64,000 bases of DNA, taken from the NCBI GenBank assembly GCA_030539295.1, contig JAUNSJ010000016.1, positions 1 to 64,000 on the forward strand, given 5' to 3'. Each line of letters opens with the position of its first letter. Within the stretch, counting starts at the first letter, position 1. This document shows positions 1 through 64,000 of this stretch, piece after piece. A program made the position numbers and the translations under genes. The notes below the pieces were generated by a model. The model had not been told where the DNA came from and ran no database searches. It was given only the letters and a program-made list of their open reading frames with translations. The DNA comes from Planctomycetia bacterium (GTDB taxonomy: Bacteria; Planctomycetota; Planctomycetia; Pirellulales; Thermoguttaceae).

Positions 1-2
1 AG

Positions 3-215
3 GATTCTGATTATGAGGATTCTGACCTCGAAGACGACTCGGAACAAGAGGACGAGAGCGACGATGAAGACGAAGAGAACGACGAAGACGAAGATCTTGA
101 CTTCGGCGACGACGAATTTGAGGACCCGACCGAGCCGGAGGAAGAGGATGATTCTGAGGACGAAGAGAATACTGACGAAGGGGACGAGGATTCTTTCGGT
201 GACTATCTTACCTAA
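3..215 (+). CDS. C-terminal tail of a highly acidic protein (partial)
   Basis: This is the 3' end of a gene that begins before the window. The reading frame starting at base 3 stays open for 70 codons and ends with TAA at 213-215. It encodes an almost uninterrupted run of Asp and Glu residues with a few Ser and Phe, ending in GDYLT. Such tails occur on some DNA-, RNA- or protein-binding proteins, but this fragment has no recognisable domain, so no function can be assigned. A terminator-like hairpin follows the stop codon. Frame choice rests on the acidic codon pattern and the clean stop; another frame is also open but encodes an implausible Arg/Thr-rich chain. Confidence 0.6.
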   Translation, partial: DSDYEDSDLEDDSEQEDESDDEDEENDEDEDLDFGDDEFEDPTEPEEEDDSEDEENTDEGDEDSFGDYLT

Positions 216-270
216 CGAGAGCGTTAACGTATTCTTTAGTCCGTGTCCCTCTCAGCGTTTTTCAATACAG

Positions 271-306
271 GCCGGGTCCAAGCGATGGGCCCGGCATCGG
301 TTTTTT
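271..306 (+). terminator. Intrinsic terminator after the acidic-tail gene
   Basis: A GC-rich stem (GCCGGGTCC at 271-279 against GGGCCCGGC up to 295, one wobble pair) is followed after a few bases by six T at 301-306. It lies between the stop at 215 and the next start at 379, so it most likely ends the upstream transcript. Confidence 0.7.
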
Positions 307-378
307 GCCCGACAAACCGGGCTCTAGATTCCACCATTTTCTATTCGCCCGGTTTTAACTGGGCAGAAGGAGCAGGTT

Positions 379-1188
379 ATGAAAAGGAGAATTCTCTCTT
401 TAGTGTTGTGTTTAGTTGTTTTGGACGTCTGTCTGGCGTATGCGGACGATCCTGCCCCGCAGACACCCAAGGAAACCCGGGAACTGTTTAATGGTCACTC
501 ACTGGAGGGGTGGTATACCTTTATCAAAGACCGTGGTGTTAATGACGACCCGAAGGGTGTTTTTACCGTTACCGATGGTATGATCCACATAACAGGCGAA
601 GAATTCGGATGTATAACAACGGAAGAGGCCTTTTGCGATTATCGAATTATCGTTGAGTACAAGTGGGGCGAGAAGCGGTGGCCACCTCGTCAGTCCTGTA
701 CGCGTGACAGTGGTCTGTTGGTTCACTCCGTGGGGGCCGACGGAGCCTTTGGCGGAACCTGGCTCTACTCAATTGAGGCCAATATAATCGAAGGGGGAGT
801 TGGTGACTTTATTGTCGTCGGCGACGGGTCGGATCAATTTTCCATTACGGTCGAAACCGCACCAGAGCAATCTCCGCAAGGACAATTTATCTGGCAGCAA
901 GGGGGAAAAGCCGAAACCATAAACCAGGGTCGCGTCGACTGGTTTGCCCGGGACCCCAAGTGGTCCGATACGGCCGATTTTCGTGGCCAAAATGATGTGG
1001 ACCTTCCCCATGGCCAATGGAATACCCTGGAAGTCGTTGCCGAGGGCGATACGTTGGACGTCTTTGTTAATGGTACACTCGTCAATCAGGCGAGCAAGGT
1101 CCGGCCCTCGTCCGGCCGCATTCAGATACAGTCGGAGGCAGCCGAAATTTTTATACGCAGGATAACACTTGCCCCGCTGTCGAAATAG
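379..1188 (+). CDS. Secreted DUF1080 (3-keto-disaccharide hydrolase-like) protein
   Basis: A 269-residue protein with an N-terminal signal peptide (basic MKRR then a hydrophobic stretch to about residue 22) followed by one DUF1080 / 3-keto-glycoside hydrolase-like domain. The domain opens with the typical LFNGHSLEGWY motif near residue 36, has a RDSGLLVHS stretch in the middle and ends with the VFVNG...SGRIQIQSE beta-strand pattern of this jelly-roll fold. The family is strongly expanded in planctomycetes; some members cleave 3-keto-glycosides, others are only presumed to bind or cleave sugars. An AAGGAG ribosome binding site precedes the ATG. It appears to be a single-gene unit. Family assignment is firm; the substrate is unknown. 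Confidence 0.85.
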   Translation: MKRRILSLVLCLVVLDVCLAYADDPAPQTPKETRELFNGHSLEGWYTFIKDRGVNDDPKGVFTVTDGMIHITGEEFGCITTEEAFCDYRIIVEYKWGEKRWPPRQSCTRDSGLLVHSVGADGAFGGTWLYSIEANIIEGGVGDFIVVGDGSDQFSITVETAPEQSPQGQFIWQQGGKAETINQGRVDWFARDPKWSDTADFRGQNDVDLPHGQWNTLEVVAEGDTLDVFVNGTLVNQASKVRPSSGRIQIQSEAAEIFIRRITLAPLSK

Positions 1189-1427
1189 TAAAGGCGGCTC
1201 TCAGCAACGGTTTTACCTGATGCATTTCTCCGCGCGGCGGTTGGCGTGCACCCCTGGCATAAAAAAACTTCAGGCACCCCCCTTTTCAAGAAAGGGAAAA
1301 GAGGTAAACTGGTCTTTCTTGGGTATTGTGGGAATTGATTCCCTGCCAAGCTCAAGAGAGACAAAAGTGTGTAGGTGAAATTTGTTTCAACCTTTGATAA
1401 AAGTAGTGTAGTAATTGGTGAAGATTT

Positions 1428-1709
1428 ATGTCAAAACCTCCGGCATTTAAGAAGAATCGTATTAACCGTAAACGAACCAAGACGAAGATTCGCGTTAAGA
1501 AGCGAGATCCGTTGTTTGTTGATGGTGAACGTCCGCATCCGATGTTTGTCGATTATAAGGATGTTGAACTGCTCAAGAAGTTGACGAGTCGTCAAGGTAA
1601 GATTATCAGCCGACGTAAAACCGGTTGCTGTGCCGTGAGTCAGCATGCCGTCGCGGCTGCGATCAAACGAGCCCGGTTTATGGCTCTTATGCCTTATATT
1701 GGTGACTAA
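1428..1709 (+). CDS. rpsR: 30S ribosomal protein bS18
   Basis: A 93-residue basic protein. The C-terminal half carries the S18 signature: [10 protein letters not shown], then a segment ending in a conserved IKRAR and ALMPYIGD close to the family's usual ending. The N-terminal extension is Lys/Arg-rich. S18 binds the 30S platform next to S6. In many bacteria it sits with rpsF, ssb and rplI; here it stands alone, with 239 bp upstream and 249 bp downstream free of genes. The residues [11 protein letters not shown] replace the commoner RITG form but keep the expected spacing. Confidence 0.93.
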
Positions 1710-1958
1710 GAAGCCAGGTTAAAGCTTCCGATTGGTAAGAGGTAAGGCACATATTTCCTCTTGCCGGTTACCATCGCAACAGGTTTTGTGATACAAGCAG
1801 ATAAAGAGACGGCGAACGAAGTTTAATTCGTGACGTAGCGGTTCTTTCTGTTTCTGTCGCAAAACCTTTGTTGTTTTTATTATCCAAGTCAACCCGGTTC
1901 CTAAGGCAATCCGGGCAGAACGTAGAGACAAGAGCCCGACTGGAAGGAGAACGCGTCC

Positions 1959-2849
1959 ATGATGGAAAAGGCGATCGAAAAGGCGGATACGCTCATAGAA
2001 GCCATGAAGTGGATTCGAGAGCACCGCGATAAGGTGACCGTAATAAAGCTCGGCGGCAGCCTCATGGAAGATACCGTGGCCATGATGCATCTGCTGGTCG
2101 ATACGGTCTTTATGGAAACGGTTGGTATGAAGCCGGTCATTGTGCATGGCGGTGGTAATGCCATAAGTCAAGCCATGACAGAAGCGGGGATTAAGCCGCA
2201 TTTCGTGCAAGGCCGACGCTATACCGACGCCGACTCGCTCGCTATTGTCCGACGTGTTTTGGCCGATGAAATCCCACTGGCTTTGGCGGAACAGATACGG
2301 GAATTCGGGGGTCAGGCGGAAATTCTCTCCGACTGCCGCGGCACAAACGTTCTCTACGGCAAGAAGCTCGAACTGGCCGACGAAAACGGCACACCGATCG
2401 ACCTCGGCTTCGTCGGCACGGTGACCCGGGTCAATACGGATCGGATTATGGAGTTGAGCGATAAGGGAATCATTCCGATTATCCCATCGTATACACTCGT
2501 CGACGACGGAAGCGGTCAGGGGCTTAATGTCAATGCCGATACGGCGGCCAACGAAGTTGCCAAAGCACTCAAGGCGGATAAACTTGTTTACGTTAGTGAG
2601 GTCAATGGCGTCCGCACGGACCCGAACGATCCGGCCTCCATGATCAACTCGCTAACCGCAGAGCAGGCGCGCAAACTACTCTCATCCGGGTCCATTGTCG
2701 GCGGTATGATTCCCAAGATACAGGCCTGCCTTGAATCCATTGAGCGCGGCGTCGATAAGATCCACATTATTAACGGGCGACTCCGGCATTCGCTCCTGCT
2801 CGAAATCTTTACGAGTCAAGGAGTTGGAACGGAAATCACCACAAAATAG
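1959..2849 (+). CDS. argB: Acetylglutamate kinase
   Basis: ArgB phosphorylates N-acetyl-L-glutamate, the second step of arginine biosynthesis in the cytoplasm. The 296 residues match the amino acid kinase fold: KLGGSLMED near residue 29 (phosphate binding), [11 protein letters not shown] near residue 60 (substrate loop), [16 protein letters not shown] near residue 190 and the C-terminal GGMIPKI that is diagnostic for the family. A GGAAGGAG ribosome binding site lies 9 bp before the ATG at 1959; the second Met directly after it is an alternative. The gene starts an operon with argD 63 bp downstream and argF overlapping argD. No argC or argJ lies in the window. Confidence 0.95.
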
Positions 2850-2912
2850 AACAGCCTCAACAGAGAGCACGGGCGAAGCGGCCCGACTGCTCCGGGCCTG
2901 GAAAGATATAAT

Positions 2913-4109
2913 ATGGCACGCAATTCACAAGAGATTATTTCCCTGTTTAAAGAATCCGTCATCCCGAACTATACGCGGTATCCCGTTGCCCTGGTCCGAG
3001 GCGACGGACCCTGGGTCTGGGACGCCGAAGGCAATCGCTATCTCGATTTCTTTCCGGGCTGGGGCTGCAATCTGTTTGGCCATTGCCCTAAACCGGTTGT
3101 CAAAGCGATCCAGGAACAGGCAGCGCGACTGATCCATATTCCGAACTCCTGGTACACGGAAGAACAGGGCGTCTGGGCCAAGATGCTCTGCGATCGCAGT
3201 TTTCACGGACAGGCATTCTTCTGTAACTCCGGAACCGAGGCCAATGAAGCGGCCATAAAGCTGGTCCGACTCCATTTTGCGGCGGAGCATCGTTACAAGA
3301 TCATCACATTTCAAGGCGCATTTCACGGTCGGACCATGGGTTCCATTTCCGCCACAGGTCAGGCGAAATATCATCAGGGTATTGAGCCGCTCCTGCCCGG
3401 TTTTACGTATGTGCCCTTTGGTGACTTGGCAGCCACGGAAGCGGCGATTGACGACGAAACGGCAGCCATTATGGTCGAACCGATCCAGGGCGAAGGGGGG
3501 GTTCGCATACCTCCCGAAGGGTTCCTCGCCGGACTGCGTAAGTTGTGCGATGAAAAGAACTTACTTTTGGTCTTTGACGAGGTTCAGGCAGGCTGTGCCC
3601 GCACGGGCCATTGGTTCGCGTATCAATATTTTGGGGTCGAGCCGGATGTTATGACCCTTGCCAAGGCGATCGCCAGTGGAGTCGCCGCCGGCGCTATGCT
3701 CACGAAGAAAGAAATTGCGCCGAGTTTACGGCCTGGTATGCACGCGTCGACTTTTGGTGGTAATCCTCTGGCCGCTGCCGCGGGTATCGCCACGATTAAA
3801 ATGGTGGAAGAGGAAGGGCTCCTCGAAAAGGGGAAACTCATGGCGAAGCACGTCAAGTCACGTCTGGACGCCATGGCCGAAAGTATCGACCTGATTCAGG
3901 AAATTCGCGTCGTCGGTACCATGATTGGTATTGAACTGCGAATAGAAGGCGCTCCTTTTGTGGAAGCCTGTATGAAAAAGGGCCTCTTGATAAACTGCAC
4001 ACATGGCAACGTGATTCGTCTGCTCCCGGCGGTCAATACCCCTCTTGACGTCATGGACCAGGGCCTCGACATAATCGAAGAAGCATTCCGGAAAGGAGTG
4101 ACATCATGA
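2913..4109 (+). CDS. argD: Acetylornithine aminotransferase
   Basis: ArgD is a PLP enzyme that converts N-acetylglutamate 5-semialdehyde to N-acetylornithine with glutamate as amino donor. The 398 residues show the class III aminotransferase order: the substrate region LDFFPGWGCNLFGHCP near residue 50, FCNSGTEANEAAIKLVR near residue 105, GAFHGRTMG near residue 140, FDEVQAGCARTG near residue 220 and the PLP-lysine segment TLAKAIASG near residue 250. It sits between argB and argF, and its TGA stop overlaps the argF ATG by four bases (ATGA), which implies translational coupling. A GGAAAG site precedes the start. Confidence 0.94.
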   Translation: MARNSQEIISLFKESVIPNYTRYPVALVRGDGPWVWDAEGNRYLDFFPGWGCNLFGHCPKPVVKAIQEQAARLIHIPNSWYTEEQGVWAKMLCDRSFHGQAFFCNSGTEANEAAIKLVRLHFAAEHRYKIITFQGAFHGRTMGSISATGQAKYHQGIEPLLPGFTYVPFGDLAATEAAIDDETAAIMVEPIQGEGGVRIPPEGFLAGLRKLCDEKNLLLVFDEVQAGCARTGHWFAYQYFGVEPDVMTLAKAIASGVAAGAMLTKKEIAPSLRPGMHASTFGGNPLAAAAGIATIKMVEEEGLLEKGKLMAKHVKSRLDAMAESIDLIQEIRVVGTMIGIELRIEGAPFVEACMKKGLLINCTHGNVIRLLPAVNTPLDVMDQGLDIIEEAFRKGVTS

Positions 4110-5056
4110 AAGCGACCGGTCGTCATTTTATTACCCTCTCTGATGTTCGGCAGCAGGAGCTGGACCGCATCTTTGACCTGGCACGCACGCTCAAAGCGGA
4201 TATGGCCGCCGGTAAGCGTCCGAAATTGCTCGAAGGGCGTGTTCTCGGCCTCATCTTTGAGAAGATGTCCCTGCGCACACGTGTCAGTTTCGAAGCCGGT
4301 ATGGCGCAACTCGGGGGCGCGACAATCTTTCTGGAAGATCAACACATTGGATTTGGCAAGCGGGAAAGTGTGGCCGATATAAGTCGAGTCTTGAGTTCCA
4401 TGGTCGACGCCATTGCGTTTCGGGCCAAGAAACACAGCTCCGTTACGCAACTGGCCTCCTACAGCTACTGCCCTGTCATTAATGCGCTGACCGATCGCGC
4501 GCATCCCTGTCAGGCTCTGGCCGACCTGCTGACGATTCAGGAGGAGTTCGGCCACCTCAATGGCCTGCGAATCGCGTGGGTTGGCGATTCCAATAATGTT
4601 GCGGCCTCTCTTATCGCCGCCTCGGCCATGATGGGCGCGCAAGTTGTTGTCTCCTCGCCTGCCGATTATCAGTTCAGCAGTGAGGAAGTTGCCCGGCTCA
4701 CCGCGGTGGAAAAACGGCCTGGCTTCTCTCTGGAGTTTGAACCTGACCCCAAAAAAGCCGTTGCCGGTGCCGACGTCATCTACACGGACGTCTGGGTCAG
4801 TATGGGACAGGAGAGTGAAGAGGCGGTCCGCTGCAAAGTCTTTGCCCCATATCAGGTTAACGGGGACCTTATGGCCGCCACAGGCAAGAAGGAGACGATC
4901 TTCCTGCACTGCCTGCCAGCGCGTCGCGGCCTGGAAGTCACCGACGAAGTTATGGACGGCCCGCAAAGTCGAATCGTCGAGCAGGCGGCCAACCGAATGC
5001 ATGCGCAAAAGGGCCTGCTCGTCTGGCTTATGACAGAAGCGAAAGCGGACGCATAA
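4106..5056 (+). CDS. argF: Ornithine carbamoyltransferase
   Basis: ArgF joins carbamoyl phosphate and ornithine to form citrulline. The 316 residues hold the family motifs: FEKMSLRTRVSFEAG near residue 52 (carbamoyl phosphate binding; SLRT in place of the commoner STRT, a variant known in some members), HPCQALADL near residue 133, the Rossmann-like WVGDSNNVAASL near residue 158 and HCLPARRG near residue 272 (ornithine site, with the catalytic Cys). An AAAGGAG site precedes the start inside argD. It is the last gene of the argBDF operon; 184 bp with no obvious terminator separate it from the next gene. Confidence 0.95.
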   Translation: MKATGRHFITLSDVRQQELDRIFDLARTLKADMAAGKRPKLLEGRVLGLIFEKMSLRTRVSFEAGMAQLGGATIFLEDQHIGFGKRESVADISRVLSSMVDAIAFRAKKHSSVTQLASYSYCPVINALTDRAHPCQALADLLTIQEEFGHLNGLRIAWVGDSNNVAASLIAASAMMGAQVVVSSPADYQFSSEEVARLTAVEKRPGFSLEFEPDPKKAVAGADVIYTDVWVSMGQESEEAVRCKVFAPYQVNGDLMAATGKKETIFLHCLPARRGLEVTDEVMDGPQSRIVEQAANRMHAQKGLLVWLMTEAKADA

Positions 5057-5240
5057 GAGCCTTACGGGAGTCGCGGGAGTTCGGGCAGGAAGTCCGCTCC
5101 CGGCCTGAGGATCGGTCCGGTTCCCGGTCGCCTCCTCTTGTTGTCACGAAGTCAACGCCGAAGAAGCCTGCCGGCTCTTTCGTCCTGGGGCACAACGTGT
5201 CAGGCAGGAGCCGACGAATTGAGCGAAGAAAGGATTGGTT

Positions 5241-7028
5241 ATGCACTATCCCTGGTGGTATATTCCCGGACTGACGGCCCCTATGCTCATTGCCATCGTC
5301 GCGGTCGTTCACGTTATCGTCTCGCATTATGCGGTAGGAGGCGGTCTTCTTCTGGCCTTGGAGAACGGGCACGCACTGCGTCAAGGGGACGAAGCCTATC
5401 GCAACTACTGGAAGAAACATGCGAAATTCTTCATTCTGCTGACCGTTGTCTTCGGCGCGATAACGGGAGTTGGCATATGGTGGACGATTGGACTGGCCTC
5501 GCCACTGGCAACGGAATTTCTGATAAGGACGTTTGTTTTCGGCTGGGCGATAGAATGGTGTTTTTTCATTCTTGAGCTAGTCGCGGCGTTCGGCTTCTAT
5601 TACTTTTGGACGCGACTTAAGCCGCGTACGCACGCGATTATGGGCTGGATTTACGGCCTGTCGGCGTGGATTTCACTGGTGTTAATAACCGGGATAACCG
5701 CGTTCATGCTCAATAGTGGCACACTCTTGGGTCAGCTCGACCTGGCTGCTGACCCTTATGCCGTTGGTACGTTCTGGCAGTCGTTTCTGAACGCGCAATT
5801 GATTCCGCAAACGGTGTTGAGAACGGGCGGCGCGCTCATTTTGGCTACCTTTTACGTCTATTTACACGCGTCGCTGTGCGAGAGCAACGCTGCGGTCCGC
5901 GAGAAAGTGGTGCGTCGCATGAGAATTCCTTCGCTGCTTGGCGTCCTTTTGCTCCTGACCGGCCTGGTCGGTTGGTTCTGGTTCCTCCCGTCGTCCAGCT
6001 TGACCATGCTCCAGAGTGCGGCGGCCATGAATATTTTTGGCGGTCTGTTCCTCGCTGTTTTTGTTGCCATTGTGTTACTGCTTTGGGTGGGGCCGATCCG
6101 CAATCCGCAGAAGATGACAACGGGTCTGGCCCTGGCTCTCTTTCTGTTCGGACTGGCTGGTGTCGGAATCGGTGAGTTCGTCCGGGAAGCTGTCCGTAAG
6201 CCGTTTATCGTCGACCGGCTCGTCTACGGCCATCAGATTTTCACAAGCGAAGTCAATTCAGTGCGGAGTCGTGGCGTTCTGGAAAGCGGTCTTTGGACCC
6301 GGCTCTATTTGGAGCAACTTCAGGAGAAGTATCCCAATTTGAAACTGGCGCCGAAGCGTCCGGTGCAATCTTTCTTTCCGGCCAAGTCGCCAATGTCGAG
6401 CCACATTATGCCGATTCCGTCTGTTCTTGACCTGTCGTCGAGCGAGGATTCGGTTATAAGGCAGACGCAACTTCAACTCCAGATGGGCGGTAATCCGCAG
6501 CCGGCAAGTCCGCCGGTCGGCCAGGCACTTCCGCTTGACGACTCCTACAATTTTCAGCCGACGGCGCTAACGGCGAACTATCAGGCCCCAGCCGCCGAGG
6601 CGCCGCGTGCCAGTGCGGAGGAGGCTCTGCCACTTCCGGAAGACCCGGCAGCGGAATCCGTTGCGACAGACGCGGAGCAGGTCGCGCCGGAACCGCCGAA
6701 AGTCGCTCGGCCCATTGAACAGGGAATTATCACCGGGAATCAGGATATGCTCCTCATTGCGGAGGACGACCGGATCGCCGCCGGGCGGGTGCTCTTTATG
6801 TACCATTGTAACGACTGCCACGCGTCGGAGTTCGGTTATAGTGCCGTCGCACCCATGCTGACCGGGAAACGACGTGACGAGATACGCCATTTTCTCGTTC
6901 ATCTGAATCGGCCGGGTTTTTATATGCCCCCTTGGTGCGGGACCCTGGTCGAAGCGGAATTACTCACCGATTACCTGCTTTCGATTCGACCGGATATGCC
7001 ACATAATCTGGAAGTCGATATTCAATAA
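5241..7028 (+). CDS. Cytochrome bd-superfamily subunit I fused to cytochrome c
   Basis: A large integral membrane protein of about 595 residues. The first ~330 residues form roughly nine membrane helices and resemble the CydA core: His24 and His29 in the first helix, and EWCFFILE (Glu105, Glu112) at the place of the paired acidic residues of CydA. The Q-loop signature GRQPW of true quinol oxidases is not seen. After a Pro/Ala-rich linker comes a cytochrome c domain with CNDCH (Cys523, Cys526, His527), a probable Met539 ligand and the PPWCGTL...LTDYL ending. This layout fits the 'other' (OR) branch of the bd superfamily, which may take electrons from cytochrome c; that placement is inference. 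The ATG at 5241 follows AAAGGA. The partner gene lies 25 bp downstream. Confidence 0.75.
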   Translation: MHYPWWYIPGLTAPMLIAIVAVVHVIVSHYAVGGGLLLALENGHALRQGDEAYRNYWKKHAKFFILLTVVFGAITGVGIWWTIGLASPLATEFLIRTFVFGWAIEWCFFILELVAAFGFYYFWTRLKPRTHAIMGWIYGLSAWISLVLITGITAFMLNSGTLLGQLDLAADPYAVGTFWQSFLNAQLIPQTVLRTGGALILATFYVYLHASLCESNAAVREKVVRRMRIPSLLGVLLLLTGLVGWFWFLPSSSLTMLQSAAAMNIFGGLFLAVFVAIVLLLWVGPIRNPQKMTTGLALALFLFGLAGVGIGEFVREAVRKPFIVDRLVYGHQIFTSEVNSVRSRGVLESGLWTRLYLEQLQEKYPNLKLAPKRPVQSFFPAKSPMSSHIMPIPSVLDLSSSEDSVIRQTQLQLQMGGNPQPASPPVGQALPLDDSYNFQPTALTANYQAPAAEAPRASAEEALPLPEDPAAESVATDAEQVAPEPPKVARPIEQGIITGNQDMLLIAEDDRIAAGRVLFMYHCNDCHASEFGYSAVAPMLTGKRRDEIRHFLVHLNRPGFYMPPWCGTLVEAELLTDYLLSIRPDMPHNLEVDIQ

Positions 7029-7053
7029 TACCTGTAGACAAAGAGGAAACGCC

Positions 7054-8382
7054 ATGCCTGTTCTGGACCCCGCACAACTGTCCGCACTTCCGGCTCCGCT
7101 GTGGTTTATCACCCTGTTTAAGATAATCGGGTTCGTTCTGCACTTATTGGCCATGAACCTGTGGCTCGTCGGCTTGCCACTGGCGCTACTTCTCTATCTG
7201 TGCGGAGGAGCGAACGGTCGAACGTTTGCCCGGCGTCTGCTCAAGCAAATGCCGATTATTATGGCCCTGGGCGTCAATTTTGGAATTGTGCCACTGCTGT
7301 TTGTGCAGACGGCGTGGTACAAACCGTTCTATACGTCCACGATTCTGCTGGCGGTTCACTGGTTCGCGATTCTGCTGCTGGTTATGGTCGGCTACTACGC
7401 ACTGTATGCCTGTTCACATCTGGTCGATAAGGAGGCGGCCCGATGGAAGGTCTGGCTCTGCGGTACGATTCCGGTGCTCTGTCTGACGGCCAGTGGACTC
7501 ATCTTCGCGAGCGTCTGGACCTTTATGGCCTGCCCGGACGCCTGGCCTGCCGTCTGGGAGAAGACGTTCGCATCTGGGGCCGTTTCCGGACTCGGTACCT
7601 TCTGGCGTAATCCGCAAGTCTTTGTCCGGTTTGGTATTGTTGCTGGACTTGCTCTGCTGACAACCGGATTCTGGACACTCTTCGACGCCCGATTCCTCAT
7701 GGTCAGCGGAGGTTCGTCCGAGGGGGCCGTCACGTCTGGTGCCAAGTCCGCGGCGCCGCGACCGGTACAGCAATCGGTTCCGAAATTGAGTAAGAAGGAG
7801 AAGAAGCGTCGCCGTATGCAAGGGTTGGAAGACGACGATTTCGACGAGGAATACGCGGCCCTGGAGGCGGAAGAAAAAGCGCAGCAAGAGGCCAAGAGCA
7901 AAAGCCATCCGGCACCGGCAGGTTCAAACTACGAGAGCTGGTCACTTCGCTTTGCCACGTCGCTCATCTGGCTTGGCGCGCTGGCCGCTGGTGGTCTTAC
8001 GTGGTACTATTACTTCGTCCAGCTCGATTCGAAGGCACTTACCCTCACCTGGCTCTACAGTTCGCCGTGGAAATGGCTGCTCTGGGGGACTATTTGTGCC
8101 CCGCTCTTGACCGCGGGGTTGGCTACGCTAGGCCAGTGGGGAAAATTGTCACGCTCGCCGCTTGTCTTGGCCATAACGCTTTCTCATCTAACGACTTTGG
8201 CCGCTTATGCCACAACGCGTCAGCTGGTTCAGAACTGTCAACTGGCCTCCTGGTGGAACGTAACCGTCCTGCCCGAAGCGACACAATGGAGTCCCCTGTA
8301 CGCCTTTGTCGGGGTCTTTGCCTTTACGCTGCTCGTCATTCTCTGGATGATTCGGCAGATGGCAAGGGCGTCGAAAGCATAA
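7054..8382 (+). CDS. Second membrane subunit of the bd-superfamily unit
   Basis: A 442-residue membrane protein with about eight hydrophobic helices in two blocks (residues ~15-225 and ~300-435). Between the blocks lies a long charged insert rich in Lys and Glu (KKEKKRRRMQ followed by an acidic stretch), probably cytoplasmic. It starts 25 bp after the cytochrome c-fused CydA-like gene with an AGAGGA ribosome binding site, so the two are surely cotranscribed. The first helices resemble the N-terminal part of CydA-like proteins (histidines in FVLHLLAMNLW and LAVHWFAI), and it may be the CydA' or CydB-like partner of the complex. I recognise it mainly by position and topology, so the exact family remains uncertain. 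Confidence 0.6.
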   Translation: MPVLDPAQLSALPAPLWFITLFKIIGFVLHLLAMNLWLVGLPLALLLYLCGGANGRTFARRLLKQMPIIMALGVNFGIVPLLFVQTAWYKPFYTSTILLAVHWFAILLLVMVGYYALYACSHLVDKEAARWKVWLCGTIPVLCLTASGLIFASVWTFMACPDAWPAVWEKTFASGAVSGLGTFWRNPQVFVRFGIVAGLALLTTGFWTLFDARFLMVSGGSSEGAVTSGAKSAAPRPVQQSVPKLSKKEKKRRRMQGLEDDDFDEEYAALEAEEKAQQEAKSKSHPAPAGSNYESWSLRFATSLIWLGALAAGGLTWYYYFVQLDSKALTLTWLYSSPWKWLLWGTICAPLLTAGLATLGQWGKLSRSPLVLAITLSHLTTLAAYATTRQLVQNCQLASWWNVTVLPEATQWSPLYAFVGVFAFTLLVILWMIRQMARASKA

Positions 8383-8399
8383 CGTGCTAAAAAGACGTT

Positions 8400-8439
8400 G
8401 TCCTCCGGCAGACACGGTATTAAGAGCCTGACGGAGGAC
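8400..8439. terminator. Perfect inverted repeat between convergent genes
   Basis: GTCCTCCG (8400-8407) pairs exactly with CGGAGGAC (8432-8439) across a 24-base loop. On the minus strand it is followed by a CTTTTTAG run, so it could terminate the minus-strand gene ending at 8484; on the plus strand no T-run follows. It probably separates the convergent bd-type and DapA-like units. Confidence 0.45.
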
Positions 8440-8483
8440 GTGAATTAAAAAAATCGTAGGCAAAAAGAGGTAGGCAAAACGGG

Positions 8484-9581
8484 TCAGCCGGGGAAATTAC
8501 CCTCGCGAAGGTAGGGTTGAATCACTTCAAATCGTGATTCAATTTCGTCCACTATTTCCTGTGTCAGTTTCATTTCAGATACAATTCCCTTGTCAGGGCC
8601 GTTGTCCGCCGGCAGGCGATGTCGCGAGAGCATATTCTTAAAGATACCTCGTTTCTTCCAGACATAAAGATGAAACCCGCGTAAGTTATTTCCGGGAATC
8701 GTTTCTTTGAGGTTCAGCATGAGCAGGAGACGGCTGTAAGCGTCGGCGGCAGCAACGCGGTCACCATTCTCCATATGCTTCCAAATAAGGGCCAACAGAT
8801 CAGCATAAACCGCCCGTTCCGTTATAAGTCCTTCCGTACCAAATCGAGACTGATGCAGCCAGCCGAAACCTCCTTTGGCACTATAAACGCACTTAATGAC
8901 CGGTTTGGCCGCGACCAGTTCCTGCATGCGAGGCAAAATCGGCGGCACTTCCTCTTTGACGTATCCGAAGAAAGGGGATTCCTTCGCAAGCTCGACCAGT
9001 AACTTCACAGACGGTCTTGCCCCTTTATAGCCCGAGCCACCAGAGGTCTGAATAATAACAGGGCGATGCACTACCTCTGCCAAAGCCTGCCAGTACTGAC
9101 GCATGTCCTCTTCTGTCTTCCCGTCATCAGGCGGTCGCGAGATAATCACCTCGGGCTTGAGATCTTCGGCATGTTTCGCGAAAACGAGCATTTCCTCCGT
9201 ATTTTTCCCTTGGACTCCGAGACACAAAGCGGTCTGACGCCCACGCATCGTTTCGGCCAAAATTTCCATACCTTTGAGTTTCTCTTCCCTGGTCAGTAGT
9301 TCTATACTGTCGTTTGACTGTGGCCAAATCATGCCGGGACTGCCGCACCAATCGACGAACCGCGCCTCTTTGGCCAGCACTTCGAAATCGACAGCCCCCG
9401 TTTCCGTAAAGGGAGTCGAAAGAATTGGAAACGGGCCGCGTACCCGCGGGTCACAGGGCACAACGGCGTCTGCGGCATGCACTCTCCCCTGGCCATAGGT
9501 CCATCCGACGACGGAGCAAGCAGCACCAGCCACCAGTGTCTTTATCATGGTTCGTCGATTCATTGTTTTACGCTCGGTCAT
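8484..9581 (-). CDS. Tat-exported DapA/NanA-like (DHDPS family) protein
   Basis: A 365-residue protein with a twin-arginine signal (MNRRTMIKTLVAG near residue 7, hydrophobic to about residue 25) and a TIM-barrel domain of the dihydrodipicolinate synthase family. The Schiff-base lysine is kept (Lys209 in YVKEE). The catalytic Tyr of the usual YNxP motif is replaced (VIIQTSGG), and the Thr pair of the TTGE motif reads QS, so a normal DapA reaction is unlikely. Classical DapA and NanA act in the cytoplasm; an exported version next to a MocA-type oxidoreductase is a planctomycete-style arrangement. GAGGAG precedes the ATG at 9581. It is the second gene after the oxidoreductase, 56 bp apart, on the same transcript. 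Substrate unknown. Confidence 0.75.
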   Translation of the reverse strand: MTERKTMNRRTMIKTLVAGAACSVVGWTYGQGRVHAADAVVPCDPRVRGPFPILSTPFTETGAVDFEVLAKEARFVDWCGSPGMIWPQSNDSIELLTREEKLKGMEILAETMRGRQTALCLGVQGKNTEEMLVFAKHAEDLKPEVIISRPPDDGKTEEDMRQYWQALAEVVHRPVIIQTSGGSGYKGARPSVKLLVELAKESPFFGYVKEEVPPILPRMQELVAAKPVIKCVYSAKGGFGWLHQSRFGTEGLITERAVYADLLALIWKHMENGDRVAAADAYSRLLLMLNLKETIPGNNLRGFHLYVWKKRGIFKNMLSRHRLPADNGPDKGIVSEMKLTQEIVDEIESRFEVIQPYLREGNFPG

Positions 9582-9637
9582 TCACATTTCTCCTCTTCTT
9601 TGGTACTTCTGTAAAAATCAATTCCGAGGACTCCCCA

Positions 9638-11098
9638 CTACATCTTGACCTCGGGAACGACAAAGGGCTCTCGAAAATGGGGTTCGAAGACGGCATTTGC
9701 CTCCACGGAAGAAGGCCCCACGAAACGTTCCGTCGCGGCATCAAGTTCGAGGAAGGAACTCAACTTAAAGTTTCTACCGTCCATCGGAACCCCTTGTGTG
9801 TCCAAGTGCGTTTCGACCTCGGCGAGAATATCGGCAAACGGGCCTCGGCTTCCGACCTGCTCGAGCGCTTCCTTCTTGGAATAATCGTGGCCGACGCGGT
9901 AGGCGGCGTTCGCTGCGTTATACCAGGCTGAAGTGTGATAACCAACTTCAATATCAGCGGTTAGATTCGCAGACGTCCCGTCATAAACGGCATCGCAGAA
10001 GTTCTTCAAATGCAAGGGAACTCCGCTCCGTTCCGTTTCACAGGCAAATTCCTTAATAACCTTGCCGTCAAGGTCAAAAGCGGTCCCGCCGCCCCAAAAT
10101 TTCTCGTAGCGTCCCCCCTCACACCAAACAACATAGCCACTTTTTGGGCCAAAACATGTGCCTGCTGAGCGTCTGTCATTCTTGGCAGGAAGATTAGAGA
10201 TTCCAAAGGCAATCGGAATCTCGCCGGTATCAAAGAGAGTCACAAGTGTATTGGGCGTTTCGCCTGCATCGTTATAACCAACTCTGCCGGCAGCCGTTAG
10301 AATTCGCTTGGGAAATGCGATTCGGTCGCACAAAATATCGTTCCGGCAATCGTCGATCAGGTGTGCCCCCCAGTTACCAGTCTCTCCGTTGCCCGTATTC
10401 CACATCCAATGCCAGTCATAATGCAATTTATCTCGATAGAGAGGACACTCTTGCGCCGGGCCCAGCCACAGATTGTAATCGATTTCGTTGGGTATGGGCA
10501 AGGGCGTGGGGCGAAGACCAATTCCCTTCCGGGGCGCGAACCGATTGATTCGAACCGCGAGAATTTTACCAAGAGATTTTTCTTCATGCAAGAATTTCTT
10601 GATTTCGGCGTGGGTGCGGTCGGTTCTCATTTGCGTTCCGATCTGACACACACGTTTGTACTTTCGCGCGGCGTTGACGACTTGCCGTCCTTCCCAAAAC
10701 GAAAGAGCGAGCGGTTTTTCGACGTAGACGTCTTTGCCGGCCTCCATGGCAAGAATCGCGGCTAACGCGTGCCAGTGGTTACACGTAGCGATAACCACGG
10801 CGTCAACATCCGGGTCGGCAAAGATCTTTCGCATATCGGCACAGGCCTTTGCGTTGGAAAGACGCTTCTGCCACGGTTCAAGGCGGCGTACATCCGGGTC
10901 CGCTATTGCGACCACATCGATCTTATCCATTTCCAGCAGTGTATTGAGCAGAAGAGAACCGCGATTGCCCAATCCGATTACGCCGACTCGCAGGCGTTCG
11001 TTAGCGCCGCGGGCGGACAGCACCGAAGGACAAAACGCAGTTGCGGTGCCCAATGCAAGACAGGAAATCAAAAATCCGCGCCGATTGATGCTACTCAT
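9638..11098 (-). CDS. Tat-exported Gfo/Idh/MocA family oxidoreductase
   Basis: A 486-residue protein: twin-arginine signal INRRGFLISCLALG at residues 5-18, then a Rossmann domain (VGVIGLGNRGS near residue 38, ADPDV after strand 2) and the family signature VYVEKPLALS near residue 130. The C-terminal half is the substrate domain with the GNWGAHLIDDCRND segment typical of secreted planctomycete members. Relatives oxidise or rearrange sugars with NAD(P) carried inside the protein; the substrate here is unknown. It is the first gene of an operon with the DapA-like gene and has a strong promoter at 11189-11216. A role in processing oxidised (keto-) sugars outside the cytoplasm is plausible but not shown. 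Confidence 0.85.
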   Translation of the reverse strand: MSSINRRGFLISCLALGTATAFCPSVLSARGANERLRVGVIGLGNRGSLLLNTLLEMDKIDVVAIADPDVRRLEPWQKRLSNAKACADMRKIFADPDVDAVVIATCNHWHALAAILAMEAGKDVYVEKPLALSFWEGRQVVNAARKYKRVCQIGTQMRTDRTHAEIKKFLHEEKSLGKILAVRINRFAPRKGIGLRPTPLPIPNEIDYNLWLGPAQECPLYRDKLHYDWHWMWNTGNGETGNWGAHLIDDCRNDILCDRIAFPKRILTAAGRVGYNDAGETPNTLVTLFDTGEIPIAFGISNLPAKNDRRSAGTCFGPKSGYVVWCEGGRYEKFWGGGTAFDLDGKVIKEFACETERSGVPLHLKNFCDAVYDGTSANLTADIEVGYHTSAWYNAANAAYRVGHDYSKKEALEQVGSRGPFADILAEVETHLDTQGVPMDGRNFKLSSFLELDAATERFVGPSSVEANAVFEPHFREPFVVPEVKM

Positions 11099-11188
11099 TT
11101 TGTCACCATTTTTCTTTCTTCTGTGTACCCGTGTCTGTTTCCAAAAGGCGTCACCAATCGCCTGTCAGAAGAAGTCCTGTTTCCACCC

Positions 11189-11216
11189 ATTATAAGTCGC
11201 CCAAGAGGCTTGTCAA
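11189..11216 (-). promoter_or_regulatory. Sigma-70 promoter for the MocA/DapA-like operon
   Basis: On the minus strand, TTGACA (11216-11211), a 16-bp spacer and TATAAT (11194-11189) match the consensus at all twelve positions. Transcription would start about 85 bp before the ATG at 11098. Confidence 0.8.
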
Positions 11217-11374
11217 CGGAAAATCAGTCGCGCAAAACGTCAAATACAGAACATTTTGAATCATCCGGGGTAGCGAGTTAAAGTTTTTGGTAAAATTTGA
11301 CGATTATACTGATTAAGGTGGTTTTTCTGCCTGTAGGAATTATAGTAGACAAAAATAAAAACGCGAGGTGTGCC

Positions 11375-12451
11375 ATGAGGGGAATTGACTGTTTTATCAG
11401 GGTTGCCTGTTTTGTCATAATTTTAGGAGCCGCTGCGGGTCAGGGCTTGGCGGGCGACTCTCAAGGGACAGGAATGCTCCCGCTGGGCATGGAGGTATCG
11501 GTACCGCTTGAGTCGACGTCGTCGGTTGACGAATTTACGTCGTGGCAGGCGGCGCAAACGGAGCTTGGTACTGCGGTTGGAGAGACAGAAGAGAGCGACT
11601 TGATTTTTCGAGGCGCCTCGCGTAAAAGTTCCCTGTCACGTCAAATACTCAATAAAAGCGGTCTGTCGAGCATGACCCAAGTCTGGGCCAATGCGTATCT
11701 GGGCGGTGGCACACTTGAGCCGCAGAACACGCCGGAAATGGACCGCGACCTGCTCGGTGCCATGGTGGGGATGAATTTCAGTATGCTCGGCGGGACCGTA
11801 TCCGGTTTCTATAATTACAATAAGGGCTCGCTTGAGGCTCAAAATTCCTCGCTGGACCAGACGACAAACCTGGGCGGCATCGGATATTCCAATAGTGCAA
11901 GCTGTATCTACTGGTCGCTGGTCGGTGCCGGTGGAATCGACAGTTACGAGACATCCGGAGCCATGCCGGCCAGGTCGTTCGACGGCTGGCAGGCGCTGGG
12001 TCTAATCGAAGTGGGGGGCGAGATGGATACCGGTAGTCTCTTCGTTCTTCGGCCGTTTACCATGCTTCAGTACAGCTACTTAAAGCACGACGGACTGCCA
12101 GACGTTTTTGAGGAGCAGAAGAACGCGGCGTTCTGGTCGACGATGGGCTCGCGAGTTGACATACGCCTCGGGTCCGATACGTTCAAGATACAAGGGCGTA
12201 TGGCTTGGGTCCACCAGTTACTTTCGGACAACGACCCGATAACGAACTACTGGTTCGGCCGTGTGGCAGGGACGGTTACGCCATCACAATGTCATTTTAC
12301 CGGGTCGACCGGACGTGATTACTTCTGGGGCGGAATCGGCCTGAAGATGGCCTTCTTCTCGCGAATCGCGATAAGTCTGGACTACGACGTACTGATGAAC
12401 GGCTATCAGAACGTCCAACTCGGCTCGCTTGGCCTGCTCATGGCGTTCTGA
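11375..12451 (+). CDS. Autotransporter-type outer-membrane beta-barrel protein
   Basis: A protein of about 358 residues from the ATG at 11375, which is preceded by GAGGTG; an earlier in-frame start at 11297 would bury the signal peptide. Residues 1-27 form a signal peptide (MRGIDCFIRV, hydrophobic core, GLAG). From about residue 105 the sequence alternates polar and hydrophobic residues with many Gly, Tyr, Trp and Phe, as in a barrel: SSMTQVWANAYLGGG, MVGMNFSMLGG and similar strands. It ends in Phe (GLLMAF), a hallmark of barrel-assembly substrates. This resembles the C-terminal barrel domain of planctomycete autotransporters, here with only a short passenger of about 75 residues. Its role is unknown. 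Confidence 0.65.
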   Translation: MRGIDCFIRVACFVIILGAAAGQGLAGDSQGTGMLPLGMEVSVPLESTSSVDEFTSWQAAQTELGTAVGETEESDLIFRGASRKSSLSRQILNKSGLSSMTQVWANAYLGGGTLEPQNTPEMDRDLLGAMVGMNFSMLGGTVSGFYNYNKGSLEAQNSSLDQTTNLGGIGYSNSASCIYWSLVGAGGIDSYETSGAMPARSFDGWQALGLIEVGGEMDTGSLFVLRPFTMLQYSYLKHDGLPDVFEEQKNAAFWSTMGSRVDIRLGSDTFKIQGRMAWVHQLLSDNDPITNYWFGRVAGTVTPSQCHFTGSTGRDYFWGGIGLKMAFFSRIAISLDYDVLMNGYQNVQLGSLGLLMAF

Positions 12452-12479
12452 CGGTAGTGGCGGAGCAGCAGGCGACTGG

Positions 12480-12551
12480 GTCGGACAGGGCCCCGCGGGC
12501 CATCTTGTCCGACTCCAAGCTCCAGACAGGGCACTCGCATACCCTGTCTGG
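12480..12551. terminator. Two perfect stem-loops between convergent genes
   Basis: GTCGGACA (12480-12487) pairs with TGTCCGAC (12506-12513), enclosing an inner GGGCC/GGCCC stem. Directly next to it, CCAGACAGGG (12522-12531) pairs with CCCTGTCTGG (12542-12551) over a ten-base loop. Both lie in the 113-bp gap between convergent genes. Neither is followed by a T-run, so they may stop transcription in a T-independent way or protect the 3' ends. Confidence 0.5.
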
Positions 12552-12564
12552 CGAACGCACGTGA

Positions 12565-14811
12565 TTACAAACTCCCGATCACATACCGGAGTACATCGAG
12601 GTAAATCACCCAGAACATGAGTCCGAGAATCAGGAAGAGTCCCAGATAGCTCAAAATAATCTGGATATTTTCATTGGGCGGCCGACGAAAGATGGCTTCG
12701 TAGAGCAGGAAGACGATGTGTCCCCCGTCGAGGACCGGAATCGGCAGGAAGTTGACAACAGCCAGGTTCGCGCTAATCATGCACAAAAAGAGCAGGAAGA
12801 CGCCACCACCGGAGGAGGCGGTCTTGTATGCCGCGTCGATAATCATGCCAGGCCCGCCTAGCGCCTTAACGGAGACCGTACCTCCTATGTGCCGCAGGAA
12901 CTTGTAGACCAAGCCCATCATCTCAACTGTTTTGTGCCATCCGAAGGAAACGGCGGCGGCCAGGGATGGCGCCTTACGCTGGATTACGTCGGTGCCGAAG
13001 ATGAGACCGCGGTCGACCCGGTACGCATCGTTCGCTTCCCGGATCGTAGTCACCAGATTGACCGTTTGGTCCTCTGTTGTCTTGACCGTAACGGAGACGG
13101 GAGTGCCCGCCGGAAAGTAGTTTATTCCCGTCGCAAACCAGTAGACGACCGTGGAGTCGAGTCGCCCTGGCTTCGACTTGATTTCAATTCCGCCCTCGGT
13201 TACAGTACCAAGCTCGGCCAGACTTTTGTATACTTCGCGTGTTTCCTGGTCCGCACTGGAGTCGGGCTTTTGCAGTTGGATTAAAATGGATTCAATGCGT
13301 CCATCGAGCGGACTGGCCTGATCCTCACAGGCAATGGACTCGTCAATTGCGCCAATGCAGGGGAGCACTTCGTAGCAAAGCCCGAGAAAGCCGCAAGCAA
13401 GCTGGCTCTTATTCGTTCGAAACCCGGTGTAAGGCGAGTCGGTGGAAACGGACATGGGGAGATCGACCAGTTCACCATCGCGTCGCACGGTGAGGACCAG
13501 TGAGGTCGTTCGCGGACTTTCACCGGCAGCACCATGGCAGGAAGCCCACACCTTATAGGGGAATTTTAATGCGTTGAGAATCGGTTCATTATTGACGGCA
13601 AAGAGAATGTCACCATGCTGTGTAATTTCTCCTTTTTCGTTCCGTTGCTGAACCCGGACGCCAGCCCTGTCTGCGGGAGAGCCTTTAATCAGGGAGGTCA
13701 CTTCACCCATTTTCAGGGTAAGGCCCGTCTCATGCCAAGGCTGGGGGTCGGCCACGACCGTTTTCTGCTCTTGACCCTGTTTCTTCGGCTGGAAGGTAAA
13801 GGCAATAGGTTTATCGATAAAGCAGCGAAGAATCTGTTCGTAGTCGCCAGGGTTCTGTACTGGTACATCGTTCATGGCGACCAGGGTATCGCCCGCAGCG
13901 AGCACCCCGTACTGTTCATCCCGCAGTTTATTCTTTTCCGCGGAAAATCCGTGATACCAAGGCTGTTTCAGGTCTGCCAGTTTAACGGATGAGGCCGGCA
14001 TAATGCCTATGGTGGGCGTCATTCCGCCTTTGGTCAGTTTCGGTTGGACCTCGACGGAAACGGTCGTCGGCTCCTCTTCTCCCAGCGGCTTGCGAGTCAG
14101 GTCAACGGCAATGGATTCGCCGTTGATCAGGCTAATGGGAACTTGAGAAAAGGCGGAGACCGGCTCACCATTCATCTTGACGATATGATCACCGGCGCGA
14201 ATTCCCTGCTGCCATGCGGGCGTGCCAGGCAGTACGGTTCCGACCCGACTGGAGGCTTCCGGGAACCCGAGCATGGCGGCACCGACGGCACAGACAAAGG
14301 CAAAAATAATGTTCATAACGACCCCTGCGGAAATAATCGCCATGCGTTGGGGTACGTTTTTGGCCAGGTAGCTGTCGGGCGCGTACATAGTTTTTTCCAG
14401 AGCGGCAGTCTCTTCCGCTTTGCGGGCAGCGGCCGCCTTGGCGTCCGGGTCGTCCGTCTCGCTCAATTCGGCAACTTCCGCCTTGGCACGGTCGAGCTCC
14501 GCCTTAATACCGCCGGGGTTGTCTTCCTGCCCCAACATTTTGACATAGCCGCCCAGCGGCAGCCAGCCGAGTCCGTATTCGGTGTCGCCCCATTTAAAAT
14601 GAAAGAACTTAAAGCCCCAGGCGTCGAACCAGATATAGAACTTATCACAGCGCACACCGCACATGCGGGCAACGATGAAGTGGCCCCACTCATGAACGAT
14701 AATAAGAGCGTTAATACCCAGGACGACCAGAATAACCCGCCAGGCGACGAGAAGCATATGGTGCAGGGAGGAGGAATCGGGCGCGGAACCCCACAGGGTC
14801 ATGAAATCCAT
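12565..14811 (-). CDS. rseP: Site-2 membrane metalloprotease RseP, with several PDZ domains
   Basis: A zinc membrane protease that cuts substrates within the membrane, typically anti-sigma factors. His40-Glu41-Trp-Gly-His44 is the HExxH zinc site in the first helix, and NFLPIPVLDGGH near the C-terminus is the second zinc motif. Between them lie three PDZ-like stretches: near residues 205-290 (GTPAWQQGIRAGDHIVKMNG), around 335 (GVLAAGDTLVAMNDVPV) and around 395-440 (GSPADRAGVR...GDILFAVNNEPI). At 748 residues it is far longer than the ~450 of E. coli RseP, largely from the extra periplasmic domains. The ATG at 14811 follows TTGGAG and lies inside the end of dxr; an ATG 60 bp upstream is less likely. 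The pairing with dxr is common in bacteria. Confidence 0.88.
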   Translation of the reverse strand: MDFMTLWGSAPDSSSLHHMLLVAWRVILVVLGINALIIVHEWGHFIVARMCGVRCDKFYIWFDAWGFKFFHFKWGDTEYGLGWLPLGGYVKMLGQEDNPGGIKAELDRAKAEVAELSETDDPDAKAAAARKAEETAALEKTMYAPDSYLAKNVPQRMAIISAGVVMNIIFAFVCAVGAAMLGFPEASSRVGTVLPGTPAWQQGIRAGDHIVKMNGEPVSAFSQVPISLINGESIAVDLTRKPLGEEEPTTVSVEVQPKLTKGGMTPTIGIMPASSVKLADLKQPWYHGFSAEKNKLRDEQYGVLAAGDTLVAMNDVPVQNPGDYEQILRCFIDKPIAFTFQPKKQGQEQKTVVADPQPWHETGLTLKMGEVTSLIKGSPADRAGVRVQQRNEKGEITQHGDILFAVNNEPILNALKFPYKVWASCHGAAGESPRTTSLVLTVRRDGELVDLPMSVSTDSPYTGFRTNKSQLACGFLGLCYEVLPCIGAIDESIACEDQASPLDGRIESILIQLQKPDSSADQETREVYKSLAELGTVTEGGIEIKSKPGRLDSTVVYWFATGINYFPAGTPVSVTVKTTEDQTVNLVTTIREANDAYRVDRGLIFGTDVIQRKAPSLAAAVSFGWHKTVEMMGLVYKFLRHIGGTVSVKALGGPGMIIDAAYKTASSGGGVFLLFLCMISANLAVVNFLPIPVLDGGHIVFLLYEAIFRRPPNENIQIILSYLGLFLILGLMFWVIYLDVLRYVIGSL

Positions 14812-16022
14812 TTTTGAATCTCCAAGCGTGTCCAAAGTTCCAGCTCGCCAAGGCGATGGAAATCGGGGCACGGGTCATAAGGGTGGATGGAAAGGGCATG
14901 TTCACAGGCAGGTACAATCCGGTCGAACGGCAACTGCCCATGTAAAAAGGCGTTCACGGCGACTTCATTAGCCGTGTTGAAAACGACGCCACAGGAACCG
15001 CCCCGGGCAACGACGTCGTAGCCCAGGGCCAATGCGGGATACTCGCCAGGTCCGGGCATTGCGAACTCGAGCTGACACAAACGGTGCCAGTCCATGCGTT
15101 GCGACGGACCACGGTGACGCTCGGAATCGTAGAGCGCAAATTGAATCGGGAGCTGCATATCCGGCGGACTCAACTGCGCGACAATTGCGCCGTCGATAAA
15201 CTCGACCATGGAATGAATAATCGACTGCGGATGAATAACGACGGACAGTTTGTCGCCTGAGACGCCAAAGAGCCAGTGGGCTTCGATCAGCTCAAGCGCT
15301 TTGTTTACCATGGTGGCCGAATCTATGGTTATTTTTTTGCCCATACTCCAAGTGGGATGGGCTAGTGCGTCGGCGACGGTAACCCCCTGGAGGCGATCGG
15401 GAGCCCAACCGCGAAAGGGCCCGCCGCTGGCGGTTAAAATGAGGCGTTCGACTTCCGGGCAACAAGCGACCGGGCACTGCCAGGGCTTACCGGATTCCGG
15501 CGTGAGTCGCCGTGCGTGAAGACATTGGTAAATGGCGCTGTGTTCGCTGTCGACCGGGATAATCCTCCCGTGTCCTGCTTGTACTAACGACGTAAGTAGT
15601 TCTCCCGCGACGACTAACGACTCCTTATTCGCCAAGGCCACGGTCTTGTTGGCTTCCAGGGCCGCTCGTGTACTGCAAAGTCCGGCCGAACCGACAATGG
15701 CGGAGAGAACGACATCAATATCGTCGCCAGTGGCCACCTCTTCCAGAGCGGCGGCTCCGACGAGCAACTCGGTTCCGCAAGGTAACTCGCGAAGACAGGA
15801 GCAATCGGCATTTGGGTCCGAAACCACAACGGTTTTCGGGTGGTAACGGTGCGCCAGCTCAAGCAGAACCTGGGTTTGACGATGGACTGTCAGTACGCTC
15901 GGCACGAGGCAACCGCCCGAATGCTCTATAACATTCAAGGCACTCCGGCCGATACTGCCGCTGGCCCCCAGCAGGGCGATCCGGCGGGGTGTATGCCTAT
16001 CGGTATGTGTGCTTTGTGTCAT
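14799..16022 (-). CDS. dxr: 1-deoxy-D-xylulose 5-phosphate reductoisomerase
   Basis: Dxr catalyses the first committed step of the MEP isoprenoid pathway, converting DXP to MEP with NADPH. The 407 residues carry GASGSIGRSAL near residue 19 (NADPH binding), ANKESLVVAGE near residue 130, DSEHSAIYQCL near residue 158 (metal and substrate residues), TASGGPF near residue 193 and HPTWSMGKKITIDSATMVNK near residue 216. The length fits the family. Its stop overlaps the rseP start by 13 bp, so translation is coupled. A TATAAT-like box lies on the minus strand at 16127-16122, without a clear -35. Confidence 0.94.
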   Translation of the reverse strand: MTQSTHTDRHTPRRIALLGASGSIGRSALNVIEHSGGCLVPSVLTVHRQTQVLLELAHRYHPKTVVVSDPNADCSCLRELPCGTELLVGAAALEEVATGDDIDVVLSAIVGSAGLCSTRAALEANKTVALANKESLVVAGELLTSLVQAGHGRIIPVDSEHSAIYQCLHARRLTPESGKPWQCPVACCPEVERLILTASGGPFRGWAPDRLQGVTVADALAHPTWSMGKKITIDSATMVNKALELIEAHWLFGVSGDKLSVVIHPQSIIHSMVEFIDGAIVAQLSPPDMQLPIQFALYDSERHRGPSQRMDWHRLCQLEFAMPGPGEYPALALGYDVVARGGSCGVVFNTANEVAVNAFLHGQLPFDRIVPACEHALSIHPYDPCPDFHRLGELELWTRLEIQKWIS

Positions 16023-16361
16023 AAATGGGTGGTTGTTTCTAGGGTCGCGACTGATATTTCTATTGCATGACGCTTTTCTTCCCGCGTTCGGGGGAGGTCA
16101 CGCAAGGTAATTCCTTTCTCTATTATACGTGGATTATTCCATTTTTAAAGGTCCTTGCCGGAAAATTTGAAAAAGTTGGCCCCGACATGTAACAAAAACG
16201 GGCGGGTCAGCGTCTTTCTAAGTATGCAGAGCCATGGTCGCGACACCATTTCGTCTCGCCGTTGCGTCTGTTTACCCGTTTCAAGTCTGCTTGGCAGAGG
16301 CGAAAAAGTTTAGTGGAATCGAAGTGGAAAAGTACAGTAACACCTTAAGGAGACAAAGATT
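16023..16361. other. Intergenic region between divergent dxr and a secreted-protein gene
   Basis: This 339-bp stretch separates two divergent genes and must hold both promoters. A minus-strand TATAAT (16127-16122) could serve dxr. For the plus-strand gene I see only the ribosome binding site TTAAGGAG before 16362. No coding frame, repeat or RNA gene is evident. Confidence 0.5.
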
Positions 16362-17570
16362 ATGTTGAATCGAGCAGGAAGAGTTTTTTCTCTGTTGGCC
16401 ATGCTTCTGGTATTTGCAGGGACCGTCGCGGCGCAGGAGAAGTGTCATTGGGCGACAGGGGACGATATTGTCATCGTGCATTATCCGGCCGTAATAGCCG
16501 GTGCGAAGGTGGTTCGCGAGACCGCCGATTCTTCCGAATGGAATGCCTTTCTTGCCGGCGCTATGGATAAGATAAGGAGTACTTATAGCGAGAAGATTGC
16601 GAAGGCGGAACTGCCCGCACAAGTGGAAAACTGGGCAAAGCAGCAAATTTCATCCTTTCTTAATCGGAGTCCGGAAGGAGCGACTTCCTTACTCGGAGAA
16701 GCGGCCAGTCAGACGCGAGCGATCGTGCTGGCCCTGAACTTTAATCCGGAAGGCACCCATTGTGACGACAAGGTGGTCGGGACCTTGACCGCCGTTCTTA
16801 ATATTGACCCGGCTGACAATACAGACGTGCGCCAATTCGTAACGGACCGGCTCCCCCACGAAGTTGTCAGTGAAGAGAATGGCATGACCCTCCTTAAAAT
16901 TACCACGCCCAAAGGCGCGGCCTGGCTGGCCAAAACGAAGATGGGAAGCTCCACGAAAACGGCTATCGTTATCGGCAGCGACCAGGAAATGGTAACCGCC
17001 AAAGGCAAGGAGTACAATAGCTCCAACGAACTGGCCGATGCCGTTACGGCGAACAAGAACGTCCTGAAGTCGGTTTATATTAACCCGCGGTTCATTAAGA
17101 AGTTCATGCCGAAACTGGATGGTCTGGCGGAACAGGCCAAGGAAAAAGCAGGCGACGTGGCCAAGGAGCAGATTCGCAAGAACGTACCTGACTGGTTCAA
17201 TGCCTTGAACGTACCGGAACTCGGACGGAATATCTGTCGGAAATTCGAGTCTGTTGTCTATACGGTGGAAGAGAACGAAGATACCGGAATTGGCCTGACA
17301 TTTCAGGCCAACGCCGCAACGGAAGAGGATGCCCAGCAGCTCAAAGACCTTATCGTGGGAACTTTTGCCCTGATTCGGATCCAGGTCGACCAGAAAGGGG
17401 ACGACGCTACGGAACCGGAAAAGAAGGCCTGTCAGTTCCTCAAGAATATTGAACTGCAAAATGAAGGCAAAGCCATTTACGTTAAAGTTGACCTGACCGC
17501 TGGCATGGTCACCAATTGGCTTAAGAGTTCGCTCAAAAAAGCCGTCGATTCGCCCATAACAGCGCCGTGA
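16362..17570 (+). CDS. Secreted protein of unknown function
   Basis: A 402-residue protein with a clear signal peptide (MLNRAGRVFSLLAMLL, cleavage likely after VAAQ near residue 25). The mature part is a mix of helix and strand with many charged residues, a Lys/Glu-rich amphipathic helix near residues 255-275 and two Cys-containing segments. No catalytic motif is recognised. The sequence looks like two similar alpha/beta halves (residues ~30-200 and ~215-390), reminiscent of planctomycete secreted proteins that are annotated only as hypothetical. AAGGAG lies upstream at good spacing. A stable hairpin follows the stop, so it seems to be transcribed alone. Confidence 0.7.
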   Translation: MLNRAGRVFSLLAMLLVFAGTVAAQEKCHWATGDDIVIVHYPAVIAGAKVVRETADSSEWNAFLAGAMDKIRSTYSEKIAKAELPAQVENWAKQQISSFLNRSPEGATSLLGEAASQTRAIVLALNFNPEGTHCDDKVVGTLTAVLNIDPADNTDVRQFVTDRLPHEVVSEENGMTLLKITTPKGAAWLAKTKMGSSTKTAIVIGSDQEMVTAKGKEYNSSNELADAVTANKNVLKSVYINPRFIKKFMPKLDGLAEQAKEKAGDVAKEQIRKNVPDWFNALNVPELGRNICRKFESVVYTVEENEDTGIGLTFQANAATEEDAQQLKDLIVGTFALIRIQVDQKGDDATEPEKKACQFLKNIELQNEGKAIYVKVDLTAGMVTNWLKSSLKKAVDSPITAP

Positions 17571-17584
17571 CTTTGGACGCACCC

Positions 17585-17612
17585 GGGGGAGTATTCTGCG
17601 GAATATTTCCCC
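17585..17612. terminator. 12-bp stem with a TGCG tetraloop
   Basis: GGGGGAGTATTC (17585-17596) pairs with GAATATTTCCCC (17601-17612) over all twelve positions, two of them G-U. The loop C(TGCG)G is of the very stable UNCG type. No T-run follows. It sits just after the secreted-protein gene and directly before the -35 box of the sigma-factor promoter. Confidence 0.55.
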
Positions 17613-17640
17613 TTGTCCTGAATTCACTTTGGGTTACAAT
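17613..17640 (+). promoter_or_regulatory. Promoter of the ECF sigma/kinase operon
   Basis: TTGTCC (17613-17618), a 16-bp spacer and TACAAT (17635-17640) resemble a sigma-70 promoter with nine of twelve consensus matches. The start site would be near 17647, a little over 20 bp before the chosen start codon. Confidence 0.45.
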
Positions 17641-17669
17641 AGGTTATAGGGACAGGGTAGGTGGAGTTC

Positions 17670-18311
17670 ATGCGTTTGCGACGCAACCTGGAATTGTTCG
17701 ATTGGAAAATTATGAAGTTGGAACAGGCGAGTGACGCGGTACTGGTTGAACTTTGTCGGCAGGGCCAGACCAAAGCCTTCGATGAAATTGACGACCGCTA
17801 TCGGGAACGATTGCGGTCGTTTCTGTCGCGTCGTCTGCATTTTTCCGTGGCCGATGCGGAGGACCTTGCCCAGCGGTCGCTCATCAAAGCCTATGAATCG
17901 CTGAAACAGCTTGCCGCGGAGCAGAGTTTTGCCCCGTGGCTGTTCCGCATCGCCTTTCGTTTGGGCCTGGACGAGCGGCGGCGGGTCGTTCCACTCTCCT
18001 TAAATGAGACGGTCTCCGCCGGCGAGCCTGGGGCGACCCGAGGCGACCTGCTTTGCGACGCAAGAGAACAAGAGCCAGTCGCTCAGGCCGTTGCCCGGGA
18101 GGAACGTGAGAATATTTGGCGTCTTGCCCGGGCCACCTTGAGTCAGGGCGATTTCTCGCTCCTGTGGCTCTACTACGCCGAGCAGCGGTCCGACCGTGAA
18201 ATTGCCACGATTTTAAAAAAGAAGCCGGGCGCCGTTCGCGTTGCCCTTTCGCGTGCCCGGCACAAATTAATGTCTGTCCTGCCAAATCGTTACGATTCAG
18301 AGCCGGAATGA
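17670..18311 (+). CDS. ECF-type RNA polymerase sigma factor
   Basis: A sigma-70 family protein of about 213 residues. Region 2 lies near residues 20-85 (the AFDEIDDRYRERLRSFLSRRL segment, then DAEDLAQRSLIKAYESL) and region 4 near residues 150-205, with the helix-turn-helix SDREIATILKKKPGAVRVALSRARHKL. An Ala/Glu-rich linker joins them. The ATG at 17670 follows AGGTGGAG; a GTG nine bases earlier and an ATG at 17712 are alternatives. The next gene starts at the stop codon and encodes a membrane protein, followed by a Ser/Thr kinase, an arrangement known from planctomycete ECF groups where sensing may run through the kinase. Target genes are unknown. Confidence 0.85.
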   Translation: MRLRRNLELFDWKIMKLEQASDAVLVELCRQGQTKAFDEIDDRYRERLRSFLSRRLHFSVADAEDLAQRSLIKAYESLKQLAAEQSFAPWLFRIAFRLGLDERRRVVPLSLNETVSAGEPGATRGDLLCDAREQEPVAQAVAREERENIWRLARATLSQGDFSLLWLYYAEQRSDREIATILKKKPGAVRVALSRARHKLMSVLPNRYDSEPE

Positions 18312-18319
18312 GGTGTATC

Positions 18320-19003
18320 ATGTCACGCATAAACGAAAATCCGATACAGCACAAGAGAAAGCAATCGCCAGGAGTCGGCCCCGGAACTCTGTCCGACCTG
18401 GAAGAGCGTTTGCGCACGGAATGGCCCGATTACCTGTTCGACGAGGAAGCCCGGCAAGAGACCTTGATCGACGCTGCATGCCACGTCGCGGCTGCCCGCA
18501 GTGTCGACGCACAGAGCAGATCCAAAAACGGCTGGCTAGCCGGCGGCATTATTGCCTTACTCCTGCTTGCCGTCGGACTGCTGCTGATTCCCTCGGGAAT
18601 ACATAACGCGGGGCAGACGGGCAACGTTGTGCCTCCTCTGGCTTTGCGCTCACTAACGACGGCCACGCCTACGATCCCCGAACTCGACAAGCTACAGCCA
18701 AACGCACATCTCGAGGATGTGCTGAATCAGAATACGAAATTCACGACGCCCGTGCCGTCGGCGCCTTTATTACTCCTGTCGCCGGAGTATGTGGGCTATC
18801 TGGCCACGAAAAAGCTAACCGAGACAGGTGCTGTCGTTACGGCGGCTGACTTGGAGGAGCAGGCGGGCAACGAGGAACAAAAGCCGGACACGCCGTTGAC
18901 GCTTCGTTATGGAGAGACTATAATAAAGGATGTTATGGAGTCCAATCCAATTACATCTTACGTTATGGACTATTACGTAGCGCCGGTTTTTTTTGACCCG
19001 TAG
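18320..19003 (+). CDS. Single-pass membrane protein, possible anti-sigma factor
   Basis: A protein of about 227 residues from the ATG at 18320 (preceded by GAGGTG); an in-frame ATG at 18308 overlaps the sigma-factor stop codon. Residues ~1-70 are polar and predicted cytoplasmic, one hydrophobic helix spans about residues 76-96 (AGGIIALLLLAVGLLLI), and the rest would be outside. The layout and its place directly after an ECF sigma gene fit an anti-sigma factor or regulator, but no zinc-finger (HxxxCxxC) motif or known domain is seen, so this is inference from position. The C-terminus ends in short hydrophobic and aromatic residues without a recognised motif. Confidence 0.6.
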   Translation: MSRINENPIQHKRKQSPGVGPGTLSDLEERLRTEWPDYLFDEEARQETLIDAACHVAAARSVDAQSRSKNGWLAGGIIALLLLAVGLLLIPSGIHNAGQTGNVVPPLALRSLTTATPTIPELDKLQPNAHLEDVLNQNTKFTTPVPSAPLLLLSPEYVGYLATKKLTETGAVVTAADLEEQAGNEEQKPDTPLTLRYGETIIKDVMESNPITSYVMDYYVAPVFFDP

Positions 19004-19059
19004 TGGAATTCTGTCGCTTGTTATGGTTCCTGGCCTAACATGCCGTTCAGAAAGACATT

Positions 19060-21789
19060 ATGGCGACATTGGAAGAACTAGCGGAACAATTTCTGGAGGA
19101 GTACCGGAAAGGTACGTACCCTTCGGTAGAACGCTATGCGAAGGAGTATCCGGAACTGGCGGAGGACATCCGAGCCCTTTTTCCCACATTGCGACTGCTG
19201 GAGCGGGGAGGGCAGCGGGATGTGCTTTCGAGTGTGACGAAATTCGGAATGGGGCAGGGTCAGCCCGTGAAGTGTCCGCCGCAAATCCTTCAGTACCGGG
19301 TGGTTCGGGAAATTGGTAAAGGTGGCATGGGCATTGTGTACGAGGCGCACGACGAGACGCTGGACCGCACGGTAGCCTTAAAAATTTTGCGGACATTCCA
19401 CGGTGAGGAGGAACAGGCAGCGAAGCGGTTCCGGCGTGAAGCGAAAATGGCCGCACAATTGCACCATACGAATATCGTGCCTGTCTTCGGGTCCGGTACG
19501 TTCGACGGAACCTTCTTCTATGTCATGCAATATATAAATGGCATTAGTATAGACCAGTTGGTCTCCGATTTTATATTGCAGAAGGAGTTGGGCGCGGAAG
19601 AGCGAGATTCCGCATTTCGGCGTGTGCCCTTGGATTTTCCAGCTCTGTTCCGGCGACTCAAATATAACGAAGACTCTGACAGTGCCCATATTCACTCTTT
19701 TACCGCATATTGCCGGCTGGTTGCCCGGGTGGGAGCCGAGGTTGCCGCGGCGCTCGACTACGCGCACCGTCATGAAATTCTTCATCGCGACATAAAACCC
19801 TCGAATATCCTTCTGGACGAACAGGGTACCGTTTGGGTTACGGACTTTGGTCTGGCCAAGCCGATTGGTGAAACCGACCTGACGCAGCAAGGTCAGATCA
19901 TCGGAACCCTTCGCTATCTCTCTCCGGAAGGTCTGGAAGGGGAATTCACGCCGCAGAGCGATATTTTTTCGCTTGGTCTGACTCTGTACGAAATGCTGAC
20001 CCTGACCCCGGCATTCGGCGAAACGAACTATTCACGGCTTCTCGGGCAGGTAAGTGCGTCGCAATTTCAGCCGCCGCGCAAGGTTAACCCGTTAATACCG
20101 AAAGACTTGGAAACGATAATTCTCAAGGCGACCGCGCGCTATCCCACAAAACGATACCAGAGCGGCGGGGACCTGGCCGACGACCTGACCCGTTTTCTTG
20201 AAGAGCGTCCGATTCGCGCGCGTCGCAGCTCGGTTCTGGAGCAGGGCTGGCGCTGGTGCCGTCGCAATAAATTGTCGGCGTCTCTGCTCGGCTTAAGTCT
20301 GTTGCTCCTTGTCCTGCTAACGACAGGCTCCTGGACAGCGTACTTTCACGCTCGTTCACTTCTGGCCGACAAGGATCGGGAATCGCGTCGTGCGCAGACG
20401 AACCTGGATTTGGCCCTGGCCGCGTTCGACGATATTTTTGCCTCGTTTCGTAAAGGGGATAACCAGATCCTTTCGCGTGATGAGGCCAGTTTTTCCTTCC
20501 TGACGCCCGATACTATTGTCACGGAGAAGGAGGCGGCTGTCCTGGAGAGTCTGCTCTCCTTCTACGACCGGTTCGCGCAGGAGAACAGTCAGGACCAGCA
20601 GTTGCTCATGGAATCTGCCCGGGCCTATGGTAAAATTGCTCTGTTGCGACTCCGTCTTGGCAGGACGGACGATTCTCTCATTGCGTTCACCAGTGCCATG
20701 GAGCTCTATCGGCGTTCGGCCAAGGTCGACCCGACTCCGATTCCTTTTCTCTTGGAAGAAACGCAACTGGTGGCCTGTTTTATGGCCGACTTGAGCGGCC
20801 CGCGACTTGGTGATTCCCGACTTGGCCCTATTGTCTCAGACCAAATTGAGCGTCTTGAGCAAGTCCCTCTCGACAATTCCTTCCAGCGTGACAAGAACCA
20901 AAATCTCTATCGCCTGTATTTCTACCGTGCTTTTTTAAAGCTGAACGAATTTTTCGACCGGGAGCTGAAGCAGAACGACGACCTGAAGAAAGTGTTTAAT
21001 ATCCGGCACGCTTTCAGCCGGCTCGGTAAAGTCCAGGCGACGAAACAGGCGATCGAAAGTGACCTGCATCGCTCACGCGTCATTATGGACGGTATGCTGG
21101 CCGCGTTTCCGGATGACCCCGATTTGCTTATGGATCGTGCCCGAAGTTGCGGGTTCAGCTCTCTTATGGCCGCTGTCGACGGGAGACGGGATGAGTCGCA
21201 AAGTCTCTTTGACCAAGCATTTCAAACCGTTGAAGCATTAGCCGAACGTTTTCCCGACGCTCCGGCCTATAAGAATTTTATGATTCATTTGTATTACGTT
21301 CAATCGTACGTTGTGCAGACCGATGGCCGCACGACCGCCCGTGACGAACTGGAACCGATGACGAAAGCCAATGACGTTGCCAATGAGCTGGCGGAGAAAT
21401 TCCCCAATTTGCCGGTCTATGCGAAGAATCGTGTTCTTACGGAGTTCTCCCTGGCGCGGGCTATGGAGGCGGCAGGCGAACCCGATGAGGCCGACCGACT
21501 CTTTCAGCTCGCCATAAAACACCTGCGGCAGTTCGTCGTCGAATTTCCCTATTTTAAGGATTTTCAAACCTTTCCGCCTTTGTACTCACAGTACGCCCTG
21601 TTTCTGATAGCGCGCGACCGGTATGACGAGGCCGAGGTGCAAATCGAAACCCTTAACGCATGGTATCGGGACGAGGTTGCGCCGCAAAACGACCCCCATC
21701 TCGATGAAATGTGGCTTACCCGAATTGACTCGCTCAACGCCAGTCTCAAAAAGGCGCGCTCTGCGCCTCTTGAGGGTAAGAGATTATGA
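19060..21789 (+). CDS. Membrane-anchored Ser/Thr protein kinase with TPR-like C-terminus
   Basis: A 909-residue kinase. Residues 1-50 form the short helical domain seen at the N-terminus of many planctomycete kinases (EELAEQFLEEYRKG...ELAEDIRALF). The catalytic domain has the glycine loop GKGGMG (86-91), Lys108, the catalytic HRDIKPSN (242-249) and Asp262 of DFG, so all key residues are present; SPEGLEG stands where APE is usual. An insert of about 50 residues lies between the hinge and the catalytic loop. One membrane helix follows (about 405-427), then a long extracytoplasmic helical region resembling tetratricopeptide repeats. It is the third gene of the ECF sigma operon, 56 bp after the membrane protein, and may link an outside signal to the sigma factor. 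Confidence 0.88.
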   Translation: MATLEELAEQFLEEYRKGTYPSVERYAKEYPELAEDIRALFPTLRLLERGGQRDVLSSVTKFGMGQGQPVKCPPQILQYRVVREIGKGGMGIVYEAHDETLDRTVALKILRTFHGEEEQAAKRFRREAKMAAQLHHTNIVPVFGSGTFDGTFFYVMQYINGISIDQLVSDFILQKELGAEERDSAFRRVPLDFPALFRRLKYNEDSDSAHIHSFTAYCRLVARVGAEVAAALDYAHRHEILHRDIKPSNILLDEQGTVWVTDFGLAKPIGETDLTQQGQIIGTLRYLSPEGLEGEFTPQSDIFSLGLTLYEMLTLTPAFGETNYSRLLGQVSASQFQPPRKVNPLIPKDLETIILKATARYPTKRYQSGGDLADDLTRFLEERPIRARRSSVLEQGWRWCRRNKLSASLLGLSLLLLVLLTTGSWTAYFHARSLLADKDRESRRAQTNLDLALAAFDDIFASFRKGDNQILSRDEASFSFLTPDTIVTEKEAAVLESLLSFYDRFAQENSQDQQLLMESARAYGKIALLRLRLGRTDDSLIAFTSAMELYRRSAKVDPTPIPFLLEETQLVACFMADLSGPRLGDSRLGPIVSDQIERLEQVPLDNSFQRDKNQNLYRLYFYRAFLKLNEFFDRELKQNDDLKKVFNIRHAFSRLGKVQATKQAIESDLHRSRVIMDGMLAAFPDDPDLLMDRARSCGFSSLMAAVDGRRDESQSLFDQAFQTVEALAERFPDAPAYKNFMIHLYYVQSYVVQTDGRTTARDELEPMTKANDVANELAEKFPNLPVYAKNRVLTEFSLARAMEAAGEPDEADRLFQLAIKHLRQFVVEFPYFKDFQTFPPLYSQYALFLIARDRYDEAEVQIETLNAWYRDEVAPQNDPHLDEMWLTRIDSLNASLKKARSAPLEGKRL

Positions 21790-21934
21790 CGGTTGACCAG
21801 TCCTTCCCTGCAGGAAATTCCTACCGGTTACCGACTCGGTTTCTATCGGGTAATCTTGTTTACAAGCTGCCCTCGAGCGAGCGAGACAGGACCGCCTGTG
21901 GTGAATGTTCCCGATCACAAGATGAAAAGAGACT

Positions 21935-22987
21935 ATGGATAATATAATAGAAGATACATCGCGTGTGGCCCGTTTCGACGCGGGTCATGGTGTCCACATC
22001 TATCGGATTCCCTGTCAGGTCCTGCCGCATCTTTCGGGCTACGTTCATTTAGTGCGTGGCCCTGGCATTTCCACGACTCTGTTCGACGCGGGAAGTTCCC
22101 AAGGGCACAGTACGCCTGACATCCTGGCCGGGTTCGACCAGATTCATTCGCACTATGAGCCATTTTATCCGGAGCAGATCGACCGCATTATTTTAACGCA
22201 TGCGCATGTAGACCATTTCGGGGGACTGTCCGAATTACGTCGACTGACCGGAGCGGAGGTCTGGGTCCACGCGTCGGAATCGCGTACCGTCTGCTCCTTT
22301 AATGAACGTGCAACAGTATTTAATCTTCGCGCCAGTCGCATGTGCCGGGAATGCGGACTGTCGCAGGAAGAGACGGACGCGGCGTTGCGTCATTTTGGCT
22401 TTCTTCCAGGCCGGGTTGCTGCGACCCCGGTCGACCGGATTATTACCGACCGTATGGAATCCGATGGCCTTTCGTTTCATCATCTGCCAGGGCACAGTGC
22501 CGGGCACCTGGCGATCGTTTTCGGAAACTACCTTTTTACCGGCGATATTCTTCTTTCGAAGACGCTGACACAAATCTGGCCCGAGCGTCTCATTCCGCAA
22601 ACGGGAATCGGTCATTATTTGGAGTCGCTGGAGCGTTTGGGTGAACTTGCGGACCAGGTTCGTCTGATAACGGGTCAGGCTCCCGTGCTCATGACAGGCC
22701 ACGAGGAAGTCGTAACCCGAACCGGAGAACGAATCGAACTGGTGCGTAAAAGTGAACATCGGCGAAACGAACGAATTATAACACTGCTCCAGAATGCGGA
22801 AGAGCCGCCTACGGCGCGTCAGCTGTTTCGTAAAATGTACCTGACGGCCCAGTCCAGCCGCATGTTCTTTGGCTTGTGCGACGTTGTTGCCCGACTTGAA
22901 TTTCTTCAGCAGCAGGGACGAGTTGCCGTGGTCGACTACGATCGTATAACGGAGGAGCAGCCGGAATTTCACTATGCCGCATGTTGA
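21935..22987 (+). CDS. MBL-fold metallo-hydrolase
   Basis: A 350-residue cytoplasmic protein of the metallo-beta-lactamase superfamily. The metal-binding motif HAHVDHFGG lies near residue 89, a further His is in LPGHSAGH near residue 183, the bridging Asp is in FTGDILLS near residue 200 and a last His is in MTGHEEV near residue 253. This is the glyoxalase II-like arrangement. The C-terminal ~90 residues form a helical tail like the one in the family's LACTB2/hydrolase members. Sulfur carrier, thioester and nucleic acid substrates are all possible; none can be chosen from the sequence. GAAAAGAGA precedes the start. It appears to be a single gene, 145 bp after the kinase. Confidence 0.8.
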   Translation: MDNIIEDTSRVARFDAGHGVHIYRIPCQVLPHLSGYVHLVRGPGISTTLFDAGSSQGHSTPDILAGFDQIHSHYEPFYPEQIDRIILTHAHVDHFGGLSELRRLTGAEVWVHASESRTVCSFNERATVFNLRASRMCRECGLSQEETDAALRHFGFLPGRVAATPVDRIITDRMESDGLSFHHLPGHSAGHLAIVFGNYLFTGDILLSKTLTQIWPERLIPQTGIGHYLESLERLGELADQVRLITGQAPVLMTGHEEVVTRTGERIELVRKSEHRRNERIITLLQNAEEPPTARQLFRKMYLTAQSSRMFFGLCDVVARLEFLQQQGRVAVVDYDRITEEQPEFHYAAC

Positions 22988-23084
22988 ACGAGGTGCGGAG
23001 TCAATGATTATTTTACCCAAGAGTCACAATCGTTATAATCCCACCCTCTTTTTTACAAAAACTGGACTTTTGGTTTAAAAAAAC

Positions 23085-23112
23085 TTGAAGTTTTTCCTTT
23101 TTGTAGGATAAT
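23085..23112 (+). promoter_or_regulatory. Promoter of the proline-rich lipoprotein gene
   Basis: TTGAAG (23085-23090), a 16-bp spacer and GATAAT (23107-23112) form a good sigma-70 pair. The spacer is T-rich. The start site would be near 23119, about 80 bp before the ATG. Confidence 0.5.
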
Positions 23113-23200
23113 TCCAGTAGAAAGTCTGACGACGGTCAGCGGCTCCTCTTGTCCGAGGGGAGGTTTATGGAGTACTTCAAGACGGAAGAATAAGATTAGA

Positions 23201-24190
23201 ATGAAACAATCGAGAAATCAAAGAGAACGAGGGTGGAGTTTCTGCTCCCTAATAGGTCTTTCGTGTGTTCTAATGTTCGTAGCGCTGCTCTTTTCGGGCT
23301 GCGCTTCCTGCGGTAAGGCGCCTCAGCCTGCGCGGGACGGCTTGCTCCTTGATAATCCGGCGCCGGCGTCCTGTTCGAATTGTCCCAATCCGGCAAGTCC
23401 AGGCGGGAACTCCGTCCTGGTTGTCCCGGGCGACCCGAAACAGGTGCCACCGGGAACCGTAACGTCAGCACCCGGGACGTCCGCGCCCGGGGCGTCTATT
23501 CCGGCGAACATTCCTGCCCCGGATGGGACGTTGAGCGTTGATAGTGCGCGCCCGGTAAGTCCGCCTGCGGTGGTCATGCCCCCGGCGCCGCCAGCACCGC
23601 CTGCCAGTCCAGCCGCGCCGGTCTTCAATAGTGAACCGGTTCGCGAAGAGCCGCGTATGCCGGCCTCGCCTGGCGCACCCTTTGGCTCGAACATGAGTCT
23701 GGAGAAACCGGTTGAGAACGCGGCTGCACAGCCAGCGGGGGAACCGAGTGCCCCGGCCCCGGGCCAACCCTCATCAGACTCCGCCAACCACCCCGGCGTG
23801 ATTTCTTTACCGCTTCCGCAGAACGGTCAGGATATGCAGGCAATGCCGTCCGGCTATAACGACTACACGCAGCACACACCAACGTCGTCGAATACGTCGT
23901 TTGTGAATACCTCGCAGAGTCATGAGGCGGACACGCCGGCCGCGGCCTCCGATGCCCCCAATGCCGATGCCCCCAATGCTGAGACCCCGGCTGGGACGAA
24001 TGCGGAGAGTCAGCCTGAGCCCACGTCTGCACCCGTGTCCGAACCCGCCCCTGAACCCACCTCGGAGCCAAGTTCGGAGCCGGATTCGGAAAAGAAGCTT
24101 GACGGGGAGCACGATATTCCACTCACGCGCGCCGTTCAAGGCAAGGGAAGTGATACGGTTCTCCACTTCCGGACTGTGGTCACTCCTTAG
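23201..24190 (+). CDS. Low-complexity Pro/Ala/Ser-rich lipoprotein
   Basis: A 329-residue protein with a basic N-terminus, a hydrophobic stretch and a lipobox (LFSGC, Cys34), so it should be lipid-anchored. The rest is rich in Pro, Ala, Ser and Glu and lacks a globular domain. It includes short repeats such as the DAPNADAPNAET segment near residue 250 and an EPAPEPTSEPSSEP run near residue 280, suggesting an extended linker or surface structure. No function can be given. The high GC of the repeats makes it prone to antisense shadow frames. It converges with the XylR gene at 24252. Confidence 0.65.
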   Translation: MKQSRNQRERGWSFCSLIGLSCVLMFVALLFSGCASCGKAPQPARDGLLLDNPAPASCSNCPNPASPGGNSVLVVPGDPKQVPPGTVTSAPGTSAPGASIPANIPAPDGTLSVDSARPVSPPAVVMPPAPPAPPASPAAPVFNSEPVREEPRMPASPGAPFGSNMSLEKPVENAAAQPAGEPSAPAPGQPSSDSANHPGVISLPLPQNGQDMQAMPSGYNDYTQHTPTSSNTSFVNTSQSHEADTPAAASDAPNADAPNAETPAGTNAESQPEPTSAPVSEPAPEPTSEPSSEPDSEKKLDGEHDIPLTRAVQGKGSDTVLHFRTVVTP

Positions 24191-24251
24191 TATCCTCTGT
24201 GGCATGGCAAACGTTCTGGACGGGCCGCCGCTTGAGACGGTGGCTTGTGCT

Positions 24252-25454
24252 CTACGGTCCTTTCCTGTCGCGGTATTGCTGCGGCGTTAGACCGGTACGC
24301 TGTCGGAAGAAATGAATCAGGTGGCTCGGGGACGAAAATTGCATCTTTTGAGCAATCTGCTTAACGGAAAAGTCCGTTTCCTGGAGATAGATTTTTATAT
24401 TATTGAGTCGTGAGGCTTGAATAAACTCGCTTAGTGACGTGCCGGTAACCTCGCGAAATCGCTTTTGCAAAAGGCGTTTGGAAAGCGGAACGGACTGGAC
24501 AACGTCGTCCACGCGAATCGGGTCGTGCGCGTTATTTTGAATGTAAGTGTAGACTCGATTGACAAATTCGTCATTCCAGGTTTGTTTTCGTGTTGATTCA
24601 CGCGTAATGATGCGAACAGGCACAACAGGAATAATCTTGCGCGTTCGGGGTACAGGGGGCAAGGTCTGTTCACTGGCGGACATGCGATGTATGTCATCCT
24701 CCCGGAGCACCTGCTCCAAATATTGCATGGCGTCGTAGCCTGCCTGTTCCGTGTCGAGAATGATACTGGTCAACGGAGGGATACTCATCTGACATACCAG
24801 GGCGTCATTATCAACGCCAATAACGGATACCTCTTCGGGAACTTTAATATGACTGTTATAACACGTGGCGAGGATAATGCGTCCTGATTTGTCGTTCCCG
24901 GCCAGAATCCCGGCCGGTTTTGGCAAGTCGATTAACCAATGCTTGAACTGCTCATATCGTCTGCGTGAAATCTTCTCCTGCTTGCATAAGTAAAGGGAAA
25001 GATTTTTCTCCGCTTCCGATACAACCTGGGCGAAATATTTTTTTCGTTTAATTGACCAGGGGCGACCACTAAAGCTCACGTAGGCGAAATGATTCACGCC
25101 CTGATTTTGCAGATAACGAAACGCCGTTGTGGTAATGGCCTGTTCGTTGGTCGCGATTTTCCCTGCGATATTGGGATTACGCCGCAATTCCCTGTTTAAT
25201 GGGTAGTTGTCCAGAAAGATAATTGGCGCGTGAATTTGAGACGACCAGGCCGTGTCGGGAAAAAGTTCCGGGTGTGTTATGATGCCGACGCTCCCCCATT
25301 CCTGAAGCTGTTTTGCCGTGGGCATAAAATCGTATGGACTTAGTATAATCTCCCAATTGCCGTGCAGATTTGCGTAATGGGCAATTCCGCGCAAGATTCC
25401 GCGCCAATATTCGTCCATGACCGTTGTAATCACATAGGCTTTAAAATTTTTCAC
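24252..25454 (-). CDS. XylR-type transcription regulator (cassette 1)
   Basis: A 400-residue regulator with an N-terminal sugar-binding domain of LacI type (residues ~1-275; MDEYWRGILRGIAHYAN near the start is typical of XylR) and a C-terminal AraC-type double helix-turn-helix (residues ~300-398; PLSKRLLQKRFREVTG and SVKQIAQKMQFSSPSHLIHFFRQRTGL). Members bind a sugar and activate adjacent catabolic genes, as E. coli XylR does with xylose; the ligand here is unknown. The start is GTG at 25454, preceded by GGAGAG. It is transcribed divergently from the DUF1559, lipoprotein and hydrolase genes, with a tandem operator in between, so it most likely controls that cassette and itself. Confidence 0.88.
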   Translation of the reverse strand: MKNFKAYVITTVMDEYWRGILRGIAHYANLHGNWEIILSPYDFMPTAKQLQEWGSVGIITHPELFPDTAWSSQIHAPIIFLDNYPLNRELRRNPNIAGKIATNEQAITTTAFRYLQNQGVNHFAYVSFSGRPWSIKRKKYFAQVVSEAEKNLSLYLCKQEKISRRRYEQFKHWLIDLPKPAGILAGNDKSGRIILATCYNSHIKVPEEVSVIGVDNDALVCQMSIPPLTSIILDTEQAGYDAMQYLEQVLREDDIHRMSASEQTLPPVPRTRKIIPVVPVRIITRESTRKQTWNDEFVNRVYTYIQNNAHDPIRVDDVVQSVPLSKRLLQKRFREVTGTSLSEFIQASRLNNIKIYLQETDFSVKQIAQKMQFSSPSHLIHFFRQRTGLTPQQYRDRKGP

Positions 25455-25537
25455 AACGAACTCTCTCCGGGTACAGGTTGCTTAACATGGTTCCTCGTTC
25501 GCAAAAATGGTATTACCGGTTGGTTTTCTGCTACTAC

Positions 25538-25566
25538 ATTATAATTATTTTACCGGCTTAAGTCAA
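25538..25566 (-). promoter_or_regulatory. Promoter of the cassette 1 XylR gene
   Basis: Read on the minus strand, TTGACT (25566-25561), 17 bp and TATAAT (25543-25538) match eleven of twelve consensus bases. It faces away from the DUF1559 promoter at 25627. Confidence 0.75.
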
Positions 25567-25581
25567 ACCTGGAGAGCCGTG

Positions 25582-25618
25582 TGCGCGAATATGTCATTTT
25601 AATGCGCGACTATGACAT
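25582..25618. promoter_or_regulatory. Tandem 16-bp direct repeat, probable XylR operator
   Basis: TGCGCGAATATGTCAT (25582-25597) is repeated as TGCGCGACTATGACAT (25603-25618), identical at 14 of 16 positions. The starts are 21 bp apart, two helical turns, as for the tandem half-sites used by AraC-type dimers. The second copy ends 8 bp before the -35 box of the DUF1559 promoter, a typical activator position. The whole lies between the two divergent promoters. Confidence 0.65.
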
Positions 25619-25626
25619 GTTTTTCG

Positions 25627-25655
25627 TTGACAATTTTTTTCCTGTAGATTATAGT
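25627..25655 (+). promoter_or_regulatory. Promoter of the cassette 1 DUF1559 operon
   Basis: TTGACA (25627-25632), a 17-bp spacer and TATAGT (25650-25655) match eleven of twelve consensus bases. The start site would be near 25662, giving a leader of about 60 nt before the ATG at 25721. Confidence 0.75.
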
Positions 25656-25720
25656 GTTGTTAAAGCAAGCCTTGAACGTCAAGGCCGAAGTGAGTCAAAA
25701 ATAAGAAGAGGAGAAGGCAG

Positions 25721-26884
25721 ATGAGAGAGCGAGAGAACGAGCGGAAACCGTTAAGTTTGCTGGTAGGGCACGTGACCCTTTTAAAAAGGATAGCGGGTTT
25801 TACCCTGGTGGAATTGCTGGTGGTGATAGCCATCATAGGAATTCTGATAGCGTTGCTACTGCCGGCGGTGCAAGCGGCCCGGGAAGCGGCGCGACGCATG
25901 CAATGTAGCAACAACCTGAAGCAAATCGGGCTTGGTCTGCACAACTATCACGATGCGAATAACTCGTTTCCCGCGGCACGAATGTTCCTTTCCTCGAAGG
26001 CGGTATTAAACAACAGAAGCTATGAAGATGTCTGGTCCTCTTTGGTGGCCTGCTTGCCTTACATGGAACAGAATTCTCTTTTTGACTATATAAAGGAGAA
26101 AGTGGCCGCATGGGACGCAAATCCGGGATCGACTCGGGTTGCTGACCCCTACGATATAAATATGCCGGTCGTGCCAGGGACAACCTGTCCTTCTGACGGA
26201 AACTCGTCGTTGGGTATAGAAGAGGAAAATGCCTGTCCCCGATGCAGCTATATTTCCAGCCGCGGCGACTGTATCTTCCGCGTCCTTTTTGATTCCACCG
26301 CACCGCAAAGCGAGTTGGATACGTACAAACCTCTTCGGCCGCGCATGGGATTTGCCCCGTTCTTCTGGCATTCCGCCTCGGGAATCCTGGATGGTTTATC
26401 CAATACAATAGCGTATAGTGAAACAGTAACATCCAATACAAAAAAGGATGCGCGTGTTCGCGCTGGGGTTTCCAACGCCGGAGCTACCAAGGCGGGATGG
26501 ATCACTTCCTGTTTAAACACGGTGGACCCGGATAATGTGAGTTATCTTAAATCAGCGTCCTTTCCGAGTATATCCTATCGCGGTGCCCGAAGCTTCAATG
26601 GGCGCTTTGTTATGGGATGTTTCAATACGGTAATTCCGCCAAATGGCCCAAGTTGTACACCTAATGGTGATTTTAGAGCGGGCTGGCAGGTCGCTACGGC
26701 GACGAGTAATCATAGCGGAGGGGTTAATGTTTTAATTTTCGACGGATCGGTACGCTTCGTTTCCGAAACAATCGATTGTGGTAAGGAGAAAGATGTTGAA
26801 ACGGCAGTCCTTTCGGGTCCTTCCGGATTTGGAATTTGGGGATCCATGGGTTCGACAAACGGTGGTGAGACAGCCACGCTCTAG
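25721..26884 (+). CDS. DUF1559 pseudopilin-like protein (cassette 1)
   Basis: A 387-residue protein with a type IV prepilin-like N-terminus: a basic leader, then [15 protein letters not shown] with cleavage expected between Gly26 and Phe27 and the conserved Glu31 (+5 of the mature protein). The helix continues into the family hallmark [22 protein letters not shown]. The C-terminus shows the H-X9-DG motif ([12 protein letters not shown]), typical of DUF1559 (SBP_bac_10-type) proteins. Members occur by the dozen in planctomycetes and are thought to form thin pili or surface fibres; some may bind glycans. GAGGAG precedes the ATG. A lipoprotein and a hydrolase gene follow on the same strand. Confidence 0.9.
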
Positions 26885-26925
26885 CAGACATATAAAACAC
26901 AAGAAACACAAGGAAAGTTCATGGT

Positions 26926-27417
26926 ATGAGTAGACACTATGGCGTTACGAGGTTTTCAATTCTCTTTTTGGCAATGATAATTCTGTTCGGATGTAAGGGC
27001 GAAAAGAGGCCGGAAGGCTTTCCAAAATTGTATCCCTGCAGCATTAGGGTAACGCAGGACAACGAGCCACTGGCCAATGCGAATTTGATCCTTTATGCCG
27101 ACACAGATGAATATGACCGTTGGTCCGTAGGCGGCACGACGAACGAACAGGGAGTCGCAACCATTGTAACCAACGGGAAATTTACCGGGGCACCCCAAGG
27201 GTCCTTTACCGTAGTCATAACGAAGGAAAGTCAGGAGAAAAGAGATGTTGCGCCCTCTGGGTCTCCTGAACCAGAGTTTGTCTTTGGGAAAGCCTGTCGT
27301 TTGGTTGCAAAAGACTATGGCGCGAAAGAGACCTCTCCGGCCCGAGTAACGGTTAAAGGTCGTACTACGGCGCAGATTGACGTGGGGCCTGCCGTTCATG
27401 AAGTTATTGACGAGTAG
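26926..27417 (+). CDS. Small lipoprotein with transthyretin-like domain (cassette 1)
   Basis: A 163-residue protein with a signal peptide and lipobox (ILFGC, Cys23). The mature part resembles the carboxypeptidase regulatory/transthyretin-like beta-sandwich: a strand pattern with NEPLANANLILYAD near residue 47, GGTTNEQGVATI near residue 67 and a final VTVKGRTTAQIDV strand. Small lipoproteins of this kind commonly follow DUF1559 genes in planctomycetes and could anchor or assemble the pilin; that is inference. It starts 41 bp after the DUF1559 stop with an AGGAAAG site, so it is in the same operon. Confidence 0.7.
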   Translation: MSRHYGVTRFSILFLAMIILFGCKGEKRPEGFPKLYPCSIRVTQDNEPLANANLILYADTDEYDRWSVGGTTNEQGVATIVTNGKFTGAPQGSFTVVITKESQEKRDVAPSGSPEPEFVFGKACRLVAKDYGAKETSPARVTVKGRTTAQIDVGPAVHEVIDE

Positions 27418-27448
27418 CCTTTTTTCAGGTTCTGGATATGAAGATTGT

Positions 27449-27488
27449 CTGTGCCGGTGGTAAGCTCATTAAGCCCAGACTGGCACAG
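27449..27488 (+). promoter_or_regulatory. Stem-loop between lipoprotein and hydrolase genes
   Basis: CTGTGCC (27449-27455) pairs exactly with GGCACAG (27482-27488). It lies 31 bp after the lipoprotein stop and ends 23 bp before the hydrolase start, with no T-run. It may adjust expression within the operon by mRNA processing or partial termination. Confidence 0.35.
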
Positions 27489-27511
27489 CAGAAGAACAGG
27501 AGATTTTTGCC

Positions 27512-29719
27512 ATGTTGCGTTTTTGGGGAGTATGCCTCTTACTTATATGTTTGCCTCTTGAGGTCTATGGGAAGGCACCCGACCTGACCCTGGCATCAGC
27601 GAGTGCCACTCTTGTTTGGAACGGTAACGGAATGTCGGTTCGGCCAAAGACCCAGTCGCCAGCTGTTGCCGGACTCCCGCGGCCGGTGTGGGCCGTTCGA
27701 CTCATTCAAGTGGACAAAACATCCGCCGCGGTACTGCGCGAAATTAATATTGACGATACTGACCAGTCCTGCGAACAAAGGAAACTGGAGTCAGGTTACG
27801 AATTGTATTATCCGAAACTTGTCAAGGGACAGGAGACGTTCGATATCTCTTGTCGAATGACTCTTTTGCTTGAGGGTGATTCGTTCCGGATAGACGCGGA
27901 ACTTAATAACCATTCGGAGAACTGGATCGTCTTGGAAATGACCGCGCCTGTCCTGAATGATATCCAGGCAGATCTGCAGGAATATCCTTTGTTGTGGCCT
28001 GACTGCCTTGGCTTGAAAGTCAGCGGGATCGGCGAACATTCCCCTTGGCGAAGAACAGGTAACGAACTGGAAATTACGGCTGTCTACCCTGGACTGTTTT
28101 TTAATATGCAGTACATGACGTTCGCGGGTAAGGAGGGCGGTCTTTGGCTTGGCTGTCCGGACCCGGAAAGAGCGGCCAAAAGATTCCGCGTCAGTTATAA
28201 TACTGACCAAAAAACTTTGAAGGCCGCCGTTGACCAACTCTGTTGTGTACATCCGGGAACCGTTTGGAAAAAAACAATCGAAGAGATCCATTGTTACTCT
28301 GGAGACTGGCACAAAGCGGCGGATCATTATCGTGCCCGATGCTCTTCCTGGATAAAGGCAGGCGAGCAAAAGCCACAATGGCTGGACGACTTAACAGGTA
28401 TGTTTCTTGTGATTATGAATCAGCAGAATAACCGTCATACGATGTGGCGTTATGATGAGATTGGTGCGAAGATGACCGAGGATGCCTTTGCACAAGGATT
28501 TAATATGATTGGTCTGTTCGGTTGGCATAAAGGCGGACATGACGCCTTGTTTCCTCTCTTTGAGGCGGACGAGCTGTTGGGAGGACGGCAGGCTCTTAAA
28601 GACGGAATTGCTGCGGCTCATAAAAGAGGACAAAAAGTTTGTCTTTTGGAGAATGGTCAACTTATTGATTATGCCTTGACGGATTATCTAAACGGAGAAA
28701 GTAAAAAACTCGTAGTTGTCAATCGGGACGGTTCGCGTCCCGAAGAGACGTGGACCATGCACGATGATACACCGCCCCATGTTTTTGGAAGGGCGTGTCT
28801 GCTCTCGGAAACCTGGTTCCAGATCCAGCTCGACCTGGCCAAAGACGCCAATGAACTTGGCGCCGATGGTATCCTGTATGATCAAATCAGTATCGGCGGT
28901 CCCATGCCTTGCTACTCACCTGAGCACGGGCATCCTGTACCGGCCATGACTCACGGTACCTCCGGCGCGATTCTTATGCAACGTGTCGACCGCGAAATGA
29001 AGAAAATCAATCCGAATTTCATCGTTATGACGGAAGGTTTTAACGACGCTTCTGTCGACTCTTGCTCCTTCTACCACAGCTACGGCAGTGGACTCTACGG
29101 CACACCAGCACTGGAGAGCATACGACAATGGCGAGACGGAACTGGTGAGATTGTGCCCTTTCGTTCCCTGTTTCTTTACACGTGGCCGGAAGCTGTCTTG
29201 ACGATTCGCAATCCCATACCGCTGCAACATCGTCGCAATACGAACATGGCGTGCGTTTTGGGACTTAAGCATGAAGTGGAAGTTCGCTTTCCCGCTGACG
29301 TCGAGGCTCTGGCGAGCGGACATCTTGCGGACAGGGCTCGGTATGAGCAGGACCACCTATCGAAATCCCGGTTGGGAACGCTTGTTCTGGACGCCTTTGC
29401 CGGTCGCGATACGCGGCTGGATATGGCTTACACAAAGACCATGGCCGAATTTCGACAGAAGTACAGCGATCTGTTGCTCGCGGGGCGGTTTTGCGATACG
29501 GTCGGGTTTACCTGTTCCGGGAAAGTACTGGCAACGGCATTCGAAGGCAAGGACCGTTTTGGTGTCATTGTCTGGAATCCGGAAGAGGAACCCGTTGCTT
29601 TTTCAGTTAATGTACCAGGCAAAAAGCTTGTGGAAGCCGCCAGTCCGGAGACGGGGCTTCAGTCTGATCCGTTTGCCGATCTGCCGCCCTGCAGTGTGCG
29701 TCTACTTATCTGGCAATAG
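27512..29719 (+). CDS. Secreted DUF6259-type glycoside hydrolase-like protein
   Basis: A 735-residue protein with a signal peptide (hydrophobic residues ~4-20). The N-terminal ~270 residues look like a beta-sandwich (many short strands, DSFRIDAELNNHSENW), followed by a TIM-barrel-like domain: GFNMIGLFGWHKGGHD near residue 333, ADGILYDQISIGG near residue 450, with an Asp at the end of a strand as in glycosidase nucleophiles, and FIVMTEGFND near residue 505. A small C-terminal beta domain follows. This is the DUF6259 architecture, thought to be distantly related to GH-clan alpha-glycosidases. Catalytic residues and substrate are not established. It is the third gene of cassette 1. Confidence 0.7.
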   Translation: MLRFWGVCLLLICLPLEVYGKAPDLTLASASATLVWNGNGMSVRPKTQSPAVAGLPRPVWAVRLIQVDKTSAAVLREINIDDTDQSCEQRKLESGYELYYPKLVKGQETFDISCRMTLLLEGDSFRIDAELNNHSENWIVLEMTAPVLNDIQADLQEYPLLWPDCLGLKVSGIGEHSPWRRTGNELEITAVYPGLFFNMQYMTFAGKEGGLWLGCPDPERAAKRFRVSYNTDQKTLKAAVDQLCCVHPGTVWKKTIEEIHCYSGDWHKAADHYRARCSSWIKAGEQKPQWLDDLTGMFLVIMNQQNNRHTMWRYDEIGAKMTEDAFAQGFNMIGLFGWHKGGHDALFPLFEADELLGGRQALKDGIAAAHKRGQKVCLLENGQLIDYALTDYLNGESKKLVVVNRDGSRPEETWTMHDDTPPHVFGRACLLSETWFQIQLDLAKDANELGADGILYDQISIGGPMPCYSPEHGHPVPAMTHGTSGAILMQRVDREMKKINPNFIVMTEGFNDASVDSCSFYHSYGSGLYGTPALESIRQWRDGTGEIVPFRSLFLYTWPEAVLTIRNPIPLQHRRNTNMACVLGLKHEVEVRFPADVEALASGHLADRARYEQDHLSKSRLGTLVLDAFAGRDTRLDMAYTKTMAEFRQKYSDLLLAGRFCDTVGFTCSGKVLATAFEGKDRFGVIVWNPEEEPVAFSVNVPGKKLVEAASPETGLQSDPFADLPPCSVRLLIWQ

Positions 29720-29834
29720 TAGCCCGGGCCGGTCGGTATCTCTTGGTTGGGGTCCGGATAGACCGGTCGTACCGATTTTGCCCGGCACTGAAAAAAAGTC
29801 TACAAAAAAATGAAGGGAACAGGAATTATTATTC

Positions 29835-29863
29835 TTGACAATTCCCTAATTTTACGATACTAT
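29835..29863 (+). promoter_or_regulatory. Strong sigma-70 promoter of a short transcription unit
   Basis: TTGACA (29835-29840), 17 bp and TACTAT (29858-29863). The -35 is perfect and the -10 matches four of six bases. It lies 115 bp after the hydrolase stop and points at a terminator less than 100 bp away. Confidence 0.65.
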
Positions 29864-29869
29864 CCATAT

Positions 29870-29953
29870 TATACAGTTTGTGTAGTTTGTCCATATCCCG
29901 TGGATAAAAGAAAGAGACAGACCTTTTGTTAGGTGAAAAAGTCTGTTTTTTTT
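29870..29953 (+). ncRNA. Candidate small RNA (~84 nt) or attenuated leader
   Basis: The region from the expected start site near 29870 to the T-run at 29953 contains a small hairpin (TATCC 29894-29898 with GGATA 29902-29906) and then a strong terminator hairpin. No start codon with a ribosome binding site and usable frame is visible. It could be an independent small RNA, or a leader whose terminator controls the coiled-coil gene at 30070. It matches no RNA family that I recognise. Confidence 0.4.
29917..29953 (+). terminator. Intrinsic terminator with T8 tail
   Basis: ACAGACCTTTT (29917-29927) pairs with AAAAAGTCTGT (29936-29946) at ten of eleven positions, with a loop of eight bases, and runs into eight T (29946-29953). 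This is one of the clearest Rho-independent terminators in the window. Confidence 0.75.
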
Positions 29954-30069
29954 GCCTATTTTAGTAAAATTGTCAGTCCGGGACCTGCACAAGCTGAAAA
30001 AGTCGCTATAATATTTTATAGAGATGGATAATATACAGGGAACCGTTCACTCGACCTCAAGGTGCGAAA

Positions 30070-31455
30070 ATGAATATTTGGAATAAAGTCCTTTTAGTAC
30101 TTATAACGCTTACCGGGATTGGTTTTATGATTCTGGCGTCGAATCGGTATGTGCTGCAGAAAGACTGGGCAACGAAGATTCAAAACCTGGAAAAGAAGCT
30201 TGCCCAGGCGGAAAGCGAAGTGCAAACACTGGAGCAGGAGATCTATGGTGACCCGCTCAAGAAGGAGCGTGACTGGGATAACCTTCCTCTACTGGCCCAG
30301 AAGGAGCGGATTCGCTCGTTGATAAGTGGGGCGATTTGGGTAGGTTGTGAATCTCAAACGATTTCCTCGCAGAATAATCGCGTAACGACGAGCTTTATTT
30401 TGCCCACTCAATACAACTATGCGGGAGTGCGGCCGTCGAGCCTGGTGTATCTCTTTGACTCGGGAGCCCCGTTCGTAGCGGTTGCGAGTTCTGCGGGCGC
30501 GGAGGCGCCGGCCGAGGCAGGTACGGAGTCCGAAGCGACGGAAGAAGCGTCCGAGACGCCTGCCGAGCCCGCACCCGCACCGGAAGTGGCCGCTGAGGTC
30601 GATTCGTCGGACGCCGCCGCGGCTGAGCCTGCCATTGCAACGGCACCGGCCCGATTCCTTGGCATCTTTAAGATTGAGGCCGTCAATCGCAGTGAGATTA
30701 ATCTCTCCTCTGTTAATAACATGACACAGGATGAAATTGACCTGCTGGACCAGTCGATTAAGGGTAAGAATAGCTGGATTGTCTGCCCTGACCGTCCCCC
30801 GGTCGACTCCCCTGCTGACCTAAAGGCTTGGTGTGGAAGTAATTCGGAATTTCTGACCATGCTTAGTGCTGAAGAGCAGGATTTCCTTTTAAAAGACGAA
30901 TTTACGCCCGGTGAAGCTCTCGTAATTGGTCGCGGCGATATGGATAGTGACCATGTTGAGAAGCGATTGCCGCTGGACTTTAATTATCTGTTGGAGCAAG
31001 GGTATACGAAACGAGATACGCTTACGGCCACGATAGCGCGTAAGGAAATGTCTCTTGCGGACGTGAATCTCGTCCTGGTTGAACAGCTTCTGACTATGGG
31101 TATGGATATTCCGGAAGTGGCGCAAGCAGTCGTAGACCGTGCCGTTTATGACGCCGCGAAGGCGGAATATAAGCATGTCAGTATGACGGATAAGAAGACG
31201 CAGTTGACGGCGGCTCTGGCCAGTATGAAGAAGCAGTGTGAAATTGTCCACGACAAATTGGAGCTGGTCGAGACGACGCTTGCGGAAATGCGGGCGGAAA
31301 TTGAATCGCTCCTGGCAAAGAATCGGGATTTGGCTATAGGAATTGCGCAATCGCAGTTTCAGGCGGTGAACAAGATTCTGGGTCTTTCAGCGCAGACGGA
31401 GCCGACGAGCGATACAGGCGTAGCGAATTCACGGGATCTGGTACAGGGAATATGA
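30070..31455 (+). CDS. Membrane-anchored coiled-coil protein of unknown function
   Basis: A 461-residue protein with one N-terminal membrane helix (residues ~6-24), a coiled coil directly after it (residues ~33-62, heptads of Leu, Glu and Lys), a low-complexity Ala/Glu/Pro linker (residues ~138-195, EAPAEAGTESEATEEASE and similar) and a second long coiled coil near residues 370-430. Some predicted beta-strands lie between. No enzyme motif is present. It probably scaffolds or spans the periplasm. The next gene, a membrane vWA protein, starts 109 bp downstream on the same strand and could act with it. Confidence 0.65.
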   Translation: MNIWNKVLLVLITLTGIGFMILASNRYVLQKDWATKIQNLEKKLAQAESEVQTLEQEIYGDPLKKERDWDNLPLLAQKERIRSLISGAIWVGCESQTISSQNNRVTTSFILPTQYNYAGVRPSSLVYLFDSGAPFVAVASSAGAEAPAEAGTESEATEEASETPAEPAPAPEVAAEVDSSDAAAAEPAIATAPARFLGIFKIEAVNRSEINLSSVNNMTQDEIDLLDQSIKGKNSWIVCPDRPPVDSPADLKAWCGSNSEFLTMLSAEEQDFLLKDEFTPGEALVIGRGDMDSDHVEKRLPLDFNYLLEQGYTKRDTLTATIARKEMSLADVNLVLVEQLLTMGMDIPEVAQAVVDRAVYDAAKAEYKHVSMTDKKTQLTAALASMKKQCEIVHDKLELVETTLAEMRAEIESLLAKNRDLAIGIAQSQFQAVNKILGLSAQTEPTSDTGVANSRDLVQGI

Positions 31456-31564
31456 TTCCGTTGGCAATGAATCCTGGGATTCAGCGTTCTGACGGCCCGG
31501 TCGTGATTCAGCCTCCCTTGTCCAGATTCGTTCCTTTTGCGTGGAACAGGTAGACGGTAGCGCA

Positions 31565-33964
31565 ATGAGACTTTCACTATCTCCTGTCTGGGGCAGTTGG
31601 CTGGCGGTCGAAGTGTTCCTGTTGTTTCTCTTGGCGATTATTTTGCTCTTTCCGCCGCGTCAGGCGCTTTTGTCGTCTGGAAAACGGCGTGTCTTGACCG
31701 GATTGCGTCTCGCCGCGTGGCTGCTTCTGGCACTGCTGTGTCATTTACCGGCCGTTCTGTTTACGACCAGTGAACCCCTACCGGCCTCTTTGGTACTCCT
31801 CGTGGACCAGTCGCAGAGTATGAGTGTGGCCGACGAAATGGGTCGGCGCTCGCGTTTCGAGGCGGTGCGAGATGCACTGGACCAGTCGGAATCGGTCTTG
31901 AAACAGCTTGATGAGGCCTATGATCTGGAAGCCTTCTCGTTCGACCGGGGCCTGTATCCGAGTCCCGTACGGGATGGAAAAATCGAACTTCAATCGGAGC
32001 CAACAGGCGAGGAAACAGCAATCGGAGCGGCACTGGAGGAAACCTTTTCCTCGCATGCCGGTAAGCGACTGACCGGAATTGTCCTCTTGAGCGACGGGTC
32101 GCAGCGAACGCGAGTTGCCCGTTCTGGACACCAAGGCACGGCCGCGTCTGTCCGGGGGCAGGAGTCACTTCCCATGACAACGGCCCTGCGTCTGAAAGAT
32201 GCGCACATACCGATCTATACGGTTCGATTCGGCCGGCCAGGCAACGTGGCTTCCATGCAGGACGTTGCCATAACGGATTTCGTCTGCAACGACCGCGTTT
32301 TTTGCAATAATGAACTTGTACTTACGGGCCAGACGCGTATTTTTGGCTATAAAGACGTAGACGTGCCGGTCATTTTGAGCGTGGAGAATGACGAGGGCCA
32401 GATGGAGGAAGTCGACCGCCTCACCTTAAAGTCAGAGACCGAGGCGGAGGCCATCTTTCCCTGGCGCTTCGTCTGGCAGGCGAAAGAGCCAGGTCAAAAG
32501 AAACTGACCGTTTCCATACCGCCCATGCAAGGCGAACTTCTCGGTACCAATAATGAGTTAGGGGGCTTCGTTACGGTTGTCGAAGGGGGCTTGAATATTC
32601 TGTACGTTGAAGGGACACGCCGGTTTGAGCAGAAATATATTCGACTCTCCCTGGACTCCTCGGCTGATATACACGTGGATTACTGGCGCAGCCCGCCGGA
32701 TGTCACCATTCGTCCGGAGGGTAAGACGGAGGCGGAACGCATTGCCCTGGTTGCCCCAACGCGTGGCTCGCTCGTCCCGAATTGTCTCGTGCCCGGCAAA
32801 TATCACGCGTATATAATTGGCGATATGGACGCAACGGCGTGGAAACCGGAGGAACTTAAGGCCCTTGCCCAATGTGTGGACGCGGGTAGTGGTCTTATTC
32901 TGCTCGGGGGCGACCGGTCTTTCGCTGCTGGCGGCTATGGTAAGACGGAGTTGGCCGATGCCGTTCCGTTCCTCTTGCGGGATGTGGACCGTGTCCCGCC
33001 GGGTATAACAATGGCCCAATTTCGCGAGTCACTGCCGCCTGGTCGCGACCTCTTGCGGGACGGACCGCTAGTCGTGCTGCCGGAGCCGGGCGAACGGCAT
33101 TATCTTAGTACGCTGGAGTTGGATGCCGAAAAGAATCAGGAGCACTGGCGATCGCTGGAACCGCTCGACCGCGTTTTTATGCCGGGCGACCTCAAGCCGG
33201 CGGCACGGGTTGTGCTGTGGGCACAGCGTGGTGCGGAGTCCGGTCCGCCAGAGCTTCCGCTCCTGGTGACCAGTCAGTATGGTGCGGGGCGAGTCGCCGC
33301 TTTCCTGACCGATTCCAGTTGGAAATGGTACACGTCGGGGCATGATCAGGAGCATAAACGATTCTGGCGTCGACTCATCTTGTGGACGGCCGGCCTGGAC
33401 GAAATTCCCGCCGGTGAATTGGCCATTTCGCTGGAGACGATGCGAGTCGATAAAGGTGCGTCGCTGGAGTTCTCCGTGGCCTATCGCCCGAAAGAAGGGG
33501 AAAATTTAGCGGACTTTGAACTGACCGCCAGCGTGATGGCCCCGGACGGCACGTCGCGAAATGTGTCTCTCCTGGAGGAATCGGGCGGCTATTCCGGTAC
33601 TTATCGCGATACGGAACTGCCTGGCGACTACCGCATTCAGGCCGCGCTGGTCCGCAAGGCCAACGGAACGGAACAGGCAAAAGCACAGTCTCGCTTTCTG
33701 GTTCGCGAGCGTAATATGGAACTGGATCAGCCCGCGGCGACGATTTCCGTTATGGAGAATCTTGCCGCGGTTACCGAGGGGCAGTCGGTCGCGCCGGAGC
33801 AACTGAAAGACCTCTTGAGCGAACTGCTTACCAAACGTTCCGAGCTGTCCGAAGTACGTCAGATACGCAAGACGCTCTACGACACCTGGCCGTTCTTCCT
33901 GCTCTTCGCCGGTCTCCTCTGCACCGAATGGTTCCTGCGAAAACGATGGGGTAACGTCGGATAA
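31565..33964 (+). CDS. Membrane protein with vWA domain and amidotransferase-like fold
   Basis: A protein of about 799 residues. Two membrane helices lie near residues 13-29 and 47-66, and one at the C-terminus (about 775-792). A vWA domain starts near residue 75 with the metal-site motif LVDQSQSMS (Asp81, Ser83, Ser85) and has LLSDGS downstream. Residues ~330-600 resemble the class I glutamine amidotransferase-like domain (YIIGDMDATAW, GLILLGGDRSFAAGGYG), without an obvious catalytic Cys triad. This is the architecture of large planctomycete and Bacteroidetes membrane proteins near BatA-like systems; function unknown. The ATG at 31565 has a weak ribosome binding site; a GTG at 31541 is the alternative. 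Confidence 0.75.
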   Translation: MRLSLSPVWGSWLAVEVFLLFLLAIILLFPPRQALLSSGKRRVLTGLRLAAWLLLALLCHLPAVLFTTSEPLPASLVLLVDQSQSMSVADEMGRRSRFEAVRDALDQSESVLKQLDEAYDLEAFSFDRGLYPSPVRDGKIELQSEPTGEETAIGAALEETFSSHAGKRLTGIVLLSDGSQRTRVARSGHQGTAASVRGQESLPMTTALRLKDAHIPIYTVRFGRPGNVASMQDVAITDFVCNDRVFCNNELVLTGQTRIFGYKDVDVPVILSVENDEGQMEEVDRLTLKSETEAEAIFPWRFVWQAKEPGQKKLTVSIPPMQGELLGTNNELGGFVTVVEGGLNILYVEGTRRFEQKYIRLSLDSSADIHVDYWRSPPDVTIRPEGKTEAERIALVAPTRGSLVPNCLVPGKYHAYIIGDMDATAWKPEELKALAQCVDAGSGLILLGGDRSFAAGGYGKTELADAVPFLLRDVDRVPPGITMAQFRESLPPGRDLLRDGPLVVLPEPGERHYLSTLELDAEKNQEHWRSLEPLDRVFMPGDLKPAARVVLWAQRGAESGPPELPLLVTSQYGAGRVAAFLTDSSWKWYTSGHDQEHKRFWRRLILWTAGLDEIPAGELAISLETMRVDKGASLEFSVAYRPKEGENLADFELTASVMAPDGTSRNVSLLEESGGYSGTYRDTELPGDYRIQAALVRKANGTEQAKAQSRFLVRERNMELDQPAATISVMENLAAVTEGQSVAPEQLKDLLSELLTKRSELSEVRQIRKTLYDTWPFFLLFAGLLCTEWFLRKRWGNVG

Positions 33965-34024
33965 ACGGCGCGGTGTCCTGAATGAGGCGGCTCACTTAAA
34001 AGAGTCCTGTTGTGGGACAACTTC

Positions 34025-35116
34025 CTAGCGGTGAAGAACGCGGCGAATTTGTCGCATGCTGGCCGTTCCGGTGACGCCGATTTGGCGTATTGTGATTGAG
34101 GAAACGACGTTAGCCAGCCACGCGGCGGAGGCCAGGTCCAGGCCAATAACGCGGCCAAAAGCAAAGGCGGCGTTGGTTGCGTCTCCTGCCCCGCAAATAT
34201 CGATCTGACCCCGCACTCGTATCGGCGGAATGATCGTGGCCTGATCCCCCTGGAACAGGAGAGAACCTTTCTCGCCCCGGGTAACCAGCACCGGCCGGTC
34301 GTTCCGTTCCGACAGCCACTTGCCGGCCGAGAGCAGTTCATCATCCTTAAAAATCGTGGCAACGTCGGCATCGACATTCTTCGGCTGCTCGCCCCGTTTA
34401 TAGCGTTCGTAGCAGGAGATGATTTCGTTCGCGTTGCACTTGACGAGAATATTTTGATAGCGGTCGGGGTAGGATCGGGAATCGCCCAGGAAGAAAATGG
34501 CGGGATATCGCTTGCCGAGTCGACCCAGAAATTTGCGAAAACGATCGGTTACAACGGACCCCGGCTCGTTTGTGAACTGGTCACATATAATGACCGCGTC
34601 CACCGTTTCGATTATACTGGCAAGCTTGGTTTCCAGTTCCGCAAAGATGGCGTTCGGAATGCGTTTCGGCTGACGAATATCAATGCGGTTCAGCTCTCGA
34701 TTGCCTTCGTCGAGCATCTCCATGGGCTTAATATACGTATTGGTCAGGAGGTCGTCGCCGACGAGAAGGAGGTCGGTATTGGCCCCGAGTTTCGTTAAGG
34801 CGGAGGCCAGGTCGCAGCCTTCCCCGTCGTTTCCGCGGACGCCCACACACTGAACCTTGGCCCCCAAAGCAATCAAGTTTGCCGTAACTGTACCGCCGAC
34901 GCCGGGATAACAGGCCGTTCTTCGCACTTGACGGGCAGTAAGCCCCGTCTCGACCGAAGGTTCATCCAGGGCCGGGTCAATATAAAGGTACTTGTCGAGA
35001 CAGTAATCGCCGACAACGGCAATATTCGGCTGACGATGTGCCATGAGCAGTGACAGAATTTGTTCCCTGTTCGGATGATACTTTTCCAGAACGACCGCGC
35101 TTTTCTTCGAAAACAT
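34025..35116 (-). CDS. PfkB-family carbohydrate kinase, HldE/RfaE-like
   Basis: A 363-residue ribokinase-family kinase. It starts at the ATG at 35116, which has a strong AGAGGAG site; an ATG 66 bp upstream is unlikely. Near residue 35 it has IAVVGDYCLDKYLYIDP and then GVGGTVTANLIALGA (substrate side), and near residue 330 the GAGDATNAAFA motif with the catalytic Asp. The order and the GDxxLDKY start resemble the kinase domain of HldE, which phosphorylates D-glycero-D-manno-heptose 7-phosphate at C1. It is the third gene of an operon with a XylR regulator and a SIS-HAD fusion. Whether the substrate is a heptose or another sugar phosphate is open. Confidence 0.8.
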   Translation of the reverse strand: MFSKKSAVVLEKYHPNREQILSLLMAHRQPNIAVVGDYCLDKYLYIDPALDEPSVETGLTARQVRRTACYPGVGGTVTANLIALGAKVQCVGVRGNDGEGCDLASALTKLGANTDLLLVGDDLLTNTYIKPMEMLDEGNRELNRIDIRQPKRIPNAIFAELETKLASIIETVDAVIICDQFTNEPGSVVTDRFRKFLGRLGKRYPAIFFLGDSRSYPDRYQNILVKCNANEIISCYERYKRGEQPKNVDADVATIFKDDELLSAGKWLSERNDRPVLVTRGEKGSLLFQGDQATIIPPIRVRGQIDICGAGDATNAAFAFGRVIGLDLASAAWLANVVSSITIRQIGVTGTASMRQIRRVLHR

Positions 35117-35199
35117 ATTGACTCCTCTTGTCTCCACGGATAATTGCGCCACCGGTAACCCATGACAGGTATCCGGTGGCACTGACTACGTACCTGACG

Positions 35200-36597
35200 T
35201 TAAGAAATGAACTTCCACAAACGTTCGGCGTCACTAAAGTCTGGCACAACGGCATCGGCCCCGGCCGAGAGGAGTCGCTGTCGCTTCCAGGGGTCGACAC
35301 CGCATCGCTGCTGCTCGTTGGTTGCCACGGCACAAGCGTAGCCGCCGGCCTCTTTTACGTTCTCAATTTCCACGTACCCGTCGCCAAAGCCGATTAATTC
35401 CGGGCCTTGCAAATTGTTGTCGGCGATAATCCCGCTAATAACCATGGCCTTGGAGAAGTTCTTATAATCGTCGATCGCGCCACTAATGGTTTCAAAATAC
35501 TGCGCTATGTTCAGTAATTGTGCTTCTTCCGTAACATAACACTGGTCAGTGCCACTGGCCAGGAATAAGCGGACGCCGGCTGCCTTGAGCTTTTCCAAAA
35601 AGGCGCGGGCACCGGGGACAAGGCAGTCGTCCGGCTTCAGTTTGCCACTGGCCAAATCGTCCAGCCGATGCTGAATTTGTGCCAGAAGTCGGCGATGATA
35701 TTCCCGCTTGTACTCCAGCGCCTCCAGCGGCGTGCCGCCTCGCCTGGTAACCTCTTCCGCCAGACGCAGGCACTGGTAGATCGTCTGCTTACCGGTCAGG
35801 ATTTCAATAAAGCTGGATACACAGGCCTTGATTTCATCGTCCGTCTCGCCGGGAGCAGCGGCGTCTTTAAGTACCTCGTAAAAGTACTCGGTCATGACCG
35901 ACTGCCAGCCTTCCCGAATCAGGCTAAGGGTACCGTCGAAGTCAAAGATGGCCGCCTTATAGCCGGGCGTGGGAAATCGTACAACTTCTATATCAAACAG
36001 CTCGGGCAAACGCTTTTGTAAAAGGGAGACAATCGCGTGCTCGTAGAGCATGTGCATGTCTTCCAACTGCTCCATGGACGCGGTCGGGGCAATGAGTATG
36101 TAGTCACAAATTCCCTTTAGCTTACCACCGTCGCGTCCGCCAAAGGCAATGGTTACAAGGCCCATTTCTTTGGCTGTCTGACAGCCTTTAACCACGTTAG
36201 GAGAATTTCCACTGCCACTGAAGACGATGAAGAGGTCACCGCGATTGGCGTACGTTCGCAATTGTATGGAGTAGATGTCTTCGTAGGCGAAATCGTTCGC
36301 AAGACAGGTAACGATCGGCGTACTGTCGTTCAGGCACAGGGCACGAAAGCCCTCGCGCCCGAGGACACGAGCGCCTTTAACCAGGTCGTTGGCCATGTGC
36401 GAGGCCGTGGCCGCACTGCCCCCGTTACCAGCAATATAAATCCGATTGCCCGTAGATTTTGTGCGGATAATCAGGTTAACGATTTGGGCCAGCGTATCAA
36501 AATTAGTACGAAGCAGGTCGGTTGCCACCTGACCGGCGTACTGTTGTAAAAACTCGGAGCAGCAGGCCAGGTCGTTTGAATTCGATGGGTTCATCAT
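35200..36597 (-). CDS. SIS-domain phosphosugar isomerase fused to a HAD phosphatase
   Basis: A 465-residue fusion. Residues ~30-205 are a SIS domain close to GmhA (phosphoheptose isomerase): IAGNGGSAATASHMANDL near residue 55, FSGSGNSPNV near residue 126 and LEDMHMLYEHAIV near residue 178, the place of the catalytic Glu/His in GmhA. Residues ~212-465 are a HAD hydrolase with IFDFDGTLS (Asp219, Asp221), a large helical cap, LASGTD near residue 365 and GFGDGYVEI near residue 415. GmhA, a PfkB kinase and a HAD phosphatase are three of the four activities for nucleotide-activated heptose, and two of them are fused here with the kinase next door. It lies 30 bp after the regulator stop; GGAAAG precedes the start. 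Confidence 0.82.
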   Translation of the reverse strand: MMNPSNSNDLACCSEFLQQYAGQVATDLLRTNFDTLAQIVNLIIRTKSTGNRIYIAGNGGSAATASHMANDLVKGARVLGREGFRALCLNDSTPIVTCLANDFAYEDIYSIQLRTYANRGDLFIVFSGSGNSPNVVKGCQTAKEMGLVTIAFGGRDGGKLKGICDYILIAPTASMEQLEDMHMLYEHAIVSLLQKRLPELFDIEVVRFPTPGYKAAIFDFDGTLSLIREGWQSVMTEYFYEVLKDAAAPGETDDEIKACVSSFIEILTGKQTIYQCLRLAEEVTRRGGTPLEALEYKREYHRRLLAQIQHRLDDLASGKLKPDDCLVPGARAFLEKLKAAGVRLFLASGTDQCYVTEEAQLLNIAQYFETISGAIDDYKNFSKAMVISGIIADNNLQGPELIGFGDGYVEIENVKEAGGYACAVATNEQQRCGVDPWKRQRLLSAGADAVVPDFSDAERLWKFIS

Positions 36598-36627
36598 AGT
36601 GTCTTTCCAGTCAAAATTGGTTATGGG

Positions 36628-37812
36628 TTATTGGTTGAGTTGGTTATGGGTGTTACGATATTGAAGGGGACTCTTGCCATTCTCCTTTTTAAAGGTCTTA
36701 ACGAAATATTCCGGGGACTGAAAGCCGCTAAGCCGGGAAACTTCGCTCACGGACAGTCTGGTATCGTACAGGAGTTTTCTCGCATGCTCCATACGAATGC
36801 GTTTGATTTCCGCCTCTGGAGAGCGGCCGAGGTATTTCTTGACCGTGCGTTCCAGAGTGCGGGGTATGACGTCGAACTGGCGTCGGACGTCGGACACGGT
36901 AAGGCCAAAGGTTGCGTTTTCCCGAATGTAACGGATGATTTTCGCTGCGCTCGGGTCGTCGATCGCCAGCGTGTCGCTTGAGGCACGCGGACAGATGCCA
37001 TTGGGCTGCACAATAATCGGGGCATGCGTCCCTGTCTGCTGACCGTTCATCTTGCGGTCGAGCAGGACCGCACTCTGATAGCCAACCTTTTCCGGGGCCA
37101 GGTCGATACTGGACAGTCGGGGACTCGACATGAGGCAAAAATGCAGGTCGTTATCGGTTCCCAAAATGGCCACCTCGTCCGGAACCGTCAGTCCAATATC
37201 CAGGCATACGTTCATAACACGAATCGCCATGAGGTCAGTCGCGCCCCACAGGCCAACCGGCTTGGGCAGTTCGCGCAGCCACTGGATCAGGTCCTCCTGC
37301 TCTCGGGATGCCACAGGCAAGATGGACGGGGAACGGTCGGTGGCTTCGTGGAACTGCCGGCAGTCGAGCCCGTACTTTCTCGCCGTTCGCTCGAAATAGG
37401 CCGAGCGGTCCGCCAGCCACCAGCTTTGACCGTAGGAGTAAAACGCGACGTGCCGCACGCCTCGCTCAAAAAAATGGTTGATCGCTAACAGGCAAATGCT
37501 TTCTTCGTCTGTTCGCACCTCGGACGTGCCGCTGCGTGCCGCGTCCGGGTCGCCATCGCCCAGAAGCTCCACGACCGGAGCCTTTGCGTATTGCAACGCC
37601 CGACTCATCTCGCGACTAAAGGTTCGCACGATGATCCCGTCCCCCTGCCAGTTCTCCAACCACGGTAGGTAGTCTTCATACATACCGCGCCCTTCCAGGT
37701 GAATCTGCCAGTGATTGCGCTCCTGAATGTACTGCGATATGCCCAGCAGCAGCCCGCGTCCATAGGCATGTGACGATTCTATTGCTAAAAAAACTTTCTT
37801 CTTCTTTACCAT
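36628..37812 (-). CDS. XylR-type transcription regulator heading the SIS-HAD/PfkB operon
   Basis: A 394-residue regulator: LacI-type ligand domain (residues ~1-280; LAIESSHAYGRGLLLGISQY near the start) and AraC-type DNA-binding domain (residues ~290-385; DVRRQFDVIPRTLERTVKKYLG and SVSEVSRLSGFQSPEYFVKTFKKENG). Its gene is the first of an operon, with the SIS-HAD fusion 30 bp and the PfkB kinase further downstream. That suggests the encoded sugar-phosphate enzymes are inducible and perhaps catabolic rather than part of constant lipopolysaccharide synthesis. Its own promoter is at 37875-37902 with a tandem repeat just upstream. The 3' end holds a GGTTATGGGT repeat that spans the stop codon (36619 and 36642). 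Confidence 0.88.
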   Translation of the reverse strand: MVKKKKVFLAIESSHAYGRGLLLGISQYIQERNHWQIHLEGRGMYEDYLPWLENWQGDGIIVRTFSREMSRALQYAKAPVVELLGDGDPDAARSGTSEVRTDEESICLLAINHFFERGVRHVAFYSYGQSWWLADRSAYFERTARKYGLDCRQFHEATDRSPSILPVASREQEDLIQWLRELPKPVGLWGATDLMAIRVMNVCLDIGLTVPDEVAILGTDNDLHFCLMSSPRLSSIDLAPEKVGYQSAVLLDRKMNGQQTGTHAPIIVQPNGICPRASSDTLAIDDPSAAKIIRYIRENATFGLTVSDVRRQFDVIPRTLERTVKKYLGRSPEAEIKRIRMEHARKLLYDTRLSVSEVSRLSGFQSPEYFVKTFKKENGKSPLQYRNTHNQLNQ

Positions 37813-37874
37813 CGGGGCTTTCCAAGGCGTAATCTGTCCACTTTTAGTCTCTATTCCGCACAGGATATCTCTAT

Positions 37875-37902
37875 TTTATACCAAGAGTTATAATTCTGTC
37901 AA
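37875..37902 (-). promoter_or_regulatory. Promoter of the XylR/SIS-HAD/PfkB operon
   Basis: On the minus strand, TTGACA (37902-37897), 16 bp and TATAAA (37880-37875) match eleven of twelve consensus bases. The start site would be near 37868, about 55 bp before the ATG. Confidence 0.75.
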
Positions 37903-37910
37903 TGTGTAAA

Positions 37911-37938
37911 TGCGACAAAATTTAGACTAATTGCGACA
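37911..37938. promoter_or_regulatory. TGCGACA direct repeat with 21-bp spacing, probable operator
   Basis: TGCGACA occurs at 37911-37917 and again at 37932-37938, starts 21 bp apart. The nearer copy lies 8 bp upstream of the -35 box of the XylR promoter on the minus strand. The spacing and distance are the same as at the cassette 1 operator (25582-25618), although the orientation relative to the promoter is opposite. Confidence 0.5.
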
Positions 37939-38284
37939 TTACGACTTCAGCAGGAATCATATCCAGGGGTAATCGAGAGAAATCTTCCGCTTGGGACGGC
38001 TGTTGGGTCGTTAACGTTGTGGCCGGGAGAACACGCCGCCAGTTGCTTTTGGACGCCAGCGTCAACGTCTGCACGTTCCTTTTGCCAAGCATTACCTCAG
38101 GCTTTAACTCCAGACGCCAGTCGTTGTTTTCGTCGCTCGTGTGGAAAAAATCGTTTGCCCGGTTTACAAGTTTACCTTTTGTCGGTAGAATAACCGGTAT
38201 TAGCGTCGTGAATTCTGAAGTTTTGCAACCACCCCTGTAGTTCCCCTGAGGTCCCTTTAATGTACAAAATTTGCCATACTGCCG
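37922..38284 (-). pseudogene. Open frame without start codon, possible gene remnant
   Basis: The minus-strand frame is open for 120 codons from the stop at 38285-38287 to TAA at 37922-37924, in a 447-bp gap that otherwise has no gene. The first ATG is at 38092, only 56 codons from the end and without a ribosome binding site. The composition looks protein-like (a GGCKTSEFTTLIPVILP segment, then ENNDWRLELKPEVMLG), so it may be the 3' remnant of a lost gene. It overlaps the operator and the first codons of the PHP-like gene, so it may equally be chance. I cannot assign a family. Confidence 0.25.
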
Positions 38285-39126
38285 TTACTCTGTCCACACT
38301 GCTCTTGACCGTTATGTGTTACGCTGGGGAGCCAACGGGTCCGTCAGGAAGTGACTTGAATGGGCCATCGGACCGCCTTGTTCTGTCTGAACTGACCGAT
38401 TTTCATATTCATCTGCGTGGTGGTATGACCGCGGAGCTTGCCGCCGAACGGACGCAACGGACAGGGCTTCGCAGTGGCGTTCTGGAAAACGTGGGTCGCG
38501 ATTGGCCCCTTTCGGACAACGAGAAGTTGCGTGCCTTTCTGGAAAATGCCGAGTCCGTTCGGGCGACTCGGCAAAAAGAGGTCACTGGCGAGAAGAAACT
38601 CCTTATCGGAATTCAGGTTAACGACCGCGACTGGTATAAGACCATGGACCTGAAACTCTATCGCCGACTTGATTTCGTCCTGGCCGATACCATGATTATG
38701 GGTACCGACGCCAAGGGTCAACCGCAGAAACTCTGGCTGCTTCCGGACGACTATGACGTCGATAAAGACGCCTGGTTTGAACGCTATCTGGAACACACGC
38801 TGACCGTTCTCGACGAGCCGATCGATATTTTGGCCAATCCGACGTACTTACCGAAATTTATCGCCGCGGATTACGACCACTACTGGACCGACCAGGCCAT
38901 GCAAAAAGTGATTGATAAGGCCATTGCGAATAATGTTGCTCTTGAAATTCAGGCGGAATCAGAATTTCCCTCCCTGCGATTTCTGCAACTGGCACGCAAG
39001 TCCGGCGCGAAGTTCTCATTTGGCACCAATAATTTCGACGCGACCGAAAAGAACCTTGATACCTGGTACAAGGCGCTGAATGAACTAGCTCTGAAGAAGA
39101 GCGATTTGTGGCAGACGCGCCGATAA
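38260..39126 (+). CDS. Secreted PHP/amidohydrolase-like protein
   Basis: A 288-residue protein with a signal peptide (residues ~1-22, ending VMCYAG). The mature part begins with LTDFHIHLRGGMTAE near residue 46, the metal-binding HxH motif of PHP phosphoesterases and amidohydrolases, and looks like an alpha/beta barrel: LDFVLADTMIM, PIDILANPTYLP with a possible ligand Asp and KFSFGTNN near residue 248. Similar exported proteins occur in planctomycetes and Lentisphaerae without known function. A phosphoesterase or sugar-related hydrolase is possible. GAGG precedes the start. It seems to be transcribed alone; a GNRA-capped hairpin lies 92 bp after its stop. Confidence 0.65.
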   Translation: MYKICHTAVTLSTLLLTVMCYAGEPTGPSGSDLNGPSDRLVLSELTDFHIHLRGGMTAELAAERTQRTGLRSGVLENVGRDWPLSDNEKLRAFLENAESVRATRQKEVTGEKKLLIGIQVNDRDWYKTMDLKLYRRLDFVLADTMIMGTDAKGQPQKLWLLPDDYDVDKDAWFERYLEHTLTVLDEPIDILANPTYLPKFIAADYDHYWTDQAMQKVIDKAIANNVALEIQAESEFPSLRFLQLARKSGAKFSFGTNNFDATEKNLDTWYKALNELALKKSDLWQTRR

Positions 39127-39218
39127 ATTGGCCCTTTTTCGTTATTGCCGGGTTGGGACCTGTGAGCAGTCGCTCCCCTGTTTATCGCGGCCCGATTTTG
39201 GTTGCACGCCCACACACA

Positions 39219-39230
39219 CCCCGGAAGGGG
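39219..39230 (+). terminator. Small GGAA-tetraloop hairpin
   Basis: CCCC (39219-39222), GGAA loop, GGGG (39227-39230). It lies 92 bp after the PHP-like gene and just before the next promoter. There is no T-run, so a terminator role is uncertain. Confidence 0.3.
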
Positions 39231-39236
39231 CCGTTC

Positions 39237-39264
39237 TTGACAAGCGGGACTAAGAGGGTAAGAT
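39237..39264 (+). promoter_or_regulatory. Promoter of the AraC regulator gene
   Basis: TTGACA (39237-39242), 16 bp and TAAGAT (39259-39264). The -35 is perfect and the -10 keeps the key T, A and final T. The start site would be near 39271. Confidence 0.6.
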
Positions 39265-39340
39265 GAGAAGGAGATGGAAAAACTTCCGGGCTGAGATTGA
39301 GTTGCAAGATGTTTTTGCAGTAAGGTGGGGGTGACCTATT

Positions 39341-40354
39341 ATGGGGACACGAGAAAAGCATCCGACGTATCGTGATAAGGACCAGACATATTACGCGTAT
39401 GTTTGTGAACCGATGGGGCGAGCGGCGCGCGAGCAAAGAATAGAGATGAAGTGCTTGTCGCACGGGCATCATTATGGCATTAAGCTTGCCAATGGGATAC
39501 TGGAAGGTCTGAAAGTGGTGGGATACTGGGACGTCAAAGAAGAGCAGGATTGGGGGCACAAGTGGCATCGTAACGAAGGTTTTGAAATTGATTTTCAGGC
39601 CAGTGGCCGTAATTGGTTTAGTACGGTCGATCATGATTATCTTCTCGAACCGAACGATCTGGTCGTTACCTATCCGTGGCAGCTGCATCAGTTAGGCATT
39701 CCTCATGTTCAGGTGGGGATACGTCAGTGGATTATTATCGATGTGGGCATCCATAACGCGAATTCCGCCTGGAAGTGGCCTTCGTGGATCATCTTGTCCG
39801 AACGGGATAAAACGCGGCTGTCGGGTATGATTTCGAATAACTGCAATCCCCGTTATCATTTATCACAAAAGCATGTGGCCTTATGGTTCCAACTGCAAAA
39901 TGCCATTCGTCTTTCTGACGGCGAAACTAATCTGTCTTCCGTGGCCATTCTCATTAATGAAATTCTTTTTTCCTTAATAGAATGTTTGGATGGTGGTCAG
40001 GAGAATTTCGTAAACGATTCCTCTTTTTTGCGAAGAATTATTAACGACTTCTTGAGCGAACTGGTGGAAGACCCACGCCTGTTGACGCGAAAATGGACTC
40101 TTGACCAAATGGCGCAAAAGTGTGGCATGAGTGAAAGTGTCTTCTGCTTTAATTTCCGACAGCTTACGAACAGTACGCCCATGAAGCATCTGAACTATTT
40201 GAGGATTATGCATGCCTGTCGTCTTCTTAAGGCGGATCCCGGCTACTCCATAACGCAGTTGGCATTCGATTGTGGCTTTTCCTCCAGTCAATATTTTGCG
40301 ACCTCGTTTAAAAGGATTACCGGGCAGACGCCTTCCTCCTGGTCTCGAGAGTAG
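39341..40354 (+). CDS. AraC-family transcription regulator (cupin type)
   Basis: A 337-residue regulator unlike the XylR group. The N-terminal ~170 residues look like a cupin sensor domain (short strands, HRNEGFEIDFQASG near residue 84, LEPNDLVVTYPWQLHQLG near residue 104). The C-terminal ~100 residues are an AraC double helix-turn-helix: TLDQMAQKCGMSESVFCFNFRQLT near residue 250 and SITQLAFDCGFSSSQYFATSFKRITG near residue 300. It starts with ATG after AGGTGGGGG. The neighbour downstream, a Tat-exported propeller gene on the same strand 202 bp away, may be a target; the ligand is unknown. Confidence 0.88.
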   Translation: MGTREKHPTYRDKDQTYYAYVCEPMGRAAREQRIEMKCLSHGHHYGIKLANGILEGLKVVGYWDVKEEQDWGHKWHRNEGFEIDFQASGRNWFSTVDHDYLLEPNDLVVTYPWQLHQLGIPHVQVGIRQWIIIDVGIHNANSAWKWPSWIILSERDKTRLSGMISNNCNPRYHLSQKHVALWFQLQNAIRLSDGETNLSSVAILINEILFSLIECLDGGQENFVNDSSFLRRIINDFLSELVEDPRLLTRKWTLDQMAQKCGMSESVFCFNFRQLTNSTPMKHLNYLRIMHACRLLKADPGYSITQLAFDCGFSSSQYFATSFKRITGQTPSSWSRE

Positions 40355-40556
40355 CCGGAACCCGGTAAGTTTTTTGAGTGGTGTTGTGTTAAAGATTCTT
40401 TTTTGCAGGATTTTGAACGCTGTAATTTTCGAGTTGTGTATAATGGATCCTGTGGCTTGATTTTTTAGGGGGATTTTTCGTTTGGAAAATTCCCTCACAG
40501 GCTATGCGCCGTGGTGGCGACATATATTTCCAAGAGAGAGAAGAGGTATTTCTGTT

Positions 40557-41825
40557 ATGAATCGACGTGATTTTTTGTCAGTTGTAGGGACCATGGGGAC
40601 TATGGCTCTGGTCGGGACTACCCAATATGCGCGAAGTTCAGAAGAGGGGCACCATGCGGTCGCGTCGACTCGTCTGTTGACTCATGGCCCGAAATTCCAC
40701 TGGGCTGGATATTATGACCATTTGGTCTTCGATACACAGGACCGTTATGTCGTCTGTCACGAAGTGGACTTTGAGCATCGCTCGCCACGTCCGGACGACC
40801 AGATTAAAGTTGGACTCGTTGATACGACGAAAGACTCGGATAACTGGGAGGAGATCGGCTCGTCCTGCTCCTGGAACTGGCAGCAGGGCTGTATGCTGCA
40901 ATGGGTGCCCGGCCGAGAGGACGAGGTTATCTGGAACGACCGGGAAGGGGACCATTATATCGCGAGAATGTACAATCGGAAAACGGAGGAGCGAAGGACC
41001 CTGCCAGGTCCGGTCTATGCTTTGAGTCCGGACGGGAAATTTGCGTTGTATCCCGATTTTAGTCGTCTGGCCGATATGCGACCGGGCTACGGCTATGCCG
41101 GCGTGGCGGATCCGTATCGAAATCAATATGCGCCGAGCGAGAGTGGTATTTGGAAAATGGATCTGGAAACAGGCGAACGGCAGCTTCTTTTCTCGTTCGC
41201 TGATATTGTCGCGATTCCAACGCCTGGCGGTTTTCCGGAAAAGGTCAAGCATTGGTTCAATCACCTTATTGTTTCGCCTGATGGTCAGCGGTTCCTCTTC
41301 CTGCACCGCTGGCAGACGCGTGAGAATTCTCCCGGATGGTTTACGCGACTGATAACCGCGGGGATAGATGGGTCGGATCCGTTCGTGGTTAATGCGCCGC
41401 CGATGACCTCGCACCTGGTCTGGCGTGACAGTCGTCACATTATTGCGTTCGCACACTGCGACTCGAATGGGCATACACTTTATATTTTTGAGGACAAGGC
41501 GTCCAACGCGATTGCGTGCTGCCCTGATATAAAAAGTGATACGCATGTCTCCTTCGTTCCCGGTACGGACAATCAGTGGATTCTCAACGACTGCTATCCG
41601 CGTGGCAAGGAGCGTATGCAGGATCTCTTCCTGGTGAATCTGCAAACGCAGAGGCGAATTGACCTTGCCTCGTTCCATTTACCGGCCGAATACGCTGGCG
41701 AATGGCGTATTGACCTTCATCCGCGGTGCAGTCGCACGGGCAAAAAAATTCTCGTCGATATTGCCGAGCCGGAAAGGCAAGGGCGTCAGCTCTGCTTGAT
41801 CGACCTGGATAGTCTTGACCTGTAA
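40557..41825 (+). CDS. Tat-exported beta-propeller (TolB/PD40-like) protein
   Basis: A 422-residue protein from the ATG at 40557, which follows AGAAGAGG and opens the twin-arginine signal MNRRDFLSVVGTMG; an upstream in-frame start would place 25 residues before it. The mature part has repeated strands with WD40/PD40-type spacing: KFALYPDFSRL near residue 160, LIVSPDGQRFLFLHRW near residue 238, SHLVWRDSRHIIAFAH near residue 280 and HPRCSRTGKKILVDIAEP near residue 390. Oligogalacturonate lyase-like and TolB-like propellers share this look, so a role in handling pectin or other glycans is possible but not shown. It sits next to an AraC regulator. Confidence 0.72.
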   Translation: MNRRDFLSVVGTMGTMALVGTTQYARSSEEGHHAVASTRLLTHGPKFHWAGYYDHLVFDTQDRYVVCHEVDFEHRSPRPDDQIKVGLVDTTKDSDNWEEIGSSCSWNWQQGCMLQWVPGREDEVIWNDREGDHYIARMYNRKTEERRTLPGPVYALSPDGKFALYPDFSRLADMRPGYGYAGVADPYRNQYAPSESGIWKMDLETGERQLLFSFADIVAIPTPGGFPEKVKHWFNHLIVSPDGQRFLFLHRWQTRENSPGWFTRLITAGIDGSDPFVVNAPPMTSHLVWRDSRHIIAFAHCDSNGHTLYIFEDKASNAIACCPDIKSDTHVSFVPGTDNQWILNDCYPRGKERMQDLFLVNLQTQRRIDLASFHLPAEYAGEWRIDLHPRCSRTGKKILVDIAEPERQGRQLCLIDLDSLDL

Positions 41826-42162
41826 ATTTGCAGTTGTCATGCCCCTTGCGAAGATAGGTTGTTTGTCCGGGAGCATGGTTACTGGTTTTTCTGGGTGTGC
41901 CCCCCGATGCCCCCCATTGCAGGGAGGGGAAAAGATGGTAGAATAGTGATTCCCCTTAAATTGAGGGGGTCTCTCTCCCTTGTGCGGGGGAGCAGGCGAG
42001 TGCCGCATGCAAAGGCACGGCCTGACCGAATGACCATTTATACTACCGACACTCGATTTTTCCCGGTGTTGTCCGCTGGTTACCTTAAGATTAAGGAAGC
42101 CGTGAGGGCGTGAGACGGGTCCAATTGAGGGGCCTCGGTATACAAAAGTGAAGGTGAAGAAA
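41826..42162. other. 337-bp region upstream of rpmI
   Basis: It holds several G/C-run segments able to fold back (CCCCTTAAATTGAGGGG at 41953-41969, and a GTGCC/GGCAC pair at 42000-42019) but no gene and no infC, which precedes rpmI in most bacteria. A TATACT at 42039-42044 may be part of a promoter. Confidence 0.45.
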
Positions 42163-42366
42163 ATGCCGAAAATGAAGACACACAAAGGCGCTGCCAAGCG
42201 ATTCCGAGTTACGGCCAACGGTAAGGTAAAGCACCGACACAGCGGAACGAGCCACTTGGCGTGGCGTATGGACAGCAAGCGGGTACGCAATCTTCGCGGA
42301 ACCGATGCCGCTTCTTCCGTTGAAGAAAAGAGAATCATTTTAGCTCTTGGTAAGGGTGGATTCTAG
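42163..42366 (+). CDS. rpmI: 50S ribosomal protein bL35
   Basis: A 67-residue basic protein with the L35 signature PKMKTHKGAAKRFRVTANGK at its start and KHRHSGTSHL after it. The start is set at the ATG at 42163, as in all L35 proteins, with an AAGGTGAAG site; a GTG 15 bp upstream would add five residues. It is followed, 281 bp later, by rplT, a larger gap than usual. L35 and L20 bind 23S rRNA domain II and are assembled early. Confidence 0.95.
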   Translation: MPKMKTHKGAAKRFRVTANGKVKHRHSGTSHLAWRMDSKRVRNLRGTDAASSVEEKRIILALGKGGF

Positions 42367-42647
42367 TTTTGCCGAGGGGTTGTCAGGTCCCTGTTCCCAA
42401 TGGAACGAAACCAGGCGAACATTTCCCGGAGTTCCCGTTTGAATTTCGGGCATAACGAAAAGGGTATCAAAACGCTACTCCCTGAGTTTCAGGTCGAGTG
42501 GGGCCTTGTTTTCGACACAAATGTTATATTACCGGCGTCATGTCCCCGGCTTGGCCGCCTGATCTCCCTGTTGCCAGGGGCGAGGTAAGGTCACGCGGTG
42601 TGGCAAGGCAAAAGAAGCTGGTATAATAAGGAAAAGAGGTAAAAGAG

Positions 42648-42992
42648 ATGAGAGTTTGTCGTGGTGATGCGCGTCGTAAATCGAAGAGACGCCTGTTTAA
42701 GCGAGCCAAAGGTTTTCGTGGCGGTCGTTCGAAACTGCTGCGTACAATGAAAGAGACCGTCTTGCGAGCGGACGTATTCGCAACACGAGACCGTCGCGTT
42801 CGTAAACGAGATTTCCGCCGCCTTTGGATTACGCGTATTAACGCCGCGGTCCGTATGCGAGGCCTGCGCTATAGCGAGTTTATTGCCGGACTTAAGAAGG
42901 CCAATATTGAACTCGACCGCCGGTCCCTGGCCGAACTTGCCGTTCGCGAGCCGGAAACGTTCGATAAAATCGTTGAGTTGGTTAAGGGCTAA
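42648..42992 (+). CDS. rplT: 50S ribosomal protein bL20
   Basis: A 114-residue very basic protein. The first part is the family's RNA-binding extension ([19 protein letters not shown] near residue 9), followed by the helical core with [19 protein letters not shown] near residue 58, [19 protein letters not shown] near residue 73 and [12 protein letters not shown] near residue 95. L20 is needed for 50S assembly and in many bacteria represses its own operon through the infC-rpmI leader. It has its own AGAGGT site, and a TATAAT at 42622-42627 lies 20 bp upstream, so it may be transcribed separately from rpmI. Confidence 0.95.
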
Positions 42993-43116
42993 CCTCTTAC
43001 TAAACCACGGATAAGGCTATAGAAAACTCCCCTGCAGACGTTTTGTCTGATGACTCTGAATTCTGTTCTAAACCGGGGTCGTAAGGGGAGTTAAGCCGAC
43101 AGTAAGTTAAGGACAT

Positions 43117-43148
43117 AAAAAAAGACCTCGCAAACGGGGTCTTTTTTT
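43117..43148. terminator. Bidirectional terminator between rplT and typA
   Basis: AAAAAAAGACC (43117-43127) pairs exactly with GGTCTTTTTTT (43138-43148). The stem has an A-run on one side and a T-run on the other, so it works in both directions, as fits the convergent rplT and typA genes. Confidence 0.9.
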
Positions 43149-43203
43149 ATGGTTTGGAGCCGTATTTAGCGGTCGGCAGTCGCGGTCTTTGACGCCGATG
43201 AGG

Positions 43204-45018
43204 TCAGTTTCGCGCGGCGCGACGTCGTGCAACTTCTGTTAGGAGAATCTTGCGAAGGCGAATTGATTTCGGCGTAACTTCAACGAGTTCATCGTCTTCA
43301 ATGAACTCAAGCGACTCCTCCAGGGTCATTTTTACGGCAGGTTTGAGGATAATATTGCGGTCGCTGCCACTGGCACGCATATTGGTCAGCTTCTTCTCTT
43401 TGGTCGGATTGACGTCCATATCGCCGCTACGGGCATTTTCGCCGACGATCATGCCTTCATAGACGACGTCGTTCGGTTCCACGAAGAGGCGGGAGCGTGC
43501 CTGAAGTCCATCCAGGGCAAAGGCAACCGCATGACCATCGACGCAAGAGACGAGCACCCCGTTGGCACGGCTTGGAATGGCTTCCTCTTTCGGCTTATAA
43601 GCTTCGAAACGATGGTTAATTACGGCTGTGCCTTGAGTTGCGGTCAGCATGCGAGTACGAAGTCCAATGAGTCCTCGGGCAGGAATGGAGAAGGTCATCA
43701 TGGTAAAATCGCCGCGTGGCGACATTTCCTGGAGTATTCCGCGACGCATCCCGACCATTTCCATAATTGGTCCGGTCTGATTGTCCGGGACTTCCACGGT
43801 CAAGATTTCAAAGGGTTCTTCGACCCGCCCATTCCGCTCGCGGAAAATGACTTCCGGCTTACCGACCGACAGCTCGTATTGTTCGCGTCGCATTGTTTCA
43901 ATGAGAACGGACAAGTGCAGCACGCCGCGTCCGGAGACGACGAACTGGTCGGAGTCTGGAACTGGCTCAACCCGCAGTGCCACGTTGCGCTCCAGCTCGC
44001 GCATGAGGCGTTCGCGTATATGCCGCGTTGTAACGTATTTCCCTTCCCGGCCTGCCAGAGGGGACGAATTGATACCAAAGGTCATGCGCAAGGTAGGCTC
44101 GTCGACACTAATACGCGGCATGGCCTTGGGGAATTGTGGTGAACTGAGCGTGTCGCCAATTTCGACGAAGGGCAGCCCGACGACCGCGACCAGGTCCCCG
44201 GCATCCGCTTCATGCACTTCCGTCCTGCCCAGATTACTGAACGTATAGAGGAAGGCAATGCGTCCGGGGGTTATCTGGCCGTCCTTTTGCATGACGGCCA
44301 GGGCCTGTCCCTTGCGAATCGTTCCGGCCTGAACGCGACCAATGGCGATGCGCCCTACGTATTCGGACCAGTCGATTGTTGTCACGAGCATCTGAAGCGG
44401 TTCGCCAATATCGACCAAGGGCGCAGGAATCTTCTCAAGAATGAGGTCGAGCAGTGGCAGAATGGAATTTGTGCGAACGCCCGGGTCCGGAGTGGCGTAC
44501 TCTTCTTTCGTACTGGCAAAGATATACGGGAAATCCGCCAGTTCGTCGTCGGCCCCCAAATTAATGAACAGGTCAAACATTTCGTTGACCACCTCTTGAG
44601 GCCGTGCATCTTTTCGGTCGATTTTATTAATAACGACGATCGGCTGAAGGCCAAGTTCGAGAGCTTTACTGAGCACGAAGCGGGTCTGCGGCATAGGCCC
44701 TTCGGCGGCGTCGACGAGAACGAGACAGCCATCGGCCATACGTAGTACGCGTTCGACCTCGCCCCCGAAATCGGCGTGGCCGGGCGTGTCCATAATATTG
44801 ATTTTCACGCCTTTATAGACAATGGCGATATTTTTGGCCAGAATGGTTATGCCGCGTTCGCGTTCCAGGTCGTTGGAATCAAGAATCTGCTCCGTTTCGA
44901 ACTGTCCTTCCCGCTCACGGCTGCACTGTCGCAAGAGGCAGTCGACCAGAGTTGTCTTGCCGTGGTCGACGTGGGCTATAATGGCAATATTACGTAAATC
45001 GTTTCGTCGTTCGGACAT
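43204..45018 (-). CDS. typA: Ribosome-associated GTPase TypA/BipA
   Basis: A 604-residue translational GTPase related to EF-G. The P-loop [15 protein letters not shown] is near residue 15, the switch [16 protein letters not shown] near residue 77 and the NKID motif near residue 131. Domains II, III and V follow, and the C-terminal TypA-specific domain ends in a basic run, all at the family's usual length. TypA helps 50S assembly and translation under stress or low temperature. An AAAGGA site precedes the ATG at 45018. Confidence 0.95.
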
Positions 45019-45144
45019 GCTAAATTTATCCTTTTAGGTATATCAATTCTGCCAGTTTTGTGTTATGCGGCCTAAGTGTAAGCCTGTTCGGGGGTTACAG
45101 GGGCCAAGTTGGGCAATGTTGCGTCGGTCGTACACAATACTTAT

Positions 45145-46101
45145 TCAATCAAATACGGGTCGGACGTGAACTCCCTGTCGCGTCTTACGTCGTCGGAACT
45201 CACGTTCGATGGCATCTTTCGCGGCATTTCGCGAACTGGTCCATTCGGGGGCCAGCAGGAATTGCGTTGACATCTGACTACTGACCCGGTCAATGACAAC
45301 CTGTTCCGGAATACGTTCGAGGAAATCAACGGCGGAGCGTGCATACTCTTGGCAGCTTTGCAGTTGTACTTCACCTCGCTGCCACAAGTCGGCCAGCGGC
45401 GTATTGCGTACGACATATAAATTGTGGAGTTTCAGGGAGTCCATCTCGAGCGCGGCGAGCCGGTCGGCGGTTCGGTTCATGTCGTCGGGCGTTTCGCCGG
45501 GCAGGCCCAAAATAACATGGGCGCCAATGCGTAGATTCCGGGCACGTGCCCGCCGTACCGCATCGACGAACGTAGCGTAGTCGTGTCCGCGATTCATCCA
45601 CCGCAAGGAGGCATCTTTCGACGATTGCAGCCCGATTTCGAGCGACAGCCAAATCTCGCGCGATAATTCCGAGAGCAAGTCAAGCGTGCCGTCCGGGAGG
45701 GTATCGGGGCGCGTTCCGATCGCCAAACCGACCACGCCCGGAACGTCCATAACCGAACGATAGACCTGCTCCAGGTATTCCGGCCTGCCATATGTATTCG
45801 TGGCCGGCTGAAAGTAGGCGATAAACCGGTCGATTCCCTGTCGCTTGCGCCACAGGGCCATACCAAGCGTTAACTGCTCCGTGACCGAGCTTAAACCACA
45901 GCGGCGTGAAGGGCTGAAGCTGGTTGCGTCGCAGTAGATACATCCTCCGGTCCCCACCGTTCCGTCACGATTGGGGCAAGAGAACCCGGCGTCCAGGCTC
46001 ACTTTACGTACCGGGCCGCCGAATTCCCTCTTGAGAGCAAACGAGAGCGGATACCACAGGTAGCCTGACTCCTGCCACTGACAGGACGATTCCAAATTCA
46101 T
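45145..46101 (-). CDS. Radical SAM protein, TIGR01212/YhcC-like
   Basis: A protein of about 318 residues from the ATG at 46101, preceded by GGAGG; an upstream ATG at 46176 lacks a site. The cluster-binding cysteines lie in FSCPNRDG...GGCIYCDA near residue 39, the wide Cys spacing that marks the TIGR01212 family. Downstream are IAYFQPATNTY near residue 92, IGTRPDTLP near residue 127 and GAHVILGLPGETPDDM near residue 185. The family is near-universal but its reaction is not established; tRNA or cofactor modification has been suggested. It lies between typA and the AGE epimerase and has its own promoter. Confidence 0.88.
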   Translation of the reverse strand: MNLESSCQWQESGYLWYPLSFALKREFGGPVRKVSLDAGFSCPNRDGTVGTGGCIYCDATSFSPSRRCGLSSVTEQLTLGMALWRKRQGIDRFIAYFQPATNTYGRPEYLEQVYRSVMDVPGVVGLAIGTRPDTLPDGTLDLLSELSREIWLSLEIGLQSSKDASLRWMNRGHDYATFVDAVRRARARNLRIGAHVILGLPGETPDDMNRTADRLAALEMDSLKLHNLYVVRNTPLADLWQRGEVQLQSCQEYARSAVDFLERIPEQVVIDRVSSQMSTQFLLAPEWTSSRNAAKDAIEREFRRRKTRQGVHVRPVFD

Positions 46102-46189
46102 TCGGGGCCTCCACGAAAACCAATAACGCACGGATACTTTTGAGTCGGAATACGTAATAGCAACTCCATTTTCCATTTGCGCTTGTTCT

Positions 46190-46217
46190 ATTTTACCGTA
46201 AAGCGTCCTTTTGGCAA
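46190..46217 (-). promoter_or_regulatory. Promoter of the radical SAM gene
   Basis: On the minus strand, TTGCCA (46217-46212), 16 bp and TAAAAT (46195-46190). Ten of twelve consensus bases match. The start site falls near 46183. Confidence 0.5.
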
Positions 46218-46260
46218 GCAGGCCCCCTTGGGGTGGGCGTCAAAAGGGGAGGTTGCCTTG

Positions 46261-47631
46261 TTATTCGTGCATGTCAGGGAGGAGATACTGTCCGGAGTCG
46301 GCTAAATTGAGTAGGGCACGAATCTCGTGGTACGCCGTTTTCCAGTAATGGCATTTTTCCAGGCCGCCGGTCGTTTGGTCAAAACGGCGGTCAAGCCCTC
46401 GGGGATTGCGGCCATCCTCGTCGGTCACGGGGAACCAGCCGCCATGCTCCTTATCGAGCAGATTATTCCGAATGAATCGCCATTGGTCGGACAAGGCGGA
46501 TAAATATCGGTCTTCCCGGTATAGACGATGCATGAGCAGGAGCAGGTTCAAACCTTCTGCCTGAGTCCACCAGAATTTAGAGCGGTCGTTGGGCAGGGAA
46601 AAGGAGGCCCCGTTATAGAAGAAGCCGCCACAGGTCTGGTCCCAGCCGTAGTCCATTGCGTGGTCGACCAATTTTTTCGCTGCTGAAAAGGTTTTATCGC
46701 GTTCGTCGTAGCCGAGTGCGGCCTCGGCTTTCATTAGGTACCATGCGATCTGCAGGTCGTGCCCGAACGAGTCGTACGAAACCGCAGGTGTCCAGTCGGG
46801 TAGAAAGAACTGACGTGCCGCGCCTGGCCAGGTTACGATCTTATCGCGAAGAATTGTGCGAAGTTCGGAAAGTCTCTCGCGCAAAAGCTCGTTTGGCCAT
46901 ACCTCGTACAGAGCTGTAAAGGCGATCAGAATATGCATGTGCGTATTCATTGACTTACAGCCGAGGGGCTCGCGTGCCTTGCCAAGAGTCATTTCAGGGC
47001 GGTCTTCAGGAGCGGTCAGCATAGGGCGGCCATCGCGGTAAAACGCTTCCTGATAGCCTCCGTTGTCTGCGTCGTGTCCATAGCGGTCTAACCATTCGAA
47101 AGCCTGCCGCGCTGTGGCCAGCCACGACTCGTCTCTTGTAGCGCGATATAAATTCGCCATTGCAAAAATAGCAAACGCCTGACCCATTGCATGCTTCATT
47201 TCCGAGATGTCTTCCGCGGCCGGTTCGCCGCTCACGGTGACTTCCCAAAAGAATCCGCCATACTGACGGTCCCACATCGACTCACGCAGAAATTTACCGC
47301 CCTGCACCGCGTATTCCTTATACTCATCTTTATATTGCGGTAAACGCATGGCGATTTCCGAGGTTATGTAAACCATGCGCGATTGCGGAATAATTCCCTT
47401 ATGGGGATACTCTTGAACACTCCAGTCGCGGTTCAGTACCGAATGAAATCCACCGTACTGCCGGTCAACTGCCCGGGGAAACCACAAGGAGAGTTCCCTG
47501 TCCAATTCGGTATTGGCTTCCGCGGCCAAGCTTGATAAAATTTCCTTGTCACAATCATTTCCTTTAACAAAAACATTCTGAATTAAGGTAAAAATTGCAA
47601 CGATTGCAAGGGCACAGGTATGCACTCTCAT
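46261..47631 (-). CDS. Secreted AGE-family sugar epimerase/isomerase (cassette 2)
   Basis: A 456-residue protein of the N-acylglucosamine 2-epimerase fold (alpha/alpha barrel). The start is the ATG at 47631, preceded by GGAG, which opens a signal peptide (MRVHTCALAIVAIFTL). RQYGGFHSVLNRDW is near residue 55, a WDRQYGGFFWEV segment near residue 120, NTHMHILIAFTALYEVW near residue 232 and the C-terminal CHYWKTAYHEIRALL; conserved His residues in such places act in catalysis. The closest known types are cellobiose or mannobiose 2-epimerases and mannose isomerase. Export is unusual. It is divergent from the GH38-like gene, which fits a route that turns released mannosides into gluco-sugars (inference). 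Confidence 0.85.
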   Translation of the reverse strand: MRVHTCALAIVAIFTLIQNVFVKGNDCDKEILSSLAAEANTELDRELSLWFPRAVDRQYGGFHSVLNRDWSVQEYPHKGIIPQSRMVYITSEIAMRLPQYKDEYKEYAVQGGKFLRESMWDRQYGGFFWEVTVSGEPAAEDISEMKHAMGQAFAIFAMANLYRATRDESWLATARQAFEWLDRYGHDADNGGYQEAFYRDGRPMLTAPEDRPEMTLGKAREPLGCKSMNTHMHILIAFTALYEVWPNELLRERLSELRTILRDKIVTWPGAARQFFLPDWTPAVSYDSFGHDLQIAWYLMKAEAALGYDERDKTFSAAKKLVDHAMDYGWDQTCGGFFYNGASFSLPNDRSKFWWTQAEGLNLLLLMHRLYREDRYLSALSDQWRFIRNNLLDKEHGGWFPVTDEDGRNPRGLDRRFDQTTGGLEKCHYWKTAYHEIRALLNLADSGQYLLPDMHE

Positions 47632-47681
47632 GATGTATCTCCGATTTTGAAGTTTCGCACAAAACTCGTCCACAGAAGTGC

Positions 47682-47709
47682 ATTTTACCCAAAAACCGGC
47701 ATCGGGCAA
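47682..47709 (-). promoter_or_regulatory. Promoter of the AGE epimerase gene
   Basis: On the minus strand, TTGCCC (47709-47704), 16 bp and TAAAAT (47687-47682). The start site lies about 45 bp before the ATG. The -35 box overlaps one arm of the inverted repeat at 47701-47744. Confidence 0.45.
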
Positions 47710-47744
47710 CCCCGAAAAAAACGTAATTCAACAGAATGCCCGAT
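47701..47744. promoter_or_regulatory. Inverted repeat overlapping the AGE epimerase promoter
   Basis: ATCGGGCA (47701-47708) and TGCCCGAT (47737-47744) are exact inverted copies 28 bp apart. The first arm covers the -35 box of the epimerase promoter, so a regulator could bind here. A separate 14-bp palindrome, TATAATATATTATA, lies at 47768-47781. Confidence 0.4.
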
Positions 47745-47792
47745 TATGTAATATAGTATAGTTGAATTATAATATATTATAGCCTTGTGCGC

Positions 47793-47821
47793 TTGACTTT
47801 AGTCCATTCATTGAGTATAAT
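47793..47821 (+). promoter_or_regulatory. Promoter of the GH38-like/DUF1559 operon
   Basis: TTGACT (47793-47798), a 17-bp spacer and a perfect TATAAT (47816-47821). The start site is near 47828, about 70 bp before the ATG at 47897. Confidence 0.8.
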
Positions 47822-47896
47822 TCAAGAAGAAAATGAAAGTGTGTATTTCGTAGTATCGTTTTTCAGGACAGTAAATTTCGAGGAAGAGGAATAAGA

Positions 47897-50800
47897 ATGC
47901 AAAAGTTCAATGTTCGCAAACTCGCGGTGTGGTTCGTGCTTGTTTTGCACGCAATGATGTATCATACGCTCTTTGGTTCCGAGGTTACGATAACAGACTG
48001 GCGTATTGTTCCGCATTCCATGATTACACGGGAAGGTGACCAGCAGCGGATAGGTCTGTTTTTGAACAGCTCGCAAGAGGTGGATTCTGTGACGCTGGAG
48101 ATCTGGAAGGGTGAGGACAAGGTGACGGAGCAGCGTTTGTCGTTGATTACAGGGGGAAACGCGATTCCTATTCTTGTGCCAGTCCCGAGTGACTCCTTTT
48201 TATCGCGATGGCTGTTGCGGGATGCAGGGGGAACAATTTTGGCGGAGCAGAGTTTTCAATGGGACCCGCCGCGACGGTGGACATTCTATCTGCTTTCGTC
48301 GACTCATGCCGATATTGGTTTGCATAAATCGCAATATTTACAGCGAAAAATGTCGACCGATTATATTCAGGCGGCGGGAGAACTTGTTGATCAGACGGCT
48401 AACTGGCCCTCCGATTCACGTTATCGGTACAATATAGAAGGCACGTGGTTTTGGTCGAACTTTCCGAAAGATTTCGGCGATGTTAAAGCGTCGGAATACA
48501 TTAACAAATATGTAAAGCCGGGTTTTGTCAGTGTGAGTGCGAATCAGGGGGGCAATCATACCACGGTTTACGGTTTTGAAGAACTGTGCCGGTCGACTTA
48601 TTATAAAAAGGAAATGGAGGACCGTTGGGACTTTTCTCAAGACACCATGGTTATGGCAGACAATAACGGAATGACCTGGTCGCTTGTAAATCCTTACGTC
48701 GATGCGGGTATAAAGAATATATTCTGGCTGCCCAATAAATGGAATCCAAATTCTGTGGGCGGGGCACGAGTCGATACAAGGTGGAACGGTCCGTTGCCGC
48801 TTTTGTTCTACTGGCAGGGTGCGGACAAGGAATCAAAAATACTATTCTGGCTTGGCGACCACTATGGAGGCAGCGCTCAGTGTCTTGGACTCAATGGTTA
48901 CGGACAGGCACCGCCTGCGGAACTTATTCAGGCCGAACGGGTCATCTCCAAGCATATGCAGGTTATGGAGTCGCACTATCCCTACGATATTTGGCTCTTT
49001 AGCAAGTATTACGACGATGAGAGGCCTAATACAGCCAATGCGGATTTTGCTCGGCGTTGGAATGAAAAATGGGCCTGGCCACATTTTATAACGACGGGTA
49101 ATCTTTCGGAACCGTTCCAGAAAATGCGAGAGAAATATGACGCAATCATACCGACATTGACGGGGGATATTCCTTGTGGCTGGGCACAGCATCCGGTGTG
49201 CGCCCCTGAACTCCTGTCGCAAAAATTCGCGGCTGACCGACTCCTGCCGACGGCGGAGAAGGTGGCAACGCTTGCCCGACTCGTTAATCCGAAATACATA
49301 TATCCGCAACAGGCATTTCGCCGTGCCTGGGATGCCCTGCTCACAAATGACGAACATTCCTATGGCACAAGCGGGTATAAAGGACGCGACGTATACGAGA
49401 CGTGGCTGCAGCATCGCGACTGGATTGACAAGGCGGAAGCGACGGCGAAGTATGAACTGGAGCGTGGTCTGAACGCGCTGGCCGACAGGGTTGCGGTTAC
49501 AGAACCGTCACTGCTGATTTTCAATCCGACACTTCTAAGCCGACGCGAGACGATAGAAGTGCCGTCGTCAGATGGGGGAGAAACCGCTTGGCTTCAAACA
49601 CCGGAAATACCGGCACTCGGTTATGTAACGGTCCCGATTCCCAAGTCTCCCGGTCGTGCTGCGCTAACCAATCTTGATACACCGCCTGTCCTGGAAAACG
49701 ATTTTTATCGTGTGACTTTTAATGCAAACGGCGCAATTGAATCCATTTTTGACAAGCAGGACAATCGTGAATTACTCGACGGAACTGCGAAGTATAAGTG
49801 TAATCAATTCGTCTATACGAAAGACAATCACAAGACATTCACCTCTCCTGACGGCGCATCTTTTGCATTAGAGACCGACACGGCAGGTCAAACGGTTATT
49901 GTCACGCTTGCTCATCCGGCAAGCGGAGCGGAACTCGTGTCACGTATTCGTCTTCCTCGTGAAGAGAAGAAGATAGAGATTGACAACCAGTTTAATCATA
50001 TTTACGATATGTTTAATGAGAGTCGCTATTTTCGATTCGGGTACATGGCCTTTCCGTTTGCGATTCAAGATTTTGAATTTTATGCACAACTCAACGGTTG
50101 TATTGTGCGTCCGAAGATTGACCGAACAGGCCACACGACCGACGCATACACCTCCGTGCGCGAATGGTCGACCGTTGGCAATAAGGAGTACACAATAGGT
50201 TTGATTCAGCTCGACAGTACGCTGACAGAATTTGGCAAGATTCACAGTGACAAAAAAGAAGTCAACGTACCGGCGGAATCCTCTCACATTTATTCCTACC
50301 TCTTTACCGACTGGCTTCAGATGCACACGAACGGCGGGTCGGCCATTTGTCCGCGATTTCGATACGTAATAACAAGTGGTAAAGGCGACTGGCATGAGCT
50401 TGGCATTACGCAACTGGCGCGTCGTCATTCGCAGCCGGTTGTCGTAACGCGAGTGGAAGCGAACAGCGGCGCGGAACTGCCAGGCAGCTATTCGTTCCTT
50501 TCGTGCGATTCGTCTGATGTTCGACTGCTTACTCTTAAACTTGCGGAGGATCCGGGAAAAGGTATTATTGCCCGTCTGCTGGAAACTGAAGGTCGACCGG
50601 TTACAGCCTCGCTCAGTGGACTTACGAAGGAAATGGAGACGACGCAATGTTCGATCCTTGAAAGAGACTTGGAGCCGTGTCCCGGCGCGACGGTCGAATT
50701 ACTGGCAAACGGATACCGTACCCTGCGATTCTCATTTGCCGGACAGACACCTACCGCGAGCGAGCAGAGTCTGTCAGCAAAAACGGACGCTTCCATCAGC

Positions 50801-51388
50801 TTGAAATGGCCTGCGATGGAGAACGCGGTTCAGTACAATATCTACCGCGGCGAATATGCCGACTTTGTTCCGGATGTTTATCACCTGATCGCAACGACGA
50901 CGAGTGCGGAGTATGAAGATCGTTTCCTGGGACCTGGTGAAAAATATTTTTATCGCGTGGCTGCTGTGGACGCCCAACTTCGTCAAGGACCCGTCTCCAC
51001 GTCTTTGGAAGCGGAAACGGAGGCCAGTGGCAATTCCGCGCCGGCTCTGCCAGGTTCAATTTATACCGGTCTTGTTACAGAGCCGAAAACGGCCTCCGGA
51101 GACAGTTTCGATCAACTCTATCTCGAATGGGGTCAGAACATGGAGTCTGATCTGGATCATTACGAACTTGCCAGGAGTGATACGCCTCATTTCGCTCCTG
51201 ATGAATCCAACACAATAGCCCAAGTCGAACCGGGTATCTGGCGCATCGTGCGTTATGAGGACCGTGGTTTGAAGACATATACCCGATACTATTACCGTGT
51301 TCGTGCCGTCGATAAGGATGGGAATCCAGGGGCCTGGAGTCCCGAATTTTCCGGAATGACACGTGAACCCTATCATGTGTGCCCGTGA
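47897..51388 (+). CDS. Secreted GH38-like alpha-mannosidase-fold protein with C-terminal Fn3 domains
   Basis: A 1163-residue exported protein. After the signal peptide and a short beta domain, a GH38-type catalytic region starts near residue 128 with STHADIG (His137 and Asp139 at the zinc-site positions; the usual form is HxDxGW). A candidate nucleophile Asp lies in VMADNNGMTWS near residue 251 and a later His in NDEHSYGTSG near residue 492. Large beta-sandwich domains follow (DFYRVTFNANGAIESIFDKQ near residue 605). The last ~200 residues hold two fibronectin III-like repeats (PAMENAVQYNIYRGEY and a second ending in TRYYYRVRAVDKDG). The fold is clear; the substrate is inferred to be a mannose-containing glycan. 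Two DUF1559 genes and a lipoprotein follow. Confidence 0.78.
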   Translation: MQKFNVRKLAVWFVLVLHAMMYHTLFGSEVTITDWRIVPHSMITREGDQQRIGLFLNSSQEVDSVTLEIWKGEDKVTEQRLSLITGGNAIPILVPVPSDSFLSRWLLRDAGGTILAEQSFQWDPPRRWTFYLLSSTHADIGLHKSQYLQRKMSTDYIQAAGELVDQTANWPSDSRYRYNIEGTWFWSNFPKDFGDVKASEYINKYVKPGFVSVSANQGGNHTTVYGFEELCRSTYYKKEMEDRWDFSQDTMVMADNNGMTWSLVNPYVDAGIKNIFWLPNKWNPNSVGGARVDTRWNGPLPLLFYWQGADKESKILFWLGDHYGGSAQCLGLNGYGQAPPAELIQAERVISKHMQVMESHYPYDIWLFSKYYDDERPNTANADFARRWNEKWAWPHFITTGNLSEPFQKMREKYDAIIPTLTGDIPCGWAQHPVCAPELLSQKFAADRLLPTAEKVATLARLVNPKYIYPQQAFRRAWDALLTNDEHSYGTSGYKGRDVYETWLQHRDWIDKAEATAKYELERGLNALADRVAVTEPSLLIFNPTLLSRRETIEVPSSDGGETAWLQTPEIPALGYVTVPIPKSPGRAALTNLDTPPVLENDFYRVTFNANGAIESIFDKQDNRELLDGTAKYKCNQFVYTKDNHKTFTSPDGASFALETDTAGQTVIVTLAHPASGAELVSRIRLPREEKKIEIDNQFNHIYDMFNESRYFRFGYMAFPFAIQDFEFYAQLNGCIVRPKIDRTGHTTDAYTSVREWSTVGNKEYTIGLIQLDSTLTEFGKIHSDKKEVNVPAESSHIYSYLFTDWLQMHTNGGSAICPRFRYVITSGKGDWHELGITQLARRHSQPVVVTRVEANSGAELPGSYSFLSCDSSDVRLLTLKLAEDPGKGIIARLLETEGRPVTASLSGLTKEMETTQCSILERDLEPCPGATVELLANGYRTLRFSFAGQTPTASEQSLSAKTDASISLKWPAMENAVQYNIYRGEYADFVPDVYHLIATTTSAEYEDRFLGPGEKYFYRVAAVDAQLRQGPVSTSLEAETEASGNSAPALPGSIYTGLVTEPKTASGDSFDQLYLEWGQNMESDLDHYELARSDTPHFAPDESNTIAQVEPGIWRIVRYEDRGLKTYTRYYYRVRAVDKDGNPGAWSPEFSGMTREPYHVCP

Positions 51389-51519
51389 CAGTACGATTTT
51401 ATTTCCGCCCGATTTTTCCCCGCAATGCGAGGTGCCGGCTCGACGGATTACCGTGCGACCGGCGTGTCTGCGGGGAGAATTGAGTCTCAATGTTACGAAA
51501 CCTGACAAAGGAGAAAACC

Positions 51520-52554
51520 ATGTCAAGACAATTCAGAATCGTATCGCGGTTCCTGGCGTTTACGCTCGTGGAACTGCTCGTTGTTATCGCGATTATCGGC
51601 ATCTTAATCGCGTTACTTTTGCCTGCGGTGCAAGCGGCGCGAGAAGCAGCACGCCGTATGGATTGCTCTAATAAAATCAAGCAATTGGCGCTGGCCTGTC
51701 ATAACTATCACGATGTGCAGCAAGCGTTCCCGGCCGGCGTTCGATATCCCAAAGATAATTATGAAAATGAGTCCATTTGCTGGGGTATTTCCCTACTCCC
51801 TTATATAGAGCAGCAATCGTTATATGAACAGTGGACTCAAGCCGATACAAATGCGAAAAAACAGGCGGTAGGTGCAACCCCTCTATCCGCCTTTCTATGT
51901 CCCAGCGATGTAATTACAGAACCCCTGGTTCAGGAACGAGGGAGTCTCTGGGCCAGCGGCACGAAACTGGCGGTGGCTTCTTATCGTGGAATCGCTGGCA
52001 AGACGAACCATCCGTACATGGATGGTAGCCCGGCAAGTGAACGAGGTAACTGGACGCAATCGCCTTATGCTTCCAAACTCAAACTCGTCTGGCGTGGTAT
52101 TTTTCATTATGTAACCCCTGAGGGGAAAGTTTCAGCAACGACTGCTCGTGAGCTTAACCATGAAAAGATGTCAACCATAAAAGATGGAACGTCGAATACG
52201 CTCGCTTTTAGTGAATCCCACTATCCGGCCAAGGCGGAAGCCGCGGATCTGGCGGGTTTTAAACCGGTTACATTTTGGGCCTTTTCGTATGGCCATTATA
52301 ATCTGGCACAGGCCATGACGGACAGCTCGGTTGTGCGTCATATAGAAAGTATCCAGTGGAAGGGATATTGCGGCGGGTCGCCCTCGACGTATAAAATTGG
52401 CCATTGCATGTACGCGTTTGGCAGTTATCATCCAGGAGGTGGGAACTTTGCCTTGGCCGACGGCTCCGTTCGATTCCTCTCCGATACGTTCAACTATGTT
52501 GTATTTGCCGACATGACAACAATTGGGGGGTCGGAAACGGTTAGCGCTCCTTAA
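51520..52554 (+). CDS. DUF1559 pseudopilin-like protein (cassette 2, first copy)
   Basis: A 344-residue protein from the ATG at 51520, which has a perfect AAAGGAG site. The prepilin segment is [16 protein letters not shown], with Ala instead of Gly before the cleavage site and Glu18 conserved, followed by [22 protein letters not shown]. The C-terminal H-X9-DG motif is HPGGGNFALADG. It lies 131 bp after the GH38-like gene. The next gene is a close paralogue; within them a 185-bp stretch is almost identical. Its role is probably a surface fibre or pilus subunit linked to glycan capture, as proposed for the family (inference). Confidence 0.9.
   Translation: MSRQFRIVSRFLAFTLVELLVVIAIIGILIALLLPAVQAAREAARRMDCSNKIKQLALACHNYHDVQQAFPAGVRYPKDNYENESICWGISLLPYIEQQSLYEQWTQADTNAKKQAVGATPLSAFLCPSDVITEPLVQERGSLWASGTKLAVASYRGIAGKTNHPYMDGSPASERGNWTQSPYASKLKLVWRGIFHYVTPEGKVSATTARELNHEKMSTIKDGTSNTLAFSESHYPAKAEAADLAGFKPVTFWAFSYGHYNLAQAMTDSSVVRHIESIQWKGYCGGSPSTYKIGHCMYAFGSYHPGGGNFALADGSVRFLSDTFNYVVFADMTTIGGSETVSAP
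52246..52430. repeat. Near-identical tract shared by the two cassette 2 DUF1559 genes
   Basis: This 185-bp stretch recurs at 53410-53594 with only about four differences, roughly 98% identity. Outside the tract the two genes differ at many synonymous positions. The two copies have the same length and frame, as expected of gene conversion between tandem paralogues. Confidence 0.75.
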
Positions 52555-52701
52555 GAGGTTTCCTTTTTTATTTTATGCTGTAGACGTTCGCTCCTTCCGC
52601 TGTCTTTTTCTAATGAAGCGAAGCCGGCCCTATACGGGCTGCACCGAGGAAGGGTCGAACGACGTCGGAATACAAACCAGAATCATCAGGAGTTTTATAT
52701 T

Positions 52702-53718
52702 ATGAAAAACAGAATACGTAATGCCTTTACCTTGGTCGAGCTGCTAGTCGTCATAGCGATTATTGGTGTGCTCATAGCCCTCTTACTTCCCGCGGTTCAG
52801 GCGGCGCGTGAGGCGGCCAATCGTATGGACTGTACCAACAGGATGAAGCAAATCTCGCTTGCCTGTCATAATTACCACGACGTACAGGGAGCTTTTCCGG
52901 CCGGAGCAATGTATCCGGTGAACACAGACACAAATGAAAGAATATGCTGGGGTATTTCCCTGCTGCCTTATATGGAACAACAAGCGTTATTTGAGCAGTG
53001 GACCCAGGCGAACACAGATGCGAAAAAACAGGCCGTGGGCGCAACCGTTGTTAGTGCCTATATTTGTCCTTCCGATGACATACCGATGAAAACAGTTGCG
53101 GAACGAGGCACGCCCTGGGCACATGGTAAGAAATTGGCGGTGGCCTCCTATCGTGGAATCGCGGGCAAGACAAATCATCCATACCACGAAGGGACACCCG
53201 CTGACGAACGGGGTAACTGGACACAAACTCTTTATGCTCCCAAGTTAAAAATGTCTTGGAAAGGGTTGTTTCATTACGTAGCCCCGGCCGGAACCACGAT
53301 GACCAATATCCGCAAGCTGGACAACGAAACCATGGCCGCTGTTCTGGACGGGACATCAAATACATTCGCTTTTAGTGAATCCCACTATCCGGCCAATGCA
53401 GAGGCCAGCGATCTGGCGGGTTTTAAACCGGTTACATTTTGGGCCTTTTCGTATGGTCATTATAATCTGGCACAGGCCATGATGGACAGCTCGGTTGTGC
53501 GTCATATAGAAAGTATCCAGTGGAAGGGATATTGCGGCGGGTCGCCCACGACGTACAAAATTGGCCATTGCATGTACGCGTTTGGCAGTTATCACCCCAG
53601 CGGCGGGAACTTTGCACTGGCCGATGGTTCCGTTCGGTTTGTCTCGGACACGTTTAATTACGAATTGTTCGCGGATTTTTGTACCATAGCCGGTGGTGAA
53701 ACGGCAACGTTCCCGTAA
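52702..53718 (+). CDS. DUF1559 pseudopilin-like protein (cassette 2, second copy)
   Basis: A 338-residue paralogue of the preceding gene. The leader is very short (eight residues), then [15 protein letters not shown] with cleavage expected before Phe9 and Glu13 conserved; [22 protein letters not shown] follows. The C-terminal H-X9-DG reads HPSGGNFALADG. Both copies share FAFSESHYPA and a long identical part around residues 230-300, while the N-terminal third has diverged, as if they have separate roles in one fibre. CAGGAG precedes the start. The lipoprotein gene begins 35 bp after the stop. Confidence 0.9.
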   Translation: MKNRIRNAFTLVELLVVIAIIGVLIALLLPAVQAAREAANRMDCTNRMKQISLACHNYHDVQGAFPAGAMYPVNTDTNERICWGISLLPYMEQQALFEQWTQANTDAKKQAVGATVVSAYICPSDDIPMKTVAERGTPWAHGKKLAVASYRGIAGKTNHPYHEGTPADERGNWTQTLYAPKLKMSWKGLFHYVAPAGTTMTNIRKLDNETMAAVLDGTSNTFAFSESHYPANAEASDLAGFKPVTFWAFSYGHYNLAQAMMDSSVVRHIESIQWKGYCGGSPTTYKIGHCMYAFGSYHPSGGNFALADGSVRFVSDTFNYELFADFCTIAGGETATFP

Positions 53719-53753
53719 TGTGAAAAATTTAAAAAAACAGAAAGGGTTGAATT

Positions 53754-54179
53754 GTGACTAAATATTTGTTCGCTGTTATGACAGGAGTTCTCTGTCTTTC
53801 TCTGCTGGGCTGTGGTGAAAGAATCATAGGTCTGGCACCCGTTTCCGGTACGGTAACGCTCAACGGCAAGCCATTAGCGGAAGCGCAAGTCTTCTTCCAG
53901 ATGCCGCCGGTGGGAGACGCCAAAATCATTCATTCTGCGGCCTTTACGGATGCGGAAGGGAAGTATACGCTCAAGTCGGTGGAAGAGGTGCCGCGTTCCG
54001 GGGCCATGCCGGGCACAGCGCGAGTGCGTATTTCGTTTGATTACAAGATACCAGAAAATGCATCGCAGTCGGAAATTGCGAAGTTGAATCTGCCGAAGAT
54101 GCCGGAACGCGCTACGGACGGTTCGCTCTCGTTTGTTGTAACTCCGGAAGGCAGTAGCGAAGCGAATTTCGACCTGTAG
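53754..54179 (+). CDS. Small lipoprotein with transthyretin-like domain (cassette 2)
   Basis: A 141-residue lipoprotein (lipobox SLLGC, Cys20), beginning with GTG after AAAGGG. The mature part has the carboxypeptidase regulatory-like pattern VSGTVTLNGKPLAEAQVFFQ near residue 31 and FTDAEGKYTLKSV near residue 63. It is the same type of protein as at 26926, although the two are not close in sequence. In both cassettes it directly follows DUF1559 genes, which argues for a working partnership such as anchoring the fibre to a membrane. Confidence 0.78.
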   Translation: MTKYLFAVMTGVLCLSLLGCGERIIGLAPVSGTVTLNGKPLAEAQVFFQMPPVGDAKIIHSAAFTDAEGKYTLKSVEEVPRSGAMPGTARVRISFDYKIPENASQSEIAKLNLPKMPERATDGSLSFVVTPEGSSEANFDL

Positions 54180-54199
54180 ACGTGCGATGAGAGTTTGTG

Positions 54200-55354
54200 C
54201 TAGCGCGGCCAGTAATTCTGTCGATATTCCGTTGGCGTTTTACCGGTTGCCTTGCGAAAGAGCCGCATCATATATTCCGGATATTCAAATCCGGCTTCCG
54301 TGGCGATTTCCCTGACCGAAAGATCGGTCGTTACGAGGAGTTCACGAACAGCGTCCAATCGCACCTGAGTAATTTCCTCGTTAATGGTTCGGCCGAGAGA
54401 CGATTTAAACCGATTCTCCAGCGCAACACGCGACAGTCGGGCATGACGAACAACGTCACGGGGAGTAATACCAAGTTTGGCATTTTCGTGGATGAATCTT
54501 GCTGCTTGGCGCAGTCGGGCATCCGCAGTAGCAGTGGTGTCACTGGAGGCGCGCATCGCAATACGACGAGGTTCGATCAGGGTCGAATGGCCCGGATGGC
54601 AGTTTCCGGTCATCATACGATGGAGGAGTGCCGCGGCTTCATATCCACAGCGTTCGGCGTTAACGTCGACACTGGTAAGAGGAGGAAGACTAACGCCGCA
54701 CAGGCAGTCGTCGTTTCCGATTCCGGCTACGGCCACAGAGTCGGGCACCGACCGTCCCACACTGCGGCAGGTCTGTAAGGCAAGCAGGCCCATATCGTCG
54801 TTACAGGTTACCAGTGCGGTTTGCTCCGGAAGAGCGAGCAACCACTTTTGTAACCTGCGTAATGAGGCGGGCCCGAGTCGATGCTCACTTTCGCGACCGA
54901 GAGCGAGCATACGGCATTCGAATCCGGATGCCGTTACAAGTTCCTGAAAATAGGTTGCGCGTTGGAAATGAGGCGTTGCCGCGTGACCCCGATATCCCAG
55001 AAAGGCAAAGGTATAAAACCCACGTTGTCGAAAGTGCTGGAAGATGAGCTGGACAATGGCGCGATTATCCGGACCCACTTGCGGAATCCGGTCGTGCGAG
55101 AATCGACGCCGTAAATCGACGACCGGAATATCAAGGGCAACGAGGCGGTCAAAGAGTTCGCGATTGTCGACGCGGGCAATAATACCGTCCAACTGTCGCA
55201 ACAGGTCGCGGCTCGTTTCGTGCGGCTGATATTCCAGATGCCACAGGCCCAGTTCCCGATTAAATCGTGAAATACCCAGGATAACGCCTCGGGCATAAGT
55301 CCTGGTCGATTCCACAAGAAGTGCTACGCGTTTATACGTTGATCGCTTCGCCAT
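54200..55354 (-). CDS. XylR-type transcription regulator beside the hexuronate operon
   Basis: A 384-residue regulator: LacI-type ligand domain (residues ~1-270; VALLVESTRTYARGVILGIS near the start, VALDIPVVDLR near residue 92) and AraC double helix-turn-helix (residues ~280-380; TPRDVVRHARLSRVALENRFKS and SVREIATEAGFEYPEYMMRLFRKATG). An AGGGA site precedes the ATG. It is divergent from the RraA/MFS/UxuA/SDR operon and converges on the cassette 2 lipoprotein 20 bp away, so it may govern the hexuronate genes, cassette 2, or both. The ligand is unknown; a hexuronate or its breakdown product is plausible. Confidence 0.87.
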   Translation of the reverse strand: MAKRSTYKRVALLVESTRTYARGVILGISRFNRELGLWHLEYQPHETSRDLLRQLDGIIARVDNRELFDRLVALDIPVVDLRRRFSHDRIPQVGPDNRAIVQLIFQHFRQRGFYTFAFLGYRGHAATPHFQRATYFQELVTASGFECRMLALGRESEHRLGPASLRRLQKWLLALPEQTALVTCNDDMGLLALQTCRSVGRSVPDSVAVAGIGNDDCLCGVSLPPLTSVDVNAERCGYEAAALLHRMMTGNCHPGHSTLIEPRRIAMRASSDTTATADARLRQAARFIHENAKLGITPRDVVRHARLSRVALENRFKSSLGRTINEEITQVRLDAVRELLVTTDLSVREIATEAGFEYPEYMMRLFRKATGKTPTEYRQNYWPR

Positions 55355-55463
55355 GTTATTTCCCTGTTGTATACAGGTTCCACTCGCTGCTTTCCGCTAT
55401 GTGGGCACGGGGCCGGCCGGATTACAACGTAGTCCGCGGAAACAGGAGAAATGGAGTGTTGTT

Positions 55464-55492
55464 AGTATAATAAAAATCGGTCCGCATAACAA
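55464..55492 (-). promoter_or_regulatory. Promoter of the third XylR gene
   Basis: On the minus strand, TTGTTA (55492-55487), 17 bp and TATACT (55469-55464). Four of six -35 and five of six -10 bases match the consensus. Confidence 0.5.
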
Positions 55493-55520
55493 ACGGAACT
55501 TACTTTTTTATTATACCCGT

Positions 55521-55560
55521 GTTGCCACCTGCTTGCAACCCACCGGAAACGGATTATACT
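55521..55560 (+). promoter_or_regulatory. Promoter of the hexuronate operon with overlapping inverted repeat
   Basis: TTGCAA (55533-55538), 16 bp and TATACT (55555-55560) form the promoter. GTTGC (55521-55525) and GCAAC (55535-55539) are inverted repeats nine bases apart and overlap the -35 box, so a regulator could act there. I do not see the 21-bp tandem repeats found at the two other XylR loci. Confidence 0.55.
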
Positions 55561-55595
55561 GTAAATATTAACTGCGTGTTATATGGATTCAAAAA

Positions 55596-56333
55596 ATGAG
55601 TACTATGCAAGTACAACCGTCAAAAATGAAAATTGAAAAACTTGAAAAGCTTCGTGACGAATGGGATGAGAGTCCGCTGGCCCGTCCGGAGGAGGAGATC
55701 ATAGCGCGGTACGAGCGTCTTTATACCGGTTGCGTTAACGACGTTATGCGTCAGATGTGTCTGACGAATCAGGCGCTGCCGCCGGAGATTATGCCTCTGC
55801 GGGATGATATGAAACTTGCTGGATTTGCCTTTACCATACGGTCAAGTGCGGACCCAACCGTAGGGGGGGAGCTGGAACTGCGTGTGAAAATGCTGGACGA
55901 GCTTGGCCCGAATATGGTCTGTGTCTGGAATGCGAACGGTACTGACAACGCGTCGCACTGGGGGGGTGTTATGACGAAAATGTCACGAGCACAAGGCGTC
56001 CGTGGCGCCATCATAGACGGAGGTATCCGCGATACAGGCGATATACTGGAGCAAGGTTTTCCCATCTGGTATCGCTACCGTACAAGTAACGGTTCCCTGT
56101 CGCGAGCGAAGATAACCGGCTATCGCACTCCCATAACCATAGGTTCGGTCCTGATTAAGCCAGGCGACCTCCTTTTTGGCGACATAGACGGCGTGGTGGT
56201 CGTTCCGCGAGCCCTGGTTCTCCCTGTGCTGGTCGAGGCGGAATCCGTCGAAAGGAATGAGCTTGAATTTAAAGACTGGATTAACGCCGGGCTGACGCCG
56301 CAGGAAGTGCACAACAATGGTGGCTATTTCTAA
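55596..56333 (+). CDS. RraA/HMG aldolase-like protein
   Basis: A 245-residue protein of the RraA superfamily. It has an extra helical N-terminus of about 35 residues, then YTGCVNDVMRQMC near residue 48, DPTVGGELELRVKM near residue 86 and the signature GAIIDGGIRDTGDILEQGFPIW near residue 136 (the RD pair binds metal and substrate in aldolase members), ending with GDIDGVVVVPRALV near residue 195. Members include 4-hydroxy-4-methyl-2-oxoglutarate aldolase, oxaloacetate decarboxylase and RNase E inhibitors. Here the context of mannonate dehydratase and an MFS carrier suggests a sugar-acid aldolase or decarboxylase. It is the first gene of the operon; its ribosome binding site is weak. Confidence 0.8.
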   Translation: MSTMQVQPSKMKIEKLEKLRDEWDESPLARPEEEIIARYERLYTGCVNDVMRQMCLTNQALPPEIMPLRDDMKLAGFAFTIRSSADPTVGGELELRVKMLDELGPNMVCVWNANGTDNASHWGGVMTKMSRAQGVRGAIIDGGIRDTGDILEQGFPIWYRYRTSNGSLSRAKITGYRTPITIGSVLIKPGDLLFGDIDGVVVVPRALVLPVLVEAESVERNELEFKDWINAGLTPQEVHNNGGYF

Positions 56334-56371
56334 CACGAGCAAGGGTAACGCGCGAGCAAGGATAACAGACG

Positions 56372-57751
56372 ATGAATCAACAGCAGAGAAGTGAACCTGG
56401 CCGGTGGTATCCGTGGTACATGCTCCTGTTCCTTTGGGGTGCCTTCTTTCTGAATCAGGGAGACCGACAGCTCTTTAATAATGTTCTGCCTCTGATCGAG
56501 GAGGAACTGGGCTTTACCCCGATTCAGCTAAGCCTGGTCGCGATGATCTTTACGATCTGTTACGGTATTTTCGTGCCCATTGCCGGTTATGCCGGGGATC
56601 GTATTCAGAAGCGTTTTGTTGTCCTGCTGAGTCTTCTGGTCTTTAGTCTCGGCACACTTGCGACCGGGCTGGTTCCACATGCCGATGCGATCAAAGAATT
56701 CTTACCACAAAGTCTTTTCGCCTGGTGTTCTGCGTCGGGGGTCTGTCTTGGACTGCTCATTGTAGCCAGAAGTGTTGCCACGGGCATAGGAGAAGCGTTC
56801 TACTACCCTGCAGCGAATTCTCTTATAGCGATCTATCACGAGAAAACGCGAGCTACAGCCATGGCCGTTCACCAGACGGCCAACTATACCGGCGTGGTCT
56901 TTGGCGGGTCGCTTGCCGCCTGGGTGGGATACCGGTATGGGTGGCGTGTTGCCTTTTATTGCTTTGGGACCATTGGCATAATCTGGGCCTTGGCGATTCT
57001 GCTGCTCTTTCGGAATGACCGCCGCGATTTGCTGGTCCTTCAGCGGCGTGCAAGCATGAGCGATGCCAGTTCGGATAACGCTCTTGGCCTGCGGTCTGTT
57101 CTCGCGGCGATTCTATCGAGGCCGACCTTCTATCTGCTTGCCTTGGCCTTTGGCGGTATGTGTTTTGTCAACGTGGGTTTTCTCACCTGGATGCCACGTT
57201 ATTTGATTCAGGAGTTCAACGTAGAAGGAGCCAAAGCGGGGTTCGACGCCACCTTTTACCATCATGTAACGGCCTATGTGAGTGTCTTTATAGCCGCAGC
57301 AATAAGTGATTCGCTCGCGTTGCGGATTCCTGCCATACGCATGGTCATGGAATTTATTGGCCTCCTGCTCGGCGCGCCTTTTATCTGGCTTATGGGTTAC
57401 AGCGACAGTCTCGTGGTCGTCTATTTGGCCTTGGCCGGGTTCGGTCTCTTTCGCGGGATTTACGACTCGAATCTTTTTGCCGCCATGTTCGACGTTATCG
57501 AGCCGCGTTTCCGTGCGACAGCGTCGGGGATTATGCTCGCGTTTGCCTTCGTGATCGGTTCGCTTGCCCCGTGGATACTCGCGCTCTTGGCGGAATCGTT
57601 GCACGGAGATTTCGGACCGGGACTTGCCTCGCTCGCTTATGTCTATCTCGGTTCAGCATTTCTGATTCTGCTCGCGACGCTCCTGTTCTATAAGCGTGAT
57701 CGGCTTGCCGCGGAGCAGAATGAGTCGCGAATCGCCCAGGAGGAACGATGA
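56372..57751 (+). CDS. MFS transporter, probable hexuronate/sugar-acid carrier
   Basis: A 459-residue protein with about 12 membrane helices. The MFS loop between helices 2 and 3 reads GYAGDRIQKR near residue 71, and helix 4-5 contains ATGIGEAFYYPAANSLIAIYH near residue 137. It resembles the anion:cation symporter branch that includes ExuT-like hexuronate carriers, and the operon fits such a substrate. It starts 38 bp after the RraA-like gene with an AAGGA site, and its stop codon overlaps the next start by four bases (ATGA). Confidence 0.85.
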   Translation: MNQQQRSEPGRWYPWYMLLFLWGAFFLNQGDRQLFNNVLPLIEEELGFTPIQLSLVAMIFTICYGIFVPIAGYAGDRIQKRFVVLLSLLVFSLGTLATGLVPHADAIKEFLPQSLFAWCSASGVCLGLLIVARSVATGIGEAFYYPAANSLIAIYHEKTRATAMAVHQTANYTGVVFGGSLAAWVGYRYGWRVAFYCFGTIGIIWALAILLLFRNDRRDLLVLQRRASMSDASSDNALGLRSVLAAILSRPTFYLLALAFGGMCFVNVGFLTWMPRYLIQEFNVEGAKAGFDATFYHHVTAYVSVFIAAAISDSLALRIPAIRMVMEFIGLLLGAPFIWLMGYSDSLVVVYLALAGFGLFRGIYDSNLFAAMFDVIEPRFRATASGIMLAFAFVIGSLAPWILALLAESLHGDFGPGLASLAYVYLGSAFLILLATLLFYKRDRLAAEQNESRIAQEER

Positions 57752-58725
57752 GAAGCGGAATGAAAATAACCATGTTTCTGCCGTACGCCCCGGACCGGCG
57801 ATGGCACCTTGCGAGTCAGGCGGGGGTCACACATGCCGTGGTTAAGCTCGCATCCGAACTGACAGGGCGGACCCCCCCTTGGGATTACGAAACGCTCCTT
57901 GAGGCACAAAACCGTTTCCACAGCGCCGGACTTGTTCTTTACGGCCTTGAAGGAGATCAGTTCGATATGAGTCGTATTAAACTGGGTCTTAAAGGTCGCG
58001 AAGATGATATTGTGCTCTATCAGGAGATGATTCGTAATATGGGTACGTTAAAAATTCCGCTCCTGTGCTATAATTTTATGGCCGGTATTGGATGGTATCG
58101 CACCGAGCATGCGGCGGTCACTCGGGGCGCCGCCCGCACAACAGCGTTTCGAATTGCGGACCTTGACCTGTCTGACGGCAGGGTTCTGATAACCCGGGAG
58201 CACCTGTGGCAGAATTATACCTGGTTCCTTGAAAAAGTACTCCCCGTCGCCGAAGAAGTGGGCGTTGTGCTTGCCCTGCATCCGGACGATCCGCCGTTGC
58301 CTTTCCTCGGCGGCTACGCTCGTATCTTTTGCAATGCTGACGGGTTTCGAAAGGCACTGACTCTGTCCTCGAGTCCCGCACACCAGATTACGTTCTGTCA
58401 GGCAAACTTTCATCTCATGGGCGAAGATGTTCCCGCTTTGATTCACGAATGGTCAGATCGTATTGCCTTCTATCACTTTCGCGATATTTGCGGCGCGGCC
58501 GATAACTTTATTGAAACGTTCCACGACGACGGTCAGAATAATATGGTTGCCGACCTCATTGCGCTGCGACAAACAGGTTTCTCCGGCCCAATTCGGACCG
58601 ACCATGCGCCCTTTATGGCCGGGGAAGGGGAAACGGCAGATGGCTATGGTATGCTCGGGCATATCTTTGCGCTCGGCTATCTGAAAGGTATTCTTGCATC
58701 TTTAGACAATCAGAAAGACGAATAA
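57748..58725 (+). CDS. uxuA: Mannonate dehydratase
   Basis: UxuA removes water from D-mannonate to give 2-keto-3-deoxygluconate in glucuronate breakdown. The 325 residues show the family's barrel motifs: LLCYNFMAGIGWYRTEH near residue 109, LALHPDDPPLPFLGG near residue 175, a CQANFHLMGEDVP segment near residue 216, FYHFRDI near residue 240 and PIRTDHAPFM near residue 280 (usually RPDHG). These supply the metal ligands. The start overlaps the transporter stop and follows AGGAGG, so translation is coupled. It is a little shorter than E. coli UxuA (394) as in the short UxuA type. Confidence 0.88.
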   Translation: MRSGMKITMFLPYAPDRRWHLASQAGVTHAVVKLASELTGRTPPWDYETLLEAQNRFHSAGLVLYGLEGDQFDMSRIKLGLKGREDDIVLYQEMIRNMGTLKIPLLCYNFMAGIGWYRTEHAAVTRGAARTTAFRIADLDLSDGRVLITREHLWQNYTWFLEKVLPVAEEVGVVLALHPDDPPLPFLGGYARIFCNADGFRKALTLSSSPAHQITFCQANFHLMGEDVPALIHEWSDRIAFYHFRDICGAADNFIETFHDDGQNNMVADLIALRQTGFSGPIRTDHAPFMAGEGETADGYGMLGHIFALGYLKGILASLDNQKDE

Positions 58726-58727
58726 AC

Positions 58728-59507
58728 ATGACCTGTCCGATATCACAAGTGTCGCTGAACCTGACCGGTAAAACCGCTCTCGTTACGGGGGCCAGCCGCG
58801 GAATAGGCGCGGAACTTGCCCGTGCTCTTGCAAAAGCGGGGTGCAAGGTCGTTATCAATACGTGTCATTCCGCACAAGCGGCCGGGAAACTAAAAGCGGA
58901 ACTCGACGCGCAGGGGGCTTCTGCTCTTGTGGTCCAGGCCGACTTGAGTCGCTATGACGATATCCAAAAGCTCTTCGATGTCACGGAATCGCAGTTCGGT
59001 CCCGTCGACATACTTATCAACAACGCAGGTCTGGAAATCCGTAAACGCTCGACCGAATACACAGAAGACGACTGGGAATGTATGGTCAATACGAACCTTA
59101 AAGGCTCGTTCTTTGCCGCGCAACGGGCACTTCGTACCATGGCGACGCGCGGTTGGGGCCGCATTGTCAATCTATCCTCAGTTCACGAAACGCGTCCAAC
59201 CGGCAATCGAAGTATTTACAGCATAACCAAGGGCGGATTACACATGCTGACCAGAGAACTTGCGTTGGAGTTCGGACCTCTGGGTATTACTGTCAATAGT
59301 ATTGCCTTGGGTGCGATTCGCACGGATATGAATCGCGCCGTTCTTGCCGACCCCGATTACACGGCACGCGTTTTGCAGCATATTCCGTCACGATTCATAG
59401 GCGAAACGTCCGACGTCTCTCCGCTGGTCCTCTTTCTACTCTCGGAACAGGCACGCTATATCAATGGTGCCACGCTGCCTTTGGATGGCGGCATGCAGCT
59501 CACGTGA
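58728..59507 (+). CDS. Short-chain dehydrogenase/reductase of the hexuronate operon
   Basis: A 259-residue classical SDR with the cofactor motif TGASRGIGAEL near residue 20, NNAG near residue 98, the Ser in NLSSVHE near residue 147, and YSITK near residue 162 (catalytic Tyr and Lys). The C-terminus ends in LPLDGGMQLT. In this operon the likely job is the reduction of fructuronate to mannonate, which in E. coli is done by the unrelated UxuB, or another uronate or 2-keto-3-deoxygluconate step. It lies two bases after the uxuA stop codon. No uxuB homologue is in the window. Confidence 0.85.
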   Translation: MTCPISQVSLNLTGKTALVTGASRGIGAELARALAKAGCKVVINTCHSAQAAGKLKAELDAQGASALVVQADLSRYDDIQKLFDVTESQFGPVDILINNAGLEIRKRSTEYTEDDWECMVNTNLKGSFFAAQRALRTMATRGWGRIVNLSSVHETRPTGNRSIYSITKGGLHMLTRELALEFGPLGITVNSIALGAIRTDMNRAVLADPDYTARVLQHIPSRFIGETSDVSPLVLFLLSEQARYINGATLPLDGGMQLT

Positions 59508-59666
59508 CCGCTGGTTATTTTTCTTATATTACCTAGAACTTCTATCTTTAGTAGTTTTAGTCCTACTATTTGCGAATCTTGTTCCTTTAGTAAAAAAACG
59601 TGGTATTTCCCCCAACTTATCTGGACAGAATTGCCGAAAAAGGATATGCTTACGGAAGGGAGTATC

Positions 59667-60284
59667 ATGAATCCATTTCCAGTACTGTTTGGGCTTTACC
59701 CCGGTTGGGAGGGGTTGTCGAAGCACGGCCGATGGCGACATCTGGCGGTTGCCTGGGCCTTTGCGTGCCTGCTCGACCTGGTACTCTGGCTAACCTGTTA
59801 CTGGACGGATCTGATTCCTTACGGGCACAAGCGTTGGCTCTTTCTCGCACTGGCGGTTGCCTGGCTCGTCTTGGCTGGCATTGCCAGTCAGTTGACCAAA
59901 CGGCTGGACGCAATTCGCGCATTGGACTCGTCTGGTGACCTGTATCAAGAAGTCCTGACTCATTATCTTAAAGGGAACTGGTCCGCGGCGGAATCCTGCG
60001 CGCAGTCGCTCCTTAAATACAATCCACAAGACGCGGAAGCTCTATTGCTCCTGGCGACGCTCTACCGGCATCTGAAACGTCCTGAACACGCCAAGGCAGC
60101 GCTGAACGCGCTGAAAAAGCTCGAAACGTCCGATAAATGGTTTGAGGAGATTATCTGGGAAGAGCGGGAACTCATGCGACCGGAAGTGCCAGAAGAAGAG
60201 ACCAGACCGGAAGAAGACGACGCTTCGGGACAGGCGGAATCGGAGTCGCACGAGGACTGTCAGCCGCGCATCTTCGTCGGATAA
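59667..60284 (+). CDS. Small membrane protein with TPR-like repeat
   Basis: A protein of about 205 residues from the ATG at 59667 (GGAAGGGAG site). Two membrane helices span about residues 28-48 and 60-80. A cytoplasmic helical part with one or two tetratricopeptide-like units follows (YLKGNWSAAESCAQSLLKYNPQDAEALLLLATLYRHLK, residues ~100-140) and the C-terminus is Glu-rich. Such proteins usually mediate protein contacts; no function is known. It follows the hexuronate operon by 159 bp of AT-rich DNA and converges on coaD. Confidence 0.65.
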   Translation: MNPFPVLFGLYPGWEGLSKHGRWRHLAVAWAFACLLDLVLWLTCYWTDLIPYGHKRWLFLALAVAWLVLAGIASQLTKRLDAIRALDSSGDLYQEVLTHYLKGNWSAAESCAQSLLKYNPQDAEALLLLATLYRHLKRPEHAKAALNALKKLETSDKWFEEIIWEERELMRPEVPEEETRPEEDDASGQAESESHEDCQPRIFVG

Positions 60285-60318
60285 CAGCCGCAACTCCTTA
60301 TTCCAACGTTGGATACGC

Positions 60319-60819
60319 TTATTGTAAGGCGCGATTTTTTATGGCCCGAATGACCGGAGGCGACAGGAAGCTGGCCAGCGTCTCTTCGTCGGCAACGTTG
60401 GCAATTTCTTTAATGAGCGAACTGGAGACGTGTGCCAGTTCTCCATCGGCGATGAGAAAGAGCGTCTCCACGTCCGGGGCCAGGCGGCGATTGGCCATCA
60501 TCATGGTCAACTCGGCGGGAATATCCGTTATGGGACGAACGCCGCGGACCAGGATTTTCGCGCCCAACTGCTGTACAAAGCGAACCGTAAGTCCATTGTA
60601 GGTTTGCACTTCGATATTGTGCAGACCTTGCGTCGACTGGCGTATTAACTCGCAACGCTCCTCCGGAGTAAACCAGGGCGACTTTTCGGAGTTCACACCT
60701 ACCCCGACCACCAGCCGGTCAAACAGTTTACTGGCTCGTTCAATCACGTTCAAGTGGCCAAGTGTAACCGGGTCAAACGACCCGGGATAGACAGCCAGAC
60801 TCATTGCCTCGGTACTCAT
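60319..60819 (-). CDS. coaD: Phosphopantetheine adenylyltransferase
   Basis: CoaD transfers AMP to 4'-phosphopantetheine, the penultimate step of coenzyme A synthesis. The protein of ~166 residues has the nucleotidyltransferase motif AVYPGSFDPVTLGHLN near residue 9, KILVRGVRPITDIPAEL near residue 88 and SSSLIKEIA near residue 132 in place of the usual ISSTxVR. The start is ambiguous: ATG at 60819 (after AGAAAG), GTG at 60822, or a later ATG at 60804 closer to the usual family start. leuA lies 55 bp upstream on the same strand. Confidence 0.93.
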   Translation of the reverse strand: MSTEAMSLAVYPGSFDPVTLGHLNVIERASKLFDRLVVGVGVNSEKSPWFTPEERCELIRQSTQGLHNIEVQTYNGLTVRFVQQLGAKILVRGVRPITDIPAELTMMMANRRLAPDVETLFLIADGELAHVSSSLIKEIANVADEETLASFLSPPVIRAIKNRALQ

Positions 60820-60877
60820 CACTATACTTTCTGTTCTTCCCGGTCAGACCGGTTTTGGCGCAAAACGTAACCATTGG

Positions 60878-62440
60878 TCACGGCGACACTTGTATCATGC
60901 GATTAATCGCGTTGAGCAGGGCCATAATCGTCGCTTCAATAATGTCCGTTGAGATACCATGACCGCGGCAGACGGAGGTCACGTTTTCCTCGCGTTCGAC
61001 GAGTACGACGACCTCGCCCTGCGCGTCAGGCCCACCTGTTACCGCTTCCACCTTAAACTCTCTAAGTTTAAGCGGCAGATTAACAATGGAAACGACCGCC
61101 GAAAAAACGGCCGCGACCGGACCGCCGCCCTTGTGCGATTCGAAGGTCGTCTTCTGACCCTCGCGCGAAAGCGTTACGCTGATACGCGGCGATTGACCGT
61201 CACTACAGATGAGTGAATAGCCTTCGTATTTCCATGCCGAGTCAACGGTCGTTTGTGCCTTCTTCTCGTGAATCTGCTGCTCAATGAGCGCGAGAATGTC
61301 CGCGTCGTAAATCTCCTTCTTGCGGTCCGCGAGCTTCTTGAACTCGGTAAAGACCGTCGTTAGTTGCTCCGTGGTCAGTTCATGACCCAGCTGCTTGGCA
61401 CGATCGGCCAGAGCCGCCCGCCCGCTATGCTTACCCAAAACCAGATCGCTCTTCGTAAAGCCAACGCTTTCGGGCACCATAATCTCGTACGTTGTGCGGT
61501 CCTTCAGGACGCCGTCCTGATGTATGCCAGCCTCATGGGCGAAGGCATTCTGGCCGACAATGGCCTTATTGCGTGGGACCTTAAGCCCGGTGATCTGCGA
61601 AACCAATCGGCTCGTTGGGACCAGCCGCTGCGAAACGATTCGCGTATCCGCCTTGAAGACGTCGCCTCGCGTTCGCATGGCCATAACAACTTCTTCCAAG
61701 GCACTATTGCCCGCCCGTTCGCCCAGCCCGTTGATCGTGCACTCAATCTGACCGGCACCGGCCATGACCGCCGCCAGGGAATTCGAGACGGCCATGCCTA
61801 AATCGTTGTGACAGTGCACACTCAAAATCGCTTTGTCAATATTAGGCACCCGGTCAATTAACGTCGCGATCCGGGCCTGCATTTCCAGCGGCGTAGCATA
61901 ACCGACCGTATCGGGGATATTAACGGTCGTCGCACCGGCGTCAATAACCGCTTCCACGACCTTGCAGAGGAAATCAATCTCGGTCCGGGAGGCATCTTCC
62001 GGGGAAAACTCAATATCTTCACAGTAATTGCGACCGCGACGAACACCAGCAACGGCCCGCTCAATAATCTGCTCTTGTGTCATACGCAGTTTATGCTCGC
62101 GATGAATCGCACTGGTCGCCAGAAAGATATGAATCCGCGGATGTTCCGCATAACGCAGGGCATCCCAAGCGGCGTCAATATCGGCATCCACACATCGGGC
62201 AAGGCCGCAGACGCTCGCCTTGCGGATAATTCTGGCCACCTCGCGTACGGACTCGAAATCGCCTTGCGAAACGATGGGGAAGCCCGCTTCGATTACGTCG
62301 ACGCCCAATTCCTCCAGAGCGCGAGCCACTTCCAGCTTCTCCGGCAGGTTCATACTCGCCCCAGGCGACTGCTCACCATCGCGCAAGGTTGTATCGAAAA
62401 TCGTAATCATGCGTTTATTTGGATTATTAGACAGATTCAT
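60878..62440 (-). CDS. leuA: 2-isopropylmalate synthase
   Basis: LeuA condenses acetyl-CoA with 2-oxoisovalerate, the first step of leucine biosynthesis. The 520 residues show the DRE-TIM signature FDTTLRDGEQSPGASM near residue 15, AGFPIVSQGDFE near residue 57, the metal-binding VHCHNDLGMAVSNSLAA near residue 210 and GLGERAGNSALEEVVMA near residue 240. The C-terminal ~130 residues form the leucine-binding regulatory domain, so feedback inhibition is expected. The start at 62440 is preceded by ATGGGG. No other leu gene is in the window. Confidence 0.94.
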   Translation of the reverse strand: MNLSNNPNKRMITIFDTTLRDGEQSPGASMNLPEKLEVARALEELGVDVIEAGFPIVSQGDFESVREVARIIRKASVCGLARCVDADIDAAWDALRYAEHPRIHIFLATSAIHREHKLRMTQEQIIERAVAGVRRGRNYCEDIEFSPEDASRTEIDFLCKVVEAVIDAGATTVNIPDTVGYATPLEMQARIATLIDRVPNIDKAILSVHCHNDLGMAVSNSLAAVMAGAGQIECTINGLGERAGNSALEEVVMAMRTRGDVFKADTRIVSQRLVPTSRLVSQITGLKVPRNKAIVGQNAFAHEAGIHQDGVLKDRTTYEIMVPESVGFTKSDLVLGKHSGRAALADRAKQLGHELTTEQLTTVFTEFKKLADRKKEIYDADILALIEQQIHEKKAQTTVDSAWKYEGYSLICSDGQSPRISVTLSREGQKTTFESHKGGGPVAAVFSAVVSIVNLPLKLREFKVEAVTGGPDAQGEVVVLVEREENVTSVCRGHGISTDIIEATIMALLNAINRMIQVSP

Positions 62441-62742
62441 GTTATTACCCCATTTTTCTTTCTTTTTGGGCTCTTGCCTGGCCGCTTTTTTTCTTTCTCG
62501 TTGCGTCGCCGTGAGTTAGCCACATGGCCGGCCGGTAGGAACCCAACGCGGAAAGAAACTCGAGATCGGCAGTATAAAACCCATTTACCCTATTATAAGT
62601 TTATTTTCAAAACTGAAAAGCGGGTACGATTCCCGACCAAAGAGAGCGTCTGCTTGTGGGCCGCGGCCCTGGGGCAGCCGACGCGGTCATATCCTGTCTG
62701 CGAATGCATGGGGACGCCGCGCCGGACGCCGGGTCGGGCGTG
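62441..62742. other. 302-bp leader region of leuA
   Basis: The region separates leuA from the hydrolase gene that ends at 62743, both on the minus strand. Read toward leuA it has TATAAT boxes (62597-62592 and a TATACT further on) without a clear -35. A 26-codon minus-strand frame (62525-62445) ends just before leuA but has no ribosome binding site and only one Leu codon. No terminator-antiterminator pair is obvious. Confidence 0.45.
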
Positions 62743-64000
62743 CTAAGGTATCGTTATTTCTATAACAACAGGGCCGAGCAGGCCGCCTGGCATGAGCGGA
62801 ACCTTGGTTGTGTAGCCGCGCCAGGCTGTCATAAGTTCGTTCTCTTTTTCCAGGACAACATTTGTTTTGGTGAACCGTTCTTCCGGCTCCAAACCTGCGT
62901 CGCCAATAAGGCGATTGCTCCAGCAGTTGGTCACTGTAATCTCCAGATGATTACGACCGGCGACCGTACTGTCGCCAAGAGCAATTTCCCACGGAGCAGT
63001 CCATACGATTCCGAGTTCACTGCCGTTAAGACGAACACTGGCAATATCGTGCACTTCACCCAGAGACAAAACTGGGTTAAGTGACAATTGTTCTTGTGTC
63101 ATATCAAAATCGATGGAATAGTTTGCTGTTCCGGAATAAAACTTTATGCCGGGGTCTTCATTTTCGTTCCATAGGGTTAATTTGTCAAAGACCGTTTGTT
63201 CAGGCCCACCCCACTGTTTATCAAATGCAACTTGCCAGGGACCTTCCAATTTTTGCAATACTTCCCGCTTTTGGTCTCTGGTAATTGCGGGAACATTTTC
63301 CGATTCGTCCTTGGAGAAAACCAAAAAAGCGGACCCGTTTTGCGGCAAGGTAAGGGCAACTTTCGTGCGACCATCCTCCGTTTGATAACTTTCAATGGGA
63401 GTAACGGAACCATCAACAGGGTTCCACAATTCAGCCTTCTTATCGCTGGTGCGCAATGTCATTTCGCCATCGCCTTCACCTGTAATAAAATAAATATCGG
63501 AGCTGTTTGTTTGACGATGGAGAAAGGTAAATGACCCTTCTGCGTCAGGAAGTATAGACCGGTCCAAAAGGACATCGGCCATCGGTTTGTTTTGAATCAG
63601 GTTCGTATCCGCCCAAAGTAAATTCGCGATTTCGCCCACGGACTGGTCCGCATTTTCCCAATCGGCGAGTCCGGTTGCCAGAACAGGTTTCTTTTTTCCC
63701 AGGACAATGGGTGCTCCCTGTTCCGCAAACGATTGCAGTTTTTTCATAACGGCCAGAGGAGCGTCATCTTCTATAGGATCGAAAACGAGTATACGGTAAC
63801 TCATACCGTCAGGCAGAATGAATTTTCCGTCCCGGTACTCCAAACGATTCACAAAAGTGTAGGAATCCAAAAGGTCGAAACGGTAACCCGGTGGTGGTAT
63901 AAGCTCGGAATTTGGATTCCAGTTTTTGGCGGGTTCCCAGGACACGCCGTTCTTGTCGCTTACCCAGGTACATATATCTGCTACATAAAGCCCCTGTCGG
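62743..64000 (-). CDS. C-terminal part of a GH106-like glycoside hydrolase (partial)
   Basis: The frame is open from the window end (first complete codon at 63999) to the stop at 62743, about 418 codons; the N-terminus lies outside. The visible part begins inside a barrel-like domain (GLYVADICTW, then IPPPGYRFDLLDSYTFVNRL, and KFILPDGMSYRILVFDP), typical of the GH106 alpha-L-rhamnosidase type. A linker follows and then a GH2-type sugar-binding beta-sandwich (FYSGTANYSIDFDM, LSLGEVHDIASVRLNGSELGIVWTAPWEI and GRNHLEITVTNCWSNRLIGD). The protein ends with GLLGPVVIEI, as in that family. A GTG at 63945 is not the real start. Family assignment is from the motif pattern only. Confidence 0.7.
   Translation of the reverse strand, partial: RQGLYVADICTWVSDKNGVSWEPAKNWNPNSELIPPPGYRFDLLDSYTFVNRLEYRDGKFILPDGMSYRILVFDPIEDDAPLAVMKKLQSFAEQGAPIVLGKKKPVLATGLADWENADQSVGEIANLLWADTNLIQNKPMADVLLDRSILPDAEGSFTFLHRQTNSSDIYFITGEGDGEMTLRTSDKKAELWNPVDGSVTPIESYQTEDGRTKVALTLPQNGSAFLVFSKDESENVPAITRDQKREVLQKLEGPWQVAFDKQWGGPEQTVFDKLTLWNENEDPGIKFYSGTANYSIDFDMTQEQLSLNPVLSLGEVHDIASVRLNGSELGIVWTAPWEIALGDSTVAGRNHLEITVTNCWSNRLIGDAGLEPEERFTKTNVVLEKENELMTAWRGYTTKVPLMPGGLLGPVVIEITIP

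Follow-up and report, generated by a model that had tools for sequence, protein, structure and literature searches.

The divergent locus and its genes

In the window, by which we mean the whole 64,000-nucleotide stretch of DNA analysed, a gene for a XylR-type regulator and a putative three-gene operon headed by a DUF1559 pseudopilin are transcribed divergently, and a short tandem repeat lies between them. The features of the locus are as follows.

24252 to 25454, minus strand: XylR-type regulator, 400 aa, GTG start, with a Peripla_BP_3 sensor and a C-terminal HTH_18 domain
25538 to 25566, minus strand: predicted sigma-70-like promoter of the regulator gene, TTGACT-17-TATAAT, 11 of 12 consensus bases
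25582 to 25597, plus strand: distal half-site, TGCGCGAATATGTCAT
25603 to 25618, plus strand: promoter-proximal half-site, TGCGCGACTATGACAT, 21 bp from the distal one, start to start
25627 to 25655, plus strand: predicted sigma-70-like promoter of the DUF1559 operon, TTGACA-17-TATAGT, 11 of 12 consensus bases
25721 to 26884, plus strand: DUF1559 pseudopilin, 387 aa (PF07596, PF07963, TIGR02532, TIGR04294)
26926 to 27417, plus strand: small lipoprotein-like protein, 163 aa, second gene of the putative operon
27512 to 29719, plus strand: DUF6259 protein, 735 aa, putative glycosidase (PF19773, 1.9e-20), third gene of the putative operon

The regulator has the architecture of the XylR family, with Peripla_BP_3 followed by a C-terminal HTH_18/HTH_AraC domain and full-length homology to E. 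coli XylR. Its best PDB matches are the E. coli XylR structures 4fe4 and 4fe7, both over the full length (residues 13-397 align to 4fe4, E 1e-42), and E. coli XylR nests within the regulator's family in the tree. The N-terminal cupin (AraC_binding) that defines the AraC subfamily is absent and Peripla_BP_3 is present instead, which leaves the proposal that the half-sites work like those of AraC unaffected.

The pseudopilin carries an N-methylation signal, SBP_bac_10 and an H-X9-DG C-terminus, and the three plus-strand genes are separated by gaps of 41 and 94 bp. The names XylR and DUF1559 used in the original prediction are thus correct (Peripla_BP_3 with HTH_18; PF07596 with N_methyl). Its term "pilin operon" needs correcting to an operon for a pseudopilin, the small lipoprotein and the putative DUF6259 glycosidase, as it contains no pilus-assembly gene. 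The 163-aa protein had no match in Pfam or NCBIfam; a relative sharing its KRPEGFP motif lies beside another XylR/DUF1559 pair (L137). In that sister operon with the same lipoprotein type (G000:C16, 1213-4422), a 1070-aa protein contains an HZS_alpha domain, the middle domain of hydrazine synthase alpha. The window holds two further XylR-like regulators on the minus strand (36652-37797 and 54215-55303), the first with a 21-bp tandem, TGTCGCAATTA/TGTCGCATTTA, upstream.

A tandem repeat between two promoters

The coordinates and sequences of two 16-bp direct repeats 21 bp apart, as originally proposed, were verified: TGCGCGAATATGTCAT and TGCGCGACTATGACAT agree at 14 of 16 positions and, on extension, at 16 of 19, with the repeat signal traceable to 25621. 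Because the second 16-bp copy ends at 25618 and TTGACA begins at 25627, the 8-bp gap to a near-consensus -35 box also stands. When the 266-bp intergenic region was dinucleotide-shuffled 3000 times, a 14/16 match at offset 21 had P ~0.0007, and one at any offset from 16 to 60 had P ~0.003. The mismatch-free half-site occurs at two places in the 4.13-Mb genome, both in this repeat, and a genome search for a regulon of the same type gave elsewhere only chance-level or weak single half-sites. Since the GCGC core is palindromic, the orientation of the half-sites is ambiguous.

A promoter scan of the region returned just two sigma-70-like promoters, one for each divergent gene, in line with the flanking promoters claimed before. 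The repeat lies between their -35 boxes (25627 for the DUF1559 operon, 25566 for the regulator) and overlaps neither core promoter. The regulator's own strong promoter (25566 to 25538, minus strand) had gone unmentioned in the original prediction. As both predicted promoters are near consensus, repression fits the layout as well as activation does.

Comparison with known systems

AraC, with araI1-I2, has a DNA-binding domain of the same type and direct half-sites spaced by 21 bp; it has an N-terminal cupin sensor, whereas the sensor of the window regulator is of the LacI/GalR type. The phasing had been described as that of AraC-type half-sites, which is right for the 21-bp pitch, but the closest system is XylR (PDB E 1e-42) and not AraC. 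E. coli XylR shares the protein architecture over its full length, and it likewise has operators made of two half-sites in tandem, with a 21-bp pitch, which lie next to the -35 box between divergent operons (PMC7567609). RegulonDB places two XylR sites at xylF three bases apart (PMC7567609), and in the xylF intergenic region we located the 21-bp tandem ATAAACCAAAAATCG/AAAGATAAAAATCTG, with a core-to--35 distance, counted by eye, of 12. The window operator differs in its half-sites (TGCGCGAnTATGnCAT against the A-rich E. coli sites), in its distance from the -35 box, which is greater by one helical turn, and in its target, an operon for a pseudopilin, a lipoprotein and a DUF6259 protein instead of xylose genes. 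A similar layout is known from Pseudomonas, in which the AraC-family sugar regulator MtlR uses two 15-bp direct-repeat blocks upstream of the -35 box of PmtlE, starting at -72 and -50 and thus 22 bp apart (PMC4514859). MtlR, however, is of the AraC/XylS type without a LacI/GalR-type sensor, and its organism and target operon are different.

Repeat pitch and motif across the family

No close ortholog of the regulator was found, the best homologue being 37% identical, also within the genus, and a scan of genome contigs for orthologs was empty. DUF6259 homologues elsewhere lie without a XylR/DUF1559 context, and since the DUF6259 operon is not kept with the regulator in relatives, the exact locus is without an ortholog. 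Footprinting of orthologous loci was accordingly dropped as unworkable, and paralogues and distant homologues were compared instead.

The upstream regions of 157 XylR-like genes were analysed, 40 from the window genome and 117 from relatives. Direct repeats were enriched at offset 21 (z 5.5) and offset 22 (z 3.6), above all other offsets from 10 to 100, with weak secondary enrichment at 10 and 12; in the 117 relatives alone, offset 21 reached z 5.6. With no prior motif, the top 5-mer occurring as a 21-bp pair was GCGCA, the reverse complement of the TGCGC core of the window repeat, in 7 regions against 0.13 expected and in at most 2 regions at any other offset. The TGCGCG-like pair with 21-bp phasing that had been named as a check in related loci is therefore present in them.

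A de novo search for tandem sites by EM yielded the half-site T(G/T)(A/G)CG(C/A)AAAA (consensus TTGCGCAAAA), with a log-likelihood of 388 at spacing 20-22 compared with 185-235 at four control spacings. A model trained on the relatives peaked at 21 (z 4.5) and 22 (z 3.9) in the window genome. Against the average motif of the family, the window half-sites reach 2.9 and 0.5 bits; they keep the TGCGC core and lack the AAAA tract. Such a poor fit is expected if every paralogue has its own specificity, and it weakens arguments based on the motif.

Several loci of the window genome (G000) carry the repeat with a promoter attached. Two copies were found at C76:16558, C66:183708 and C28:4350, and four at C79:36621, the last ending one base before TTGACA. 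Upstream of DUF1559 at L136 (G000:C79), the tandem half-sites TGCGTAAAATTAC, TGCGTAAGATTAC, TGCGCAACTTTAC and TGCGCGATCTTAC follow each other in steps of 22, 22 and 21 bp and end one base before TTGACA.

Counted from the core C, the first -35 base lay at a distance of 12-13 in 11% of sites, compared with 0.14% for random starts, and further sites lay at 21-23 and 32-33 (Rayleigh p ~1e-5, 16 sites). In the window this distance is 22 (C at 25605, -35 at 25627), and hence the proximal half-site does not abut the -35 box as in the 12-13 class; it is in phase with the minor 21-23 class, one helical turn further upstream, for which the helical-phase backing comes from few sites. The repeat has the two direct half-sites of about 21-bp pitch between divergent genes that mark XylR-type tandem operators. 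We therefore file it as functioning like a XylR operator that deviates in its -35 distance, and not as a canonical copy.

Conservation in relatives

Among about 175 upstream regions, the 37-nt window operator had one outstanding match, in another genus (L005 in G019), with 26 of 37 positions identical against a null mean of 17.7 (sd 1.0; maximum 21 of 300). It lies between a regulator gene, whose product is 37% identical to the window regulator, and a divergent L-ribulokinase gene. The operator is 125-161 bp before the regulator start codon there, that start being placed by eye, and 128-164 bp before it in the window.

Another close homologue of the window regulator is followed by ribulokinase and AraD genes. 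The XylR-like pentose regulators of related planctomycetes at L339 (in G019, the genome with the 26/37 operator) and L340 (G009), proteins 36-37% identical to that of the window, adjoin L-ribulokinase and AraD genes, whereas the window regulator adjoins DUF1559. The tree gives the window regulator a long branch and, as its sister, G000:C83:93593 (support 96/95). The gene that follows G000:C83:93593 shows weak similarity, below the Pfam cut-off, to xylose-isomerase-like TIM barrels. These arabinose-type neighbours, together with the neighbour of the tree sister, point to a pentose-like ligand, which we offer as a guess with some support.

Proposed function and alternatives

From the sequence comparisons, we consider it very likely that the repeat serves the adjacent XylR-type regulator as its cis operator, probably for activating the pseudopilin/lipoprotein/DUF6259 operon. 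The enrichment of 21- and 22-bp pitches in relatives, the shared GCGCA core and the L005 match all support an operator, as originally proposed. A regulator dimer would present two DNA-binding domains, each with two helix-turn-helix motifs, bound head-to-tail; each domain would contact a TGCGC box and a second box, G(T/A)CAT, about 10 bp further on. As two helical turns separate the copies, both domains would sit on the same face of the DNA. The sugar-bound dimer would most likely induce the pseudopilin, lipoprotein and DUF6259 genes by aiding RNA polymerase at their TTGACA/TATAGT promoter, and it may also modulate the regulator's own promoter on the other side. Binding by the regulator, the arrangement of the dimer, activation over repression and the pentose-like ligand are the parts of this model that we infer.

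From this operator, the same regulator could instead repress one or both divergent promoters, or act on them as an anti-activator, and be released by the sugar. Promoters with 11 of 12 consensus bases should need little help, the operator sits between two -35 boxes, and its second half-site stops 8 bp short of the -35 box where the 12-13 class abuts it. We nevertheless regard repression as rather unlikely, because the operator of the wider family mostly abuts the -35 box of the divergent promoter, an activator's position, because the window site overlaps neither core promoter, and because E. coli XylR activates xylA and xylF (PMC7567609).

That a real operator here belongs to an unlinked regulator, such as another of the roughly 42 XylR-like paralogues, would accord with the probable trans regulation in this genome, where 12 dispersed tandem operators of 22-bp pitch occur (see below). 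The window half-site pair, however, is unique in the genome, and its best match across genera is equally placed beside a homologue of the adjacent regulator, which makes an unlinked regulator improbable. We find it hard to credit that the repeat arose by chance in AT-rich intergenic DNA or is a bending element with no dedicated protein: the shuffling result at the predicted offset, the 21-bp enrichment with its GCGCA core in independent genomes and the conservation in another genus all speak against this, although the case concerns a single locus whose exact operon has no ortholog and the secondary enrichment at offsets 10 and 12 would suit it. Operation by the adjacent regulator thus remains our preferred explanation of the repeat.

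A dispersed operator and the possible regulation of DUF1559 genes

Few protein families are as expanded in planctomycetes as DUF1559. The window genome encodes more than 150 DUF1559 genes beside about 42 XylR-like genes (PF12833 yields 44 matches). A divergent DUF1559 gene lies near the regulator in 14 of the 42, and DUF1559 follows just downstream in about five more. One XylR/DUF1559 pair (L145, G000:C28) stands ahead of an operon with Peripla_BP_2 and ABC-transporter-like genes, which apparently serves metal or siderophore uptake, not glycan use. Many DUF1559 genes have a run of 8-12 G within their first codons (L115, L123, L124, L138, L308, L310, L313 and L314 in G000), and in some of them the start codon is out of frame with the N-methyl motif, which suggests a phase-variable or frameshift-prone tract.

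As a negative control, 40 DUF1559 promoters with no XylR gene beside them were scored, and the trained motif failed to distinguish promoters that do adjoin a XylR gene from these (p 0.41); strong tandem sites in several of the control promoters explain this at least in part. This failure of the control to behave as a null led to a dispersed operator of 22-bp pitch. In a search that tolerated up to 3 mismatches, the 30-bp tandem GTCGCAAAATGGAAGTTCATTTTGCGCAAA occurs at 12 places in the window genome, with no more than 2 mismatches in any copy; a reversed control pattern had no matches there. The copies are at C38:6013, C44:21502, C58:39922, C66:213874, C76:71678, C76:100414, C85:8367, C50:15768 and four more positions (loci L348-L357). 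At least 8 of the 12 are just upstream of DUF1559 genes, and none of those checked had an adjacent XylR. From their positions, the dispersed copies probably form a trans-acting regulon. In another genus, the same operator (29/37) separates a XylR-like gene from a divergent Laminin_G_3/PEP-CTERM + DUF1559 operon (L012/L346; L346 in G026, 974-3074). The nearest homologues of this regulator in the window genome are, by the tree, C17:22438 and C15:7617.

It is possible, and we put it forward tentatively, that DUF1559 pseudopilins are in part sugar-responsive, governed in a PUL-like manner by XylR-type sensors and 21-22-bp operators, both as local pairs and as dispersed regulons. If true, this would be a planctomycete, operator-coded counterpart of polysaccharide-utilization-locus regulation. 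The literature searched contained almost nothing on DUF1559 proteins, and no description of a XylR-type operator in the window's lineage was found in it. The repeat is a genuine candidate operator of a known kind, the XylR type, in a lineage for which that literature offered none. Together with the family-wide pattern, it would tie part of the DUF1559 family to sugar-sensing XylR-type regulators. The sugar inducers of each pseudopilin/hydrolase operon thereby become testable, and sequence-based prediction of regulons becomes feasible in a phylum for which few transcription-factor sites are known.
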